Shown: piece by piece, positions 1-60,380 of the stretch
Position numbering within the stretch: position 1 is the first letter of the stretch
Layout of the letters: each line of letters begins with the position of its first letter
Assembly: GCA_005883765.1 (NCBI GenBank)
Contig: VBAQ01000154.1
Location: forward strand, 1 to 60,380
DNA from: Bacteroidota bacterium
Lineage (GTDB): Bacteria > Bacteroidota > Bacteroidia > Chitinophagales > Chitinophagaceae
Length of the DNA: 60,380 nucleotides
Direction: 5' to 3'
Position numbers and translations under genes: made by a program
Notes under the pieces: model-generated
Seen by the model: the letters and a program-made list of their open reading frames with translations, nothing else
Database searches by the model: none
What the model was told of the DNA's origin: nothing

Positions 1-624
1 TATTAGTTGCGTAAAGTATTCCGGATTCTTAAAGGATGACTGGCGTTTGCTGAGTAAGCTCTTGCCCCTGTCAGACAAGTGTTTCATTCGTGTTGATTCT
101 GCCGAGGGATTGACTTTTGCATTCTTAGTCGCCGATCCTTTTTTTGCATCATCTCCCGTTAACATAACGATCTCATTATTCCAGGCGAGAACAGTATGTC
201 TATCAACTATCAATTTGCCATTGGGAGTTTTGATCGGTTGTTTGCCGGGAAATATTTTTCTCACCATTGTTGTGATCATAGCTGTGTCTCTGGGAATCGC
301 ATAAAACACGGGATCCAGCTTTTCATTATTCTTGTCCTGTGGTATTTCTAAAAAAAATCCCTGGCTCAGATCAAGACCGGTGCTGCCTGGATTGTCAAGG
401 AACCCTTTTCCCGTTTCAGGAAAGTCCTTCATTATATCAGTAAAGACTTTATATTTTCTTAGCTCATCCCATTTCATTTTTTGTCGTAGACTACCAGAAT
501 TTATTTTAATGACCATTTTCGCATCTCCCGGTAAGTAGTTTAAAACTGCATTCGTTTGTGACAAAATGTGCAGCGTCCCAAAACTGGTAAGAAGCAGGAT
601 GATAATTGGTTTAATGGCTTTCAT
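1..624 (-). CDS. Secreted protein of unknown function, 3' end outside window
   Basis: Reading leftward from an ATG at 624, an uninterrupted frame of 208 codons runs to the window edge, so the C-terminus is missing. The N-terminus has a Lys, then a hydrophobic stretch (residues 4-20) ending near LHILSQ, which looks like a signal peptide. The mature part begins NAVLNYLPGDAKMVIKI and has a lysine-rich tail near the edge. The opening, about levels that can be 'stored as numbers' in a mature exported chain, resembles Bacteroidota DUF4836-type proteins, but this is only an impression. Opposite-strand frames here are short and have no coding character. It is divergent from glpD, with about 200 bases between. 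Confidence 0.6.
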   Translation of the reverse strand, partial: MKAIKPIIILLLTSFGTLHILSQTNAVLNYLPGDAKMVIKINSGSLRQKMKWDELRKYKVFTDIMKDFPETGKGFLDNPGSTGLDLSQGFFLEIPQDKNNEKLDPVFYAIPRDTAMITTMVRKIFPGKQPIKTPNGKLIVDRHTVLAWNNEIVMLTGDDAKKGSATKNAKVNPSAESTRMKHLSDRGKSLLSKRQSSFKNPEYFTQLI

Positions 625-659
625 TTTTTTGGTTTGAAATTTACTAATGTCAATTCAGG

Positions 660-690
660 TTTGCAAACAGGATTTGCGAATATAACTATG
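660..690 (+). promoter_or_regulatory. Candidate Bacteroidota-type promoter for glpD
   Basis: TTTG at 660-663 is followed after exactly 19 bases by TAACTATG at 683-690. This fits the Bacteroidota sigma-ABfr consensus TTTG-N19-TAnnTTTG with one mismatch in the -7 box. It would give a 5' UTR of about 130 bases before glpD. Only the sequence match supports it. Confidence 0.4.
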
Positions 691-829
691 TTTCACTCTT
701 TTTAAAAGTGATCGCAACTTTTCATCCAGTCATTTTGTTTCAAAAGATCGAACAAAAAAATTCCCTTTTCTCTGATTGTCCTTATGAAAAATAAATTCAT
801 GATATTGCCTTATCTTCCTCCTAACATCA

Positions 830-2419
830 ATGCCTTTGAAGCGAGCCGAAATGATAGAACGATTACGAGCAGTGCGCGAATGGGATATTTGCATTATTGG
901 CGGCGGCGCAACAGGCTTGGGAATCGCAGTGGATGCGGCTTCAAGAGGGTTAAAAACTTTGTTGGTCGAAAAATTTGATTTTGCAAAAGGCACCTCGTCG
1001 CGCAGTACCAAGCTAGTGCATGGCGGTGTTCGTTATTTGCAGCAGGGCAATATCAAATTGGTGATGGAGGCCTTAAGAGAAAGAGGGATTTTATTAAAGA
1101 ACGCACCTCATCTTGTGAAAAACCAGGCGTTCATTGTGCCAAATTATAAATGGTGGGAAGGTCCCTACTATGGAATCGGCCTCAAGGTGTATGATTGGAT
1201 GGCAGGTAGTCTTGGCTTTGGCCCTTCAGAATTCTTATCAAAAGAACAAACACTCGCACTGGCACCAACCCTGGATCCTGAAGGTCTGCGGGGTGGTGTT
1301 TTATATCACGACGGCCAGTTCGATGATGCCAGGCTAGCAATTCACTTAGCCATGAGTGCTGCTGACCATGGAGCAACTGTTATCAACTACATGAACGTGG
1401 AGGGACTGCTAAAAGCAAATGGCAAAATTTATGGTGTCATTGCAAAAGAAATGCTGGATGATGCTTCGATAGACCGTGCATCGTATGAAATAAAGGCAAA
1501 GGCTGTCATCAATGCGACTGGCGTGTTCACTGATTCCATTTTAAAAATGGACGATGCTAAGGCAGAGAGCCTGGTTACAATGAGCCAGGGAATACATATT
1601 GTTCTTGACAGGGAATTTCTTCCTTCGGATACTGCAATCCTGATCCCGAGAACCAATGATAAGCGAGTGCTATTTGCTGTGCCCTGGCATAATAAAATAA
1701 TTGTGGGCACAACCGATACTCCCGTTGACCACGCATCAGCAGAACCAATACCGTTGAAAGAAGAGATAGAATTTATTCTTCATCATATTCAAAAATACCT
1801 TGCCAAGGATCCCGGCCGTTCTGACATAAGAAGTGTTTTTGCTGGCTTGAGGCCCTTAGTGAGAGGCCAGTCTAAATCCACAGCTGCGCTATCAAGGGAC
1901 CATCACATTACAATATCCGGTTCGGAGCTAATCACGATCACCGGTGGCAAATGGACAACCTATCGTAAAATGGCTGAGGACGTGTTGGAAATCGCCATAC
2001 ACAAAATAGGCTTTGAAGACATAGACTCGTTGGCTACAGGCTCTAAAACAAAAGATCTGCCCATTCATGGCTACAAGGAAGCAACGGATTTTAATTCACC
2101 TCTCTATTATTATGGAGCAGATGAGCAGGGAATTCAGACCATCATCAACGATGATAAAACGTTAGGAGAAAAAATTCATCCCTCGCTTCCTTTTCTTAAA
2201 GCAGAGATCATCTGGGGGGTCAGAAACGAAATGTGCATGAGGGTCGAGGATTTTTTGTCGAGAAGGACGAGGGCGTTACTGTTAGATGCCCAAGCTGCCA
2301 TCGAATCGGCACCCATGGTTGCAGAAATTATGGTGAGAGAAATGCAAAAGGATGAAAACTGGATGCAAAACCAAATTGCTTCTTTCAGATCAGTGGCAAG
2401 AAACTATTTACCCAATTAG
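830..2419 (+). CDS. glpD: Aerobic glycerol-3-phosphate dehydrogenase (FAD)
   Basis: FAD-dependent oxidation of sn-glycerol 3-phosphate to dihydroxyacetone phosphate, passing electrons to the quinone pool at the inner membrane. At 529 residues it has the family's usual length. The dinucleotide-binding motif IIGGGATGLG lies at residues 21-30, followed by DAASRGLKTLLVEK and KGTSSRSTKLVHGGVRYL, the typical GlpD FAD contacts. ITGGKWTTYRKMAEDVL in the C-terminal half is also a family signature. The ATG at 830 gives the MxxKRxEMIxRL opening common in Bacteroidota homologues; ATG 851 is an alternative. It is followed by an aquaglyceroporin gene, so the pair takes up and oxidises glycerol or glycerol phosphate. 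No glycerol kinase is present in the window. Confidence 0.95.
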   Translation: MPLKRAEMIERLRAVREWDICIIGGGATGLGIAVDAASRGLKTLLVEKFDFAKGTSSRSTKLVHGGVRYLQQGNIKLVMEALRERGILLKNAPHLVKNQAFIVPNYKWWEGPYYGIGLKVYDWMAGSLGFGPSEFLSKEQTLALAPTLDPEGLRGGVLYHDGQFDDARLAIHLAMSAADHGATVINYMNVEGLLKANGKIYGVIAKEMLDDASIDRASYEIKAKAVINATGVFTDSILKMDDAKAESLVTMSQGIHIVLDREFLPSDTAILIPRTNDKRVLFAVPWHNKIIVGTTDTPVDHASAEPIPLKEEIEFILHHIQKYLAKDPGRSDIRSVFAGLRPLVRGQSKSTAALSRDHHITISGSELITITGGKWTTYRKMAEDVLEIAIHKIGFEDIDSLATGSKTKDLPIHGYKEATDFNSPLYYYGADEQGIQTIINDDKTLGEKIHPSLPFLKAEIIWGVRNEMCMRVEDFLSRRTRALLLDAQAAIESAPMVAEIMVREMQKDENWMQNQIASFRSVARNYLPN

Positions 2420-2473
2420 TTCTTACTTTTTAATTTTTATTTTTTAATTTTTACGTTTTAATTGTCACTCCTT

Positions 2474-3181
2474 ATGTCTCCATTCCTCGGCGAATTTGTT
2501 GGAACTGCCTTGCTCCTTATTCTTGGCGATGGCGTAGTTGCGAATGTTGTACTCGACAAGACAAAAGGAAATAACAGCGGCTGGATCGTTATTACATTTG
2601 GCTGGGCCATGGCAGTATTTGTAGGAGTATATGCATCCACGCACCTCGGTGGGAGTGGACATTTGAATCCGGCTGTAACGTTAGCCGTGGCCTGGTTTGC
2701 GGATTTTGATTGGAATAATGTTATTCCATATATCGCCGCGCAATTTGCCGGCGCCTTTACCGGTGCTGTAATTGTCTGGGTTGCCTATAAAAAACATTTT
2801 GATGAAACGGTCGATGGCAATTCCAAGCTGGCCGTATTTTGCACTGCGCCGGCCATTCGGAACGTTGGCTATAACCTTATCACCGAAATCATCGGCACAT
2901 TTATTTTAGTAATGGGTGCATCACTCATGTCAAAACCCGAAATAAAGATCGGTACGCTGGAGGCACTGCCTGTCGGCCTTTTGGTTTTGGCAATTGGCTT
3001 ATCTCTTGGTGGACCTACTGGCTACGCAATTAATCCTGCAAGAGACCTTGGGCCACGCGTCGCTCATTTTCTTTTACCAATACCCAACAAACGAAACAGC
3101 GATTGGAGTTATTCATGGATCCCGGTGGCAGGGCCGGTAATCGGCGGCCTGCTGGCGGCGTGGATCATCACTTTATTTTAA
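2474..3181 (+). CDS. glpF: MIP-family aquaglyceroporin (glycerol facilitator)
   Basis: Channel of the major intrinsic protein family, about 235 residues with six hydrophobic segments. The two pore loops are visible: GHLNPAVTLAVAW in the first half and AINPARDLGPR in the second. The Asp after the second NPAR is typical of glycerol-permeable GlpF rather than water-only AqpZ channels. The chosen ATG at 2474 gives MSPFLGEFVGTALLLILG, the usual start of the family; a TTG at 2462 would add four residues. It lies 54 bases after glpD behind an A/T-rich spacer and is probably cotranscribed with it. Exact substrate is inferred. Confidence 0.9.
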   Translation: MSPFLGEFVGTALLLILGDGVVANVVLDKTKGNNSGWIVITFGWAMAVFVGVYASTHLGGSGHLNPAVTLAVAWFADFDWNNVIPYIAAQFAGAFTGAVIVWVAYKKHFDETVDGNSKLAVFCTAPAIRNVGYNLITEIIGTFILVMGASLMSKPEIKIGTLEALPVGLLVLAIGLSLGGPTGYAINPARDLGPRVAHFLLPIPNKRNSDWSYSWIPVAGPVIGGLLAAWIITLF

Positions 3182-3196
3182 CTACATATAACAGGA

Positions 3197-4441
3197 ATGT
3201 CTCGCCAGAAGGATCCAACGACTCTTATTCTGCTCCTCGCGGCTTTGCAGGTCCTTTGCTCTACCTATCTTTTATACATACCCAATTTTTACGCGATCAA
3301 TAGTTTTTTGTTTCTACTTAGTGGAATTGGCATTGCAATATGTCTTCTTCAAGTTCCGGCGATCCAGGTTCATCGAAGTGAAATAATCCGGAGCCAATTA
3401 TTTTTTAAACTTCTCATCATTGTCCTGTTGATGCCGGTAAGCTACCAGCTCGCGCGCCACATTATGGATCAAAATCCTTTACGGATTGAAAACGCTGACA
3501 TGCTCCCCATCATGAAAACCATGGGAAAAAGATTCTGGAATGGTCAATGGAAACAGGTGTACCAGCCAATTCCTGAAATCTGGAATGGAGTACAACCGAT
3601 TTATTTGCCTGCAATGTGGATGCCGTTTAGCCTGTCCCTCATTCTTCATTTTGATATTCGCTGGATAACAGTATGTGGAATCTGGCTGAGTGTGATCCTC
3701 TGTGTACTACCACCGTGGAGAAAAAGCTGGAAAAATATTCTCCTGGTTGCGGCTCTTATCACCTTACTAACCTGGCTGCATACAGATGAAGATAACAATG
3801 TGATCAGGCTTACCGAGGAAGGTGTGGTATTTTTTTATTACGCTGTCTTGACCGTCGCTATAATTTTATTCAATCCATGGCTGCTCGGAATTTCTGTAGC
3901 ATTATGTCTGCTTAGCCGGTACGCATTTGTCGGATGGATCCCGTTTGCAGTCTTGTTCCTGTTAGCAACAAGGCAGCATGTATTTTTATTGAAAACAACC
4001 GGAGCTGCACTTTTGGTGATCCTGCTTATTTTGATTTTGCCATTTGGAATTGATCCTTTGTTGTATCACTTGCATCTTCAGCAAGATTATATGTCACAGG
4101 CCGTTAGAGTCTGGCGCGAGGACCCCGAATTCTACTACCAATCGCTTGGCATGGCAAAATTTTTTGGCCCTTCTCACATTAAACTGCTTCATGGGGTGTT
4201 AACAGCCGGAACATTTCTGATCCCGATGGTATTTTTTATGTTTGTTCGAAAGAAATTTCTCTTTCGATCAAACATGCTATTGGCAGGTTTGCAACTAAGC
4301 CTTACTTTCTTTTACAATTTTTTGGATATAACGTACCTGTATCTTTTCTATACACCCGTCTTCGTTAGTCTTATCATTGCCGGCTGGTCAGTTTATGGCC
4401 GACAAATGAAGCCGTTAGCTTCTATCAATACTTCGCAATAA
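3197..4441 (+). CDS. Polytopic membrane protein, possibly GT-C/GT87-like
   Basis: 414 residues with about ten hydrophobic segments across the whole length. A first extracytoplasmic loop, about residues 90-135, contains ENADMLPIMKTMGKRFWNG and YLPAMWMPF, an arrangement seen in GT-C type glycosyltransferases such as the GT87 (DUF2029) group. I do not see a decisive catalytic motif, so the function stays open. It starts 16 bases after glpF and may share its transcript. Its last 27 bases overlap the 3' end of the aminotransferase gene on the other strand. Confidence 0.7.
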   Translation: MSRQKDPTTLILLLAALQVLCSTYLLYIPNFYAINSFLFLLSGIGIAICLLQVPAIQVHRSEIIRSQLFFKLLIIVLLMPVSYQLARHIMDQNPLRIENADMLPIMKTMGKRFWNGQWKQVYQPIPEIWNGVQPIYLPAMWMPFSLSLILHFDIRWITVCGIWLSVILCVLPPWRKSWKNILLVAALITLLTWLHTDEDNNVIRLTEEGVVFFYYAVLTVAIILFNPWLLGISVALCLLSRYAFVGWIPFAVLFLLATRQHVFLLKTTGAALLVILLILILPFGIDPLLYHLHLQQDYMSQAVRVWREDPEFYYQSLGMAKFFGPSHIKLLHGVLTAGTFLIPMVFFMFVRKKFLFRSNMLLAGLQLSLTFFYNFLDITYLYLFYTPVFVSLIIAGWSVYGRQMKPLASINTSQ

Positions 4442-5596
4442 AATTTCGCAGGCCTGTTGAATTTGTTGCTCTGAAATAATTAGCGGCGGCGAAATGCGAA
4501 GGCAATTCGGTGCGAATAAAAACCAATCCGTCAAAACTCCGCTAGCAAGGCAGCTGTCAATTATTTTTCTATTCGTTTCAACGGAGTCAAACTCTACAGC
4601 CAACCACAGTCCGAAAGCCCGGGTGGTCCTTATTTTTTTATGGCTGAGTAACAATCCGAATAATTCTCCTCTCTTTTTCACGCTATCTATGATTCCTTCT
4701 GCAAGCAACGCATTCATCGCGGCCATGCCAGCGGCGCAACAAACAGGATGACCGCCAAATGTGGTGATATGACCCAGGGCTGGGTTATCAGTAAGCGCCG
4801 CCATCATTTTCTGATCAGCAATAAAAGCACCCAAAGGCATTCCACCTCCTAAGGCTTTTCCCAACAATAAAATATCGGGCACGACATGAAAATGTTCAAA
4901 GGCCCAAAGCTTTCCAGTTCTTCCAAAAGCGGTTTGTATCTCATCAAGTATGAGCAGTGCTCCCGTTTCACTGCATTTATTTCGAAGCGCCAGCATCCAT
5001 TCCTTTGTTGGGGTAATAATTCCCGCTTCACCCTGCACGGTTTCGACAATGACACAAGCAGTTTCCCCAGAGACCGCGCCTGCAGCTTCGAAAGAATTAT
5101 AATCGCAATGAAAAACTCCCGGTAAGAGGGGACGAAACGCATTTCTCCAATACTCACTCCCAATGGCACTCAATGCACCCTGCGTAGAGCCATGGTACGA
5201 GTTGTTAAAGGCGATGATCTGTGACCTGCCGGTAAAGCGTTTTGCAAGTTTCATGGCCCCTTCTGTTGCCTCAGCACCCGAGTTGGTGAAATAAACACAG
5301 TTAAGGGAACGGGGCAAATGTTCGGTAAGCATCTTGGCGTATTGCACTTGCGGGCTTTGAATAAATTCTCCGTACACCATCACGTGCAAATAGGCATCGA
5401 GTTGCTTTCTTATGGCGTCAATTACTTTTGGGTGACGGTGTCCGATATTAGCTACACTAATACCGCCGATGAGATCAATATATTCTTTGCCATTAACATC
5501 GCATAGGATAGCCCCCTCAGCCTTCGCAATTTCCAAGGCCAATGGCGCCGCGGAAGTTTGAGCGACATGCCTTAAGAAAATTTCCCTTTGATTCAT
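4415..5596 (-). CDS. Class III PLP aminotransferase, acetylornithine/ornithine type
   Basis: Fold-type I, class III aminotransferase of 393 residues, the usual size. Visible signatures are FTNSGAEATEGAMKLAKRFTGR (phosphate-binding region, near residue 105), AFNNSYHGSTQGALSAIG, LILDEIQTAFGRTG (PLP-ring Asp) and the Schiff-base lysine in LLLGKALGGGMPLGAF, followed by TTFGGHPVCCAAG. This matches ArgD, ornithine and related 4-aminobutyrate transaminases; no neighbours of arginine synthesis are present, so the true substrate cannot be fixed. It is convergent with, and overlaps by 27 bases, the membrane protein to its left. Confidence 0.88.
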   Translation of the reverse strand: MNQREIFLRHVAQTSAAPLALEIAKAEGAILCDVNGKEYIDLIGGISVANIGHRHPKVIDAIRKQLDAYLHVMVYGEFIQSPQVQYAKMLTEHLPRSLNCVYFTNSGAEATEGAMKLAKRFTGRSQIIAFNNSYHGSTQGALSAIGSEYWRNAFRPLLPGVFHCDYNSFEAAGAVSGETACVIVETVQGEAGIITPTKEWMLALRNKCSETGALLILDEIQTAFGRTGKLWAFEHFHVVPDILLLGKALGGGMPLGAFIADQKMMAALTDNPALGHITTFGGHPVCCAAGMAAMNALLAEGIIDSVKKRGELFGLLLSHKKIRTTRAFGLWLAVEFDSVETNRKIIDSCLASGVLTDWFLFAPNCLRISPPLIISEQQIQQACEILLRSIDRS

Positions 5597-5732
5597 TGTT
5601 CAAATATCGCCTTTAAAGGCAAACCTGTCCCGCCCTGAGGCAGAGAACGCAAAGGCATTGCAAAAGAGCAAAGAATTTCTTACATGGATATTAAAATAGA
5701 AAGCACGTCAAAAAAGCTAAATTAGCTCACCT

Positions 5733-5764
5733 GTTACCCGCATGCCCGAGACTATCGGGGTAAC
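5733..5764. repeat. Intergenic palindrome with nested hairpin
   Basis: GTTACCC (5733-5739) pairs with GGGTAAC (5758-5764), and inside it CCCGA (5745-5749) pairs with TCGGG (5755-5759) around the loop GACTA. The two stems share bases, so they are alternatives. It lies in the 216-base gap between the divergent aminotransferase and carbonic-anhydrase-like genes. No U-tract follows on either strand, so a simple terminator is unlikely. Confidence 0.45.
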
Positions 5765-5812
5765 AAAATCCAATCGTGATTATTCATTATTAATTATTAA
5801 TTCTTATTATCC

Positions 5813-6343
5813 ATGCCTGTAATACTTCCAGTTGAGGGTGCCCATCCACAGTTTGGGAAAAATTGTTTCATTGCTCCTAACGCAACCATTGTTGGGGACG
5901 TCATCATGGGTGACGATTGCAGTATTTGGTTTAATGCAGTAGTGCGGGGCGATGTAAATTTTATCCGAATTGGCAATAAAGTAAATGTACAGGATGGTGC
6001 CTGCATTCATTGCACATTTAAGCGGTCCGGCGCAACCATTGGTAATAACGTTTCGATTGGACACAATGCAATAGTACACGGATGTGTATTGCACGATAAC
6101 GTATTGGTCGGGATGGGAGCGATTGTAATGGACGAATCCGTAGTTCACAGCAATACGATCATTGCAGCGGGGGCCATCGTGCTGGAAGGCACTGTTTGTG
6201 AAGCAAAGGGCATTTATGCCGGCGTGCCGGCAAGAAAGATCAAGGATATTTCGCAGGAAATGATCAGCGGAGAAATAGAACGCATTGCTAATAACTATGT
6301 GCGATATGCCGATTGGTTCAGGGAAAAGAGGTCGGAAGTTTGA
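5813..6343 (+). CDS. Gamma-carbonic-anhydrase-family hexapeptide protein
   Basis: 176 residues of left-handed beta-helix type, with [IV]G-rich hexapeptide repeats from about residue 18 to 135 (for example ATIVGDVIMGDD, VSIGHNAIVHGC). The three metal-ligand histidines expected for gamma-carbonic anhydrases are present: H66 (ACIHCTF), H84 and H89 (GHNAIVHG). VVRGDVNFIRIGNKVNVQDG is the standard family signature, shared with YrdA/PaaY/CaiE. Such proteins are cytosolic trimers; whether this one hydrates CO2 cannot be told, because many relatives are inactive or have other roles. No operon partner is evident. Confidence 0.88.
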   Translation: MPVILPVEGAHPQFGKNCFIAPNATIVGDVIMGDDCSIWFNAVVRGDVNFIRIGNKVNVQDGACIHCTFKRSGATIGNNVSIGHNAIVHGCVLHDNVLVGMGAIVMDESVVHSNTIIAAGAIVLEGTVCEAKGIYAGVPARKIKDISQEMISGEIERIANNYVRYADWFREKRSEV

Positions 6344-6475
6344 GCTCTGAAGTCGGAGGTAGGAAGTCAGAGGTATGATGTATGATGGCGGCTCCCTATG
6401 TTCTAAATCAGACTTCTTACCTCCTACTTCCTACTTCTTTCCTCCTACTTCCTACCTGGTATTTTTCCTATGTCC
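6344..6475. repeat. Degenerate purine/pyrimidine-rich inverted repeat
   Basis: Just after the preceding stop codon the strand carries repeats of GGAAGT/GGAGGTA, and about 50 bases later the complementary ACTTCCTACCTCC-type repeats (roughly 6350-6375 against 6405-6460). The arms are imperfect and made of short AGGAAGT-like units, so they could fold in several registers. This looks like expanded low-complexity sequence and has no coding frame. It may end transcription of the upstream gene, but no clean U-tract follows. Confidence 0.5.
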
Positions 6476-6523
6476 GGTGCAATTTATTATGAGTAGTTTC
6501 GTTAATATTTAGAGGTGAATGTC

Positions 6524-6721
6524 ATGAAAAACTTTCGCTCCATACTGCTGTTAGTTTCGGTGTGTTTTATTTTATCATCGTGCAGTTTGTGGAACAAAGT
6601 CTTCGGACCTAAATATGGATGTCCAAGTAACGGGAGAAATGTGGGTGCCGAAAAGTTGCTGTCGGGCGACATGAGCAAAAAGGAGATGAGACAAGCAAGA
6701 AAGGCAAAATTCAAAGGATAA
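6524..6721 (+). CDS. Small lipoprotein of unknown function
   Basis: 65 residues from the ATG at 6524 (a GTG at 6515 would add three). A hydrophobic signal ends in the lipobox FILSSC with Cys20, so the product should be a lipid-anchored envelope protein. The mature part contains WNKVFGPKYGCPSNGRNVG and ends in a basic, Lys/Arg-rich tail (MRQARKAKFKG). Short proteins of this Cys-Pro-Ser-Asn-Gly type occur in Bacteroidota without assigned function. It stands between the inverted-repeat region and a small hypothetical gene. Confidence 0.75.
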   Translation: MKNFRSILLLVSVCFILSSCSLWNKVFGPKYGCPSNGRNVGAEKLLSGDMSKKEMRQARKAKFKG

Positions 6722-6786
6722 TAAATCTTTGATGCAGCTTTTTATCGTATATCCAAGTCCTATAAATAAATCAAAAACCGTTTACC

Positions 6787-7119
6787 ATGAGCCTCACCCT
6801 ACGAACCACCTTAGGCTGTACCGAAGCCGTCATTGACGATGACGGTGGATTGAAGTGTTTCTACCAGGTGGCTGATATATTAAGTGGCGATCTCCGTATC
6901 AAATTCACTAACAAAGAAGATGATTTTGATGCTATTGACTGGGAATTCAGTTTTCACGGTCACATGCTCACTTTGCATTACAGCATTTACACCGGTGTTT
7001 CTATTTTTCCTTCACGCACACGCGATGCTATGAAAAAAGACAACCGTGCCGTTGTCGAACTGGCTAGTGTGCTTGAAAAAAAATTGATAGATTTCAACCT
7101 GAACAGAAATATTGCCTAG
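6787..7119 (+). CDS. Conserved-looking hypothetical protein, 110 aa
   Basis: A soluble-looking protein of 110 residues with no signal peptide or membrane segment. It starts MSLTLRTTLGCTEAVIDDDGG and has a mixed alpha/beta composition, ending with a helix (AVVELASVLEKKLIDFN). I do not recognise the family. Coding is supported by a full-length frame, a good amino acid composition and a position between two other genes; it converges with rsgA. The 94 bases between the two stops contain a loose inverted repeat of TTTAATGGCTAAATTG-like units. Confidence 0.7.
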   Translation: MSLTLRTTLGCTEAVIDDDGGLKCFYQVADILSGDLRIKFTNKEDDFDAIDWEFSFHGHMLTLHYSIYTGVSIFPSRTRDAMKKDNRAVVELASVLEKKLIDFNLNRNIA

Positions 7120-7213
7120 GTGAGTTCAAATGTTTAATGGCTAAATTGTTTAATGTCTGCGTATCAGCGTTCTGAACAGCCCGAACAATGAAGCCATCAA
7201 ACAATAAAGCAAT

Positions 7214-8140
7214 TTAATAGTTCCTCTCTTCGAGCGAATCGAGAATATTGACATAACTCACATACCTGTCCCCATCAATTTCTCCGCCGATGACCGCTTC
7301 TTTTACAGCACAGCCTGGTTCATTCATATGCATGCAATTATTAAACTGGCAATTGACCAGTCTTTTTCTCATCTCCGGAAAATAGTGCGATAGTTCCTGT
7401 CTTGAAACGTCCACCAACCCGAATTCCCTCATTCCTGGAGTGTCAATGATCTTGCCGCCAAAAGGAAGATCGAACATCTCCGCAAAAGTTGTTGTATGGA
7501 GTCCCTTTCCGCTCCACCCACTGACTTCCTGGATCTTTAAATGCAACTGCGGCAGAATCACATTCAATAAAGAAGATTTTCCAACACCGCTGTGTCCACT
7601 TATCAGGGTGATCTTGTCCTTCAATAATTTCTTGACCTCATCAATTCCTATGTTTTCTTTTGCACTTATACTTTTCACCACATACCCGATACTTTCATAC
7701 ATCTGTTTCCATTTTGCAAATTGCCGCTCTTCTTTGTCCCTGAACAGGTCGATCTTGTTAAACACTATCAGCGATGGCACATGATACATTTCTGAAGCTA
7801 CCAGGAACCGGTCAATAAACCCTTGCGATGTTTTCGGCTCTTTCAGAGTAGCCAAAAGCAGTGATTGATCGACATTGGCGGCTATGATATGATGTTGGTG
7901 CCTGGTCTTTGGCGATTGCCGGTTAATGTAATTTTTGCGATCATGAATTTTAGTTACCGTAGCCGAATTCTCAACGTCATCCTCAACTTCCATCTCAACC
8001 TTATCACCAACAGAAACTGGATTCGTAGAAGTGATCTCGTCAATTTTAAAAATGCCTTTGATTCGGGCGTTCCAAAACCTGCCCGCCTCATCTTTTATCG
8101 TATACCAACTGCCCGTTGATTTGTAAACAAGTCCTTTCAT
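7214..8140 (-). CDS. rsgA: Ribosome small-subunit-dependent GTPase RsgA (YjeQ)
   Basis: Late 30S ribosome-assembly GTPase, 308 residues, cytosolic. The circularly permuted G-motif order that marks this family is present: NKIDL (128-132) comes before the P-loop GHSGVGKSSL (182-191), which is followed by DTPGMREFGL near 230. An OB-fold region precedes the GTPase core, and a zinc-binding cluster with the pattern C-x5-C-x-H-x5-C (CQFNNCMHMNEPGC) closes it. All expected motifs are intact. It is monocistronic as far as can be seen. Confidence 0.96.
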   Translation of the reverse strand: MKGLVYKSTGSWYTIKDEAGRFWNARIKGIFKIDEITSTNPVSVGDKVEMEVEDDVENSATVTKIHDRKNYINRQSPKTRHQHHIIAANVDQSLLLATLKEPKTSQGFIDRFLVASEMYHVPSLIVFNKIDLFRDKEERQFAKWKQMYESIGYVVKSISAKENIGIDEVKKLLKDKITLISGHSGVGKSSLLNVILPQLHLKIQEVSGWSGKGLHTTTFAEMFDLPFGGKIIDTPGMREFGLVDVSRQELSHYFPEMRKRLVNCQFNNCMHMNEPGCAVKEAVIGGEIDGDRYVSYVNILDSLEERNY

Positions 8141-8307
8141 GCCGATTTAGTTGCGCCATAGATTAAACAAATGGCAGAATATTTATAAGGACCGGGTATT
8201 TGCCTAATCTCTGTCATTTCATCTTTTCAAAATAAAGATTCTCCAATCCATTTTTTACAAAATAACTAAACCAATTTGTGACTATCCTTGAAATCTGCGG
8301 CAGATGA

Positions 8308-9321
8308 TCAGGGAAACTTTCGGAGAATGGTAAACCGAAGAAAGACTTCAATGAAGAGTAATCCCAAAGCAATAAGTAACAATGGAATGAATTTTTCCTG
8401 GTAATGGCGAAGGGATTGGACTTCAATCTTTGATTTTTCCATTTTATCGATCTGCTGATAAATATTTTCAAGACTTAATTTATCTCTCGCCCGGAAATAT
8501 TCACCACCTGTTTCAGTAGCAATTCGTCGCAACAATTCTTCATCTAGAAAATCGCTGGTCAGTTTTCTTTTTTTGCCTCTTACAATTTCTTCCACGGGCG
8601 CTGTGTTTGCTACCTGCGCACTCATACCGATCGTATACACCTTCACGTGTTGAGCCTTGGCAATCTCAAGAGCAGTCAACGGATCGATCAGCCGGGTTTC
8701 TGGTGCCTCTTCTTTTCCATCGGTTAGTAAGATGACGACTTTGCTCTTTGCATCGCCTTTGGATAGCCGGTCCACGGAGGTAGCAAGCCCTTCACCAATT
8801 AATGTCCCATCCTGCAGCATTCCACTCCTCAAGCCACTCACCTGGGTCAGTAAAGTGTTCTTATCCGTTGTGATAGGAGAGAGCGTATAGCTTTCTCCTG
8901 AAAAAATCACCAGGCCGATGCGATCGATGGGGCGATCTCTTATAAAATCCTCTGCTACCTCCTTTGCTACTTCAAGCCGGTTCGGTGTAAAGTCCTGAGA
9001 CAGCATGCTGCCGCTCACGTCAATACTTAGAACAATATCAATCCCCTCCCCTTTTCTTAATTGTTCATCATTATGCTTCTGCGGTCTTGCCAGTGCGAGA
9101 ATTATGCAGCTCAGTGCCAGAAGCCGCAATATAAAAGGCACGTGACGGAAAATGTTTTTGAAGGATGTAGTCGTGAAAGAATGTGCCGTTGATACTTTTA
9201 GTGCGCCCTGGCGACTGTTATATTTTTTGACATACCACCAGATCAGTGCGGGCACAAATGCGAAAAGGCTCAGCATTTTTGGGTAAGCGAAATCAATATG
9301 TTTGAACCAATCGTAGAGCAT
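8308..9321 (-). CDS. batA: BatA-type VWA-domain membrane protein
   Basis: 337 residues. Two N-terminal membrane segments (about 15-32 and 62-79) precede a von Willebrand A domain with an intact MIDAS motif, DVSGSM at 101-106, and LLTDGKEEAPE further on. A C-terminal membrane helix ends FIEVFLRFTILRKFP, typical of the Bacteroides aerotolerance proteins. It is the last gene of the moxR-DUF58-BatD-like-batA set, all leftward with small gaps. In many Bacteroidota batB, batC, batD and batE follow, but they are absent here. The role, envelope chaperone-like complex under the MoxR ATPase, is known only in outline for the family. Confidence 0.88.
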   Translation of the reverse strand: MLYDWFKHIDFAYPKMLSLFAFVPALIWWYVKKYNSRQGALKVSTAHSFTTTSFKNIFRHVPFILRLLALSCIILALARPQKHNDEQLRKGEGIDIVLSIDVSGSMLSQDFTPNRLEVAKEVAEDFIRDRPIDRIGLVIFSGESYTLSPITTDKNTLLTQVSGLRSGMLQDGTLIGEGLATSVDRLSKGDAKSKVVILLTDGKEEAPETRLIDPLTALEIAKAQHVKVYTIGMSAQVANTAPVEEIVRGKKRKLTSDFLDEELLRRIATETGGEYFRARDKLSLENIYQQIDKMEKSKIEVQSLRHYQEKFIPLLLIALGLLFIEVFLRFTILRKFP

Positions 9322-9372
9322 TTTAAGATTTGCCCCGCTCGGAGCGGGAGTAGTTTATTTCTGAGTCTCTGC

Positions 9373-10272
9373 TTATATTTCTATCGGAAGCTTTTGTATG
9401 CTTTCAATGGAATTTTTTATCGTATTGAATGAATCTTGTTTGTCGGTTTCAAGCGGTTCATACTTCGCGAACTTCACGAAATCACTCATCCTTAGTCCCT
9501 GTGCGAGCTTATTAAAAGCCGGTTCACCTAATTTCAATGACTTTAACTGCACAACCAGGTCATCAGTTGTCTTTTGCATGGAGGCTATGCCTCTTCTACG
9601 AGACACATATACTCTAAAAATATCGACAAGCCTCGTATAAAATAATTTTGACGATAGTTGTTCTCTTCTGAGTTTTTCCAATTCCTGTTTTGCCTCGGTA
9701 TAAGGATCGACGACGGGAACATTGCTAACAGTTGGTCTTTTCTTTTTTCTTACAAGAAAATAGACGATAGCCGCAATCAATAGGGCGCTCGCAGCGACGT
9801 ACCAATACCAATCCTCTTTCTTTTTCTCTTGAGCCTTGACGTCAATCACATCCTTTATATCATGATAATCCTGTTTAGGATCAAAGGGCGAAAATCCCAC
9901 GTCGACCGGAATGCTGTCTGTGAGCATGGGTTTGTCCCCCGCCAACTCAAAGGGCGGAATTACCCAATGTCCCGAATCAAAACTTGTAAGAGTAAGGCTT
10001 TGAGACAATTTAATTCCTCCATTGTTATCGATGGTATCAATTTTTTTGCGTTCCAATATTTCGAAATGCGCGATAGTATCTATGGCAAAAAAACGCATTG
10101 GCTCATGCGGAGGAAAATTGGCATTAAGATTCAAATGAATTTGTTGACCAATGACAATATTATTGTTGTCGATACTTGCCCTGATGCTTATTTTGTCCTG
10201 GGAGTGAGAAACAATCGCAAATAATAAAAAACAAAAAAGGAAAAGATTTTTATGGGAGCGAATAAAAAACAT
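9373..10272 (-). CDS. BatD/DUF4381-like membrane protein of the bat operon
   Basis: About 299 residues from the ATG at 10272, which gives a clean signal peptide (MFFIRSHKNLFLFCFLLFA to HSQ); an upstream in-frame ATG at 10302 would put ten polar residues before it. An extracytoplasmic beta-rich domain (residues 25-140, IxAxIDNNxIxIGQQ) resembles BatD/oxygen-tolerance domains. One membrane helix near residues 160-177 is followed by KKKKRP and a cytosolic helical domain. Its position between the DUF58 and VWA genes is the standard place for such a protein. Function is inferred from context only. Confidence 0.78.
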   Translation of the reverse strand: MFFIRSHKNLFLFCFLLFAIVSHSQDKISIRASIDNNNIVIGQQIHLNLNANFPPHEPMRFFAIDTIAHFEILERKKIDTIDNNGGIKLSQSLTLTSFDSGHWVIPPFELAGDKPMLTDSIPVDVGFSPFDPKQDYHDIKDVIDVKAQEKKKEDWYWYVAASALLIAAIVYFLVRKKKRPTVSNVPVVDPYTEAKQELEKLRREQLSSKLFYTRLVDIFRVYVSRRRGIASMQKTTDDLVVQLKSLKLGEPAFNKLAQGLRMSDFVKFAKYEPLETDKQDSFNTIKNSIESIQKLPIEI

Positions 10273-10319
10273 TAAGTCATTTAATTCATTGATCCCTTGC
10301 AATACGAAGCAAGGGCTAT

Positions 10320-11192
10320 TTAACGGTTCCTGCTGACGAAAAATCTCTGCAGTACTTTTACATAGTCATCACCTGTGCGAACATGCAAGAGGGCACAGCC
10401 CGCCTTTTTAAATACATTCGTGCTGTATTCAGTAACGCGAAAAAATTCCTGCTGGTATCGTTGTCTTACATAAGCACTGTTCGTATCGACCCATTTTGTC
10501 ACTCTCGACTCCGAATCACGCACCTGCACCAAACCGATCCTCGGTAATTCCAGATCCATTTTATCATACACCTTGATCCCGATCACATCATGTTTTTTTG
10601 CCGTCACCTTTAATGCATCTTCGTAGTTAGCATCGAGGAAGTCGCTCAGGATAAAGGCTATGCTTTTTTGTCGGGTTGAATTCCGGAAAAATTTCAAAGC
10701 ATTGCTTACCAGCGTGCCCTTGTGATTGGACTCCTCAGTTAAGAGTTTTCGTACAATATAGAGGGCATGTTGTCGCCCCTTTTTGGGAGGTATGTATGCT
10801 TCCACCTCATCACTGTAAAATATGACGCCGATCTTATCGCCATTATTGATAGCAGAAAAACTTAAAACAGCGGCCATCTCGGTAATGATATCTTTCTTTC
10901 TTCCATACACGGTCCCAAAGGTTGCGCTGGCGCTAATATCTACCAGCAACATTACATTGAGTTCCCTTTCTTCTTCGAAGACTTTGCTGTACGGATGACC
11001 CAACCTTGCCGATACATTCCAATCGATAAAGCGAATGTCATCTCCATGAGTATATTCTCTTACTTCCTTAAACGACATTCCCTTCCCCTTAAAAGCACTA
11101 TGGTACTCTCCGGTAAATAGATCACTGGTGAGCTTTTTGCTTTTGATCTCCAGCTCGCGGACTTTCTTTAATATTTCTGATGTGGTTAGCAT
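10320..11192 (-). CDS. DUF58 domain protein of the MoxR operon
   Basis: 290 residues, soluble. The family signature GDDIRFIDWNVSARLGHPYSKVFEEEREL sits near residues 50-78 (cited here in pieces: GDDIRFIDWN, SARLG, KVFEEEREL), followed by a degenerate VWA-like fold beginning LLVDISASATFG. DUF58 proteins nearly always sit next to MoxR-type AAA ATPases and are thought to be adaptors. It starts 43 bases after the moxR stop and is followed at once by the BatD-like gene. Confidence 0.88.
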   Translation of the reverse strand: MLTTSEILKKVRELEIKSKKLTSDLFTGEYHSAFKGKGMSFKEVREYTHGDDIRFIDWNVSARLGHPYSKVFEEERELNVMLLVDISASATFGTVYGRKKDIITEMAAVLSFSAINNGDKIGVIFYSDEVEAYIPPKKGRQHALYIVRKLLTEESNHKGTLVSNALKFFRNSTRQKSIAFILSDFLDANYEDALKVTAKKHDVIGIKVYDKMDLELPRIGLVQVRDSESRVTKWVDTNSAYVRQRYQQEFFRVTEYSTNVFKKAGCALLHVRTGDDYVKVLQRFFVSRNR

Positions 11193-11234
11193 AGTTGCCT
11201 GTTTCCGGCTACCAGTTGCCGGTAACCTTTGACA

Positions 11235-12236
11235 TTAAGGCACATTGATCTGTTTCAAAACGTCCTCTATAACATTTTCAACATTAATACCTTCGGCTTC
11301 TGCTTCGTATGTCAGACCCATACGATGACGCAAAACATCCTTACATATACTGCGAATATCTTCGGGGATTACAAATCCTCGCCTGTTTAAAAATGCCTGG
11401 GTTTTACCCGCAAGTGCCAGGTTAATGCTTCCCCGCGGAGAAGCTCCGTAAGATATCAACGCTTTTAATTTTTCCAATTTATATTTCTCCGGGTGACGTG
11501 TCGCAAAGACTATATCTAAAATATACTGTTCAATCTTTTCATCCATGTATACCTGTCTCACCAACTCACGGGCGTTTATGATTTCCATTACCGACACCAC
11601 TTGTTTTACCGCCGGCAGTGTTAATCCCTGTACATTTTCGCGAATGATCAATTGCTCTTCATACATCTTTGGATAATCTACCAGGACTTTCATAATAAAC
11701 CGATCCATTTGAGCTTCCGGCAGCGGATAAGTGCCTTCCTGCTCGAGCGGATTTTGCGTCGCCATAACCAAAAACGGTTCTTCCAGCTTGAAAGTATTTT
11801 CACCAATAGTCACCTGTCGCTCCTGCATCGCCTCAAGTAATGCGCTTTGAACTTTAGCAGGCGCCCGGTTAATTTCATCTGCCAAAATAAAATTCCCAAA
11901 AATGGGACCCCTGCGAACAACGAATTCGCTCCGCTGCTGATTGTAGATCATTGTTCCGATCACATCGGCCGGTAAAAGATCAGGAGTAAATTGAATCCGG
12001 CTAAATTTGGCATGAATGGCTTGCGAGAGTGATTTTATGGCTAGCGTTTTTGCAAGACCGGGTACGCCTTCCAGCAAAACGTGGCCGTTACTCAGCAAAC
12101 CGATCAGCAGGCGGTCAAGCATGTGGCTCTGACCAATAATTACATGTCCTATTTCGTCTCTTATTTTATCTACAAATTGACTCGCATGCGAGATGCGCTC
12201 ATTCAATTGTCGTATGTCTTCCGCGGTTTTTAGCAT
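11235..12236 (-). CDS. MoxR-family AAA+ ATPase
   Basis: 333 residues. Walker A is GVPGLAKT near residue 57, Walker B with the sensor region is ILADEINRAPAKVQSALLEAMQE near 117-138 (key residues D and E), and ATQNPLEQEGTYPLPEAQ is the typical MoxR sensor-1 segment. GASPRGSINLALA is the sensor-2 arginine region. MoxR ATPases act as chaperones for VWA-domain partners, which fits the three genes downstream. It is the first gene of this leftward set; the 310 bases upstream hold an interspersed hairpin element. Confidence 0.95.
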   Translation of the reverse strand: MLKTAEDIRQLNERISHASQFVDKIRDEIGHVIIGQSHMLDRLLIGLLSNGHVLLEGVPGLAKTLAIKSLSQAIHAKFSRIQFTPDLLPADVIGTMIYNQQRSEFVVRRGPIFGNFILADEINRAPAKVQSALLEAMQERQVTIGENTFKLEEPFLVMATQNPLEQEGTYPLPEAQMDRFIMKVLVDYPKMYEEQLIIRENVQGLTLPAVKQVVSVMEIINARELVRQVYMDEKIEQYILDIVFATRHPEKYKLEKLKALISYGASPRGSINLALAGKTQAFLNRRGFVIPEDIRSICKDVLRHRMGLTYEAEAEGINVENVIEDVLKQINVP

Positions 12237-12283
12237 AACTGATATTTATTTTTTTCCCGGCTTTCACGCCTTGATTAACCTTT

Positions 12284-12343
12284 TGTTGCGTCGCATGCCG
12301 ACGATAAATGTCGGCATCCAGACCGAAGCGTCGGTGACTGGAT
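12284..12343 (+). repeat. Two-hairpin interspersed element, copy 1
   Basis: TGTTGCGTCGC (12284-12294) is followed by hairpin 1, ATGCCGAC / GTCGGCAT (12295-12302 and 12310-12317) around the loop GATAAAT, and hairpin 2, ATCCAG / CTGGAT (12316-12321 and 12338-12343) with an inner ACCGA / TCGGT around AGCG. A second copy at 53.7 kb keeps both loops in the same order but has different stems and carries the 11-base flank, inverted, at its other end. It lies in the moxR upstream region. The rest of 12237-12546 shows no gene. Confidence 0.65.
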
Positions 12344-12546
12344 GTATTTCTATTCACCTTAAACGCAAACTTCCTTGTTTTCTTTATGATTCCCCTTAAA
12401 ATCCTATAAATCGTCGTTCTGCCATAGCAAACTGTTTGCCGATAAGTGTCCCCGTAATTTTTACGAAGTTAATACCCTTATCTATTCGAGGTCTAATACT
12501 TTTCCCCTTGTAGAACTTTCAGTAATTTTAGTAATAAATCAACTTT

Positions 12547-12996
12547 ATGAAACACCTCAGCCGAATCGCTGCCCTCGCCATTGTCACTTCGGCCGGTTTT
12601 ATTGCTTGCAGCAAATCCGATTCAAATAGTTCAAAAACGAAGGCAGAGTTAATTACCGAAGGCTCATGGAAATTTGATCATGCCACCGCCAGCGGAATTG
12701 GTGATGTTTCCGGCGCAATTCCCAATTGTTATAAAGATAATGTCGTGGTATTCGTTTCAGGTGGAACTGGAAATATTTCTGAAGGAACAGATGTTTGCTC
12801 ACCTTCCACTGCGGGCAACTTTACCTGGAGCTTTAAAGATAATGACGCAACACTTAGCTTGTCGACGCCACTATTTACAGGCGGATCCGGTGATTTTACT
12901 CTTGTTTCTTTAACGGAAACAAATCTGGTCATTTCACAGATGATGACCATAGCACCTTATCCATCCACAAACGTCGAAGTCACCTTTAAACACTGA
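12547..12996 (+). CDS. Lipocalin-like lipoprotein
   Basis: 149 residues. The signal peptide ends in SAGFIAC with the lipid-accepting Cys21, followed by a serine/lysine-rich linker (SKSDSNSSKTK). The mature domain opens LITEGSWKFD and shows alternating beta-strand pattern with FTWSFKDNDATLSL, which is typical of the lipocalin-like (DUF4923/DUF5004-type) lipoproteins of Bacteroidota. Ligand unknown. It converges with nadE, the two stops being only 45 bases apart, and no obvious terminator separates them. Confidence 0.82.
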   Translation: MKHLSRIAALAIVTSAGFIACSKSDSNSSKTKAELITEGSWKFDHATASGIGDVSGAIPNCYKDNVVVFVSGGTGNISEGTDVCSPSTAGNFTWSFKDNDATLSLSTPLFTGGSGDFTLVSLTETNLVISQMMTIAPYPSTNVEVTFKH

Positions 12997-13041
12997 ACGA
13001 TCCAAAACATTGCAATTCGCAATTCAAATGCGCTTTCAATT

Positions 13042-14847
13042 TCACGAAAGATATTTTGCCACGATCGGTACTCTTCTTCCAACACCGAACGCTTTGCAAC
13101 TGACACGAATGATGGGGCAGAACTGGTTTCGTTTGTATTCATTTGTATTGACCAATCTTAAGATCCTATCCACTAATTCTTTCTCATAACCGAGATCAAT
13201 AATTTCCCCTGGGCCTTGTCTCAATTCAATATATTGATACAGTATTCGGTCGAGCTTCTCATACTCGGGTAAGCTGTCAATGTCCTTTTGGTTGGGTCGT
13301 AACTCGGCAGAAGGCGCCTTGTCGATAATATTCTGAGGAATAATTTCTCTGTCTTTGTTAATATAGCGGGCCAGTGCGTATACCTGCATTTTATACACAT
13401 CGCCCAAAACACTCAATCCACCTGCCATATCTCCATACAAAGTGCCATAACCTGTGGCCAGTTCACTTTTATTTGATGTGTTAAGAAGAATGTATCCAAA
13501 CTTGTTTGCAACAGCCATTAATAAATTTCCTCTTGTACGACTTTGAATGTTTTCTTCTGCTACGTTAAAGGGCTCATCTTTAAAAATGGGTTTCAGGTCT
13601 GACAGAAACGATTCGTAAATATTTTTTATCGGAACAATATCATATGGATTGCCAAGAGTTTTACTCAGGGCTTCGGCGTCTTCTACTGAATGGGAACTCG
13701 AATATTGCGAAGGCATCAACAATGCTCTCACATTTTCTTTGCCCAATGCCTCAACTGCCAGTACCTGTGTTACCGCGCTGTCGATGCCGCCGGAAGCACC
13801 CAGGATAGCATTGCTGAATCCCATCTTACCAAAATAATCACTGATGCCAAGGATGATAGCATGATAGATCTCATCAATATTTTTCTCTCCAACCAGGTAT
13901 TGAATCGTGTCCATGTCCCGACCGACCTCAAAAGCAGAATAATAATATGCCCCCTCCAGGTCTCCCCCAAGGGGTGAGGCCACCGCCTCACTGACCTCGC
14001 CTATCGAAGCTTTCTTACTAACGGAAACATTTTCATTACGCGAGAGCTCCGCGATTGTAAAGCTCTCTTTTTTGGAGATGGTTTGGGTGAGTTCTTCCAG
14101 TTCAAATACCTGGTAATCCTCTTCAAAATATTTCATTTCTTTCACCTTGCAACCGTTTATGTCGTATACCAAACTGCCGCCATCAAAAACAATTTCTGTT
14201 TGTGATCCCACTGTGTTGCAATACACCATCGGCATTTTATACTTTAGCACATGAGCTTTTACGATGCTGTTCCTCACAATATCCTGGGCGTAATTATAGG
14301 GCGATGCAGAAAGATTGATCATCACGTCCGGATGAAACGGCATCAGCTTTTCCATCGGCGTAATTCGATATAAGGGATTGTCCCCCATGTTCCAAATGTC
14401 CTCACAAATGGTCACTGCTAACTTCTTTCCTTTAAACTCCATTACTTTCCAATCATATGCTGGCTCAAAATATCGATACTCGTCAAATACATCGTAGTTG
14501 GGGAGAAGTGTTTTGTGTATTTCCGATTTGATCTGTTTTTCGTGTAAGAGAAAAACTGCGTTAAAAAGATCTTTCCCTTCTGTCTGTGGATTGCGCGCCG
14601 GGCTTCCGATCAATACGCCAATTGTATCCGCATATTTTTTAATGGTGTTGATTGATTCATAACACTTGTCGACAAAGTCCCTGAATTCGAGAAAATCCCT
14701 GGGAGGATAGCCACAAACACAGAGTTCAGAGAATACCACGAGATCGGCATCTTGCTTTTTTGCCCAATTGATTCCATCAATGATCTTCCCTATATTCTTT
14801 TCAAAATTACCAATGTGGTAGTTCTGCTGCGCTAAAGCGATCTTCAT
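13042..14847 (-). CDS. nadE: Glutamine-dependent NAD+ synthetase
   Basis: Converts nicotinic acid adenine dinucleotide to NAD+ with ATP, drawing ammonia from glutamine. 601 residues, two domains. The N-terminal nitrilase-type glutaminase has its triad: E41 (FSELCVCG), K112 (HKTLLPNYD) and C148 (VTICEDIWN). The C-terminal synthetase has the P-loop-like SGGIDSA motif near residue 355 and NKSELATGYGTLYGD. It is divergent from gldB, an arrangement also known in other Bacteroidota. nadC, also of NAD synthesis, lies about 6 kb away but not in the same operon. Confidence 0.96.
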   Translation of the reverse strand: MKIALAQQNYHIGNFEKNIGKIIDGINWAKKQDADLVVFSELCVCGYPPRDFLEFRDFVDKCYESINTIKKYADTIGVLIGSPARNPQTEGKDLFNAVFLLHEKQIKSEIHKTLLPNYDVFDEYRYFEPAYDWKVMEFKGKKLAVTICEDIWNMGDNPLYRITPMEKLMPFHPDVMINLSASPYNYAQDIVRNSIVKAHVLKYKMPMVYCNTVGSQTEIVFDGGSLVYDINGCKVKEMKYFEEDYQVFELEELTQTISKKESFTIAELSRNENVSVSKKASIGEVSEAVASPLGGDLEGAYYYSAFEVGRDMDTIQYLVGEKNIDEIYHAIILGISDYFGKMGFSNAILGASGGIDSAVTQVLAVEALGKENVRALLMPSQYSSSHSVEDAEALSKTLGNPYDIVPIKNIYESFLSDLKPIFKDEPFNVAEENIQSRTRGNLLMAVANKFGYILLNTSNKSELATGYGTLYGDMAGGLSVLGDVYKMQVYALARYINKDREIIPQNIIDKAPSAELRPNQKDIDSLPEYEKLDRILYQYIELRQGPGEIIDLGYEKELVDRILRLVNTNEYKRNQFCPIIRVSCKAFGVGRRVPIVAKYLS

Positions 14848-14955
14848 TACGCAAATTTACGCTAATGCTCACAATGCTAAAATGAAGTAAAAGATCGCGC
14901 CTCTCATAGCGTTTCGGTTATCTTCGCGCAACATTTCAAAACCCGTTGCGTTTAC

Positions 14956-15975
14956 ATGTCTATGAAAAAAATTTCGGCATTTCTCATGTTTGTATCAATT
15001 GCTATTGCATGTAACCACAATAATAATACACCGGATGTTTCAAGGATTAAAATTGATGTGAAACTTGACCGGTTTGAGAAAAGTTTTTTTCAGGTTGACT
15101 CCAACAATGTTGCACCCGGCTTGACGAAGGTCGCCACCGGGTTTCCTGATTTTTATCCTGATTTTATGCAAAACATTCTTGGAGTAAGTGGCAATCCTGG
15201 CGATACAACAACGCTGTCAGTGACAAAGAAATTTCTCAGCAGCTATTCCTCATTTGCAAGGGAGCTGGAAGGCAAATTCAATAATACAACGGGCATGGAG
15301 GACGAAATCACACATGGGCTTCAGTTTGTAAAATATTATTTCCCGGATTATAGAATTCCAGCCTTTATTACATTCATCGGCCCACTGGACGCCCCGGGTG
15401 TGGCAATGACAAGAAATCGTATTGCTATCGGTTTGCAACAATATGCAGGAAAGGATTTTCCTGGCTACCAGGCTAATGAGGTGCAGCAAATGTATCCTCT
15501 GTATATTTCGCGGCGGTTTGATCCAAAATATATTCCTTCCAATTGCATGAGGGCAATTGCAGACGACCTTTTCCCTGACAAAAGTGCCGGGAAGCCTTTG
15601 ATTGAGCAAATGATCGAAAAAGGAAAACAGTGGTGGCTGTTAGATAAACTTATGCCCACGACGCGAGATTCATTGAAAACGGGTTATTCTCAAAAGCAAC
15701 TGGACTGGTGCAAGGAAAATGAAGGATTGATCTGGAATTATTTTGTGACCAGCGAAAATCTCGAGACCATTGAACCTAATGTAATCCAAAATTACATTGG
15801 TGAATCGCCAACCACCCAGGGAATGCCTGCGGCATCTCCAGGAAATATCGGGCAGTGGGTAGGATGGCAGATCGTAAAAAAATTTGCTGCTGCAAATCCT
15901 TCTTTGAACCCCGCGGAAATTATGAATACACCGGCAAGAAAAATTCTGACTGATTCCAAGTACAAACCGAAGTAG
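14956..15975 (+). CDS. gldB: GldB-like gliding-motility lipoprotein
   Basis: 339 residues. The signal peptide ends in VSIAIAC, giving a lipoprotein with Cys19. The mature part starts ISRIxIDVKLDRFEKSFF and contains FPDFYPDFMQNILGV, features of GldB, a lipoprotein needed for gliding and for T9SS stability in Flavobacterium. The remainder matches the zinc-peptidase-like fold proposed for this group without obvious catalytic residues. ATG 14956 or 14962 may be the start. Presence of gldKLMN in the window agrees with the call. gldC, often next door, is not present. Confidence 0.8.
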   Translation: MSMKKISAFLMFVSIAIACNHNNNTPDVSRIKIDVKLDRFEKSFFQVDSNNVAPGLTKVATGFPDFYPDFMQNILGVSGNPGDTTTLSVTKKFLSSYSSFARELEGKFNNTTGMEDEITHGLQFVKYYFPDYRIPAFITFIGPLDAPGVAMTRNRIAIGLQQYAGKDFPGYQANEVQQMYPLYISRRFDPKYIPSNCMRAIADDLFPDKSAGKPLIEQMIEKGKQWWLLDKLMPTTRDSLKTGYSQKQLDWCKENEGLIWNYFVTSENLETIEPNVIQNYIGESPTTQGMPAASPGNIGQWVGWQIVKKFAAANPSLNPAEIMNTPARKILTDSKYKPK

Positions 15976-15983
15976 TTATTTAC

Positions 15984-17066
15984 TTATTTCTGCAAAAGCG
16001 GGTTTTTTCCCAAAAATTTCATCATTCTTAAATGCGAAAAAATTGCCGATAGCATAGTTGGATACTCATTATACGGCATATTAAATTTTTTACAAGTTCT
16101 TTTTACAATGCCGCTTAACGCGGGATAATGTATATGACTGACCCGTGGAAATAAATGATGCTCGATCTGGTAATTTAATCCTCCAACAAACCAGGACACA
16201 ATTTTATTACGTGCTGCAAAATTAGCCGTAGTTTTTACCTGGTGAATAGCCCATTCATTTTCTATTAATTTCGGAGCGGTCGTGACTAATTCGAATTCCG
16301 TATTTTCAACCACATGCGCCAACTGGAACACAATGGCCAATGTAAATCCTAAGACGATATGAACAGAAATAAAAAATAAAAAGCAGAACAACCATCCTTT
16401 CAGAAAAACGGGCAGTAGGATATAAAGTACGATATTGAGAGATTTGCTTATCCAAAAAATGAAATGCTCCATTCTGTTCATCTTGGTTAATGGTGTTGTA
16501 TATACCGTATGGCTAAAATATTTTTTAAAATCAGTGCCAAAAGCCCACGCAAAGGAAGTGAGTGAGTAGATAATGAAAAGGTATATATGTTGTAGGCGGT
16601 GAATAGGCATCCAATGTTTTGTTGGACATAACCGAAGCAGCGATGTAAAAGAAATATCATCATCCATTCCATCGATATTAGTATAAGTATGATGAATGAT
16701 GTTGTGCTTTTGTTTCCACATGAAGGCATTTCCTCCAAGCATATTTAAGCTAAGTCCAAATACTTCATTGACCCATTTATACTTACTGTAGCTTCCATGG
16801 CATGCATCATGCATAACATTAAACCCAATGGAAGCTAATACAGAGCCTAGTACGCCTCCCAGCACAACCACTAATGCAAGCGGTAAATCAAAAACGATGA
16901 GAAGAATGTAGATCAAAATCGCTAAAGGAATCAATATTCCTGTTTTCAAAAATAATCTCCAGTTACCAGTCTTTTCCAAATGCTTCTGTAGAAAGTATTT
17001 CTCTACCTCCGATTTGAGAACGGAATAAAAAATGTTGTTTTTATTGTTGAAAGTGACTTTGGGCAT
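15984..17066 (-). CDS. Membrane fatty acid desaturase, acyl-lipid/linoleoyl-CoA type
   Basis: 360 residues with four to five membrane segments. All three histidine boxes of the di-iron desaturases are present: HDACH at 86-90, HNIIHH at 121-126, and QIEHHLFP near residue 310. The Gln in the third box is typical of front-end (delta-5/delta-6) desaturases, although here no fused cytochrome b5 domain precedes the core. It introduces a double bond into membrane acyl chains and probably helps adjust fluidity. The stop lies 9 bases from the gldB stop (convergent). Regiospecificity cannot be read from sequence. Confidence 0.9.
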   Translation of the reverse strand: MPKVTFNNKNNIFYSVLKSEVEKYFLQKHLEKTGNWRLFLKTGILIPLAILIYILLIVFDLPLALVVVLGGVLGSVLASIGFNVMHDACHGSYSKYKWVNEVFGLSLNMLGGNAFMWKQKHNIIHHTYTNIDGMDDDISFTSLLRLCPTKHWMPIHRLQHIYLFIIYSLTSFAWAFGTDFKKYFSHTVYTTPLTKMNRMEHFIFWISKSLNIVLYILLPVFLKGWLFCFLFFISVHIVLGFTLAIVFQLAHVVENTEFELVTTAPKLIENEWAIHQVKTTANFAARNKIVSWFVGGLNYQIEHHLFPRVSHIHYPALSGIVKRTCKKFNMPYNEYPTMLSAIFSHLRMMKFLGKNPLLQK

Positions 17067-17244
17067 ACAAGCTTTTGGACCGTTATTGAGTGTTTATTTA
17101 CAATGCCACGGGAGGACATTAATCCAAAAACAGAATTACTAATGACTCAATTTACAAGCTTTGTTGTACAACTCAAGATTTTCGAAATGATTTTTTAAAT
17201 GTTTATGGTACTAATGACGGTTTGTGAGTGTAGGTTATTTACAA

Positions 17245-17631
17245 CTAATTATTCTTGAACGGGACGATCATTTCGAATTCAGGAATATTTACCTCGAGAA
17301 TTTTTTTACTACTCAGGTCTTCCATTTGGTAGGTGCCATGCATTTTTCCCATCTCTGTACGCAGATTACATCCACTCACATATTGGTATTTTTCGGCAGG
17401 CTGCAAAATGGGTTGAACACCCACAACCCCTTCACCTTCCACTTCACGATAACTTCCATTACTGTCAAAAATATTCCAATGACGACGGTGGAGTTTTACC
17501 GGAAAAGAATTATGATTTTCAATGGTGATCCGATATGCAAACATAAACTCCGACTGCAAAGGATTGCTGTAGTCAGGTTGGTAAAAAGTTTCAACACTTA
17601 CCTCAACGCCCTCCGAGATCAGGCTTGTCAT
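17245..17631 (-). CDS. apaG: ApaG family protein
   Basis: 128 residues from the ATG at 17631, the normal length of ApaG; the longer in-frame extension to 17757 is rejected because it would overlap the icd promoter region and has no counterpart in the family. The fibronectin-III-like core is recognisable by FMFAYRITIENHNSFPVKLHRRHW, VVGVQPILQPAEKYQYVSGC and MHGTYQM. ApaG proteins are linked to Co2+/Mg2+ homeostasis in enterobacteria, but the molecular activity is not settled. Divergent from icd. Confidence 0.93.
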   Translation of the reverse strand: MTSLISEGVEVSVETFYQPDYSNPLQSEFMFAYRITIENHNSFPVKLHRRHWNIFDSNGSYREVEGEGVVGVQPILQPAEKYQYVSGCNLRTEMGKMHGTYQMEDLSSKKILEVNIPEFEMIVPFKNN

Positions 17632-17759
17632 GCAATAGCTTTTTGTAAAAATAGAAAAACAATTCAAAATGGCACAATTTGACTTCATATTGAAAAGCCG
17701 GACGTATTTTCCCGGATATTCGTTCGGAGTCATATTTTCACACTCCGAAATGTTCAATT

Positions 17760-19211
17760 ATGAAAATAGCTGTAGCTAAAGGAGACGGGATCGGCCCCGA
17801 AATTATGGAGGCAGTTCTAAAAATTTTTGAGGCGAACCGAGTGCCGCTGGAATACGAGTTCGTAGAAATGGGCAAGTGGGTTTTTGATAAAGGTTACAAC
17901 AATGGCATGACACCCGAAGCGAAGCAAACGATCGAAACGCTGGGCCTGCTTTTCAAAGGTCCCATGGAAACCCCGAAGGGCAAAGGAGTCAAGAGCATCA
18001 ATGTCACAGCGAGAAAAACCTGGAACACGTATGCCAATGAAAGAGTGTTTCAAACTTTACATGGCGTAGAAACAGTATTCAGCAAAGCGGGAATTCCCAT
18101 CAACATAACCGTTGTACGAGAAAATATTGAAGATACATATGGCGGCATCGAACACATGCTAACCCATGATGTGGCGCTAAGCCGAAGGTTTATCACACGA
18201 CCAGGAAGCTTGCAACTCATCCATTATGCTTTTGAATTGGCAAAACAAAAGAATGCACGACGGATCACTTGCGGTCACAAGGCAAATATTATGAAGATCA
18301 CTGACGGTTTATTCCTGGAATGTTTTTACGAAGTGGCAAAGGAATACCCGCAATTAAAGGCCGATGATGTCATTGTTGACGACTTGTGCATGAAGCTGGT
18401 AACAAGACCAGACCTTTTCGACGTTGTTGTTCTTACCAATTTGCAGGGAGATATTGTAAGCGACCTTTGCGCCGGACTGGTAGGAGGCCTGGGTTTTGCG
18501 CCCTCAGCAAACATTGGTGACCACATTTCCATTTTTGAGGCTGTGCACGGCACTGCTCCAGATATTGCCGGAAAAAATATTGCGAACCCGACCGCACTTT
18601 TATTGAGTGGCATTTCTATGTTACGGCACGTTGGGCTGACAGAAAATGCAGCGATCATTGAAAATGCCTTATTGTACACGTTGGAAACCGGTGTTCACAC
18701 CGGAGATTTTGGCGACAAAACAAAACCGTCAGTAAACACAACTCAATTTGCGGAAGCTATTATCAGCAATTTTGGAAAACAACCTCAATCAAATGCAAAA
18801 AAAGTAATTCCCAACATGCCGGGCACGCCTGCTCCATTCAAATTGGAAAAAAATCCGATGATGATTTCAAAGGAAATAGTGAACGAAAAAATCGTTGGGG
18901 TCGATCTTTTTATTGAAAGTGGCGAACAACCTGACGCAATTGCACAAAAGTGTCAACGACATGCGGGGGTAAAATTCAAGTTGGTGAATATCAGCAACCG
19001 GGGAACACAAGTCTGGCCGACCGGTTCCGTCTACACAAATCTCGTCAACCAGTATAATGTTCGATTTGAAAGCTTAGATGATGAAGAGTTGAATCAGCAT
19101 GATGTAATTGGCCTCTATGTAAGCATGAGCGGCAACTTTAAAATTTGCTCTCTTGAGCTGCTGAATATGTGGGGTGATAAGAGAGGTTACAGTCTTGCGC
19201 AGGGCCAGTAG
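17760..19211 (+). CDS. icd: NADP-dependent isocitrate dehydrogenase, Thermus-type
   Basis: TCA-cycle enzyme that oxidatively decarboxylates isocitrate to 2-oxoglutarate. At 483 residues it is longer than E. coli Icd because of an extra C-terminal domain (about residues 365-483), as in the Thermus thermophilus enzyme. The isopropylmalate/isocitrate dehydrogenase core is clear: GDGIGPEIMEAVLKI at 9-23, VVRENIEDTYGGIEH, NLQGDIVSDLCAGLVGGLG with the metal aspartates, and EAVHGTAPDIAGKNIANPTA. It is monocistronic; no good terminator was seen downstream. Confidence 0.94.
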   Translation: MKIAVAKGDGIGPEIMEAVLKIFEANRVPLEYEFVEMGKWVFDKGYNNGMTPEAKQTIETLGLLFKGPMETPKGKGVKSINVTARKTWNTYANERVFQTLHGVETVFSKAGIPINITVVRENIEDTYGGIEHMLTHDVALSRRFITRPGSLQLIHYAFELAKQKNARRITCGHKANIMKITDGLFLECFYEVAKEYPQLKADDVIVDDLCMKLVTRPDLFDVVVLTNLQGDIVSDLCAGLVGGLGFAPSANIGDHISIFEAVHGTAPDIAGKNIANPTALLLSGISMLRHVGLTENAAIIENALLYTLETGVHTGDFGDKTKPSVNTTQFAEAIISNFGKQPQSNAKKVIPNMPGTPAPFKLEKNPMMISKEIVNEKIVGVDLFIESGEQPDAIAQKCQRHAGVKFKLVNISNRGTQVWPTGSVYTNLVNQYNVRFESLDDEELNQHDVIGLYVSMSGNFKICSLELLNMWGDKRGYSLAQGQ

Positions 19212-19516
19212 CTGGTTTTAAGTCGCGTTATTAAATATTTTGGCCTCTTCCCGGCACTTCTCTTCTCCACAATTATATTCTTCGGTGTTGTGTTGATCCG
19301 CCTTTCTGAACTAGCGGTACATACTTAGACTCCTATTTTCCGTTTGCACTCAACGTGCGTCAACATCGCCCTTGACAATAGTCAGCTACAAATTTGACTA
19401 CGCTCATATTGCAAGAATTGCTTCGCGTCAAAGTCAGTGCAAACTTTGATAACTCTCATTACGCATTTTGATACAGGTCATCAACCACGCGTTTGTTGAA
19501 AAACTTCAATTTGTTT
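19212..19516. other. Gene-free stretch, about 300 bases
   Basis: No convincing coding frame, tRNA or strong hairpin was seen on either strand. A few short direct words recur loosely, such as GCGTCAA and GTGCAAACT-like pieces, but they do not make an ordered repeat. It may hold the promoter of the YceI-like gene. Confidence 0.4.
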
Positions 19517-19610
19517 ATGCGGGCAATCCTCTTCATAATCGGCATCTTGTTTTTTTTTAAATGTCGCTTTTATAAAAAAAAGTGTTCCGAATTATTCACT
19601 TGCAAGATGG
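19517..19610 (+). other. Displaced signal-peptide segment of the YceI-like gene
   Basis: From ATG 19517 the frame reads MRAILFIIGILFFFK, an excellent signal peptide start, then runs into nonsense and a TAG. The next frame is open from 19539 and reads NVAFIKKSVPNYSLARWVVEK directly into the YceI-like protein. The two frames meet in a run of nine T (19550-19558). One T fewer would join them. Confidence 0.6.
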
Positions 19611-20123
19611 GTGGTCGAAAAGAATAGCTCTCTCAATATTCAGGGCCAAACAAATATCAACAGTTTCCAGTGCGACGTAACGGAATACCTGAAACCCGAC
19701 ACCCCAGTTTATATAAAGAACGATGCGACAAAAAAATTGAGTTTCACCAATAGCTGTCCCAGTATTGATGTTAAAAGATTCGATTGCCATAACAGGTATA
19801 TAACTGAGGATTTCAGGTCTGCGTTAAAAGCAGATGAAAATCCTGATCTTAAGATTGTTTTTCTTACGACTGATCAATTTTCAAACGTTTCAACGGGCGT
19901 GGTTGTGAAGGGAATTGTTGATATTGAATTGGCTCATGTAATAAAGAGAGCAGAAATTGAATATGCTGTGAAAACTTTGCAGGGCAATCGGATCCAGATG
20001 AACGGTAGCCACATTTTTTCATTTTCTGATTTTAAATTAAAAGCTCCCAGGAAGCTGGCCAGTTTGATCCGTACAAGGGATGAGATTAAAGTAAATTTCC
20101 AACTGTTTTTTAAGACTATCTAG
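19611..20123 (+). CDS. YceI-like protein, probable frameshifted 5' end
   Basis: 170 residues if begun at the GTG at 19611, but this start falls inside the domain: the frame stays open upstream and includes SLARWVVEKNSSLNIQGQTNINSFQC, the normal beginning of YceI-like domains (quoted key parts: W, LxIxGxTNI, FxC). The rest, EDFRSALKADENP and GVVVKGIVDIELA, fits the lipid-binding YceI beta-barrel family common in Bacteroidota. The proper protein would begin with a signal peptide at 19517 in another frame, so the gene is either damaged, subject to slippage at the T9 run, or affected by a sequence error. Confidence 0.6.
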   Translation: MVEKNSSLNIQGQTNINSFQCDVTEYLKPDTPVYIKNDATKKLSFTNSCPSIDVKRFDCHNRYITEDFRSALKADENPDLKIVFLTTDQFSNVSTGVVVKGIVDIELAHVIKRAEIEYAVKTLQGNRIQMNGSHIFSFSDFKLKAPRKLASLIRTRDEIKVNFQLFFKTI

Positions 20124-20150
20124 TCGAACCTCGATAAAAATTCTATTTAT

Positions 20151-20294
20151 ATGAATTCATTTCAAAATAATATCTTAGAATCCACAAGGAACTTAAAAAC
20201 GGGAAAAGTTTTTATCGCATGGCTGACCGCGGGGTTTTTAATGTTACTTCTCGGTCTTGGCATGACATACTATGGCTCACTTTTAGCGCCATAG
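20151..20294 (+). CDS. Small membrane protein ORF, likely truncated
   Basis: ATG 20151 opens 47 codons: a polar start (MNSFQNNILESTRNLKTGK) and one long hydrophobic segment, residues 19-45 (IAWLTAGFLMLLLGLGMTYYG). It lies 27 bases after the YceI-like stop and probably shares its transcript. The neighbouring frame immediately after it also reads like membrane protein (see next entry), so the present stop may be due to another frameshift. I do not recognise the family. Confidence 0.4.
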   Translation: MNSFQNNILESTRNLKTGKVFIAWLTAGFLMLLLGLGMTYYGSLLAP

Positions 20295-20386
20295 ATGTTT
20301 CTTTTAAAATGACGCTGACCTGGTTTATCTATGGAATTTTCCAAGCATTTGCCGCAGGAGTTGTTTTTGCAAAACTCAATCCTTAA
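20295..20386 (+). pseudogene. Possible out-of-frame C-terminal part of the membrane protein
   Basis: In a different frame from the 47-residue ORF, the sequence reads FSAIDVSFKMTLTW, then FIYGIFQAFAAGVVFAKLNP and a stop at 20384-20386. The composition is that of the C-terminal helix of a small membrane protein. There is no separate signal for a new start except ATG 20309 (26 codons). Best explained as the tail of the preceding gene after a frameshift or internal deletion; this is inference. Confidence 0.35.
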
Positions 20387-20475
20387 TAATCTAATTCGCG
20401 TGCGAAAACAAGAGAAAGTTAGACTGAGCACTCCAAATCACAGGTGCTGTTATGCGCAACAAGATTTGTTGTGCG

Positions 20476-20817
20476 TTATACCGTTCTTGCCTGGGAATAA
20501 GCGTGATTTTTAAGCCACTGGAGCACCTTTTCTCTTTGATCGCCCTGAACTATAATTTCACCGTCTTTTGCCGACCCACCTGTACCGCAAAAAGTTTTTA
20601 ATTTTTTCCCCAACTCCTCAAGGTCTTCTTGTTTGCCCAGGAATCCTTCTATTAAGGTTACTGCTTTACCTCCCCGGTGTCTTGTATCCAGCCTAACCTT
20701 TAACTTTTGCTGGGCCGGTGATAAGGTTTCAATGTTCTCATGTTCCTGCTCGAATTGGAAAGCAGGATCTGTACTATAAACAAAACCACGCTTATCAGGT
20801 CTGTTCTTCTTGCTCAT
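20476..20817 (-). CDS. SUI1/eIF1-like translation factor (YciH family)
   Basis: 113 residues. The SUI1 fold is recognisable in the second half: [49 protein letters not shown] and a closing helix ([11 protein letters not shown]). In E. coli YciH discriminates against aberrant initiation complexes, and a similar cytosolic role is likely. It lies 21 bases downstream of nadC and is probably cotranscribed. Confidence 0.9.
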
Positions 20818-20838
20818 GACTTTTTTCGCTCTGAGTAT

Positions 20839-21705
20839 TTAGTTTTTACTTATCATGGCTTTCAGGCTCAAATCTAAGTTTTGTGCCTGGTGAATCAATC
20901 CGCCCACGCTTATATAATCAACACCTGCTTTTGCGTACTGTTCAATGTTATTAAGATTGATCCCCCCACTCGCTTCGGTTTCAAACCTTCGATTAATTAT
21001 TGCCATCGCTTCGGCAATTTGCTCCGGCAAAAAATTATCCAGCATGATGCGAAAGACTTTATCTTTTCCCACTTCCACAATTTTTTTTACGTCCTCAATT
21101 GACCTGGCCTCAATTTCGATCTTCAAATTTGGTTTATATCCCTGCACATAATCATAAGCCCTCTGAATTGTTTTTTCCAACCCTCCGCAATAATCAATGT
21201 GGTTATCTTTCAGCATGATCATGTCGAACAAACCAAAACGGTGATTCATACCACCTCCGATGCGCACTGCTTCCTTCTCAAGCAATCTGAAATTAGGCGT
21301 TGTTTTTCTTGTATCTAAAATTTTTGTCTTATAGCCCCACAGTTTATTTGTGTATAATCTGGTTAAGCTCGCGATTCCACTCATCCGTTGCATACAGTTT
21401 AGTAGCAACCTTTCGCACTTTAAAATAGTATGTACCGACGCTTGTACTTCAAAAGCAATTTCACCGGCCGTGATCTCATCGCCGTCGTTCTTAAACGCAG
21501 TAAATTTTGATGAAGGTTCTTTGTAAAGGAAGATCTCACGAGCTACGTCCAATCCCGCTAACACACCGTCTTGCTTTATTTTTAAAACAGCCTTACCTTT
21601 CGCGTCGGCGGGAATGGATGATAATGTAGAGTGATCACCATCTCCCAGGTCTTCTTTTAATGCAGCATTGATCAACTGGTGTAATTGCTCGCTATAACTC
21701 TCCAT
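20839..21705 (-). CDS. nadC: Nicotinate-nucleotide pyrophosphorylase (carboxylating)
   Basis: Quinolinate phosphoribosyltransferase of de novo NAD synthesis: quinolinate plus PRPP gives nicotinate mononucleotide, CO2 and PPi. 288 residues, the usual length. Family motifs: EDLGDGDHSTL near 19-29, LNCMQRMSGIAS, ILDTRKTTPNFRLLEKEAVRIGGG (Arg/Lys residues binding substrate phosphate) and MLKDNHI. The SUI1-like gene follows; a DUF4783 gene precedes it, separated by a good terminator, so nadC must have its own promoter or depend on readthrough. Confidence 0.95.
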   Translation of the reverse strand: MESYSEQLHQLINAALKEDLGDGDHSTLSSIPADAKGKAVLKIKQDGVLAGLDVAREIFLYKEPSSKFTAFKNDGDEITAGEIAFEVQASVHTILKCERLLLNCMQRMSGIASLTRLYTNKLWGYKTKILDTRKTTPNFRLLEKEAVRIGGGMNHRFGLFDMIMLKDNHIDYCGGLEKTIQRAYDYVQGYKPNLKIEIEARSIEDVKKIVEVGKDKVFRIMLDNFLPEQIAEAMAIINRRFETEASGGINLNNIEQYAKAGVDYISVGGLIHQAQNLDLSLKAMISKN

Positions 21706-21711
21706 TTCAGC

Positions 21712-21743
21712 AAAAATAAAAAGCCTTCCTCATTCAGGAAGGC
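21712..21743 (-). terminator. Intrinsic terminator after the DUF4783 gene
   Basis: On the minus strand an 8-bp perfect stem GCCTTCCT / AGGAAGGC (21736-21743 and 21723-21730) with a 5-base loop is followed by TTTTTATTTTT. It lies 26 bases after the DUF4783 stop and just before the nadC start. Confidence 0.85.
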
Positions 21744-21768
21744 CTCAATAATTCATTTATTCCAAAAC

Positions 21769-22176
21769 CTATTCGACTGATTGAAAGCGAATCGCCTTGA
21801 TGTAGTCTTTTCCTGTTTTTGTCTTCATGAAAACTGTGGTACGATAGTTACCGGATTTTGTCTGCAACGTTCCTACGCAATATTGACCACCATTCTGATC
21901 TCCCTTGTGTTTTACTTCAAATGATTTCACTTCATTGTTGTCAAAAAAATCTTTAAGAACGAGGATAGCTTGTGCCTTACTGTAATTATTACTTTTATCC
22001 GGTAAACTGATCTCGACATTATCATCCATATACTTACCCAGTTCGCTCGCTTTACCATCCTTAAGGGCCCCAATCACTTCATCCAGGTTTGTACCCTGAT
22101 TAGTGAATGAAAGCACCCCGGTTGCTATCGTGGCCAGGCTTAGAAAAACTGTTAGTGTAGAAATTATTTTTTTCAT
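21769..22176 (-). CDS. DUF4783 family secreted protein
   Basis: 135 residues from the ATG at 22176, which opens a signal peptide MKKIISTLTVFLSLATIATG; an upstream in-frame ATG at 22221 would precede it with 15 polar residues. The mature domain, NLDEVIGALKDGKASELGKYM then VEISLPDKSNNYSKAQA and a beta-sheet tail, has the NTF2-like DUF4783 pattern known in Bacteroidota, often adjacent to nadC. Function unknown. A clean terminator follows. Confidence 0.85.
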   Translation of the reverse strand: MKKIISTLTVFLSLATIATGVLSFTNQGTNLDEVIGALKDGKASELGKYMDDNVEISLPDKSNNYSKAQAILVLKDFFDNNEVKSFEVKHKGDQNGGQYCVGTLQTKSGNYRTTVFMKTKTGKDYIKAIRFQSVE

Positions 22177-22371
22177 ATAGAATTTTGTTTTCGCACTGCT
22201 CTGGAACGAAAAATGTGCCATAGTGTATTGGATTTTTTAATGGGATACTAAAATAGTAAAAAGCACAGGGTTTTCATAGAATAACCGCTAATTCGCCAAA
22301 TAAAGTAGTTTTACAACGCACATTTCTTAAAATAGGGTGAAATTATACTGATCAATAAATTTTAAGCTTAA

Positions 22372-23931
22372 ATGAACAACAAAAAAGTTATCCTGATCAT
22401 AATGGACGGCTGGGGAATAGGAAAAGTTGCTTCTGCTGACGCAATTCAGCACGCAAAAACACCATTTGTAAGCTCATTGTACACTCAATATCCTAACACT
22501 ACTTTAACTACTTGCGGTGAGGCCGTGGGCCTGCCAGCGGGACAGATGGGTAACTCCGAAGTCGGACACCTGAATCTGGGTGCTGGAAGGATTGTTTACC
22601 AGGAATTACAAAGAATTAATGTAGCGGTCAGGGATGGTTCATTTGCGAAAAATGAAAATCTCCTTAGGGCAATCCGTCAGGCGAAAAAAAATCAAAAGGC
22701 GTTGCATCTTCTTGGCCTGGTTAGCGATGGAGGTGTTCACTCACACATCAATCACCTAAAGGCGATTGTTGATGTTTGTAAAAGTGAAAGCCTTGACAAT
22801 GTTTTTATTCATGCCTTCATGGATGGACGAGATACAGATCCCAAAAGCGGATTGAGATTCATAAAGGATCTACAATCTCACCTGGACAAAACAGTTGGCA
22901 AAATCGCCACGGTAAGCGGCAGATACTACGCGATGGACAGAGACAAACGTTGGGAGAGAGTTAAGCTTGCCTATGATGCTTTAGTAAATGGTCAGGGCGA
23001 AAAGGCGGAAGATGCAATCCAGGCTATTGACAATTCTTACAAAAAAAACATCACAGATGAATTCATAAAACCCGTCGTAGTTGTAGACGCTTCACATCAA
23101 CCTGTTGCGAAAATAAAAGACGGCGACTCTGTGATCTGCTTCAATTTCAGAACGGACCGATGCCGTGAAATAACACAAGTACTGACGCAAATCGACCTTC
23201 CTGATTTTGGAATGAAAAAATTATCGGTGGATTATACTACGATGACGGAGTACGACCGTTCTTTTAAGAATATTCACATCATTTTTAGCAACGACAATTT
23301 GAAAAATACACTGGGCGAGGTTTTGGAGCAACACCACCTCAGGCAGATCAGGATCGCCGAAACCGAAAAATATCCTCACGTTACTTTCTTTTTCAGCGGC
23401 GGGAGAGAAATTCCGTTTGAAGGAGAAAAAAGAATTCTGATTCCTTCGCCAAAAGTTGCCACTTATGACCTGAAACCTGAGATGAGTGCTTACGAAGTTA
23501 CTGATGCACTCCTACCAGAGATCGCGAATGAAACGGCCGATTTTATTTGTCTCAATTACGCAAATGCGGATATGGTGGGACACACCGGCGTTTGGGAGGC
23601 AGCCATCAAGGCGGTTGAAACAGTGGATCGTTGTGTTGAAAGAGTTGTAACGGCCGGGTTGGAAAATGGTTACACTACTTTTCTCACCGCTGATCATGGC
23701 AACTCAGATTATATGATAAATGAAGATGGTACACCCAATACGGCTCACACTTTGAATCCTGTTCCTTTTTTTATAATTGATGCTGACTGGACGGGAAAAA
23801 TCAATCCGGGTAAATTGGCAGACATTGCACCCACCATTCTTACTGTAATGGATATCCAGATTCCAAAGGAAATGACAGGAGAAATTTTAATTGATAAGGT
23901 TTACTTTAGCCAAAAGGTCAGCAATGTTTAA
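22372..23931 (+). CDS. gpmI: 2,3-bisphosphoglycerate-independent phosphoglycerate mutase
   Basis: Glycolytic enzyme interconverting 3- and 2-phosphoglycerate, 519 residues, two-Mn2+ alkaline-phosphatase fold. D12 in IIMDGWGIG and the phosphorylated nucleophile S62 in MGNSEVGHLNLGAGR are intact, as are HAFMDGRDTDPKSG, FNFRTDRCRE, ANADMVGHTG and LTADHGNSD near 450. The next gene starts inside its final codons (ATG at 23924), so translation of the two may be coupled. Confidence 0.97.
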   Translation: MNNKKVILIIMDGWGIGKVASADAIQHAKTPFVSSLYTQYPNTTLTTCGEAVGLPAGQMGNSEVGHLNLGAGRIVYQELQRINVAVRDGSFAKNENLLRAIRQAKKNQKALHLLGLVSDGGVHSHINHLKAIVDVCKSESLDNVFIHAFMDGRDTDPKSGLRFIKDLQSHLDKTVGKIATVSGRYYAMDRDKRWERVKLAYDALVNGQGEKAEDAIQAIDNSYKKNITDEFIKPVVVVDASHQPVAKIKDGDSVICFNFRTDRCREITQVLTQIDLPDFGMKKLSVDYTTMTEYDRSFKNIHIIFSNDNLKNTLGEVLEQHHLRQIRIAETEKYPHVTFFFSGGREIPFEGEKRILIPSPKVATYDLKPEMSAYEVTDALLPEIANETADFICLNYANADMVGHTGVWEAAIKAVETVDRCVERVVTAGLENGYTTFLTADHGNSDYMINEDGTPNTAHTLNPVPFFIIDADWTGKINPGKLADIAPTILTVMDIQIPKEMTGEILIDKVYFSQKVSNV

Positions 23932-24427
23932 AAAAATCCTGGTTGTATTGTTGGTGATTTTGATCATTATTCAATTTATTCACCCTGCAAGAAATATTTC
24001 AAAAGCTGAACAACCTAACAATATCTCGAAAGCATATAGTGTTCCCGACAGTGTAAGAACCATTTTGAATAAGGCGTGTATGGACTGCCACAGTAACAAC
24101 ACCCGCTATCTATGGTACTTTAAAATTCAACCTGTGGATTGGTGGCTTACACATCATGTTAACGACGGTAAAGAAGAATTAAACTTTGATGAATATCTCA
24201 ATAGACCGATCCGGTATCAATATAACAAATTGGAAGACGCAGAAAAAGAAGTGAAAGAGGGTGACATGCCATTGGATTCATATACCTGGATTCATAAGGA
24301 TGCCATATTGAGTGAACAGGAGAAGAAGACATTTATTAATTGGGCGGAATCTGTCAGAAGTGAAATAAAGGCGAAGTATCCGCCGGATAGTTTAAAGAGA
24401 CCTCGGCGACCTCAACAAAAACCTTAG
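23924..24427 (+). CDS. Haem-binding-domain protein with CxxCH motif
   Basis: 167 residues. An N-terminal hydrophobic anchor or signal (residues 3-19) is followed by a domain with a single c-type haem motif CMDCH (C52, C55, H56) in the context KACMDCHSNNTRYLWYF, and WWLTHHVNDGK downstream. This is the pattern of the 'haem-binding domain' family (PF14376) found in Bacteroidota. The protein would be periplasmic and membrane-anchored. It overlaps gpmI by 8 bases and sits upstream of a TonB receptor set, so it may be part of either an electron-transfer or a haem/metal function. Confidence 0.82.
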   Translation: MFKKILVVLLVILIIIQFIHPARNISKAEQPNNISKAYSVPDSVRTILNKACMDCHSNNTRYLWYFKIQPVDWWLTHHVNDGKEELNFDEYLNRPIRYQYNKLEDAEKEVKEGDMPLDSYTWIHKDAILSEQEKKTFINWAESVRSEIKAKYPPDSLKRPRRPQQKP

Positions 24428-24431
24428 TGCC

Positions 24432-24923
24432 GTGCACGTGACCCGAAAAACGATATCATTTTTATTTCTTTTGGTAATGTTATTGCCGTTATCGTTTTGC
24501 ATTCTGAGTAAAATAAAACAGTCGCAATTAAAAGACCAGGCGAGAGAAAGACTCGAAAAATATTTTTTGAAGAAAGTTACTTTAACCATTAATCAGTTTA
24601 CATGGACAGAACCAGGAAAAGAAATAAGTATAGACGGCAACTTATTTGATGTAAAATATTTTTCACTAAAAGAGGACAAATTCGTTTTCACGGGTTTGTT
24701 CGACAAAGAAGAAACTTCTCTGAAGAAATTTGATAACAATTGGCAAAATAACCAGCAAGAAAAACTGCTGACAGAACTTTTCCAGGTTTTACAGTCAGTA
24801 TTTTACAATTCAAAACTGGAGACAAACTTTTATCAAAAGGCCCCCAGGCATTACCTTATTCTTACTCCAGATAGACTTTCTTTCCTGCCAAAAAAAATTA
24901 TTACTCCTCCCCCAAAAGCTTAG
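24432..24923 (+). CDS. Exported protein of unknown function before TonB receptor
   Basis: 163 residues starting at GTG 24432 (GTG 24438 is an alternative). An N-terminal hydrophobic segment (residues 8-24) serves as signal or anchor. The rest is charged and lysine-rich, with TLTINQFTWTEPGKEISIDGN and FSLKEDKFVFTGLFDKEE, and a proline-rich end (ITPPPKA). I do not recognise the family, but small exported proteins of this sort occur just upstream of Bacteroidota TonB receptors. It begins 4 bases after the previous stop and is followed by the receptor 42 bases on. Confidence 0.7.
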   Translation: MHVTRKTISFLFLLVMLLPLSFCILSKIKQSQLKDQARERLEKYFLKKVTLTINQFTWTEPGKEISIDGNLFDVKYFSLKEDKFVFTGLFDKEETSLKKFDNNWQNNQQEKLLTELFQVLQSVFYNSKLETNFYQKAPRHYLILTPDRLSFLPKKIITPPPKA

Positions 24924-24965
24924 ACGTCCAATCTTTCAAAAAAAACTTAAGCTCAATTTTCGACA

Positions 24966-27002
24966 ATGTATTATCGTCTTGCATGTCTGACATGCTTGTT
25001 TGTGTTAGCTTTTAAACCGGGTGCAGCGCAGGAAACTGATACCATTCCTGTGCTAAAGGAAGTTGTTGTCTCCTGGATCCGCTCTTCCTCAGCGAACGAA
25101 ACCAGCCTCAATATCCATTCTATATCCGTGCAAAAAATGCGGCAGGCGGGGGCATTGAATATTGCAGACGCCTTATCAAAACTGCCTGGCATCAGTCAAC
25201 TCAATACGGGTCCTGCTATTTCGAAGCCAGTAATTCGCGGTCTCTATGGCAACAGAGTTCTAGCTGTGTTGTCAGGATTAAAATTTGACAACCAGCAATG
25301 GCAGGATGAGCATGGCCTTGGATTGAACGATGTGGGCATAGATCGTGTAGAGGTCATCAAGGGACCTGTAGCATTGTTATACGGATCGGAAGCAATTGGT
25401 GGCATTCTGAATATTATTGAAGAAGCGCAAAACGAACCCGGCAAAAAATCGGGCGATGTGAACATTGGCTTATTTTCCAACACATATGGACTTTCGCTGG
25501 ATGCCGGTTTCAAATCCGCAACCGAAAAAAAGAATTGGGGGCTGAGAATTGGCTTCAATTCAAATGCGGATTATTCTGATGGCGACAATCACCGAATTCA
25601 AAACAGCAGGTTCGCAGGCTATTATTTGAAAGGATCATATGGATTTATGAAAAATAATTGGACGAGCCAAAATCATTTTACCAGTTCGCTCGACAATTTT
25701 GGATTTATTACGGCCGACAATTCCAATAGCTTTTTGAATGATGGACGATTGAGCCGCAGTATGCAAGGGCCACATCATACTGTATGGCTGAACATACTGT
25801 CTTCGCAAAATAAAATTCAATTGGCAAATTCAAATTTGGATGTGAACGTTGGCCTGCAATCCAATTTGCGTTTAGAAGACGAAGGTGGCAATAAGATAAG
25901 CCTTAATATGCTTCTTACAAGTCTTCTTTGGCGCATATTATGGAATAAGCAACTAAACGCAAATACGGAGTTGATACTCGCTAATAACTCGCAGTTTGAA
26001 AACAATACCAACTATGGCTCTCGTATTATTATTCCTGATGCAAACATGGTAGAGAGTGGGCTTTCCAGTTTTATTAAAAGCAAAAAGAAAAAGATAATTT
26101 TTGAGTACGGAGCCGGCTTTTCCGTGAGGAGTATCCATACATTTTTAACTGCCGGCGTTAATACACCCGATAAATCAATTCATCCTTTTAATAAAACTCT
26201 TCCAAGCGTTAATGGCTCGGTAGGTTTTGCATGGAATCCAAACAAAAATTGGAATGTAAAAACCAATATTGGTAGCGGGTTTCGCTCGGGGAACCTGGCC
26301 GAGCTATCCTCTGATGGTTTGCATGAAGGAACGCTGCGATATGAAATTGGTGACCCCGCCCTGAAAATTGAACAGAATTTCAACGGCGAACTTTCGCTTA
26401 CCTATTTCTCAAAATATCTTGAGTTCTCAGCATCCGGTTATGTAAACGATTTTTTGAATTATATCTACCTCGCGCCAACCGGCACTCAATATCTGGGGTT
26501 TGATGTATTCAGATACAAACAATTTGATGCAAATCTGTATGGCACCGAAGCGATGCTTGGCCTCCATTTTCCGTTTTTTGAAAGATTGAAATGGGAAACA
26601 AATTTTTCGATCGTCACCGGCAAATTAACAGATGGCACTCGTCTTCCTTTCATTCCCCCCGCTAAATGGACGCATGAACTAAGATTGAAATGCGGAAACG
26701 GTGCCAAAGTCAAAAACATTTTAGCATTTGCAATCATGGACCACCATTTTCCACAAGAGCATCCGGCTCAATTTGAAACCTCAACTGATGCCTACTGGCT
26801 TCTAAACGCTGGGGCGAGTGCGGATTTGCAAACTAAGTATAATGTCATCACATTCACCCTGACCGCTAATAATTTGCTAAACAAAAATTATTACGATCAT
26901 TTATCCAGATTTAAAGACTATGGTATTCACAACATAGGTAGAAACATCGTGGTACATGTAACGGTACCATTCCTTAACTCATTCAAAAAATCAAAATCAT
27001 GA
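24966..27002 (+). CDS. TonB-dependent outer membrane receptor
   Basis: 678 residues. Signal peptide ends near KPGAAQ. The plug domain begins with IPVLKEVVVS (TonB-box-like), then IADALSKLPGISQLNTGP, PVIRGLYGNRVLAVLSG and VEVIKGPVALLYGSEAIGGILNI, all standard. The barrel ends in HNIGRNIVVHVTVPF. It lacks an N-terminal carboxypeptidase-like domain, so it is a classic nutrient receptor for a metal complex or haem rather than a SusC type. The following lipoprotein starts inside its last codons (ATGA overlap), implying a joint function. Confidence 0.93.
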   Translation: MYYRLACLTCLFVLAFKPGAAQETDTIPVLKEVVVSWIRSSSANETSLNIHSISVQKMRQAGALNIADALSKLPGISQLNTGPAISKPVIRGLYGNRVLAVLSGLKFDNQQWQDEHGLGLNDVGIDRVEVIKGPVALLYGSEAIGGILNIIEEAQNEPGKKSGDVNIGLFSNTYGLSLDAGFKSATEKKNWGLRIGFNSNADYSDGDNHRIQNSRFAGYYLKGSYGFMKNNWTSQNHFTSSLDNFGFITADNSNSFLNDGRLSRSMQGPHHTVWLNILSSQNKIQLANSNLDVNVGLQSNLRLEDEGGNKISLNMLLTSLLWRILWNKQLNANTELILANNSQFENNTNYGSRIIIPDANMVESGLSSFIKSKKKKIIFEYGAGFSVRSIHTFLTAGVNTPDKSIHPFNKTLPSVNGSVGFAWNPNKNWNVKTNIGSGFRSGNLAELSSDGLHEGTLRYEIGDPALKIEQNFNGELSLTYFSKYLEFSASGYVNDFLNYIYLAPTGTQYLGFDVFRYKQFDANLYGTEAMLGLHFPFFERLKWETNFSIVTGKLTDGTRLPFIPPAKWTHELRLKCGNGAKVKNILAFAIMDHHFPQEHPAQFETSTDAYWLLNAGASADLQTKYNVITFTLTANNLLNKNYYDHLSRFKDYGIHNIGRNIVVHVTVPFLNSFKKSKS

Positions 27003-27397
27003 AAAATTTATCAATAAAAATTCTGTGCGCCGTTTTATTTTTTTTTTCATGTAAAAAAGATGAAATGATCCCTCCGACCCTCGATTTCAAAACCGGAGTT
27101 GGTTATATTTCAGCAGATGCGCATGTAGCTTTAAACACCGGATTCAAAATAGGGGTGGATGCAAAAAGAACCGAACAACATGATGATCTGAAAACTTTTA
27201 TTGTAACGCTGTCATACGATGGAGGTGCGGAGACAACGATCGATAACGTTACCATCGCCTCTGCACAGGCCGGGGAGTTCACAAAAGATTATGACCTGAC
27301 AACACGCAACCAGTCTGGCACGGAGAAATACACATTTACCGTGACAAACAGAGATGGCTTGATCACCACAAAAAGTATCACAGTTACTGTTCCCTGA
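26999..27397 (+). CDS. Lipoprotein with Ig-like domain, partner of TonB receptor
   Basis: 132 residues. The signal ends in FFFSC with Cys18. The mature part is one all-beta domain, with FIVTLSYDGGAETTIDNVTI and KYTFTVTNRDGLITTKSITVTVP at the end, like a bacterial Ig/cadherin-type fold or a DUF4625-like lipoprotein. The 4-base ATGA overlap with the receptor suggests translational coupling and a surface role in capturing the receptor's ligand. Confidence 0.78.
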   Translation: MKNLSIKILCAVLFFFSCKKDEMIPPTLDFKTGVGYISADAHVALNTGFKIGVDAKRTEQHDDLKTFIVTLSYDGGAETTIDNVTIASAQAGEFTKDYDLTTRNQSGTEKYTFTVTNRDGLITTKSITVTVP

Positions 27398-27591
27398 CAC
27401 TGCAGTCAACGTCAGTTCTCGCCTTCATGGAAAGTGCCTGCCGGAGTAAAGAATGAGCACCATCCGGGAGGTTTGCGGCAGGGATTTCTTTGCACGATAA
27501 ATTTCCGCGAAAGGGAAAATTAATTTTTTACATTTTAGTGCAGCATTATAAAACAAAAATTGTCTAAATTACAGGCAACCAAAGGGAAATT

Positions 27592-28170
27592 ATGACCGAG
27601 GAAGCCATTTTAAAAGGCTGTTTGCAAAACGAACCCGCCGCACAGAGGGAGTTATATAACCGGTATAGCCCTAAAATGTTGTCGGTATGTTATCGTTTCG
27701 CTCATAATCGTGAGGATGCAGAGGACATGTTGCAGGAAGGCTTTATCAAGGTCTTTTCTCAAATGCATACGTTTGGAAGCAGGGGCGCCTTTGAAGGATG
27801 GATAAGGAGAATCATTGTACACACTTGTATCAATGTTCTCAAAAAGAATAAGAAGTTTAACGAAAGCGTGGATATCATTCATGCAACGGCAGTCCAGGTG
27901 CGTGAAGAAACTGTTCCATCCATCGTTCAGGCAAAGCAAATTGTGGAATGCATCAGGATGCTTCCGATAGGTTATCGAACTGTTTTGAACTTGTATGCGA
28001 TCGAAGGATACAGCCACCGCGAGATAGGGGAAATGCTCGATATAGAGGAGAGCACAAGCCGTAGCCAATACACCCGAGCCAAAGCCATGCTAGAAGATAT
28101 ATTGATAAGAAAAAAGATTATACAAAAGACGAAGCAAGATGTTGAGTGGTTGGCCGCCATGAAAAGATAA
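27592..28170 (+). CDS. ECF-type RNA polymerase sigma factor
   Basis: 192 residues. Sigma region 2 is clear, YRFAHNREDAEDMLQEGFIKVF near residues 38-58, and region 4 is VLNLYAIEGYSHREIGEMLDIEESTSRSQYTRAK near 130-163 (helix-turn-helix, quoted as key parts YSHREIGEMLDI and STSRSQYTRAK). The gap of about 195 bases upstream has no gene. The next gene, 31 bases downstream, encodes a membrane-anchored protein that could be its regulator. Such pairs without a classic FecR are common in Chitinophagaceae. Confidence 0.94.
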   Translation: MTEEAILKGCLQNEPAAQRELYNRYSPKMLSVCYRFAHNREDAEDMLQEGFIKVFSQMHTFGSRGAFEGWIRRIIVHTCINVLKKNKKFNESVDIIHATAVQVREETVPSIVQAKQIVECIRMLPIGYRTVLNLYAIEGYSHREIGEMLDIEESTSRSQYTRAKAMLEDILIRKKIIQKTKQDVEWLAAMKR

Positions 28171-28201
28171 CCCGATCCTATCCCTAAATCGCTGACTGAT
28201 T

Positions 28202-29530
28202 ATGGAGAGAAATTTAAATAATGAGTTTGAAAGGTTCTTAAAAGAAAATGCAGATCAATACCGGTTGTATCCTTCCACACACGTTTGGAAACGGATTTAT
28301 TCAACTCTTCATTCACGCCGGAAATGGTTTGGTCTTGGCATAGCCCTGCTATTGATCACCGGAACATTGGTCACGGTGCTTCTCACAAATTCAGTGAAGG
28401 AGACAGTCATTTCCATTAAGAAACCTGCTGAGATTAAGCAAGTTCCCATTTCGAGTACACAACTATCTTCAACCAGGTCAACTGGCCTGAAGCAAAAGCT
28501 GCCCTCCGGGGCTAATCTCGTTGCGATCAACAAGGCATCCATTTTACAGACCCCTTTTTACAATCAACTCGAAAATAATTTGGTTATTGAGAAGGAAAAT
28601 TTAAACACTGAATTCGGAGACCGTCTTGAACCCTTGCCTTATACGATAACGGATGAGCTAACAGATCAGGACATGGTTGGCATGAGCTCTCAACGAAAAT
28701 TATTAGCCTATCCCAACTCGACCAAATCATTGCCTTTGACTCCTTTTGACTGGACGATTGAAAGCGTTTTGAATAGCTTTGGTCCTTTAGTAAAAAAACA
28801 AAGGAAATTCTCTCTGCAATTTAATTTCACGCCAACCATCAGTTACAGAAAATTGTCAGAAAATAACTCATTCTTACGTTCGGCAGCCATGCAGTCAACG
28901 GCGCCGTCTACTTACGCCCCGTTGTATGATATCAACAGCGTTGTCACCCACAAGCCGGATATGGGTCTTGAATTTGGACTAACAACAAAATATGCTGTTG
29001 CAACGAATTTCAAAGTAAAGGCAGGAGTCCAATTTAATATTAATCGTTATGATATTAAGGCATTTAATTATCCGTTTGAAGTAGCTAAAATAGCTTTACG
29101 AGGAAATTCAGGAGTTGACTCTTTTTACACAATGAGCACGCACAGAAATTATGGTGGCTACAAATCCGATTGGTTACAGAATTTTTATTTTGAGATATCG
29201 ATTCCTGTTGGAATAGAAGTAAATCTCATCGGAGATGAAAAGGTACAGTTTGGCGTTGCAGGAACTATTCAGCCAACTTATGTACTTGGCGACAGGGCTT
29301 ATCTCCTTTCCACAGACTATAAAAACTATGCGTTGGTTCCCTGGCTGATTCGCCGCTGGAATGCAAACACGGCACTGGAAACATTCGTTTCTTACTCGAC
29401 AGGCAAAATGAAATGGCAGGTTGGGCCGCAGGTCCGTTATCAGTTACTTTCCAGCTTCATTGACAAATACCCTGTTAAAGAAAATCTTTTTGACTTTGGT
29501 TTGAAGGTCGGCATTTCAGTTAACAAATAG
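28202..29530 (+). CDS. Membrane-anchored protein with outer-membrane-barrel-like domain
   Basis: 442 residues. The first 40 residues are polar (FERFLKENADQYRLYPSTHVW), followed by one membrane helix at about 43-62 and a low-complexity linker to about residue 190. The C-terminal half has alternating aromatic strands (KFSLQFNFTPTISYRKL, FGLTTKYAVATNFKVKAGVQF, KWQVGPQVRYQLLS) like a small PorT-type barrel. No signal peptide precedes the helix. The layout of a cytosolic head, inner-membrane helix and barrel domain, next to an ECF sigma factor, suggests an anti-sigma-like sensor. Function is inferred from layout. Confidence 0.75.
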   Translation: MERNLNNEFERFLKENADQYRLYPSTHVWKRIYSTLHSRRKWFGLGIALLLITGTLVTVLLTNSVKETVISIKKPAEIKQVPISSTQLSSTRSTGLKQKLPSGANLVAINKASILQTPFYNQLENNLVIEKENLNTEFGDRLEPLPYTITDELTDQDMVGMSSQRKLLAYPNSTKSLPLTPFDWTIESVLNSFGPLVKKQRKFSLQFNFTPTISYRKLSENNSFLRSAAMQSTAPSTYAPLYDINSVVTHKPDMGLEFGLTTKYAVATNFKVKAGVQFNINRYDIKAFNYPFEVAKIALRGNSGVDSFYTMSTHRNYGGYKSDWLQNFYFEISIPVGIEVNLIGDEKVQFGVAGTIQPTYVLGDRAYLLSTDYKNYALVPWLIRRWNANTALETFVSYSTGKMKWQVGPQVRYQLLSSFIDKYPVKENLFDFGLKVGISVNK

Positions 29531-29558
29531 CCGATACTAACTGCTCCTTTCTTTTAAG

Positions 29559-29590
29559 AACCCTGTCATTTGTTGCCAGGGTTTTTCTTT
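29559..29590 (+). terminator. Intrinsic terminator after the sigma-factor operon
   Basis: AACCCTG (29559-29565) pairs with CAGGGTT (29577-29583), followed by TTTTCTTT. It lies 29 bases after the stop of the barrel-domain gene. Confidence 0.8.
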
Positions 29591-29641
29591 AAGGATGGTT
29601 TTCCTTTAATTTTATAAAATATTCAAAACTCACTTTTACCT

Positions 29642-30208
29642 ATGATCAAAGATGCGGCACTAAGATCTTTTTTGTTCCTGGCTTTGTGTTACTGGAGCTG
29701 TAAGCAAAAAAAAAATGATGTTTTTCCGGCCCTTGACTTTATAAAAGGCCAAATTGCGCATGTGGATACTTCCGTTTATTCGATCATAAAGCTTAAACCA
29801 ATGACCGATAGTACATACGATACAACCTATGTTAAAAGAGAGGAATTCAATGATCTTGCAAAGGATTTTTTGGAAACCCCCGATATTTCAAAAAAGTTTG
29901 GGGGTAAGTATACTGAAGAAAGGATGATGAACAATGATTTGGGGCTGGTTGTTTTTATAGCAACACCCAAAGATGAAGATCTGGAGGTGCGAAGACAGGA
30001 AGTAAGAATAGAACCGAATCCGCCTGATGACAAAATAAAAAGTGTTTACATCGAAAAAACAAAAAATAATAAAGACAGCTCCGTCACAAAGAGAATGACC
30101 TGGTACACCGATGAAAAATTTCAAATCGTGACCATTGTTCAAAAAAGCAATGAGAAAGAAAAAACCTCGGTAATGGAGGTGGTTTGGAACCACCCGGAAA
30201 ACTATTAA
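29642..30208 (+). CDS. Lipoprotein of unknown function
   Basis: 188 residues with a short hydrophobic signal and a lipobox-like ALCYWSC, Cys20. The mature domain is rich in charged residues and beta-strand-forming stretches (GLVVFIATPKDEDLEVRRQEVRIEP, MTWYTDEKFQIVTIVQK). It contains VYSIIKLKPMTDSTYDTTYVKREEF. No family is recognised. The stop is 7 bases from the uvrC start, so the two are probably cotranscribed. Confidence 0.78.
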   Translation: MIKDAALRSFLFLALCYWSCKQKKNDVFPALDFIKGQIAHVDTSVYSIIKLKPMTDSTYDTTYVKREEFNDLAKDFLETPDISKKFGGKYTEERMMNNDLGLVVFIATPKDEDLEVRRQEVRIEPNPPDDKIKSVYIEKTKNNKDSSVTKRMTWYTDEKFQIVTIVQKSNEKEKTSVMEVVWNHPENY

Positions 30209-30214
30209 ATGTGA

Positions 30215-32032
30215 ATGACCCCAGAAGAATATAAAAATATTTCATCCGGGATTCCAAAAAGCCCGGGCATCTATAAATATTTTGACCTGGACAATAATCT
30301 CATCTACGTTGGCAAAGCAAAAAATCTTCGCAAACGGGTGACGTCCTATTTTATCAAAACTTTTACGAGTTATAAAACCTATGAACTGATTCAACGTATC
30401 GTAAGAATAGAGTTTACCATTGTAAATTCCGAGCAGGACGCGTTCTTACTGGAAAATTCTCTGATCAAACAATTTCAGCCGCGTTTCAATATAAACCTTA
30501 AAGACGACAAAAGCTATCCTTACATCGTCCTGAAAAACGAACCTTTCCCCAGGGTATTTCTAACCAGGAAAAAAATTGACGATGGCTCGGAGTACCTGGG
30601 CCCTTACACATCGGTAGGCAAAGTGCGGGAGTTATTAACCTTTATTAAGCAAACCATACAGCTGAGAACGTGTTCCCTGAACCTAACCGAGAAAAATATT
30701 GCAAAGGGCAAGTTTAAAGTCTGCCTTGAATACCACCTCGGCAATTGCAAGGGTCCTTGTGAGGCGCTTCAAACCAAAGAAGATTATGACCAGGGTCTTC
30801 AGCAACTCAAAAATCTTTTGAGAGGAAAATTGGGGCCTGTTATTCAACACTTCAAAAACGAGATGAAATCTTATGTCGGGCAAATGGAATTTGAAAAGGC
30901 CGAGATCGTTAGAAAAAAAATTGAGTTTATTGAAAACTATCAGTCGAAATCAGTGATCGTCACTCCCAAGCTTGGCGACGTTGACGTTTTTTCCTTAGTA
31001 AAAGAAAACGGTTCAGCTTATGCTAATTATCTGATGGTACAAAATGGCACAATTGTACAAACAAAAACTTTGAAGGTTGAGACACATCTTGACGAGAGCA
31101 TTGAAGAGATTCTTTCATTCACCATCGCACAATTCCGAACGACTTTTGGCAGCCAGGCAAAAGAAATTATTGTTCCATTTGTTATTGAGTATAGCGAGCC
31201 CAATGTTTTAATAACCGTTCCCAAAGGAGGAGATAAGCGAAAATTGCTTGAGCTGTCCGAAAGAAATGTCAATTATTATATTGATGACCTCCGACAAAGA
31301 GAGCGCTTAAGACTCGAGGAAAAAAATAGCGACAAAACACATTTGCTTGAACAAGTTCAAAAAGATCTCCGGCTTCCGGCCTTGCCAGTGCATATTGAAT
31401 GCTTTGACAATTCAAACTTCCAGGGTAGCTTTCCCGTTTCAGCGATGGTTTCATTTAAACATGGCGAGTCAAGTAAAAAAGACTATCGGCATTTCAATAT
31501 CAAAACAGTACAAGGAATAAACGATTTTGCTTCCATGAAGGAAACTGTTTTTAGAAGATACAAACGGGTGCTTGCAGAGGAGCAGGAATTTCCTCAGTTA
31601 GTGATCATTGACGGCGGCAAAGGGCAGCTAAACGCCGCTGTTGAAGCGCTGGAAGAATTAGATGCGACGGGCAGAACAGCATTGATCGGGCTTGCAAAAA
31701 ATGAGGAAGAAATTTTTTTCCCCGGCGATAAGGAGCCACTTAAACTTCCTTATAATAGTAACAGCCTCAAATTAATTCGCCGCATTCGTGACGAGGTGCA
31801 TCGTTTCGGTATCAGTTTTCATCGCCAGAAACGGAGCAAGGGAGTTTTCAAAAATGAACTCGAAGAGATCAAAGGTATCGGGAAGAGTACTGCGGATTTG
31901 CTTTTAAAAAAATACAGATCAGTTAATAACATTAGAGAAAAGAGCGAACAGGAATTGTCTGCAACAATAGGAAAGGCAAAAGCCAAGATTCTTTGTGATT
32001 ATTTCAACAAAAACTCAGAGGCCCTAACATGA
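30215..32032 (+). CDS. uvrC: UvrABC excinuclease subunit C
   Basis: Makes both incisions in nucleotide excision repair. 605 residues. The GIY-YIG nuclease domain is at the N-terminus (SPGIYKYFDLDNNLIYVGKAKNLRKR, residues 13-39), a UVR interaction motif lies near 210-240 (MEFEKAEIVRKKIEFIENY), the RNase H-like C-terminal nuclease has IECFDNSNFQGSFPVSAMV and VIIDGGKGQLNAA, and a helix-hairpin-helix pair closes the protein (LEEIKGIGKSTADLLLKKY). All domains are intact. Confidence 0.97.
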   Translation: MTPEEYKNISSGIPKSPGIYKYFDLDNNLIYVGKAKNLRKRVTSYFIKTFTSYKTYELIQRIVRIEFTIVNSEQDAFLLENSLIKQFQPRFNINLKDDKSYPYIVLKNEPFPRVFLTRKKIDDGSEYLGPYTSVGKVRELLTFIKQTIQLRTCSLNLTEKNIAKGKFKVCLEYHLGNCKGPCEALQTKEDYDQGLQQLKNLLRGKLGPVIQHFKNEMKSYVGQMEFEKAEIVRKKIEFIENYQSKSVIVTPKLGDVDVFSLVKENGSAYANYLMVQNGTIVQTKTLKVETHLDESIEEILSFTIAQFRTTFGSQAKEIIVPFVIEYSEPNVLITVPKGGDKRKLLELSERNVNYYIDDLRQRERLRLEEKNSDKTHLLEQVQKDLRLPALPVHIECFDNSNFQGSFPVSAMVSFKHGESSKKDYRHFNIKTVQGINDFASMKETVFRRYKRVLAEEQEFPQLVIIDGGKGQLNAAVEALEELDATGRTALIGLAKNEEEIFFPGDKEPLKLPYNSNSLKLIRRIRDEVHRFGISFHRQKRSKGVFKNELEEIKGIGKSTADLLLKKYRSVNNIREKSEQELSATIGKAKAKILCDYFNKNSEALT

Positions 32033-32067
32033 AAAAGGGGCCCGGATAGACATCCAGCCCCGTTTTT
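32033..32067 (+). terminator. Terminator-like hairpin after uvrC
   Basis: GGGGC (32037-32041) pairs with GCCCC (32057-32061); A5 on the left side and TTTTT at 32063-32067 on the right extend the stem and give a U-tract. The loop is 15 bases, longer than usual. Confidence 0.65.
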
Positions 32068-32184
32068 AAAATCCAATATCCTATGAAAAACCGTAACGAA
32101 AATACAACAATTCCCCAGATTTCCTATACCACGTACCGGTAATTTTAAAAAAAAATAAATCGCTTGGGTCGAAACTCCTAAATG

Positions 32185-32220
32185 AAAAAAATCCCATCCT
32201 TTAAAGAGGATGGGATTTTT
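32185..32220 (-). terminator. Strong bidirectional terminator after gldN
   Basis: ATCCCATCCT (32191-32200) pairs perfectly with AGGATGGGAT (32207-32216) around TTAAAG, and A and T runs flank both sides. It ends the leftward gldKLMN transcript 23 bases after gldN and can also stop rightward readthrough from uvrC. Confidence 0.88.
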
Positions 32221-32242
32221 ACGATTCTAAACTATTTTAAAC

Positions 32243-33262
32243 TCAATACGACCAAAGATCTTGCTCGTAGTTGAAGATTCTATCCTTAATATTATCTCCC
32301 TCAAGCAAAGAAAGAATTGGATCTCTCATATATTGCTTGACTGTCTTGTTACCAGGATTATCCAAGGTGGATTTTACAATATAGCTGCTGAACATGCGGC
32401 TTTCAAAAAGCTCCTCCCAGGTCATACGTCCCATACCCATATTCTTGGGGTTATAGACTTCGTATTTCGCAAGTAATGGGCGAAGATCAGGATAGTATAC
32501 CCAAAACATAACAGAAACACCTCTTTCCTGGCCATTTGGTAGATATTCCATTTTAAGAGGTGCTATACCTAATATTCTTGCGAACATACGGCTTGCTTCA
32601 CGGTCAAAAACCCATTCTTCCTTAATACGAAGCTTCACGATACTTTTAGGATCAAAGCTTTTTTGGGTAACTACATATTTGACTACCTTATTAATATCAT
32701 TCGGATCGTAAACTGCAGTCGTATCTGGCGCACCACCTACCGTTAATCCATTAACTTCATCAAAAGTTAGAGGCTGAGAGAAACGATCATCAGCAAAGGC
32801 TGTAATGCTATCTTGCTTGATCGCCTTAAGCAGCATATCAACGAACAACTGGCTACCATTATCATCTTCGGCTTCGTAGCGAAATGTTTGATTCAGTTTT
32901 TCACGAAGATCTAATTCACGCCATACTTTTTCGGCAAATAGAGCATCATCCCAACGCAGATCCTCATAAGGCAATGGCGTACGTTCCATTACTCCATTCT
33001 TGACAAAAGCATTGTCATTACGCAAAGAAGGATGACGCAAAGCTCCATTATAAGAAGCCGACGTGGTATCCTTTTCAATAGGAATATTTCCATACGGGTT
33101 ATATCCTGACGGAACTTGCGTATTATTGGTTTGCTGCTGCTGATTACTGTTTGGCTGTGTCGTATTATTTCTTTTTCGTCCTGAGCGCTGTGCCTGCACA
33201 TTCAGCGCAAGTGCGGCCAATAGTAATGAACAAAAGCAAACTCTGATTATCTGGGTTTTCAT
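32243..33262 (-). CDS. gldN: Type IX secretion component GldN (PorN)
   Basis: Periplasmic protein that forms, with GldK, the ring of the T9SS under the outer membrane. 339 residues with a signal peptide ending in LNVQAQ, followed by a Gln/Asn-rich spacer (residues 30-60). GldN signatures are LPYEDLRWDDALFAEKVWRELDLREKLN and VKYVVTQKSFDP, WVFDREASRMFARILGIAPL, and DLWSY at the end. It is the last gene of gldKLMN, 12 bases after gldM, and is followed by a strong terminator. Confidence 0.93.
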   Translation of the reverse strand: MKTQIIRVCFCSLLLAALALNVQAQRSGRKRNNTTQPNSNQQQQTNNTQVPSGYNPYGNIPIEKDTTSASYNGALRHPSLRNDNAFVKNGVMERTPLPYEDLRWDDALFAEKVWRELDLREKLNQTFRYEAEDDNGSQLFVDMLLKAIKQDSITAFADDRFSQPLTFDEVNGLTVGGAPDTTAVYDPNDINKVVKYVVTQKSFDPKSIVKLRIKEEWVFDREASRMFARILGIAPLKMEYLPNGQERGVSVMFWVYYPDLRPLLAKYEVYNPKNMGMGRMTWEELFESRMFSSYIVKSTLDNPGNKTVKQYMRDPILSLLEGDNIKDRIFNYEQDLWSY

Positions 33263-33274
33263 GCTCGCCGTATT

Positions 33275-34813
33275 TTATTTTATATAATAAACCAATGAAG
33301 GAGCTGTACTCGTCCTTCCATCAGGTCCTAAGACGCGAATATTATCGACAGTAATAGTTCTTCCTGGTTTTACATCTTTTTTGATCAGACTTATTGCTCT
33401 GGCACTCCATGTATTACCCTGGCAGTTTTCAACATCAATATCTCCCTCGTCATTATCGCAAGAAATCGAGAAACTTGTTACATTATATTTTAGTTCAAAT
33501 GGAAAATCCTTGATACCGGCTCCAACGCCAGCCTGCGCTATAAACGCTCCTGCACTTATATTCGCACCACTTTCGTTACCTCCAACGTATGCCTGCGCTT
33601 TTGGAATTGTACGAGTGCGGAATTGGGATTTACCAGCAACTTTATTATTTACAGACACTGTGATGTAACATTCATCAGTGACACTATTTACACGCACAGC
33701 ATAGTGACCTCCTCCAAGTGGCTTTACAACTCCGCCACCACCTGAAATAGAAACTTGCTGTTGTTCTGTGCCGCCGCCAGTTGTAGAAACTGAAACCGGG
33801 TTATCAACACCAATATAAAGAACATTCATTTTATCAAGGGCTATAGAAGCTGCAGACTGGCCAACTGTATATTCAATGGGCCTTGTTTCTGTTCGCATTT
33901 TTCCCTCTTGGTCCTTGAAACTGACAGTAACGTTTACTGAATGCTTGCCAAGCGACGTGGCAGCATTGAGTTTACGGTGCGCAGCTCCATCATCTTCCAG
34001 GGGCACACTCACCCCGTCAATAGTAACCGTAGGAAGAGCAGCCTTGCTAAAAGCACCAACTCCGGCAGTTATTTCCATTTCATCACCGGGCATTACATAG
34101 CTTGAATTAGTTGCAGCGAAAGCAGCATACTTATCATAATGAACTATTACCTCCCCTACCTTATTATGACAAGCGGCAACAACTCTGTTTTCGGACGTCT
34201 TTACGTCATTTTGAAATTTACTCAATATAGTCAGAGCAGCAACCGTAGGTACCATGTGAAAATAGGCCCCTTCCCATGTTCTACTTGATCTATTATAACT
34301 TTTTGGCTGTGCAAGATTTATCGGAAGAGTAGTTTTGAACTCAGAATCAATTGCTGGATCAATCGCCAACAAATTTTTCTTATAATCCGTAAGCATTTTT
34401 AAAAGCTTTTGACCATTTCCTTTCTCAACCATAATGCGAGTAGGAATGTCAAGATTATCTTCTTTGTATTTTGTGTTTGGATCCTTAGGATCACCACTGG
34501 CTTCTGAAATTATCCTATCCTTTAAGCCCTGAATATAATCATAAATTCCTTTGGTAAACATCACAGCACTATCTGCTTTAGGATACCATTTCCTTGCTCT
34601 TTCAGCAGTGATTGGATCAGATAGTTTATCCTGCAACGATTTTATGATGGTCTCTGTAGAGCGGTTTACAGTGACATTAGTAGTCTCCAAACTTTTATTT
34701 ACCGTTTTGAAGGCATTGAGGATTTCTGATGATACGTTAAGTGCCAGCAGCGCTGTTAACACCAGGTACATCATATTGATCATCTTTTGCCGCGGCTCAC
34801 GAGGTAAAGCCAT
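33275..34813 (-). CDS. gldM: Type IX secretion motor component GldM (PorM)
   Basis: Inner-membrane protein whose long periplasmic part links the proton-driven GldL motor to the GldK-GldN ring. 512 residues. The single N-terminal helix is in the canonical start MALPREPRQKMINMMYLVLTALLALNVSSE, with the conserved acidic residue within or next to the helix. Four beta-rich periplasmic domains follow (about 35-500), including YVMPGDEMEITAGVGAFSK near residue 240. Lies 102 bases after gldL, without a recognisable terminator between. Confidence 0.95.
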   Translation of the reverse strand: MALPREPRQKMINMMYLVLTALLALNVSSEILNAFKTVNKSLETTNVTVNRSTETIIKSLQDKLSDPITAERARKWYPKADSAVMFTKGIYDYIQGLKDRIISEASGDPKDPNTKYKEDNLDIPTRIMVEKGNGQKLLKMLTDYKKNLLAIDPAIDSEFKTTLPINLAQPKSYNRSSRTWEGAYFHMVPTVAALTILSKFQNDVKTSENRVVAACHNKVGEVIVHYDKYAAFAATNSSYVMPGDEMEITAGVGAFSKAALPTVTIDGVSVPLEDDGAAHRKLNAATSLGKHSVNVTVSFKDQEGKMRTETRPIEYTVGQSAASIALDKMNVLYIGVDNPVSVSTTGGGTEQQQVSISGGGGVVKPLGGGHYAVRVNSVTDECYITVSVNNKVAGKSQFRTRTIPKAQAYVGGNESGANISAGAFIAQAGVGAGIKDFPFELKYNVTSFSISCDNDEGDIDVENCQGNTWSARAISLIKKDVKPGRTITVDNIRVLGPDGRTSTAPSLVYYIK

Positions 34814-34915
34814 AACGTTTATGGTTTTTTTAGATTAGTAATGGTGACAATTCAATTCTGAAAAATCACGGATACGGATTCTATATAACGAACCCAATAA
34901 AGACCTTAGTATAAT

Positions 34916-35743
34916 TTACGCACGACCTTGCATCGCACTCAGCATGTTACCATAGATCTGGTTCAAACGACCCAGGTTATTAGCTAACAATGCTATCTGG
35001 TCATGTGCTTTCTTAGCATCACCTACACTACCTTCCATAGCCTGTGAAGCCTGTACCAGGTTACTATAGAACTGGTTCATTGCTTTCAGATGGCTATTCG
35101 TATCCTGTAATTCCAATTCGTAAATGGTATTCAGGGTAGAAAGATTTTTTGTCAATATCTGCACCTGCTCATGAAATTGTTTTGTTCCTTCAGCAGCATT
35201 GTTCAGATGTTGAATGCTGCCTGCAGCACTAACATAGGCATCTTTCATCTGTCCGAGTGCATGGGTAGCTTCTTTTGTTCTCTGTGTATAGTCGCCAGTT
35301 GCAGCAACTACATCAGAAATATCACTCATCCTGTCAACGGTTGTTCCGAGTTTTTTAAAGTTCTCACTCAGACGACCAAGATTTGAAGGGGTAATGTCCG
35401 CTTCTTTCAACATATCTTCCAGCTTCGTCAACGCAGGGTTTCCAGAAGCGCCTGGTAAGGTAAGCGGAGTTACTTCAAATTTTCCTGTACGAGCTCTTTC
35501 CACATCAGGATGTTCATTGATGTTTGGAAAATATCTCTGCCAATGTGGTTCCTCCGGCGGAGGTACGAGGAACGCCATTATAGAGAACACGCAAGTTTCA
35601 GACATTAGTCCCACCATAATGGCATAATCAGCTCCCCTCCAGTGAAGGATTTTCATCATTGCAGCAAAGATTACCACGGCTGCAAAAAAGCTGAATAGAA
35701 AGTTGAGGGTAATCTGGCCTTTTTGGGTTTTGAAAAAAATCAT
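34916..35743 (-). CDS. gldL: Type IX secretion motor component GldL (PorL)
   Basis: Inner-membrane protein that forms, with GldM, the proton-motive-force-driven motor of the T9SS and gliding. 275 residues: two membrane helices near residues 12-28 and 38-58, joined by MMKILHWRGADYAIMVG, which is the GldL signature; the helix-2 segment includes the conserved glutamate (SETCVF). The rest is a cytosolic coiled-coil-like tail (residues 90-270, many QMKDAY, LQDTNSHLKAMNQFYSNL patterns). It lies 117 bases from gldK, and a hairpin with U-tract is in that gap. Confidence 0.94.
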   Translation of the reverse strand: MIFFKTQKGQITLNFLFSFFAAVVIFAAMMKILHWRGADYAIMVGLMSETCVFSIMAFLVPPPEEPHWQRYFPNINEHPDVERARTGKFEVTPLTLPGASGNPALTKLEDMLKEADITPSNLGRLSENFKKLGTTVDRMSDISDVVAATGDYTQRTKEATHALGQMKDAYVSAAGSIQHLNNAAEGTKQFHEQVQILTKNLSTLNTIYELELQDTNSHLKAMNQFYSNLVQASQAMEGSVGDAKKAHDQIALLANNLGRLNQIYGNMLSAMQGRA

Positions 35744-35799
35744 AGTAGGGTCGATTTATAGGTTATTAAAAAATTACAGAATAACGAGAAACTTTTGAC

Positions 35800-35855
35800 A
35801 AAAAAACTGTCGCAAATAACAACGTTTGCAAGGCCATAGTTATTATTTGCGACAG
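35800..35855 (-). terminator. Terminator-like hairpin between gldK and gldL
   Basis: A perfect 13-bp inverted repeat, CTGTCGCAAATAA (35807-35819) with TTATTTGCGACAG (35843-35855), and a 23-base loop. On the minus strand it is followed by seven T (35800-35806). It starts 5 bases after the gldK stop and lies within the gldKLMN operon, so it may attenuate expression of gldLMN relative to gldK. Confidence 0.75.
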
Positions 35856-35859
35856 CTAA

Positions 35860-37176
35860 TTATTTACGATGTCCCTTAGCCTGAGCGGCCGGCAAGTCGA
35901 TCACACAACGAAATCCGATATATGATTTAGCAGTGTCCTGGTATTCATAAGCCCGGGTACCCGTTTGGAGATAGTAGCCAACGTCTTTCCAGCTTCCACC
36001 GCGGATCACTTTACGCTTCATGCGTGGAGGATCATCATCTTTGGCATTCCAACGTACATCTGGGTTCATGTCGTGTTGAAAATTATAAGAACCTTCATAG
36101 TAAATGGAAGATGTCCACTCAGCAACGTTTCCGGCCATGCAATACAAACCAAAATCGTTTGGCCAGTAAGCGTCGGCACGCACTGTGTAAAATCCGCCGT
36201 CTTCAGGATAGTTACCGCGACCAGGTTTAAAGTTGGCCAGCAAGCATCCTTTTTTATTTCTCAAATAATAGTTACCCCAGGGGAGGAACATTGACTCCGC
36301 ACGACCGCCACGAGCTGCATATTCCCACTGTGCTTCTGTGGGGAGGCGGAAATCGGACTCCTGGGCCCTGTTTTTTGATTCAAGATATGAGTTCAAATAA
36401 TGCGTTCTCCAGTTGCAATAGGCGTCAGCCTGCTTCCATGTTACTCCTACAACGGGATAGTTGCCATAAGCAGGATGAGAGAAGTAACGCTGGGTCATTG
36501 GCTCATTGTAAGAATATGAAAAGTCCCTGATCCAAACAAGCGTATCAGGATAAGCCTTAACCGGGAATCTTTCTATAAAAGTAGAGCGGGGTTTATTTGC
36601 ATTTTCTCTCTTGGCAGCTTCTTTCAGATTAAACCGCTCAACCTGGTAAACTATTTTTGAAGGATCTATTTCCTTTTTTCCAAATATCCTGTCATCGGGA
36701 GCGAGCAAAATATCAGATTGACCTAACAATTCAATCGTCTTCGGGTCGTTCCATTTCAGGGTCCTCATTTTTGCCTGGTCAACAAACTCATTCCCCTCCT
36801 TATCCGATTTCACATAGCCAATTTTTTTTGCGACAACTGAATCTCTTACCCAATACACAAACTGGCGATATTCATTGTTCGTAATCTCGGTAGCATCCAT
36901 CCAGAAACCGCTGATAGAAACCGAGCGGTTGCGCGCACTGAAAGCGTAAGCAATATCCTCATCACTTGGTCCCATGTGAAATGTTCCCTGTGGGATGTAA
37001 ACCATGCCTGGTGGCTTAGGCAAAATATACCTGCTGCCAGGGGCGACTCCATGCACCTGCCCATCATTCGGGAGTGTGCTTCCGCCTTTGTTCTTTTTTC
37101 CGAGGATTCCGCAGCTACTTAGCAGAATTACAGCTAGAAGAGCGGTGATTGTGTAGTAATGGCTTTTCGCTTTCAT
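35860..37176 (-). CDS. gldK: Type IX secretion lipoprotein GldK (PorK)
   Basis: Outer-membrane lipoprotein of the T9SS ring. 438 residues from the ATG at 37176; the frame extends upstream to 37224, but that would run through the promoter. Signal ends LLSSC, Cys22. The rest is a formylglycine-generating-enzyme (sulfatase-modifying factor) fold: GMVYIPQGTFHMGPSDEDI, SGFWMDATEITNNEYRQFV, GVTWKQADAYCNWRT, RLPTEAQWEYAARGG and VIRGGSWKD. Known GldK proteins are structural and not enzymes. First gene of gldKLMN. Confidence 0.95.
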   Translation of the reverse strand: MKAKSHYYTITALLAVILLSSCGILGKKNKGGSTLPNDGQVHGVAPGSRYILPKPPGMVYIPQGTFHMGPSDEDIAYAFSARNRSVSISGFWMDATEITNNEYRQFVYWVRDSVVAKKIGYVKSDKEGNEFVDQAKMRTLKWNDPKTIELLGQSDILLAPDDRIFGKKEIDPSKIVYQVERFNLKEAAKRENANKPRSTFIERFPVKAYPDTLVWIRDFSYSYNEPMTQRYFSHPAYGNYPVVGVTWKQADAYCNWRTHYLNSYLESKNRAQESDFRLPTEAQWEYAARGGRAESMFLPWGNYYLRNKKGCLLANFKPGRGNYPEDGGFYTVRADAYWPNDFGLYCMAGNVAEWTSSIYYEGSYNFQHDMNPDVRWNAKDDDPPRMKRKVIRGGSWKDVGYYLQTGTRAYEYQDTAKSYIGFRCVIDLPAAQAKGHRK

Positions 37177-37223
37177 ACTCTTGGGTATTGGACAAATATA
37201 AAATTTTGATTCGAACGGGATCA

Positions 37224-37254
37224 CAAGGTTATAATTTATTTTTTTATAATCAAA
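37224..37254 (-). promoter_or_regulatory. Bacteroidota-type promoter for gldKLMN
   Basis: On the minus strand TTTG (37251-37254) is followed by exactly 19 bases and TAACCTTG (37224-37231), one mismatch from the TTTG-N19-TAnnTTTG consensus. It lies 48 bases before the gldK ATG at 37176, giving a plausible short leader, and supports that start over the longer frame. Confidence 0.6.
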
Positions 37255-37311
37255 GCTGTTTTACGAGGTAAAAATTCTAACGTTTTATTATGAATGTTAT
37301 TGCACTATTTA

Positions 37312-39369
37312 TCAATTTTTCTTCCCGCTTTTTATGAACTCCATCAACTCGCTGGTGTGGGGCACGGGTTTTAAACATGAATATGCCTTGCACAGGTAAA
37401 TTAGAGGAGGATTAGTTGACGGTTTTTCGGCTAATAATGGTAGTTCTACGATGCCTTTGGGGGCAGCCATGAACACTTTGTGTGGAATATATTCAGCTAG
37501 CACCTCGTCTGCCAATGAAGAAAAATCTTCTCCCACAACTGCAATCTCATCGGTACCATATGTCATTTCCATCAGCAAATTGAGCCAAATACCAAACGAA
37601 GTTGGATAGCGAACTATAACATCGCTTAATGAAGCTAACATTTTTTCAGGTATTTGCCTCCATTCCGGAAAATTAAAAAGTATTGTGAGCTGGTAGATAT
37701 TATAAGCCATCGTAGCATTACCCGAAGGGGTTGCTCCATCATACACTTCTTTCTTTCTCACCACAACATCCTTTTGCCTTATGTCTGAAAAAAAGAAAAA
37801 AGCAGTCTCATTTTCACTAAAATTTTCGATTACGTATTCCGTGATTTCTTTGGCCTTGAATAACCAATGAGTGTCGGCGGTGATCTCCTGCAAGTGCAAC
37901 AGTGCCTGGATAAGAAATGCATAGTCATCAAGAAAGGCAAAATTCTTTGCATTGTTATCCTTCCACGTGTGATGAAAATAATTCTGAGGTTTATTTTCAA
38001 AATGCTCCAGCAGGAATTGCATGTTTTTGATTGCCAACTGGCGGTATTCATTTTTCCCCGTTGCCGCAAAAGCCTTGCTGCAAGCCGTATTCATGAGCGC
38101 ATTCCAGCTTAAGATGATCTTGTCATCAAGCAACGGTCTTACTCGTTTGTTTCTGTCTGCAAGCAGGATCGATTTTCCTTTTTGAATGATATTTCTTAAC
38201 TCGCCAGGTAAAATATTTTTTTCATTCGCAAATAATTCGATTGGCTTCTTGATGCGCGGGATGTTTTTCCCTTCCCAGTTTCCTTTTGGCGTAATATCAA
38301 AAAAGCCGCAGAAAATTTCTGAGCCCTCTCCCAATAAACTCTTCACTTCATCATATTGCCATGTATAGAATTTTCCTTCCTCTCCTTCACTATCGGCATC
38401 AAGAGCTGAATAGAAACCTCCGTCTGGATGCATGAGTTCCCGTTGCACAAAAGAGATCGTTTCTTGAATCACTGCCCTGTATTTTTCGTCTTTTCTTAGT
38501 TGGAAACCTTCCGATAAAACGGACACAAGCAAGGCATTGTCATAAAGCATTTTCTCAAAATGAGGAACCAGCCATTCCCGGTCGGTCGAGTATCGTGCAA
38601 AACCTCCGCCTACCTGGTCGTAGATGCCACCGTCAATCATCTTATCCAGACTTAGAAGCGCCTGTTGCAAGGCCTCTTCATTTTTTGTTTTGTAATGATA
38701 ACGCAGCAGGAATTGAATTGAAAAAGTTTGAGGAAATTTTGGCGCTCTTCCGAAGCCACCGCATTCTTTATCTGCAGATTTCATCAGGTTTTGAAATGCC
38801 TCATGAATCTTCTCATTCAGAAAAATATTGGCCGTGCTTTCTGTCTGCTGCCCAAAGGAGTTTGATTGCAATAGATGGGCTATGAGATTTTCAGCCCGCG
38901 ACTCTATTTCATCTCTTTTTTGATGAAAAGCAGTCGAAACAGCAAGTAGAACCTCTTTCCATGATGAGCGGCTAAATGCTCTTTGTGGCGGAAAATATGT
39001 TCCACCAAAAAAAGGTTTCGCTTCAGGAGTAAGAAAAACATTTAGCGGCCAGCCGCCACTACCGGTCATTGTCTGCACGGCATCCATATAGATGTGGTCA
39101 AGGTCGGGCCTCTCCTCCCGATCGATCTTTATATTCACAAAGTGATTATTCATTAGACTAGCCGTCTCCTCGTTCTCAAAACTTTCCTTTTCCATCACAT
39201 GACACCAGTGACAAGCCGAATAACCAATACTGACCAAAACAGGTTTGTTTTCTTTTTTTGCCTTCTCTAAAGCCTCTTCCCCCCAGGGATACCAGTCGAC
39301 AGGATTATGTGCGTGCTGAAGTAGATATGGACTGGTTTCATTTATTAGGCGATTTGTGTGAGCGGGCAT
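37312..39369 (-). CDS. Thioredoxin-domain protein, DUF255/YyaL (SSP411) family
   Basis: 685 residues. N-terminal thioredoxin-like DUF255 domain: [43 protein letters not shown] with the active CHWC at 53-56. The remainder is a six-hairpin (alpha/alpha)6 domain resembling N-acyl-glucosamine epimerases, with [25 protein letters not shown] and [21 protein letters not shown]. Cytosolic; human SSP411 and B. subtilis YyaL are relatives, with no settled function. The gene is downstream of hemD with a structured element and terminator between them. Confidence 0.93.
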
Positions 39370-39402
39370 ACACTAGATTGATTAGCGAATTTCGGAAAAG
39401 AA

Positions 39403-39497
39403 CTGGCAAGTCCGGTACGAGTGGCAGCCGTGACTGAATCCGGAGAGGTGTAGTGATCTCGCCAGGAATCGGCTTGCGTAACCTGGACAAACCAGGT
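39403..39497. other. Structured intergenic element between hemD and the DUF255 gene
   Basis: CTGGC (39403-39407) pairs with GCCAG (39461-39465) and encloses TCCGG (39411-39415) with CCGGA (39440-39444) and GAG/CTC (39445-39447, 39458-39460); a separate hairpin ACCTGG/CCAGGT (39481-39486, 39492-39497, loop ACAAA) follows. This makes a branched fold on either strand. On the minus strand it would lie in the leader of the DUF255 gene. No known RNA family was recognised. Confidence 0.4.
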
Positions 39498-39502
39498 CGA
39501 AA

Positions 39503-39527
39503 TAAAAAAGGCATCGCGAAAGATGCC
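39503..39527 (-). terminator. Intrinsic terminator after hemD
   Basis: On the minus strand GGCATC (39522-39527) pairs with GATGCC (39510-39515) around TTTCGC and is followed by six T (39504-39509). It lies 22 bases after the hemD stop. Confidence 0.85.
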
Positions 39528-39548
39528 CCCGATAAATTGCTAATGTCT

Positions 39549-40343
39549 TTATTTCTTTTTGGAGCAAGCAAGAAAGCGTTCCAGCGCCGAAACCATAGAT
39601 GGAGCTTCCGGTTGAGGAGCCTTGATCTCGAGTTTAAGACCTGCATCTTCAATGGCTCGGGAAGTGTTATTTCCAAATGCACCGATAATGGTACCATTCT
39701 GTTTATACTTCGGCAGGTTATCAAACAGGCTTTTAACTCCACTTGGAGTAAAAAAGCAAATGACGTCATACTCATTTTTCAAAAGCAACTCTTTTACATC
39801 ATTGCTTTGCGTCCGATACATAAATGCAAGGGCAAACTCGCAGCTATTCGTCTTAAGCCAGTTAACAATATCATTGTCCTGTTGGTTCTCAGAACACACA
39901 TAAAGAAATTTTTCATTTCCCTTGTGTTTGTTGATGACATCAAAAAGACTTTTGTTTGTGCCATCCGCTCCATAAAAAACTTTGCGCTTACGATAGAGAA
40001 TAAATTTCTGCAAATACAACGCTACAGCCTCTGTAATACAAAAATATTTTGTGTCCTGCGACACGTTTACTTTCATTTCTTCACACATACGAAAGAAATG
40101 ATCAATGGCGTTGCGACTGGTAAAAATGACACCAGTATAATTTTGAATTTCGATTTTTTGTTTGCGGAATTCCCGGGCCGGAATGGGTTCGAGTCGAATG
40201 AATGGATGAAACTCCAATTCAATATTGTACTTTCTTGACAACTCAAAATAAGGCGACTTGTCAGTCTCGGGCCTCGGTTGTGTAATCAAAATCTTTTTCA
40301 CGTTTTTGGCCGGAATGTCGGCCTTAACCCCGTTTTTTACCAT
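39549..40343 (-). CDS. hemD: Uroporphyrinogen-III synthase
   Basis: Cyclises hydroxymethylbilane to uroporphyrinogen III in tetrapyrrole synthesis. 264 residues. Sequence is weakly conserved in this family, but the order is right: KILITQPRPETDKSPYFELSRKYNIELEFHPFI at the N-terminus, GVIFTSRNAIDHFF near residue 75, ICFFTPSGVKSLFDNLP near 195, and TIIGAFGNNTSRAIEDAGLKLEIKAPQPEAPSMVSALERF at the end. A DUF4271 gene is upstream in the same direction, as in many Bacteroidota. Confidence 0.88.
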   Translation of the reverse strand: MVKNGVKADIPAKNVKKILITQPRPETDKSPYFELSRKYNIELEFHPFIRLEPIPAREFRKQKIEIQNYTGVIFTSRNAIDHFFRMCEEMKVNVSQDTKYFCITEAVALYLQKFILYRKRKVFYGADGTNKSLFDVINKHKGNEKFLYVCSENQQDNDIVNWLKTNSCEFALAFMYRTQSNDVKELLLKNEYDVICFFTPSGVKSLFDNLPKYKQNGTIIGAFGNNTSRAIEDAGLKLEIKAPQPEAPSMVSALERFLACSKKK

Positions 40344-40385
40344 GTGGTTCGTCTTGAAAAGTTTGGCGAAGTTAAGAAATCTATT

Positions 40386-41411
40386 TTAAAACCAGAGCGT
40401 TAAAGCTTCGTAGATTAACAAAAGTGGCACAATTTCGAAAGCACAAAGATATAAAAAGAAATGGAAAGGATTAACTCTAATTTGGTTGCGGGCCAAGCCA
40501 TATGACAAAATAAAACGATAACCCAGCAGTCCAAAAATACCAATGTACGACAGCGCGAAGGCAACCTGGTACACATCATGGTCTGTGAATGCTAACATTA
40601 CTATAAAAGGTAAAAGATAAATGCCAATGATTTTATTGATCATGAAAACAATGAAAATGTAGCCATCGGTAGTTGACGATATATTAAAGAGCCAACCGAA
40701 AAATTTCAAACTTAAAAATTTTATTGCATAAATAACCGCCAAAGCAAGAAACGAATAAAGGCAGATCAGCCAGAAATTGTAGTTGTTGTTGAGTTCGAAA
40801 TGCTGCAGGAGAAAGCTAATGTAAATACTGGCAGCAATCAAGAAAAAAAAGTTTAACAACAATGAAGGAAGAGGGGTTTGAATTAGCTGCTCGCTAATTT
40901 GTCTCTGTTTTAAAGTCGTTCTGAATGCAACGCGAAATAGATCGTTAATATATTTTGGAAAGCTAAATTTTATGAAAGCAAATAAAAGTAACACCGCGAC
41001 CAACGTGTAAAATAATAGTTCCTTTCCTTTAAACTCTTTTTTATTAGATATAACAGCAAGCGACTTTGCCTTAAAACCAAAATATTTACTTTGATCATAT
41101 GATTGCCTGATAAAATTTTTCCCGGGATACTCAGCTGCAATAACAGTCCACGAGCTGTCATTTAAGGGACGCGTTACCACAGAATCTCTGTGAAGAGAAT
41201 CGGTTTTTATTTTTGGAAAGCCAGCCGGGCGAGCAATGTGAGTTATCTTGATAGAAGAATCGGACGAAATATGAGTCTGTTTTTTTGGTTGCGAGGAATC
41301 AACCAGGTTTGTTGATGTATCAGTATTCTGAGCAAAAATAAAACCACTAAATATGGTTTGGAAAGCTACAAGGAAAATAGATCGAATCACAAAGACTGGG
41401 TTGTGGTGCAA
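40386..41411 (-). CDS. DUF4271 family membrane protein
   Basis: 341 residues. A signal-like hydrophobic start and a long polar, Ser/Thr-rich region (residues 25-120) are followed by about seven membrane helices (residues 130-340), with KQRQISEQLIQTPLPSLLLNFFFLIAAS and NPFHFFLYLCAFEIVPLLLIYEAL, a typical DUF4271 pattern. The position just before hemD is standard in Bacteroidota. Function is unknown. It is 42 bases from hemD and likely cotranscribed; the upstream gene is the Omp85-family protein, 44 bases away. Confidence 0.85.
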   Translation of the reverse strand: MHHNPVFVIRSIFLVAFQTIFSGFIFAQNTDTSTNLVDSSQPKKQTHISSDSSIKITHIARPAGFPKIKTDSLHRDSVVTRPLNDSSWTVIAAEYPGKNFIRQSYDQSKYFGFKAKSLAVISNKKEFKGKELLFYTLVAVLLLFAFIKFSFPKYINDLFRVAFRTTLKQRQISEQLIQTPLPSLLLNFFFLIAASIYISFLLQHFELNNNYNFWLICLYSFLALAVIYAIKFLSLKFFGWLFNISSTTDGYIFIVFMINKIIGIYLLPFIVMLAFTDHDVYQVAFALSYIGIFGLLGYRFILSYGLARNQIRVNPFHFFLYLCAFEIVPLLLIYEALTLWF

Positions 41412-41455
41412 AATTATTCAAGCTCAGTCCCTGGCAAAATGAAAGGGACTATTTC

Positions 41456-43261
41456 TCAGAAATAATTCATGAATCCGAAATGTATCTTGGATTGACGAAG
41501 ATTGAACGGAATATCTTCTCGTCGGCCCACAGCCCAGGCCAGGTTAAACACGCCAACTTTTGTCTCAAAAGCAAGACCTAAGCCCGTACTTAAGTATGTA
41601 TGATTTACATTATTGTTTTGACTGTTGTTCCTTCCCCAACCTCCATCCAGCAAACCATAGAAATATGAATTTTGTGAAATAAGATAATGGTATTCGACCG
41701 TAACTATTGCATATTGAGATAAGTACTGGCTTTCCTCGTCAAAACCCCTCAATAATTTAAAACCACCTATTTGAAAGAGCTCATTTCTGAAAATGTTGGC
41801 GCTCTGGAAAAAGCCAGCATTCACAGCTGTTTTTATTGTTCCCTGCTTGCCCAGGGGAAAATATTTTGCCGCCACTGTTCGTATTCTGACCTGATAGGTT
41901 TTAAGTTTTACAGTATCATATAATTTCCCAAAATCAAATGAAGGATCATTTGGATCCTGAAGGTCAACAACCTGGTTGTTCCTTTTAATTTTTTTTGTGC
42001 CCACAGCTGTTGAAATAAGAAATTCATTTCCTCTCCGCGGATTACGGTTATAATCAGTTGTGTTAACGTTATAATCTACACCAACATTAAATGAGCTGAG
42101 ATCCGCTTCATCCGGCAGGCGATGATTATCTAATACACTGGCGGTATTGATCCCATTAGCGATGGATGTAAAATGCTGAACATAAAGTTTGCCTGATCGT
42201 GTAGAAGAAAGGATGTAACTGGCACCGAGTTGAAGATTCACATTGAGATAAACGCTATCGCGGCGATACATATCAAACAAAAAGTCGAGGCCGATAGGAG
42301 AATTGAAAAGGTAAGGATGCTGGTAAAAAAGATTTAACCGCTGGGATCTTACCTGCAATTTTTGATAACTGAAGCCTATTGTTTCGCCGGCGCCTAACGC
42401 ATTTTTCAAATTGAGATTTCCTTCCCCGGTGATTAAAAGTTTTTTACTGCTAAGCTGATCGTTGTTCGGTAAGAACCCAAATAAAAGATTTACCTGGCTG
42501 CTTCTTTTTGGTTTCAAATACAGATTAACCACCGCACCAGTCGGGATCATCGAGATATCCGACGGTTTTTCCTCCTCAACATAACCAAGCTCCCTGATTT
42601 TCTTAGAGACGAGTTGAAGTTTTTGTTTGTCATAAATACTGCCACTCGCAATATCTAAGTAGTGCTGAAGAAAATTGTTGGATACTTTAGCGTTGCCGTA
42701 AATTCGGATGCTGTCAATTTTGTAGACCGGCCCCTCCTCCACCTTTAAAAGTGCGAACACTTTGTTATTCTCCAAAATTTCAAGACTATCAAGGTAAATT
42801 TTTGAAAAGGGGTGACCAGTGTGCTCCAAATAATCTAAAATTTTTTCTTGCCAGGCTTGCACCTTTGCGAAGTCTATGGGTTTGTCAGGAAAGTTCTTTT
42901 CTCTCCATCCAATCGCGTCTAATAAAGCAGGGCTTACCCGTTCCGTATTCAATTCTGCCCAATGATAAGAGTCGCCAAAAAAAATAACTACCCTGGCCGA
43001 TAACGAATCATAGTTTAAACTGTCCAGTGATGCAGTTACATATCCTTTCGATTGAAGCATTGAAGGAAGCTTGTTTATATAATCGACACAGGCAGCCCTG
43101 GAGCCGAAACTATTTTGCAGGCCAACTGTATTTAAAAAAGCCGAATCCTTGTCGACGGATTTAACGCTTAAATCATATTTATCCTGGGCCACTGCAGTTA
43201 AGTTCAGAAAAACAGAAATGAAAAAAATGAATGACGATATTGGCAGTCTTAATTTTGTCAT
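41456..43261 (-). CDS. Omp85-family outer membrane protein (BamA/TamA-like)
   Basis: 601 residues from the ATG at 43261, which opens a signal peptide MTKLRLPISSFIFFISVFLN to AVAQ; a longer frame to 43291 lacks support. One to two POTRA-like repeats (about residues 150-255, VEEGPVYKIDSIRIYGNAKVSNNFLQHYL) precede a C-terminal barrel with the family fingerprints GNEFLISTAVG, FQIGGFKLLRGFDEESQYLSQYAIVTVEYHYL and a terminal HFGFMNYF. It belongs to the short Omp85 type and probably acts as an accessory OMP assembly or translocation factor. Confidence 0.85.
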   Translation of the reverse strand: MTKLRLPISSFIFFISVFLNLTAVAQDKYDLSVKSVDKDSAFLNTVGLQNSFGSRAACVDYINKLPSMLQSKGYVTASLDSLNYDSLSARVVIFFGDSYHWAELNTERVSPALLDAIGWREKNFPDKPIDFAKVQAWQEKILDYLEHTGHPFSKIYLDSLEILENNKVFALLKVEEGPVYKIDSIRIYGNAKVSNNFLQHYLDIASGSIYDKQKLQLVSKKIRELGYVEEEKPSDISMIPTGAVVNLYLKPKRSSQVNLLFGFLPNNDQLSSKKLLITGEGNLNLKNALGAGETIGFSYQKLQVRSQRLNLFYQHPYLFNSPIGLDFLFDMYRRDSVYLNVNLQLGASYILSSTRSGKLYVQHFTSIANGINTASVLDNHRLPDEADLSSFNVGVDYNVNTTDYNRNPRRGNEFLISTAVGTKKIKRNNQVVDLQDPNDPSFDFGKLYDTVKLKTYQVRIRTVAAKYFPLGKQGTIKTAVNAGFFQSANIFRNELFQIGGFKLLRGFDEESQYLSQYAIVTVEYHYLISQNSYFYGLLDGGWGRNNSQNNNVNHTYLSTGLGLAFETKVGVFNLAWAVGRREDIPFNLRQSKIHFGFMNYF

Positions 43262-43316
43262 CGGATACTTGTGGCGCGGTAAAATTATCAATAACTGATA
43301 TTTAATTCCTAAACTT

Positions 43317-44435
43317 TTGGCTGGTATTTATATTCATATCCCTTTTTGTAAGCAAGCATGCTTCTATTGCAATTTTCATTTTAGCACTTCTTTAAAGCGT
43401 AAAAACGAATTGGTAGCAGCTTTATTGAGTGAAATAGAGCTGAGAAAAGATTATTTAGGTGGTGACTCAATTGAAACGATTTACTTTGGCGGGGGCACGC
43501 CAAGCTTGTTATCAATTTCCGATATCGAGGCGCAAATCGGTAAAATATTTTCCTCTTTTAAAGTTGATCCGGACGTCGAGATCACGATCGAAGCCAATCC
43601 CGATGACATTGATGGGGAAAAACTAAAGGAATGGAAAAAGGCAGGTATTAATCGTTTAAGCATGGGCATACAATCCTTTTTTGAAGAAGATCTTAAATGG
43701 ATGAATCGGGCTCACAACGCCCGACAGGCCATTCAAAGTCTAGAATTAACCCTGAAATACTTTGATAATCTTTGTGTAGATCTCATATATGGTATTCCAG
43801 CTCTGACAAATGAAAATTGGAAAATCAATGTTGATAAAGTGATCAGTCTGCACGTCCCTCACCTATCCTGTTATGCCTTAACGATAGAACCCAAAACAGC
43901 CTTGCATAAAATGATAAAGAACCATCAAGTTGATGATGTCAATCCGGACAAACAATCAGAACAATTCTTATTATTAATGGAATGGATGGAGCATGGCGGA
44001 TACGAACATTATGAAATTTCAAACTTTGCTAAACCTGGTTATCGGAGCAGGCACAATTCCTCATACTGGAACGGGAAGAGATATATCGGTGTTGGCCCCT
44101 CGTCTCATTCTTTTGATGGGACTAGCCGCCAATGGAACGTGTCAAACAACAATATTTATATCGATTCAATTAAAAAGAGTACCATTCCCTGTGAAAAAGA
44201 AATTTTGACTCCAATTCAGCAATTGAATGAATATGTGATGACGTCATTGAGGACGATGGAAGGTTTGGATCTGACTTATATCAGCGAAGAGGCTTTGAGC
44301 CGCGAGCTGCGAGCTTCCAGCCAAAAATTTATTGACAGAAGATTGATGGTTAATGAGCGGAATCATCTAAAGCTAACGAAACAGGGAAAGTTATTGGCCG
44401 ATGGAATTGCGGCGGAGTTATTTTTTGATAGGTAG
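43317..44435 (+). CDS. hemW: HemW-like radical SAM protein
   Basis: 372 residues from TTG 43317, which puts MAGIYIHIPFCKQACFYC at the N-terminus; the 4Fe-4S radical-SAM motif C11-x3-C15-x2-C18 is intact. GGGTPSLLS (SAM binding) and GINRLSMGIQSF follow, with YEHYEISNFAKPGYRSRHN near residue 230. These mark the HemN/HemW group; HemW-type proteins are haem chaperones, not coproporphyrinogen oxidases, and this one lacks HemN's extra N-terminal residues. It is divergent from the Omp85-type gene. TTG as the start codon is required, because no ATG lies upstream of the motif. Confidence 0.92.
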   Translation: MAGIYIHIPFCKQACFYCNFHFSTSLKRKNELVAALLSEIELRKDYLGGDSIETIYFGGGTPSLLSISDIEAQIGKIFSSFKVDPDVEITIEANPDDIDGEKLKEWKKAGINRLSMGIQSFFEEDLKWMNRAHNARQAIQSLELTLKYFDNLCVDLIYGIPALTNENWKINVDKVISLHVPHLSCYALTIEPKTALHKMIKNHQVDDVNPDKQSEQFLLLMEWMEHGGYEHYEISNFAKPGYRSRHNSSYWNGKRYIGVGPSSHSFDGTSRQWNVSNNNIYIDSIKKSTIPCEKEILTPIQQLNEYVMTSLRTMEGLDLTYISEEALSRELRASSQKFIDRRLMVNERNHLKLTKQGKLLADGIAAELFFDR

Positions 44436-44524
44436 TCAAGAAAATTGCCTGGGGATGACCGACTTTTCAAAACTCAGTCCTGGCGGAACAACACTTTCAT
44501 CGTAGTATGCCGATGCCTGGAAAT

Positions 44525-44674
44525 TTATTTCTCCTTATGAATGAGTTGTTCGTTCCGTTCTGAAGACCGGTGGCTTCTGTGTTTGTAATATTTAAACGCC
44601 TGTGATATTACCAAACAAAGTACCATGATCAAGATCGCCGTAGGTCCAAAGCCGTTATATGAGATTGGCATCAT
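44525..44674 (-). CDS. Small single-helix membrane protein downstream of gpsA
   Basis: 49 residues from ATG 44674 (or 48 from ATG 44671). MPISYNGFGPTAILIMVLCL, one membrane helix at about residues 11-26, and a basic C-terminal tail rich in Lys, His and Arg (KYYKHRSHRSSERNE). The start is 20 bases after the gpsA stop on the same strand, so the two probably form an operon. Too short for most automatic gene finders; codon content looks normal. Function unknown. Confidence 0.6.
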   Translation of the reverse strand: MMPISYNGFGPTAILIMVLCLVISQAFKYYKHRSHRSSERNEQLIHKEK

Positions 44675-44693
44675 TGTTTTTGTTTCTTAATTT

Positions 44694-45737
44694 TCAGACG
44701 AGTACTTCTTCTATTTGTTTAAAGCCATCTTCAGGTTTAACATTTTCCCAAAGGATTTCATAAACAGTCTCGGCGATGGGCATCTCAGCCTGGATTTCTT
44801 TATTTAGATCGTAAATACATTTTACCGCATTATATCCTTCCGCTACCATGTTTAATTCAAGTTGTGCGGACATTACAGAATAACCTTTGCCGATCATGTT
44901 GCCGAAGGTCCGGTTGCGACTGTATAAAGAATAACAGGTCACCAACAGATCGCCAAGATAAACGGACGCCGCATAGTTCGGTGCTTTACGATGGGTGACC
45001 GGGTCTTCTCCGTCATGCTCGCCTACTACGATGTGCTCAATGCCTACCTTACGTAAAAACCCCGCCATTTCATCAGCGCTGTTGGCGATATAAACGCTCA
45101 AAAAATTATCTCCATATTCAAGGCCATGTGCTATTCCGGCACCCAGGGCATAGATATTCTTCAGCACGGCAGCATACTGCACACCTAAAATATCATGGTT
45201 CACCACAGTGTTGATGTAGTCCGTCTTAAAATTAGATGCGATTTCGGACGCTTGGGTTACATCGACACCCGAAAAAGTGAGATACGAAAGCTTCTCTGCA
45301 GCAACCTCTTCGGCATGACAAGGTCCGAGAACTACAAAATAATCTTCGAGTGATACGTCAAATTGTTTCAAGAGCCACGCATTAAGCAAAACATTGTGTT
45401 TCGGTATTATCCCTTTAATAGCGGAAACAATTTTTTTATTTTCAAAAACATTTCTATCCAAACTTGCCAGCGTGTCCTCAATAAACGCAGAAGGCACAGC
45501 AATAATGACAATATCAGAATCATCAATTACCTTTTTTATGTCATTTTCTAAAGAAAGAAGTGAAGTATCAAAATAAGCGGAGTTGAGGTAATGAGGATTA
45601 TGCCTGCGCTTTTTTATTTGGCTGATTGTTTCAGCATTTCGGATCCACCAGTTGATGGAGTGACCACTGTCGGTTAAAATTTTTGCTAATGCTGTAGCCC
45701 AACTGCCGCTGCCAATAATGCCAAATGTCTCAACCAT
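44694..45737 (-). CDS. gpsA: NAD(P)H-dependent glycerol-3-phosphate dehydrogenase
   Basis: Reduces dihydroxyacetone phosphate to sn-glycerol 3-phosphate for phospholipid synthesis. 347 residues. N-terminal Rossmann motif FGIIGSGSWATALAKIL (residues 5-21), VIIAVPSAFI, KGIIP, and the catalytic Lys in AVLKNIYALGAGIAHGLEYGDN near residue 195 with NSADEMAGFL. It is a different enzyme from GlpD at the left end and works in the synthetic direction. A small membrane protein gene follows in the same direction. Confidence 0.95.
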   Translation of the reverse strand: MVETFGIIGSGSWATALAKILTDSGHSINWWIRNAETISQIKKRRHNPHYLNSAYFDTSLLSLENDIKKVIDDSDIVIIAVPSAFIEDTLASLDRNVFENKKIVSAIKGIIPKHNVLLNAWLLKQFDVSLEDYFVVLGPCHAEEVAAEKLSYLTFSGVDVTQASEIASNFKTDYINTVVNHDILGVQYAAVLKNIYALGAGIAHGLEYGDNFLSVYIANSADEMAGFLRKVGIEHIVVGEHDGEDPVTHRKAPNYAASVYLGDLLVTCYSLYSRNRTFGNMIGKGYSVMSAQLELNMVAEGYNAVKCIYDLNKEIQAEMPIAETVYEILWENVKPEDGFKQIEEVLV

Positions 45738-45874
45738 GATTGGTAGATTAGAATGGATTTAGAAGAAATAAAATTAAATCATTGCACTTATTATTCTTTA
45801 AATGAAAAAGAGTCGCTCATACGACCCTTTAATTATCCTAAAAATCCTTTAATCTTTTTAATTCCGGTTCAGAC

Positions 45875-47257
45875 TTATTTCTCGAACAATTTATCCTTTG
45901 GAACGACCTTCACTTTATTTCCATCCTTTAGTGTTTTGCTCACGGCATTGTACGGACCGGTCACAACTTCATCCCCGACACTCAAGCCACTTGCGACTTC
46001 AATATAATTTATATCCTGGATGCCCGTCTTCACAATTGTCTTTTTCACCTTTCCATCTTTTTGGAGCACAAAAACTACTTCTTCCAGCTCGTCACTATTA
46101 ACTGTTGCGTTATTATCCTGGTTCTCCTCGTCATCCTTAGGTTTGTTTTTCTTATCCTCTTTCTTTTTGTCCTCAATGCTTTTATCACTTCCTTTAACTC
46201 TTGCTGCTACGGAATTGATCGGAACGGCCAGTACAAAATCATGTCTTTTTGTTTTTATATCGGCACTGGCATTCATTCCCGGACGAAAAATAAATTTCCT
46301 GGGATTGTTAGGGTCAATGAGATCTCTGTAGGAATTAGAGTCAAGACGGATACGAACTTCGTAATTTGTTACGTCATTTGATGAAGATGATGTTAGAGAC
46401 GACGTGCCCGAAGCAGTGCTGCTGGCCACCTCTCGGACCACGCCTTTAAATTTTCTGTTGTTATAGGCATCCACTTCTACGTCAGCACTATCGCCAAGGT
46501 TTACTTTTACTATATCGTTTTCTCCTACATTAACCCTTACTTCCATGACACTCATGTCAGCCACTCTCATCATTTCAGTGCCAATGTTGAAACTATTGCC
46601 GGCCACACGCTCGCCCTTTTTTACTGAGAGCGAAGAAATAACTCCATTCATGGGAGCCGTTAGGGTGGTTCGACTCAAATCTTTATTTGCTCTTTCCAAA
46701 CTTGCCTGTGCACTTAACACACTGGCTTTATTCCCACGGATCGCTTGTATAGTGGCAGTATAATTTGCTTTTGCAGATAAATAAGCACTTTCCGCCTGCT
46801 CAAACTCAGCTTTTGAGATCACTTTGTCTTCCAATAGTTGTTTTTGCCTCTCATAAGTTCTCTGGGCCTGGTCCATAGTGGCTTTCAGCGCATCCAGTTG
46901 TGCCTGACTATTGGCGGTCACGGCTTGTTGCTGGTTTACCGCGGCAGCAGCCTGGTCACGTTGCGTGGCATATATGTCTGCGTAAATTCGAGCCAGCACT
47001 TGTCCTTTCTTCACACTGTCTCCTTCTTTCACAAAAAGATCAGTGATCTGCCCCGAAATATCCGGACTAATTTTTACCTCCACTTCAGGATAGACCTTGC
47101 CGCTTGCATTGACCGTCTCAATAATTGTACGCTTTATGGCTTTTTCTGTCGACACTTTTACTCCTTCGTCGCCGTTACCTGCTATTAACTTGCCAGCAAC
47201 CAGGACCACGATCAATATACCGAGCACAATCAGGATCCATTTAACTGTTTTATTCAT
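45875..47257 (-). CDS. HlyD/RND-type periplasmic efflux adaptor
   Basis: 460 residues. An N-terminal anchor helix (8-26) is followed by a barrel-sandwich lipoyl half (GQITDLFVKEGDSVKKGQVLARI), a long coiled-coil hairpin (about 85-185, ending KDLSRTTLTAPMNGVISSL) and a beta-barrel domain. An odd low-complexity insert rich in Lys, Asp, Glu and Asn (about residues 355-390, KSIEDKKKEDKKNKPKDDEE) interrupts the C-terminal membrane-proximal domain. It resembles MacA adaptors. TolC is directly upstream, but no pump gene (MacB or RND) lies in the window. Confidence 0.9.
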   Translation of the reverse strand: MNKTVKWILIVLGILIVVLVAGKLIAGNGDEGVKVSTEKAIKRTIIETVNASGKVYPEVEVKISPDISGQITDLFVKEGDSVKKGQVLARIYADIYATQRDQAAAAVNQQQAVTANSQAQLDALKATMDQAQRTYERQKQLLEDKVISKAEFEQAESAYLSAKANYTATIQAIRGNKASVLSAQASLERANKDLSRTTLTAPMNGVISSLSVKKGERVAGNSFNIGTEMMRVADMSVMEVRVNVGENDIVKVNLGDSADVEVDAYNNRKFKGVVREVASSTASGTSSLTSSSSNDVTNYEVRIRLDSNSYRDLIDPNNPRKFIFRPGMNASADIKTKRHDFVLAVPINSVAARVKGSDKSIEDKKKEDKKNKPKDDEENQDNNATVNSDELEEVVFVLQKDGKVKKTIVKTGIQDINYIEVASGLSVGDEVVTGPYNAVSKTLKDGNKVKVVPKDKLFEK

Positions 47258-47441
47258 ACCCTAAATCCGCCCAAGGCGGACATTTTTATTTCCGAATTTT
47301 AGAAGGCATTCCCTCCGCCGCCTGTTCAAATTCGAAGAGTTAAAAAATATTTCAGTCATAACGAGTATAGGCCCCTTCACGCGTTTGGGGTTTCACAAGT
47401 TCAACTAGATTTTCCTTGATTCACAATTCACCATTGACCAT

Positions 47442-48869
47442 TCACAAGGTCAATCCCTGTCCCTTATAAAACTCAAGCAATTTTATTTTAAATACATAGT
47501 CGTATTGAGCATACAAAAGGTTCGTCTTCGACTGCAACAATGTATTTTGAGTATTTAAAAGATCATAGGTTGATAATAAGCCAAGGTCAAATCTTTTTTT
47601 CGCGAAATCGTACGCCTTTTGCGAAGCGTCAACGGCTTTTCTATTTGCACTGAATTTTTCAAGAGCCGCGGTCGCGTCGTTAAATGCCTTGTAAATATCC
47701 TGTTTTAAGGTCTGACTGTTTTGTTCCTTGGTTAATTCAACCTGGTTCAATGTCAATCTCGAACGTAACCATCCCGATCTCAGGCTCCCGCCGCTCAGAA
47801 TAGGAATGCTAACACCAATTCCGATAGATTGCCGAAAGTTTTGATTTACTTGCTCAAAATAGGCCATCTTACCATAATTGGCTTGCTGAATGGGTTGAAC
47901 AGGAAACACGTTATAGGTAGCGGTATTCACCGTTACTGTTCCAATAGGCGGATTGATTGGAGTAACGGAGATGATCTGCTCCGCCTTACTGTTGAACGCA
48001 GTTCCTAAACTTCCAAACATTGAAAAGGTCGGATACATCTGTGCTTTTGCCGCCTTTACTGATCTTTGTGCGGCCTGCAAATTAAACACGTCAACTTGCT
48101 GCTGGGGCATGTTGATTCTTGCAAGACCATAAACATATTCAGGCTGAAGTTCTGCAATGCTTTCCACGGGTATCTGGTCAACCGGAGGAGATTCAACATC
48201 AAACGGGACAGCCGGATCAAGGTTTAGGAGTATTTGCATCTGAAGCAAGTACTGGTTCACTGAAGAATGTGCCGTGACAAGATTTGAACTATCGGTGGCA
48301 AATTGCGCTTCTAACTGGACCTGGTTTAGCTCTGGCAGATTTCCTGCTCTGACTTGTTTTGTTACGCTTTCTAACTGCGCGCCTGTTGTGTTTAATTGTA
48401 TTTTCGCAAGATTGACTTGTTCCTTGGTCAATAATATTTGTAAATAGGCGAGGGCAACATTCAATGCCACATCATTTTTTGCTTTTTCAAACCCTGCCTG
48501 GGTGGCTTTCAAATTCAGGTCTCGTACGGCAATGTTATGTTGTTTTGAAAACCAATTGAACAGGTCAACATTTGCCTGCAAAGAATAATTGCTGAACAAA
48601 TAGCCGGTCGTTATCAGGCTAAAATTTGTGGGATCCTGGTTGCGTCCCGCGCTAAATCCCGTACTGCCGCTAAAGTTGGCCGACGGCAGCGTATTCCATC
48701 TACTTTGTTTGAGATCGAGACTTGCAAACTTTTGCTGCAGATCAGCCTGTCTTACTGTAATATTATTTTTGAGGGCATAGTCAACACATTTGTGCAGATC
48801 CCATTTCTCCTGGCCGAACGAAAAAAAACTTATACCCGATAGGATTAGGAAAATAGTTAGTCGGTTCAT
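47442..48869 (-). CDS. TolC-family outer membrane efflux protein
   Basis: 475 residues with a signal peptide ending in SFFSFG. The two-repeat TolC pattern is visible: long alpha-helices (QADLQQKFASLDLKQSRW; QVNLAKIQLNTTGAQLESVTKQVRAGNLPELNQVQLEAQF) and the second repeat (QAAQRSVKAAKAQMYPTFSMFGSLG to YDFAKKRFDLGLLSTYDLLNTQNTLLQSKTNLL; key residues given only as examples). It forms the outer membrane channel for the HlyD-type adaptor 185 bases downstream. The mid-protein stretch NPPIGTVTVNTATYNVFPVQP replaces the usual short loop and is somewhat long. Confidence 0.92.
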   Translation of the reverse strand: MNRLTIFLILSGISFFSFGQEKWDLHKCVDYALKNNITVRQADLQQKFASLDLKQSRWNTLPSANFSGSTGFSAGRNQDPTNFSLITTGYLFSNYSLQANVDLFNWFSKQHNIAVRDLNLKATQAGFEKAKNDVALNVALAYLQILLTKEQVNLAKIQLNTTGAQLESVTKQVRAGNLPELNQVQLEAQFATDSSNLVTAHSSVNQYLLQMQILLNLDPAVPFDVESPPVDQIPVESIAELQPEYVYGLARINMPQQQVDVFNLQAAQRSVKAAKAQMYPTFSMFGSLGTAFNSKAEQIISVTPINPPIGTVTVNTATYNVFPVQPIQQANYGKMAYFEQVNQNFRQSIGIGVSIPILSGGSLRSGWLRSRLTLNQVELTKEQNSQTLKQDIYKAFNDATAALEKFSANRKAVDASQKAYDFAKKRFDLGLLSTYDLLNTQNTLLQSKTNLLYAQYDYVFKIKLLEFYKGQGLTL

Positions 48870-48936
48870 AGTCCCGGCAAAAATAAATGAAATGAGTTGT
48901 CGAAAAACTGATAAATAACAAAAGAGCTGTTATTTT

Positions 48937-50142
48937 TTAGTTGCTTTTGTCGAGTGCCTGTGAGAGGTCGTCGATAAGATAGGAAGCCTCCTCCAGTCCC
49001 ACATACATGCGCACGTAGCGATGTTCCCTGTTGTCAGGATCAAACTCCTCTTTTTTAATGCCAGTGCATTTTGGCATTACAAGACTTTCATGACCACCCC
49101 AGCTCACTGCCATCATGATGTGTTGCAGCGACTCGCAAAAATTTACTATTTCAGCTCTGCTGCGTGTTTTTAGAATGATTGTGAACAATCCGCATGCGCC
49201 TCTCATTTGCCTTTTAGCCAATTCATATTGAGGAAAGGATTCATCAAAAGGAAAGATCACATTCTCAACTTTGGGATGTTTCTTTAAGAATTTCAACACC
49301 TCTGTGGTCGTTTTTGTGATCCTTTCTAACCTTGCAGGCAATGTTCTCAAACCACGGATCAACAGCCAGGCATTGAACGGTTGAATGCCGCTGCCAATAT
49401 TCAAGTATTCGCTATCAAATATTTTTTTTATCATTTCACGTGACCCGCTAAGCGCACCGCCCAAGGTGTCGCTATGTCCACCAATATATTTGGTAGCGGT
49501 TTGAAGAGCAAGGTCTATTCCCATTTCTATGGGACGTTGATAGAGTGGAGTACAATAGCTGTTGTCAATAATGGTTGTGATCTTTTTTGCTTGAGCTACC
49601 CTTGCCACAGCTTGCAGATCCTGCAACGCAAAGTCCCAGCTGTTCGGTGATTCCAAATAATATATCGTTGTATTCTGTTGAGTCGCATCATTCCAATTTT
49701 CAATTTCAGTTCCGTCAATATACGTGGTGGTTATGTTGAACCGTGGTAGGATCACGTCAAACATTCGCTGCGCCCATGTGTAAGGGGCTTTTACCGAAAC
49801 AATGTGATCACCTGATCTCACATTCGCGAATACGCCCGCAAAAATCGCCGAGGCACCACTGTTAAAGACCAGGCAGTCTTCAGCTCCGTCAAGAGCTGCC
49901 AGTTTCTTTCTAAGGATCTCAACCGTCGGATTTAAACCACGACTGTATAAGTACCCATCCATTTCATCCTCTAAAGCTTTGCCCAGGTCATCAACTTTCT
50001 TAAAAACAAAATTGCTGGTCTGAATGATGGGAGCCGAAACAGCATTGAAATAATGTTCTCTTTCTTCACCCAATTCATTTAAGATAAATGATAGCGAATG
50101 TTGATTAAGGTAATTTTTATGATCTTGAGGATATGACGACAT
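48937..50142 (-). CDS. Cys/Met-metabolism PLP-dependent enzyme
   Basis: 401 residues, fold-type I gamma-family PLP enzyme (cystathionine gamma-synthase/beta-lyase/methionine gamma-lyase group). Visible features: YLYSRGLNPTVEILRKKLAALDGAEDCLVFNSGASAI, TIIDNSYCTPLYQRPIEMG and the Schiff-base Lys in ALQTATKYIGGHSDTLGGAL, then SGIQPFNAWLLIRGLRTLPAR. VSWGGHESLVMP is typical of cystathionine lyases. It starts 4 bases after the stop of an amino acid permease gene, so a role in uptake-linked sulfur amino acid metabolism is likely. The exact reaction cannot be read from sequence. Confidence 0.9.
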   Translation of the reverse strand: MSSYPQDHKNYLNQHSLSFILNELGEEREHYFNAVSAPIIQTSNFVFKKVDDLGKALEDEMDGYLYSRGLNPTVEILRKKLAALDGAEDCLVFNSGASAIFAGVFANVRSGDHIVSVKAPYTWAQRMFDVILPRFNITTTYIDGTEIENWNDATQQNTTIYYLESPNSWDFALQDLQAVARVAQAKKITTIIDNSYCTPLYQRPIEMGIDLALQTATKYIGGHSDTLGGALSGSREMIKKIFDSEYLNIGSGIQPFNAWLLIRGLRTLPARLERITKTTTEVLKFLKKHPKVENVIFPFDESFPQYELAKRQMRGACGLFTIILKTRSRAEIVNFCESLQHIMMAVSWGGHESLVMPKCTGIKKEEFDPDNREHRYVRMYVGLEEASYLIDDLSQALDKSN

Positions 50143-50146
50143 AGTC

Positions 50147-51496
50147 TTAAGATTGGACTGACTTTTTATTTCTGTAAACTAAAAAATAAATAATCAAAAA
50201 AGCTGTAAAGACTGATAGGCCTATGATTGCATATTTTAGAAAAGTGATCGCGATGACTGTTCCAACAAAAAGGTAGGCCAATACAAAGATTGCCGGCACC
50301 CAGGGATATAATTTCATCGAATAAATTCCCGTGGCATCAAGGTGTTTTGTCCGCTTTCGTAAGACAAAAATGGTAGCAGCGGACGTGGCCATCCCGATCG
50401 AGTCAAGAAAAATAGTAAAGCTGAGTATTTTATCAAAAGTATCCGCGAAAAACAAAACAACTATACACATAGCCGCAAAAACGGTAAGACTAACGGTAAG
50501 CACATCTTTTTTTTCGTCCTTTTTTTTGAACGAGGCAGGCAGAATTCCGTCTTCGCTCATTGCATACATCACTCTTGGATTGCTAAGAAGTAACACGTTG
50601 ACGTAGGCAAGTACAGCAATAAAAAGTAAAATGGAAGAAGCATATTTTCCCGCAAGGCCAAACATTTTTTCTGCGACAATCGCTGCGATCGGCGTCGAAT
50701 TTTCGGCTGGATGTTTTAATTCATTAAAGCCAATTACTTTAAAATAGGCAAGGCTTGCAAGAAGATAAACTGTAACAATGATCAATATCCCAATGAAAAT
50801 TCCCCTTGGAATATTTTTCTTCGGGTCTTCGACCTCTTCACCAAAATTGATCGTTTGCTGATAACCCCCATATGTAAAAGATGTGGCCTTTAATGCCACG
50901 CCAAATGATAGGAGTATGGTTCCAAAGCTTTGTGTTTTTAAATCAACCACAGTTTGCGAGGCCGTATTATACAACGAAGGAAAAAATAACGAGATGATCA
51001 GGATCACGATCATACTTATTTTTATAAGCATCAAAACATTTTGTGTGCGGGAACTCATCCGCAGGCCCATAAGGTTGACGCCGTAAAAAATGATGATGGC
51101 AGACATCGCGATAAACGCCTTAACCGTACTCGTAACATCGGATTTGGATATCAGTGGAGTAATGTATTCACTTCCGATCAACGCCACTCCTGCGAGTGAG
51201 GCAGCATTAGAAATAAGAATAATGCAATTAATAGCAAAGGCAATGGAAGGATGATAGGCGTAGGAAAAAATTTTATAGTAGCCCCCGGTAACGGGATAGC
51301 GACTGCCGATTTCCGCATAGGTTAGTGCTCCGCAAAAAGCGATGACGCCTCCGACGATCCAGGCAGCAAAAAAAATTGAAGGAGTTAGGGCTGCATTGGC
51401 GGCATCTTTTGAGGTTCTGAAAATTCCCATCCCGATCACAAGTCCGATAACAATCATGGTAAGGGAGAACAAGCCCAGTTTATTCTGCGCAGCCAT
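50147..51496 (-). CDS. APC-family amino acid permease
   Basis: 449 residues with twelve expected membrane helices. The N-terminal APC signature is present: LGLFSLTMIVIGLVIGMGIFRTS with the GIFRT-like motif in helix 1, then YPVTGGYYKIFSYAYHP, and FTYGGYQQTINFGEEVEDPKKNIPRGIFIG near residue 205 (conserved PxxxxPxG region). It is probably an amino acid antiporter or symporter. The downstream gene, 4 bases away, is a Cys/Met PLP enzyme, suggesting sulfur amino acids as the substrate (inference). Confidence 0.92.
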   Translation of the reverse strand: MAAQNKLGLFSLTMIVIGLVIGMGIFRTSKDAANAALTPSIFFAAWIVGGVIAFCGALTYAEIGSRYPVTGGYYKIFSYAYHPSIAFAINCIILISNAASLAGVALIGSEYITPLISKSDVTSTVKAFIAMSAIIIFYGVNLMGLRMSSRTQNVLMLIKISMIVILIISLFFPSLYNTASQTVVDLKTQSFGTILLSFGVALKATSFTYGGYQQTINFGEEVEDPKKNIPRGIFIGILIIVTVYLLASLAYFKVIGFNELKHPAENSTPIAAIVAEKMFGLAGKYASSILLFIAVLAYVNVLLLSNPRVMYAMSEDGILPASFKKKDEKKDVLTVSLTVFAAMCIVVLFFADTFDKILSFTIFLDSIGMATSAATIFVLRKRTKHLDATGIYSMKLYPWVPAIFVLAYLFVGTVIAITFLKYAIIGLSVFTAFLIIYFLVYRNKKSVQS

Positions 51497-51545
51497 TGAT
51501 TGAAGATAGGAAAAACGTTCTAACTTAGTTGTCTAAACCAATGCC

Positions 51546-53609
51546 ATGATCAAAACTCTGCTCTGCTTAATTTGCTTTTTTATTTCTCTCCTTTCTCTTT
51601 CTCAACAAACAAATACTGATTCATCAAGAAATCTTAGTGAAGTAGTTGTAAAGGCATTCGAACAGAATAAGCAATTAAAACAAACATCGGCGGCCATCAA
51701 TTACATCGGGCAAACTCAGTTGGAGCGTTTCAACAATACAAACATTTTGCCAGCATTGAACAGCACTCCCGGTGTAAGGATGGAAGAACGTTCTCCCGGA
51801 AGCTACCGGATGAATATCCGCGGTAGCACATTAAGATCGCCATTTGGGGTCCGCAACGTAAAAATTTACTGGGATGAAATTCCATTTACTGATGCAGGAG
51901 GAAATACTTATTTAAATCAACTTAGTTATTACAACTTCAATTCTATTGAGATCATTAAGGGACCTGGAGGAGGTAGCTTGTACGGCGCAGGCACCGGCGG
52001 CGTGATCTTAATTCATAGTTTGCCTGCCGTATGGCAGCGTGGCTTTGACGCAACTGCTTTGGGAGGAAGTTATGGTTTGTTCAATACAAATCTCCAGGTG
52101 AGAGCGGGCAAGGAAAACTGGCAAAATGTGGTGAGTTATTCGCACCAAAACAGTGACGGCTACCGCCATCATACTTCTATGTATCGCGAAGTGTTGACGT
52201 GGCAAATGAAAATTGTGAGAAGTAAAAAAGAAGAAATAAAACTTTCGGTCTTGTATGGTGATCTTTATTATCAAACTCCCGGCGCTTTGACAAAATCCGA
52301 GTATGTTGCCAATCCTCGTGCAGCAAGACCTAAGGCCGGAGCCTTTCAGAGTGCGGATAGTATCAAGGCGGCGATCTTCCAGAAAACAATATTGGGGGGT
52401 GTGACAAATAATTATAGAATTTCTGATCACTTCGACAACACAACAACTTTTTATGGAGCATTTACAGACCTGACGAATCCCACTTTTCGGAATTATGAAC
52501 GACGCAGTGAACCGCAATGGGGGGCAAGAACCATTTTTAGATCTACCCATCATTGGAATCAATCTTCATTGCAAATTGTTTTTGGCAGCGAATTCCAACA
52601 AGGCTATTTTAATACCAGAGACTATGTAAACAAGTATGGCAAGCCGGGCGACATCATGACCAATGACTACATTCGTCCGACAATTTTTTCTCTATTTGCA
52701 CAGGGCGATATTCAATTACCAAAAGATTGGGACGTAACCTTAGGCTTAAGCACAAATCTAACCTCAATAAAGATCAACAGAGTTTCCGCTCCGAATTTTC
52801 AGCCCATAAATCGAAAATTTAACAATGAGCTGGCACCGAGAATAGCCTTGTCAAAAAAGATCATTGACAACTTCTGGATATATGGAAGTGTGTCGAAGGG
52901 TTTTTCTCCGCCCACTGTCGCTGAGGTGTTGCCTTCTACCACTGTAATCAGTACCGACTTACAAGCTGAACATGGAATCAACTATGAAGTAGGAATAAAA
53001 ACCAGTTGGATGCGCCAGAGATTATACACTGAAGTAAATGCATTTTATTACAGTCTGAAAAATGCGATAGTTTCCCGGAAAGATGCCAGCAATGCAGATT
53101 ATTTTACAAACGCAGGTGCTACGAAACAAAAAGGAATTGAATCGCAGGCCAGTTACAAATTCTTCGAACAGCGACATGCATTTGTTTCAGGCATTACCGT
53201 AAGGATCAGTCACACCTGGAACGAATTCAATTATGACGAGTTCAAACAATCGACAACGGATTTTTCAGGCAAGCAATTGCCCAGTGTTGCTCCGCATACT
53301 GTTGCTGCCGGACTTGATATCAACTTAAAGCAAGGGATTTATTCCGATCTCAGTTATTATTATAGTGATCGCATCGCATTGAATGATGCTAACACAGACT
53401 TTGCTTCGTCATACAATCTAGTGGGCGAGCGCCTCGGCTGGAAAAAATTATTAACAAAGAAAATGCAATTAGATCTTTTTGTTGGTGGCGAAAATCTATT
53501 TAATGTAACTTATAGTCTTGGCAATGATATTAACGCGGCCGGGGGGCGGTATTATAATGTAGCCCAGGGCAGAAATTTTTACGGGGGTGCCTCTCTTCAT
53601 TTTAATTAA
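51546..53609 (+). CDS. TonB-dependent receptor, FecA-like
   Basis: 687 residues with a signal peptide to LSLSQ and a TonB-box-like LSEVVVKAFEQ. The plug continues ILPALNSTPGVRMEERSPGSYRMNIRGST and IEIIKGPGGGSLYGAGTGGVILI. Barrel strands follow to GRNFYGGASLHFN, ending in an aromatic residue near the terminus. Lacks the carboxypeptidase-like N-domain and resembles siderophore (ferric citrate, catecholate) receptors more than SusC. Divergent from the amino acid permease. No riboswitch, sigma-regulator or Fur-like site was seen upstream, so the ligand is unknown. Confidence 0.92.
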   Translation: MIKTLLCLICFFISLLSLSQQTNTDSSRNLSEVVVKAFEQNKQLKQTSAAINYIGQTQLERFNNTNILPALNSTPGVRMEERSPGSYRMNIRGSTLRSPFGVRNVKIYWDEIPFTDAGGNTYLNQLSYYNFNSIEIIKGPGGGSLYGAGTGGVILIHSLPAVWQRGFDATALGGSYGLFNTNLQVRAGKENWQNVVSYSHQNSDGYRHHTSMYREVLTWQMKIVRSKKEEIKLSVLYGDLYYQTPGALTKSEYVANPRAARPKAGAFQSADSIKAAIFQKTILGGVTNNYRISDHFDNTTTFYGAFTDLTNPTFRNYERRSEPQWGARTIFRSTHHWNQSSLQIVFGSEFQQGYFNTRDYVNKYGKPGDIMTNDYIRPTIFSLFAQGDIQLPKDWDVTLGLSTNLTSIKINRVSAPNFQPINRKFNNELAPRIALSKKIIDNFWIYGSVSKGFSPPTVAEVLPSTTVISTDLQAEHGINYEVGIKTSWMRQRLYTEVNAFYYSLKNAIVSRKDASNADYFTNAGATKQKGIESQASYKFFEQRHAFVSGITVRISHTWNEFNYDEFKQSTTDFSGKQLPSVAPHTVAAGLDINLKQGIYSDLSYYYSDRIALNDANTDFASSYNLVGERLGWKKLLTKKMQLDLFVGGENLFNVTYSLGNDINAAGGRYYNVAQGRNFYGGASLHFN

Positions 53610-53732
53610 CCCCTTGTTGACAAATCATTTTTTATTGTCCTCATCACTCCATTACATTTGCTACTGATTTGGTTCTTTTATTTAGTTATTACTTCTTCGT
53701 TTTGCTCAATAGCGAGGATAATGTTGAAGAGT

Positions 53733-53785
53733 CGAGACGATAAATGTCTCGATGCCGACCGTAAGCGTCGGCATGCGACGCAACA
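53733..53785 (+). repeat. Two-hairpin interspersed element, copy 2
   Basis: Hairpin 1: CGAGAC/GTCTCG (53733-53738 and 53746-53751) around GATAAAT. Hairpin 2: ATGCCGAC/GTCGGCAT (53752-53759 and 53767-53774) around CGTAAGC. Then GCGACGCAACA (53775-53785), the exact inverse of the flank of copy 1 at 12284. Loops and order match copy 1; stems differ but remain fully paired. It lies between the TonB receptor stop and the B12 riboswitch. Confidence 0.65.
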
Positions 53786-53799
53786 GCCGCTAAATAGTA

Positions 53800-54045
53800 G
53801 TGCTGAAGCTAAGTACATAATAATTAAACAGATTAAAAGGGAAGTCCGGTGTAAGTCCGGCGCTATCCCCGTAGCTGTAAACCGATGAGTGGTCAATTGT
53901 GAGTTGTGAGTGTTTTACTCACCATTCACAACTCACAACTCAATGCTGAATCTTCATACCACTGTTGATTTTGTTTAGCAATATCATCGGGAAGGTGTTC
54001 AGCAGAGGCCAAGCCAGAAGACCTGCCAGATCACGCAACATTCAA
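53800..54045 (+). promoter_or_regulatory. Cobalamin (adenosylcobalamin) riboswitch
   Basis: The conserved core is present in order: AGGGAAGTCCGGTG, AAGTCCGGCGCT, CCCCGTAGCTGTAAACCGATGAG (53836-53888, key bases), then ACCACTG, a GGGAAGG block (53988-53996) and the B12 box AGCCAGAAGACCTGCC (54012-54027). The arm between 53889 and 53955 is expanded by a repeat-rich inverted repeat of GTGAGTT/AACTCAC units. Downstream, CTTTCGGGTG and GCGGGAGTG-type pieces form the likely expression platform before the receptor start at 54140. It should switch off the receptor and following genes when B12 is plentiful. Confidence 0.93.
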
Positions 54046-54139
54046 TTTTGCTTTCGGGTGAAAAGCGGGAGTGTAAACGCCGGGCGGCATTTATATTCAT
54101 CTTATTTTCCGGAAGCAGTCACAAAAAATTTTTTTAGAA

Positions 54140-55999
54140 ATGAAAAAGAAAATTTTTATTGTGGCTGCCGTATTCATCAGCAGTCAACTGGCAGCACAAA
54201 CCTCGGATGAAGACAGCATTAGAACGTTGGACAAGGTGGTGATCACAGCTACCAAGTATCCAACAAAGCAAAGCAACACAGGTAAACTCGTTTCAGTAAT
54301 TACCCGGGAGCAAATTGAAAAAAGTTCGGGGAAAGACCTGGCACAGGTGCTTAATGAACAAACCGGGTTAACCCTCAGTGGGTCGTTTAGTAATCCCGGA
54401 AAAGATAAATCCATTTTTTTCAGAGGCGCCAGCAGCAATTACACGCTGATTTTATTAGATGGAATTCCACTTAATGATCCTTCCGGCACTGGGGGCACAT
54501 TTGATATTCGCTTAATTCCCCTTGAACAAATAGAACGCATTGAAATTTTGAAAGGCAGTCAATCTACATTGTATGGGTCGAATGCAATTGCCGGTGTTAT
54601 CAATATCATTTCCAAAAAACCAACGGATGATCAACTTACCGGCAAAGGTTTACTAAGCTACGGTAGCTATAATACTTTTAAGGCAAATGCCGACATCAGT
54701 CGGAAGGCAAAATGGCTTGAGTATAATTTGAATTACCAATACTTCGACACTAAGGGCATCAGCGAGGCTAAGGATACAACTGGGAATGGCCAATTTGATA
54801 ACGATGGTTTTAATCGTCAATCCTTCCAGGCAAACCTGGCATTTAAGATCAATCCTCATATCCGGTTTTCTCCTTATTACCGTTTCTCACAATTTAATGG
54901 CAAATATGATGCGGATGCCTTCACTGATGGCAATCAGCAATACAAGGCAAGGCTGGTAAATACAGGTTTCATTAGTACGGTTGGCTATAGCAAAGGAATA
55001 GTAACAATGGACTATGGTTATGATTTTACTGACCTTTCTTATAATGGCTATTTGCTGGGAGGAAAATTTAATCATGCAGAGGCTTACGTTAATCACAACT
55101 TCAATGAATATTTGCAGCTGCTGGCAGGCTTGAATTATCAAACATTCCGCTTGCCAAAGCCTGATACAACGAATAGCATATTCAGCTCTTACGCATCGCT
55201 GGTGTACCACCGGGCAGGTTTTGCAATGGAGGCAGGCAGTCGTTATAATAAGCACAACCGATATGGCGATAATTTCACTTACAGCCTCAATCCTTCTTAT
55301 TTGTTTAAGGAGAGATGGAAAATATTTGTTGACGTGTCTTCTGGCTATCGGCCACCCGCTATCACAGAATTGTTTGGACCGTTTGGTGCGAATGCACGCT
55401 TAAAACCTGAAAACAGCACCAGCGTAGAAGGTGGCATGCAGATGTGGACGTTCAATAAAAGGTTATCTGCGTTGGCTAGTTATTATAGCAGGGATATAAA
55501 GGATGTGATCGTTTATGAGTATCCACAAGGTTATATAAACCGCGACCGGCAAAAAGATCATGGAATAGAAATGGAAGTTCAGTACGTATCTGATCGTTGG
55601 AACTTTAAATCCAGTTATGCTTTTGTAGATGGTGAGCTGACCGAAAAATTAGGGAGTAAAGACACGGTGTTTCACAACCTGATCCGGCGACCTAAACACA
55701 CCATTGATCTTTTTGCAGGTTACGAGCCCACAAATAAATTTTTTGTTTCCACATCACTGCAATACTTCAGTAAACGAAATGATATTTTTTATAACCCCAA
55801 CAATTTTTATACGCCTGAGCCAAAAGTGCTGAAAGCTTATTTATTATGGAACGCATATATAGAATACAAACTTCTAAAGAATGAAATGATAATTTTTATT
55901 GATGCCAAAAATTTAACCGATAACAAGGATTATGCGGAAGTGTATGGATACAGCGTCCAGGGATTTACTGTTACGGGGGGAATACGTTTCAAACTATAA
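54140..55999 (+). CDS. btuB: BtuB-like TonB-dependent vitamin B12 receptor
   Basis: 619 residues, close to E. coli BtuB (about 610). Signal peptide MKKKIFIVAAVFISSQLAAQ; TonB-box-like LDKVVITATK; plug DLAQVLNEQTGLTLSGSF, FRGASSNYTLILLDGIPLNDPSG and IEILKGSQSTLYGSNAIAGVINIIS; the barrel ends YSVQGFTVTGGIRFKL. The cobalamin riboswitch immediately upstream fixes the assignment to a corrinoid. It heads a series of five genes read in the same direction with small or no gaps. Confidence 0.92.
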   Translation: MKKKIFIVAAVFISSQLAAQTSDEDSIRTLDKVVITATKYPTKQSNTGKLVSVITREQIEKSSGKDLAQVLNEQTGLTLSGSFSNPGKDKSIFFRGASSNYTLILLDGIPLNDPSGTGGTFDIRLIPLEQIERIEILKGSQSTLYGSNAIAGVINIISKKPTDDQLTGKGLLSYGSYNTFKANADISRKAKWLEYNLNYQYFDTKGISEAKDTTGNGQFDNDGFNRQSFQANLAFKINPHIRFSPYYRFSQFNGKYDADAFTDGNQQYKARLVNTGFISTVGYSKGIVTMDYGYDFTDLSYNGYLLGGKFNHAEAYVNHNFNEYLQLLAGLNYQTFRLPKPDTTNSIFSSYASLVYHRAGFAMEAGSRYNKHNRYGDNFTYSLNPSYLFKERWKIFVDVSSGYRPPAITELFGPFGANARLKPENSTSVEGGMQMWTFNKRLSALASYYSRDIKDVIVYEYPQGYINRDRQKDHGIEMEVQYVSDRWNFKSSYAFVDGELTEKLGSKDTVFHNLIRRPKHTIDLFAGYEPTNKFFVSTSLQYFSKRNDIFYNPNNFYTPEPKVLKAYLLWNAYIEYKLLKNEMIIFIDAKNLTDNKDYAEVYGYSVQGFTVTGGIRFKL

Positions 56000-56015
56000 C
56001 AATAAAATATTCGGT

Positions 56016-56594
56016 ATGTCCAAAAATTTTGATCCGCGAACAACGGTTTTATTGATTTTTATTTCTGCAGTGGCTTCCTTACGAGTCGCGTTCAATTTTA
56101 GTTATGATATTTCACCATTGGCAAATTTTTCACCTTTAGGTGGAATGGCAATTTTTGGAGGAGCTTATTTCAACAGGAAATGGAAGGCATTTGCTTTTCC
56201 ATTACTAATGTTATTCATTTCCGATCTCATTTTGCATCAAACGGTTTTTAAGAAATACGGAAATGGATATCTGTATAATGGATGGTATTGGGTTTATGGC
56301 TCCTTTGCCTTAATGACAATTGTCGGCATGCGTGTACTAAAAAAAATAACCATAAATCGCTTTATACTTTCAGCGCTAGCATGCGTTTTTATTCATTGGA
56401 TCATTACTGACCTTGGTGTGTGGATTGGATCAAAAATATACGCTCAAAACTTTAATGGTTTTGTCACTTGCCTGCAAAAGGCCATTCCTTATGAATGGCG
56501 CTTTCTCGCAGGTACGTTGGCTTACGGTGTAATTCTTTTTGGCTTATTTGAATGGATAAATAGGAAATACCCCGCCTTGCAAATTGCGGAATAG
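56016..56594 (+). CDS. Integral membrane protein, DUF6580-like, in B12 operon
   Basis: 192 residues from ATG 56016, 16 bases after btuB. Five or six membrane helices, with SPLGGMAIFGGAYFNRKWKAFAFPLLMLFISDLIL and FIHWIITDLGVWIGSKIY. The short polytopic shape with a Pro/Gly loop resembles ECF-transporter S components and the DUF6580 'putative transport protein' family. Its place right after a riboswitch-controlled btuB suggests a corrinoid transport role across the inner membrane, which is inference. No BtuCD genes lie in the window. Confidence 0.78.
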   Translation: MSKNFDPRTTVLLIFISAVASLRVAFNFSYDISPLANFSPLGGMAIFGGAYFNRKWKAFAFPLLMLFISDLILHQTVFKKYGNGYLYNGWYWVYGSFALMTIVGMRVLKKITINRFILSALACVFIHWIITDLGVWIGSKIYAQNFNGFVTCLQKAIPYEWRFLAGTLAYGVILFGLFEWINRKYPALQIAE

Positions 56595-56682
56595 CTACGT
56601 TGTATCGAGCCAAATGATTCCTTTGGAAAGGAATGATGATGAATAATGATTCAACAGTTTTTAAGAACTTATATTGATCACG

Positions 56683-57624
56683 ATGAAAGCCTGTTCATTT
56701 TTACCTGCAGTTACAAAAATGATATATGATATGGGGCTGCAACAGTATTTATATGGGGTAACATTTGAGTGCCCTCCAGGGGCATTGAAAGAGAAACCGA
56801 AACTAGTGCGATGCGTTCTTGAAGACAAGCAGTATTCAAGTAAAGAAATTGATAAAATATTTTCCGCAAGCAAGGCCGAGGGAAAAAGCTTATACTATGT
56901 GGATGAAGAGCTGTTGCAGCAAATACAACCTGATATAATTTTTACACAGGATGTATGTGAAGTTTGCCAGATAGATACTCAGTGTACAGCGGCGGCAGTT
57001 TCCAAATTAAAACATCAGCCCATTTTGATTTCGATTTCTCCGCAAAGTCTTGATGACGTCTATCGAGCGGCTGTTACCATTGCGTCCGCATTGGGTGAGG
57101 ATAAAAAAGCTTATTTCTATTTAGCATCACTAAAACGCCGAACAGATGGCATACTCGACAGCCTTCGGCAGCACAGTATGCCGTTAAAAAGAGTATCATT
57201 ATTGGAGTGGATCGAGCCGATTTATAATTGCGGGCACTGGATCCCCTTCCAGATTGCGCAGGCTGGTGGCATCGATATGCTGAGTAATCCTGCCGGCGCT
57301 TCCATTGTAACACCCTGGGAAAAAATTTTAAAATATGATCCAGAAGTAATCGTAATCGCGCCTTGCGGATTCGAAACGAAAAGAACAAAACAGGAAATGC
57401 ACTTACTTACTCGAAGACCAGGATGGAGTAGTATACAAGCCGTGCAAACAAGGCAAGTGTACCTTGCAGACTATGATTTGTTTACTCAACCATCGGCTTC
57501 CACGTTGACTGATGGTATTGAGTTACTGGCATCGCTTTTTCATCCGCAGGTGTTTAATGTTTCCCTGCCGCTTGTCAATAAGTATTTATCGTTTTACAAA
57601 CTGCCAGCCCATGTGCATGCATGA
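56683..57624 (+). CDS. BtuF-like cobalamin-binding protein without signal peptide
   Basis: 313 residues from ATG 56683 (TTG 56674 is possible). The periplasmic-binding-protein (TroA/BtuF) fold is seen in MKACSFLPAVTKMIYDMGL, VYLADYDLFTQPSASTLTDGIELLASL and PEVIVIAPCGFETKR. Unlike true BtuF, no signal peptide or lipobox precedes the fold; the first residues are already its first strand. Conserved Cys residues DVCEVCQIDTQC form an unusual cluster near residue 90. The protein may be cytosolic and bind corrinoid for a reaction rather than transport. Confidence 0.8.
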   Translation: MKACSFLPAVTKMIYDMGLQQYLYGVTFECPPGALKEKPKLVRCVLEDKQYSSKEIDKIFSASKAEGKSLYYVDEELLQQIQPDIIFTQDVCEVCQIDTQCTAAAVSKLKHQPILISISPQSLDDVYRAAVTIASALGEDKKAYFYLASLKRRTDGILDSLRQHSMPLKRVSLLEWIEPIYNCGHWIPFQIAQAGGIDMLSNPAGASIVTPWEKILKYDPEVIVIAPCGFETKRTKQEMHLLTRRPGWSSIQAVQTRQVYLADYDLFTQPSASTLTDGIELLASLFHPQVFNVSLPLVNKYLSFYKLPAHVHA

Positions 57625-57826
57625 AGAAAAAATTTGTCCCCGGTGCTCAAACAAATTTGAATGCAAACTGGGATCTATAACAGAATGCCAGTGCTACGGA
57701 ATTGTGTTGACTACTGAAGAAAGTGCCTTTATAGAGAACCGGTATAACGACTGTTTATGTCGAAAGTGTCTGCTCGAATTAAAAAATCGGTACATGATTT
57801 TTAAGGAAAAATTTCTTTTCAAATGA
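57617..57826 (+). CDS. Small cysteine-rich protein (CWC-like) in B12 operon
   Basis: 69 residues. Eight cysteines: C7-x2-C10, C16, C24-x-C26 and C46-x-C48-x2-C51, i.e. CPRCSNKFEC, ECQC and CLCRKC. This is the pattern of the 'CWC family cysteine-rich' proteins, with Gln in place of the usual Trp. It could bind zinc or an iron-sulfur cluster. Starts inside the last codons of the BtuF-like gene and its stop overlaps the next ATG (57823), so three genes are translationally linked. Confidence 0.75.
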   Translation: MHEEKICPRCSNKFECKLGSITECQCYGIVLTTEESAFIENRYNDCLCRKCLLELKNRYMIFKEKFLFK

Positions 57827-58539
57827 TAAGAGCTTATTTTAACTGGAGTGGAGGAAAGGACTCTGCCCTGGCACTTTGGAATGTAACGAAAGAAAAAAAA
57901 TATCGGGTTGAATACTTGCTAACAAGCATGAATAGTTCTCATCACCGCGTTTCGATGCACGGCGTTAGGCGTGAACTCCTGGAAGCGCAAGCGGCATCCA
58001 TAAATATTCCTCTGATCACAATTGAGCTGCCTGAACATCCGGGAATGAATGAGTACGAAAGTGCCATGACAGAAAAAGTCAGATGGTTAAAAGAGCAAGG
58101 AATAACTCATGGCATCTTTGGTGATATTTTTTTAGAAGATCTTAGAAATTACAGGGAAAGAAAACTCGCAATGGCAGGAATCGAATGTGTTTTCCCGATA
58201 TGGAAAAAGGATACAAAAGAATTGATGAATCAATTTCTTGCCGAAGGCTTCAAAGCAATGATCGTCTGCGTCAATCAGAAATTTCTTGACAAAAGTTTTT
58301 GCGGGGAGATCATTGATAAGAATTTTTGCACAGAGTTGCCCGCAACAGTAGACCCTTGTGGAGAAAACGGCGAGTTTCACACGTTTGTGTACGACGGCCC
58401 AATCTTTGGCAAAACAGTTTGTGTAAACAGAGGCGACATTGTCTATAAGGAATACCAGGCTCCAAGCGCTATCCGAGACAATACTCAACAAACAGAAGAC
58501 AATTATGGCTTTTATTTCTGCGATCTGCTTTTAGCTTAG
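57823..58539 (+). CDS. Dph6-like ATP-pyrophosphatase (diphthine-ammonia ligase family)
   Basis: 238 residues. N-type ATP-pyrophosphatase with the PP-loop SGGKDSALALW at residues 9-19 and GIFGDIFLEDLRNYRERKLA, VDPCGENGEFHTFVYDGPIF near 200, all matching the Dph6 family. Bacteria do not make diphthamide, so the substrate must differ. Dph6 forms an amide from a carboxylate, ammonia and ATP. In this B12-controlled operon an amidation of a corrinoid side chain is a reasonable guess, not shown. ATGA overlap with the cysteine-rich gene. Confidence 0.9.
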   Translation: MIRAYFNWSGGKDSALALWNVTKEKKYRVEYLLTSMNSSHHRVSMHGVRRELLEAQAASINIPLITIELPEHPGMNEYESAMTEKVRWLKEQGITHGIFGDIFLEDLRNYRERKLAMAGIECVFPIWKKDTKELMNQFLAEGFKAMIVCVNQKFLDKSFCGEIIDKNFCTELPATVDPCGENGEFHTFVYDGPIFGKTVCVNRGDIVYKEYQAPSAIRDNTQQTEDNYGFYFCDLLLA

Positions 58540-58781
58540 TCGAAAAATTTACCACGACAAGATTTTCCGTGTTTTGCCTGCTTTGCTCTTAAAGCTCACT
58601 GGCTAATCATTCAACCTACTTAGTCTTGAAACTCCGGCCGAAAGTTTATAGCTTTATTAGTAAGGAATTGAGACAATGCGCCTAAGATATCCCTTCGTTT
58701 GACCCTTAACTTCTATATCCGGAAAATTCCTTGCCTTTTATTTATAAATTGTAATAGTTGAAGATGTACTCGGGATGAGGT

Positions 58782-60380
58782 TTGAAGAAACTGTACACGA
58801 TATTACCCTTATTGGCATTTCACAGTGTAGTCTTTGCCCAACCTGCTAACGATGATTGCGCCGGTGCACAAACTGTAACACCAAATGGCACGTGTTATAC
58901 TGGTACCACTATGAATGCGAATGACAATTGGCAGGGAACGGTTGGATGCCAATCAGGAAATAACCATCCCGAAGTATGGTATAAATTTGTTGCGACTGGC
59001 ACGACGCTCAACGTTAACGTAACGGCAGGGACATTGACAGGGAATATTGAATTTGTGCTGGTCGGTTCGAGCGGACCGTGTACTGGTCTGATAAACGTTG
59101 GTTCTTTGTGCGGCCCTTCCCCATTAACGGGCCCAATCAATGGATTAGTGGCAGGCAATACTTACTATTACACAATTTCTTCATCAACTTCGTCTCAAGG
59201 AACTTTTACCACATGCGTGACCAATACCGCTACCCCGCCTTCGCCAGGTCAGGATTGTGGCACAAGCGCTATTATTTGTAATTCCAATCCGTTTCCACAA
59301 GGAACGTATACTGGAATCGGTGTGGGTGAAAACATTGCGGCGAACTCCTGCTTTCAACTCAATGAACGACAATCGAAGTGGTACAAATTTACCATCGGCT
59401 GTGATGGTACCCTCGGCTTTGTAATCAATCCTAGTACTTCAACAGACGATTATGATTGGGCAATATGGAACACTTCTTTGTCACCTTGCGCCATGACCAT
59501 GCCGGCACCCGTAGCGTGCAATTGGAGTGGATGCCCGGGTGCGACGGGATTAAGTCCTAACCCCTTATCGGAACCCAACGTATCCATCTGCACAGGACCA
59601 GGAGCTTGTGGAGGAGGACCAACACCGAAAGCATTCTGTAACGAAGCCGCAGCCAATCAGTCACTGCTTAACGTTACCGCAGGTACTGTATATACAATAT
59701 TAGTAGACAATTACACAGCCAATGGAAATGGTTTTAATTTTTCATTTCGTGGAACAGCAAAAATAGGACCGGACGCAACTTTCACATCTTCACAAACAGG
59801 ATGCTTGACTTACGACTTTCATAAAAGCTGTCCAACAGCCAACTCAACTTTTTTATGGCAATTTGGCGACGGCAGTACTGCACTCACTCAAGATGCGTCA
59901 CATACCTACCTGGTACCCGGCACTTATATTGTTACTCTGGAAGTGAAGGATATCCTTGGGTGTATTGCAACATTTTCGCAGACGATAAATGTGACTGGTC
60001 CCACGGTGAGCGTAAATTCGCTCACAATTTGTGCCGGACAATCAGCAACACTCACTGCGACTCCATCAGCGGGAGGTGGAACGTATTCATGGTCGCCTGG
60101 TGGACAGACCACTTCAAGCATTACAGTATCTCCTGCTTCTACAACAACTTACACCGTCACATATAATTTAGGTGGATGTTCTAATGCCGGGTCAGGAACT
60201 GTAACGGTGAATGCGGCTCCGACAGTCACCGTGAACTCTCAAACAATTTGTGCAGGACAATCAGCAACTCTCACTGCAACTCCATCAACAGGTGGTGGAA
60301 CTTATTCATGGTCGCCTGGTGGACAGACCACTTCAAGCATTACAGTATCTCCTGCTTCTACAACAACTTATACCGTCACT
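58782..60380 (+). CDS. Large secreted PKD/Ig-repeat protein, 3' end outside window
   Basis: A frame open for 533 codons from TTG 58782 to the window edge; a TGA six bases before the TTG fixes this as the first usable start. Signal peptide MKKLYTILPLLAFHSVVFAQ, then PANDDCAGAQTVTPN, two disulfide-rich beta domains (about residues 25-330), a PKD domain (STFLWQFGDGS, HTYLVPGTYIVTLEVKD, near 345-385), and tandem Ig-like repeats of 73 residues (ICAGQSATLTATPS). Such proteins in Bacteroidota carry a C-terminal T9SS sorting domain, expected beyond the window. Confidence 0.9.
   Translation, partial: MKKLYTILPLLAFHSVVFAQPANDDCAGAQTVTPNGTCYTGTTMNANDNWQGTVGCQSGNNHPEVWYKFVATGTTLNVNVTAGTLTGNIEFVLVGSSGPCTGLINVGSLCGPSPLTGPINGLVAGNTYYYTISSSTSSQGTFTTCVTNTATPPSPGQDCGTSAIICNSNPFPQGTYTGIGVGENIAANSCFQLNERQSKWYKFTIGCDGTLGFVINPSTSTDDYDWAIWNTSLSPCAMTMPAPVACNWSGCPGATGLSPNPLSEPNVSICTGPGACGGGPTPKAFCNEAAANQSLLNVTAGTVYTILVDNYTANGNGFNFSFRGTAKIGPDATFTSSQTGCLTYDFHKSCPTANSTFLWQFGDGSTALTQDASHTYLVPGTYIVTLEVKDILGCIATFSQTINVTGPTVSVNSLTICAGQSATLTATPSAGGGTYSWSPGGQTTSSITVSPASTTTYTVTYNLGGCSNAGSGTVTVNAAPTVTVNSQTICAGQSATLTATPSTGGGTYSWSPGGQTTSSITVSPASTTTYTVT
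60000..60380 (+). repeat. Tandem 219-base coding repeats
   Basis: The unit at 60000-60218 is followed by a second, beginning at 60219 and cut by the window edge. The units are nearly identical from the GTGCNGGACAATCAGCAAC core through TTCATGGTCGCCTGGTGGAC to the PASTTTYTVT segment. Each encodes 73 residues in frame. More copies probably follow outside the window. Confidence 0.85.

Follow-up and report, generated by a model that had tools for sequence, protein, structure and literature searches.

DUF6580, encoded in a riboswitch-controlled operon of Bacteroidota, is most likely a solitary importer of vitamin B12

The window, which is the whole 60,380-nt stretch of Chitinophagaceae DNA that was analyzed, contains an operon that is likely devoted to the B12-repressed uptake of cobamides by a cobamide auxotroph. 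We propose that the protein DUF6580 is its importer, and that BtuFc, CWC, and DUF71 handle the incoming molecule in the cytosol before it is adenosylated. DUF6580 is most likely a solitary B12 importer that replaces BtuCD at the inner membrane, a conclusion drawn from comparative genomics and a predicted structure. Where B12 crosses the inner membrane without BtuCD, the proteins responsible have in most cases yet to be identified (PMC6072759). If our reading is correct, DUF6580 alone would explain inner-membrane B12 import for about one third of the sampled genomes of the phylum. The new elements of this study are DUF6580, its phage cassettes, and a test that disfavors a CbiZ-like role for DUF71 in this phylum. 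The B12 link of the Dph6-like (DUF71) gene is not new, having been known since 2012 (PMC3541065).

The operon begins with a cobalamin riboswitch aptamer (RF00174; 53793-54044, + strand), the sole copy in the 4.67-Mb genome. Its score of 60.3 bits (E 1.8e-12) exceeds the cut-off of 31.5, the match covers the full length of the model (positions 1-189), and the aptamer has a hairpin inserted in its variable region. Five genes follow, all on the + strand. The first (54140-55999) encodes a TonB-dependent outer-membrane receptor of the btuB type that starts with a signal-like sequence at its N-terminus; its score against TIGR01779 is below that model's equivalog cut-off despite an E-value of 1.9e-69. 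After a spacing of 16 nt comes DUF6580 (PF20221, E 3.8e-50; 56016-56594), a predicted six-helix inner-membrane protein with an S-component/BtuM-like fold. The next gene encodes BtuFc (56683-57624), a BtuF-like protein of the periplasmic-binding-protein fold (Peripla_BP_2) that lacks a signal peptide. The last two encode a Cys_rich_CWC protein of 69 residues (57617-57826) and a PP-loop ATP pyrophosphatase of the DUF71-B12 subgroup (Diphthami_syn_2, Dph6-like; 57823-58539). The initial annotation had left DUF6580 without comment; it is the most informative gene of the operon.

That annotation described a cobalamin riboswitch ahead of btuB and a further four genes; the RF00174 match and the gene calls agree. 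It also had the last three genes overlapping in an ATGA manner. This is strictly so for the CWC and DUF71 genes, which share 4 nt (ATGA), but the overlap between the BtuFc and CWC genes is instead 8 nt (ATGCATGA). The search that it proposed for the gene set under B12 riboswitches found the order riboswitch-btuB-DUF6580-BtuF-like-DUF71 in four further genomes. Given this repetition and the 15 loci in which DUF71 is linked to B12 genes, the arrangement is not a product of chance, and the recurring order together with riboswitch control substantiates the operon's connection to B12. The annotation would have been refuted had the last three genes rarely been linked to B12 riboswitches, and on this point the picture in the phylum is mixed: a B12 link is seen in all seven genomes with the close BtuFc family and in 15 of 44 DUF71 loci, but CWC shows it only in some cases.

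The gene inventory of the organism itself is informative. Profile searches of the assembly returned no match to FecCD (the BtuC family), EcfT, CbiB, CbiZ, or CobS, but B12-binding domain proteins and a PduO-type adenosyltransferase are present. With a completeness of 97.8% and 403 contigs, the assembly makes any single absence weak evidence, but relatives repeat the pattern. An organism so equipped, with neither BtuCD nor CbiB, CbiZ, and CobS, would therefore import complete cobamides by another route. The same three absences disfavor the earlier suggestion of corrinoid remodeling in this organism, in the sense of rebuilding the nucleotide loop.

Our survey of 158 genomes of the same phylum (Bacteroidota) identifies a candidate for that route. 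DUF6580 is found in 63 of them and FecCD, as strong matches, in 103. Fifty-four genomes have only DUF6580, 94 have only FecCD, nine have both, and a single one (G136) has neither; this tally sets aside the weak partial FecCD matches of eight genomes and one DUF6580 match below the cut-off. The complementarity (Fisher 1.5e-31, with kinship among the genomes ignored) is partly phylogenetic. Two families (f3 and f21) nonetheless each hold genomes of the DUF6580 type and of the FecCD type, and the swap therefore occurred more than once. Further, riboswitch-linked btuB adjoins DUF6580 in many lineages. Because EcfT occurs in only three of the 63 genomes that carry DUF6580 (G004, G097, and G120), the protein is normally solitary. 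A plasmid search did not find DUF6580, and its name did not occur in the papers that were searched. The literature searched gave no tie between the name BtuN and the protein family of this operon.

The predicted structure of DUF6580 is consistent with this role. The alignment used for the prediction drew on 66 loci from a scan of viral contigs, and the resulting model of the window protein has six helices (pLDDT 85.2, pTM 0.80); an AlphaFold model made without an alignment was discarded (pLDDT 51). When the model was compared with known structures using VIA-align, ranks 1-15 were all ECF S-components (Z 10.5-14.4), led by BtuM with cyanocobalamin (8c7p; Z 14.4, rmsd 3.0, 166 residues aligned) and followed by methane monooxygenase as the first protein of another kind (Z 10.2); helical bundles can reach Z of about 13-14 by chance, and what gives the assignment weight is how uniform the leading ranks are, as obtained with one predicted model. 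Foldseek gave no match at E <= 0.001, with the S-component ThiT ranked first. A sequence profile of DUF6580 found no relative in the PDB, and a search of BFVD returned nothing useful. The model thus places DUF6580 in the ECF S-component fold, closest to BtuM. Bacterial and phage copies alike keep seven residues without exception (R23, N37, Y94, W136, Y142, G148, and P158), and D70 is nearly invariant. The alignment contains no invariant cysteine; C152 is conserved in 19 of 29 bacterial rows and, in a mostly phage alignment, in 44 of 45.

Marine phages offer a separate line of evidence for DUF6580 working with B12 receptors. The viral-contig scan, made with a DUF6580 alignment, yielded 66 loci, and the contigs examined are T4-like, with terminase, UvsX, DnaB-like helicase, primase, gp32, and virion proteins beside DUF6580. 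A TonB receptor adjoins DUF6580, mostly with overlap, in 23 of the 66 loci, several of these contigs being near-copies. The best model for each of three receptors tested was TIGR01779, the B12 receptor (E 1e-59 to 1e-66, with scores under the curated cut-off), and one phage receptor compared with the PDB had BtuB as its first match. In six of 34 phage loci examined, DUF6580 is preceded at a short distance by an AdoCbl-II riboswitch (72-93 bits), and the receptor follows in all six. Two loci have a lipoprotein after DUF6580 in place of the receptor; the one that was searched matches BtuG structures (entries identified via PMC10404256). A phage DUF6580 homolog had no match in the GenBank phage collection. 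If DUF6580 is an importer, that role would explain the existence of a phage riboswitch-DUF6580-btuB cassette.

Downstream of the proposed importer gene, BtuFc belongs to the family of BtuF (PF01497, E 1.2e-13), and its profile matches 5ysc and BtuF chains. Its start aligns with the start codons of its family, and at most six codons separate it from the upstream in-frame stop. The protein therefore has no signal peptide, and the initial annotation's view of it as a cytosolic BtuF-like protein stands. Seven genomes have a member of the close family (53-64% identity), and it is B12-linked in each: six times it follows btuB-DUF6580, and in the remaining genome (L111) it lies just before a riboswitch-btuB pair. 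In five of the six btuB-DUF6580-BtuFc loci, DUF71 is also in the operon, with a Sir2 gene between in one and no CWC gene between in two; in G088, which has BtuFc, DUF71 gave no match. Fourteen loci of the wider family (about 30% identity) had no riboswitch within about 1.5 kb, and the B12 link is thus established for the close family only. A scan of viral contigs found no relatives of BtuFc.

Four cysteines (C30, C92, C95, and C228) and three other residues (E175, W176, and W186) are invariant in 24 of 24 BtuFc sequences, down to 27% identity. When BtuFc is aligned by HMMER with binding proteins of solved structure, C30 lies in the SDYP loop behind the first helix, C92 and C95 just past the strand preceding the cleft, and C228 in the equivalent loop of the other lobe. 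The loops at these positions face the ligand in the BtuF structure. The four cysteines may thus converge at the ligand cleft, as judged from the alignments, and BtuFc is probably a cytosolic corrinoid acceptor.

The eight cysteines ascribed to the small protein that follows are indeed present, and all are invariant in 15 aligned CWC sequences. The CWC gene also lies beside btuB or DUF6580 in genomes that lack DUF71 (G091 and G132), which ties it to B12 uptake rather than to DUF71. The four sister operons that repeat the gene order have no CWC gene.

The final protein of the operon is a member of the DUF71 family. This family has been split into Dph6 and DUF71-B12 on the basis of the ENGEF/YH motif and gene neighborhood, with 75 of 102 DUF71-B12 genes adjoining B12 transport genes; this motif replaces the EGGE/DxE motif of Dph6, such that the catalytic Glu188 becomes His (de Crecy-Lagard 2012, PMC3541065). 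The window protein (PF01902, E 1.7e-41) has the motif CGENGEFH, and its 96 bits with the Dph6 equivalog TIGR03679 fall short of the 197 required; His occupies the Glu188 position. Among 28 aligned sequences, the PP-loop residues W8, S9, G11, K12, and D13 are invariant, as are D177, E181, and H186, and C179 is present in 26. On motif and gene linkage, the protein belongs to the DUF71-B12 subgroup. A substrate other than diphthamide, as the initial annotation reasoned, had already been argued for (PMC3541065).

DUF71 is above the cut-off in 40 of the 158 genomes. The 44 loci that we inspected comprise the surroundings of the surveyed genes and two loci from genome_contigs, the only two that a scan with a single DUF71 protein, made with no alignment, returned there. 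Fifteen are B12-linked (in a cobalamin-riboswitch/btuB or BtuFCD locus), with the riboswitches confirmed. On the DUF71 tree, these loci occur in several places yet are clustered (7 label changes, where shuffling gives a mean of 12.7). Three readings of DUF71 function deserve to be weighed. It is possible, if on balance doubtful, that the enzyme acts on a non-corrinoid substrate, either another metabolite or tRNA, and is merely co-regulated with B12 uptake. Transfer RNA is a substrate of other PP-loop families, and 29 of the 44 DUF71 loci have no B12 genes nearby, most of them still retaining the ENGEFH motif. On the other hand, the 15 linked loci are spread across the tree, and in one (L055) DUF71 is the first gene directly after the riboswitch, with BtuFCD behind it.

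A second reading, close to that of the initial annotation, is that DUF71 acts as a ligase, spending ATP to re-amidate or repair side-chain carboxylates of corrinoids, with CWC as its redox partner and BtuFc as the holder. Dph6 relatives convert a carboxylate to an amide with ATP and ammonia, and the invariance of the PP-loop residues and of D177, E181, and H186 is in keeping with such chemistry. Re-amidation would also work on complete cobamides, which fits genomes that lack CbiB or CobS. However, the change of the Dph6 catalytic glutamate to His in DUF71-B12 (PMC3541065), along with the subgroup's C179 (26 of 28), could equally mean another reaction, and we regard this reading as rather unlikely.

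The leading published proposal casts DUF71-B12 as a CbiZ-like amidohydrolase that converts pseudo-B12 to cobyric acid for remodeling (de Crecy-Lagard 2012, PMC3541065). Its grounds are that DUF71-B12 anticorrelates with CbiZ in bacteria and is linked to B12 genes; to these may be added two loci (L034 and L047) in which DUF71 lies between CobU and BluB-CobT/CobS/CobC. In the survey, CbiB occurs in 31 of 158 genomes, CbiZ in six, and CobS in 44. Cobyric acid needs CbiB, but CbiB is found in none of the 40 DUF71 genomes, that of the window included, and CobS is missing in 34 of them. The co-occurrence with cbiZ that the initial annotation proposed to examine is likewise zero of 40. Further, 25 of the 31 CbiB genomes have neither CbiZ nor DUF71, a count that applies to this phylum only. 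Most CbiB genomes come from one family, and kinship inflates the overlap statistics for CbiB and DUF71; the presence-absence pattern itself is independent of those statistics. With no DUF71 genome possessing the CbiB with which to reuse cobyric acid, a CbiZ-like role does not suit this phylum. The survey thus counts against the published proposal here, and we consider it improbable. The same pattern implies that in this phylum DUF71-B12 serves users of complete imported cobamides or, in a few cases, of cobinamide. DUF71 may therefore perform amide repair, hydrolysis for some other purpose, or a reaction on a non-corrinoid substrate.

The last and least credible of the alternatives, which we deem very improbable, is that DUF6580 is only an accessory membrane protein and that some other permease moves B12. 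Nine genomes do have both DUF6580 and FecCD. Yet no others do, 157 of 158 have at least one of the two, the fold predicted for DUF6580 resembles that of BtuM, and the pairing with btuB recurs, phages included. Taking DUF6580 as the importer, we can outline a pathway. BtuB would bring cobamides across the outer membrane, and DUF6580, as a solitary S-component-like protein, would do at the inner membrane what BtuCD does elsewhere. BtuFc would receive the corrinoid in the cytosol, where its cysteine cluster, judging from its anatomy, could bind or reduce cobalt or strip the upper ligand. CWC and the DUF71-B12 ATPase would act on the corrinoid next, with DUF71 most likely using ATP to activate a corrinoid carboxylate or amide. 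Finally, the PduO-type enzyme would adenosylate the product, trapping it. The DUF6580 step is strongly supported by the genomic evidence and the predicted structure; the chemistry assigned to DUF71 and CWC is a guess. A more elaborate scenario, offered as speculation that we think unlikely to be right in every part, has DUF6580 as a new solitary B12-importer family that hands cobamide to BtuFc, whose four cysteines bind a metal or iron-sulfur cluster and reduce or strip the corrinoid; DUF71 then repairs damaged side-chain amides, and marine T4-like phages have captured importer, receptor, and riboswitch as a B12-uptake cassette.

The proposed system resembles several known ones in part. With DUF71-B12 (COG2102) as previously described (PMC3541065), the window shares the PP-loop ATPase, the ENGEFH motif, and the B12-linked neighborhood. 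It differs in that the genomes here lack CbiB and CbiZ, and mostly CobS, and in that DUF6580 and a signal-less BtuF-like protein are the partners instead of BtuCDF. BtuFc belongs to the same Pfam family as BtuF of BtuCDF (PF01497), and BtuF is among its solved relatives, but BtuFc has four invariant cysteines and no signal peptide, and its genome has no BtuC. The window operon has no BtuG-like gene; it does share a BtuB-type B12 receptor with the BtuB-BtuG system of Bacteroides (PMC10404256), and a BtuG-like lipoprotein is found beside DUF6580 in two phage loci. A further parallel is BtuM of Thiobacillus denitrificans, described as a solitary S-component in which a cysteine serves to decyanate B12 (PMC6072759; 8c7p). 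No sequence similarity between BtuM and DUF6580 was detected, and the invariant cobalt-ligating cysteine of BtuM (Cys80) appears to have no invariant counterpart in DUF6580. What the two have in common is a six-helix S-component fold, predicted in the case of DUF6580, a genome without EcfT, and a link to B12.

The cobalamin riboswitch that heads the btuB operon in the window is about 250 nt long with an extra hairpin, compared with about 190-250 nt in its relatives. This hairpin lies within the variable part of the riboswitch and is formed by a 16-nt inverted repeat, TTGTGAGTTGTGAGTG, at positions 53895-53942. A weaker copy of the same motif is present at position 47419. Immediately 5' of the riboswitch, and outside its control, is a gene for a second TonB-dependent receptor (51546-53609), which gives partial matches to the models for PqqU and haem receptors. 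The same genome (G000) also harbors a second DUF6580 gene (L188; contig C329, 15928-16461), located away from the btuB operon.

Among the 158 genomes of the same-phylum survey, only G136 has neither DUF6580, the proposed solitary B12 importer, nor a FecCD permease. A BluB-like nitroreductase-CobT fusion is encoded at L034 (8649-10331) and L047, and the cluster that bears it reads CobU-DUF71-BluB/CobT-CobS-CobC, where DUF71 is the Dph6-like gene, in a genome without CbiB, the enzyme needed for cobyric acid reuse. In four genomes of one family (L065, L066, L067 and L070), a gene for a Sir2-family deacylase lies within or adjoins the riboswitch-btuB-DUF71 operon.

DUF6580 also occurs in viruses. 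In six viral contigs (L212, L215, L223, L227, L248 and L251), all from T4-like phage and for the most part aquatic, an AdoCbl-II riboswitch is followed by DUF6580 and then by a BtuB-like receptor; this row is apparently a phage-borne cassette for B12 uptake. Another viral contig, L239, contains an ORF (5856-6551) whose RGYCC-CPY motif resembles that of DUF5522. In L239 (4428-5441) and L222, a lipoprotein gene follows DUF6580, and the L239 lipoprotein is similar to BtuG structures (E about 1e-9).
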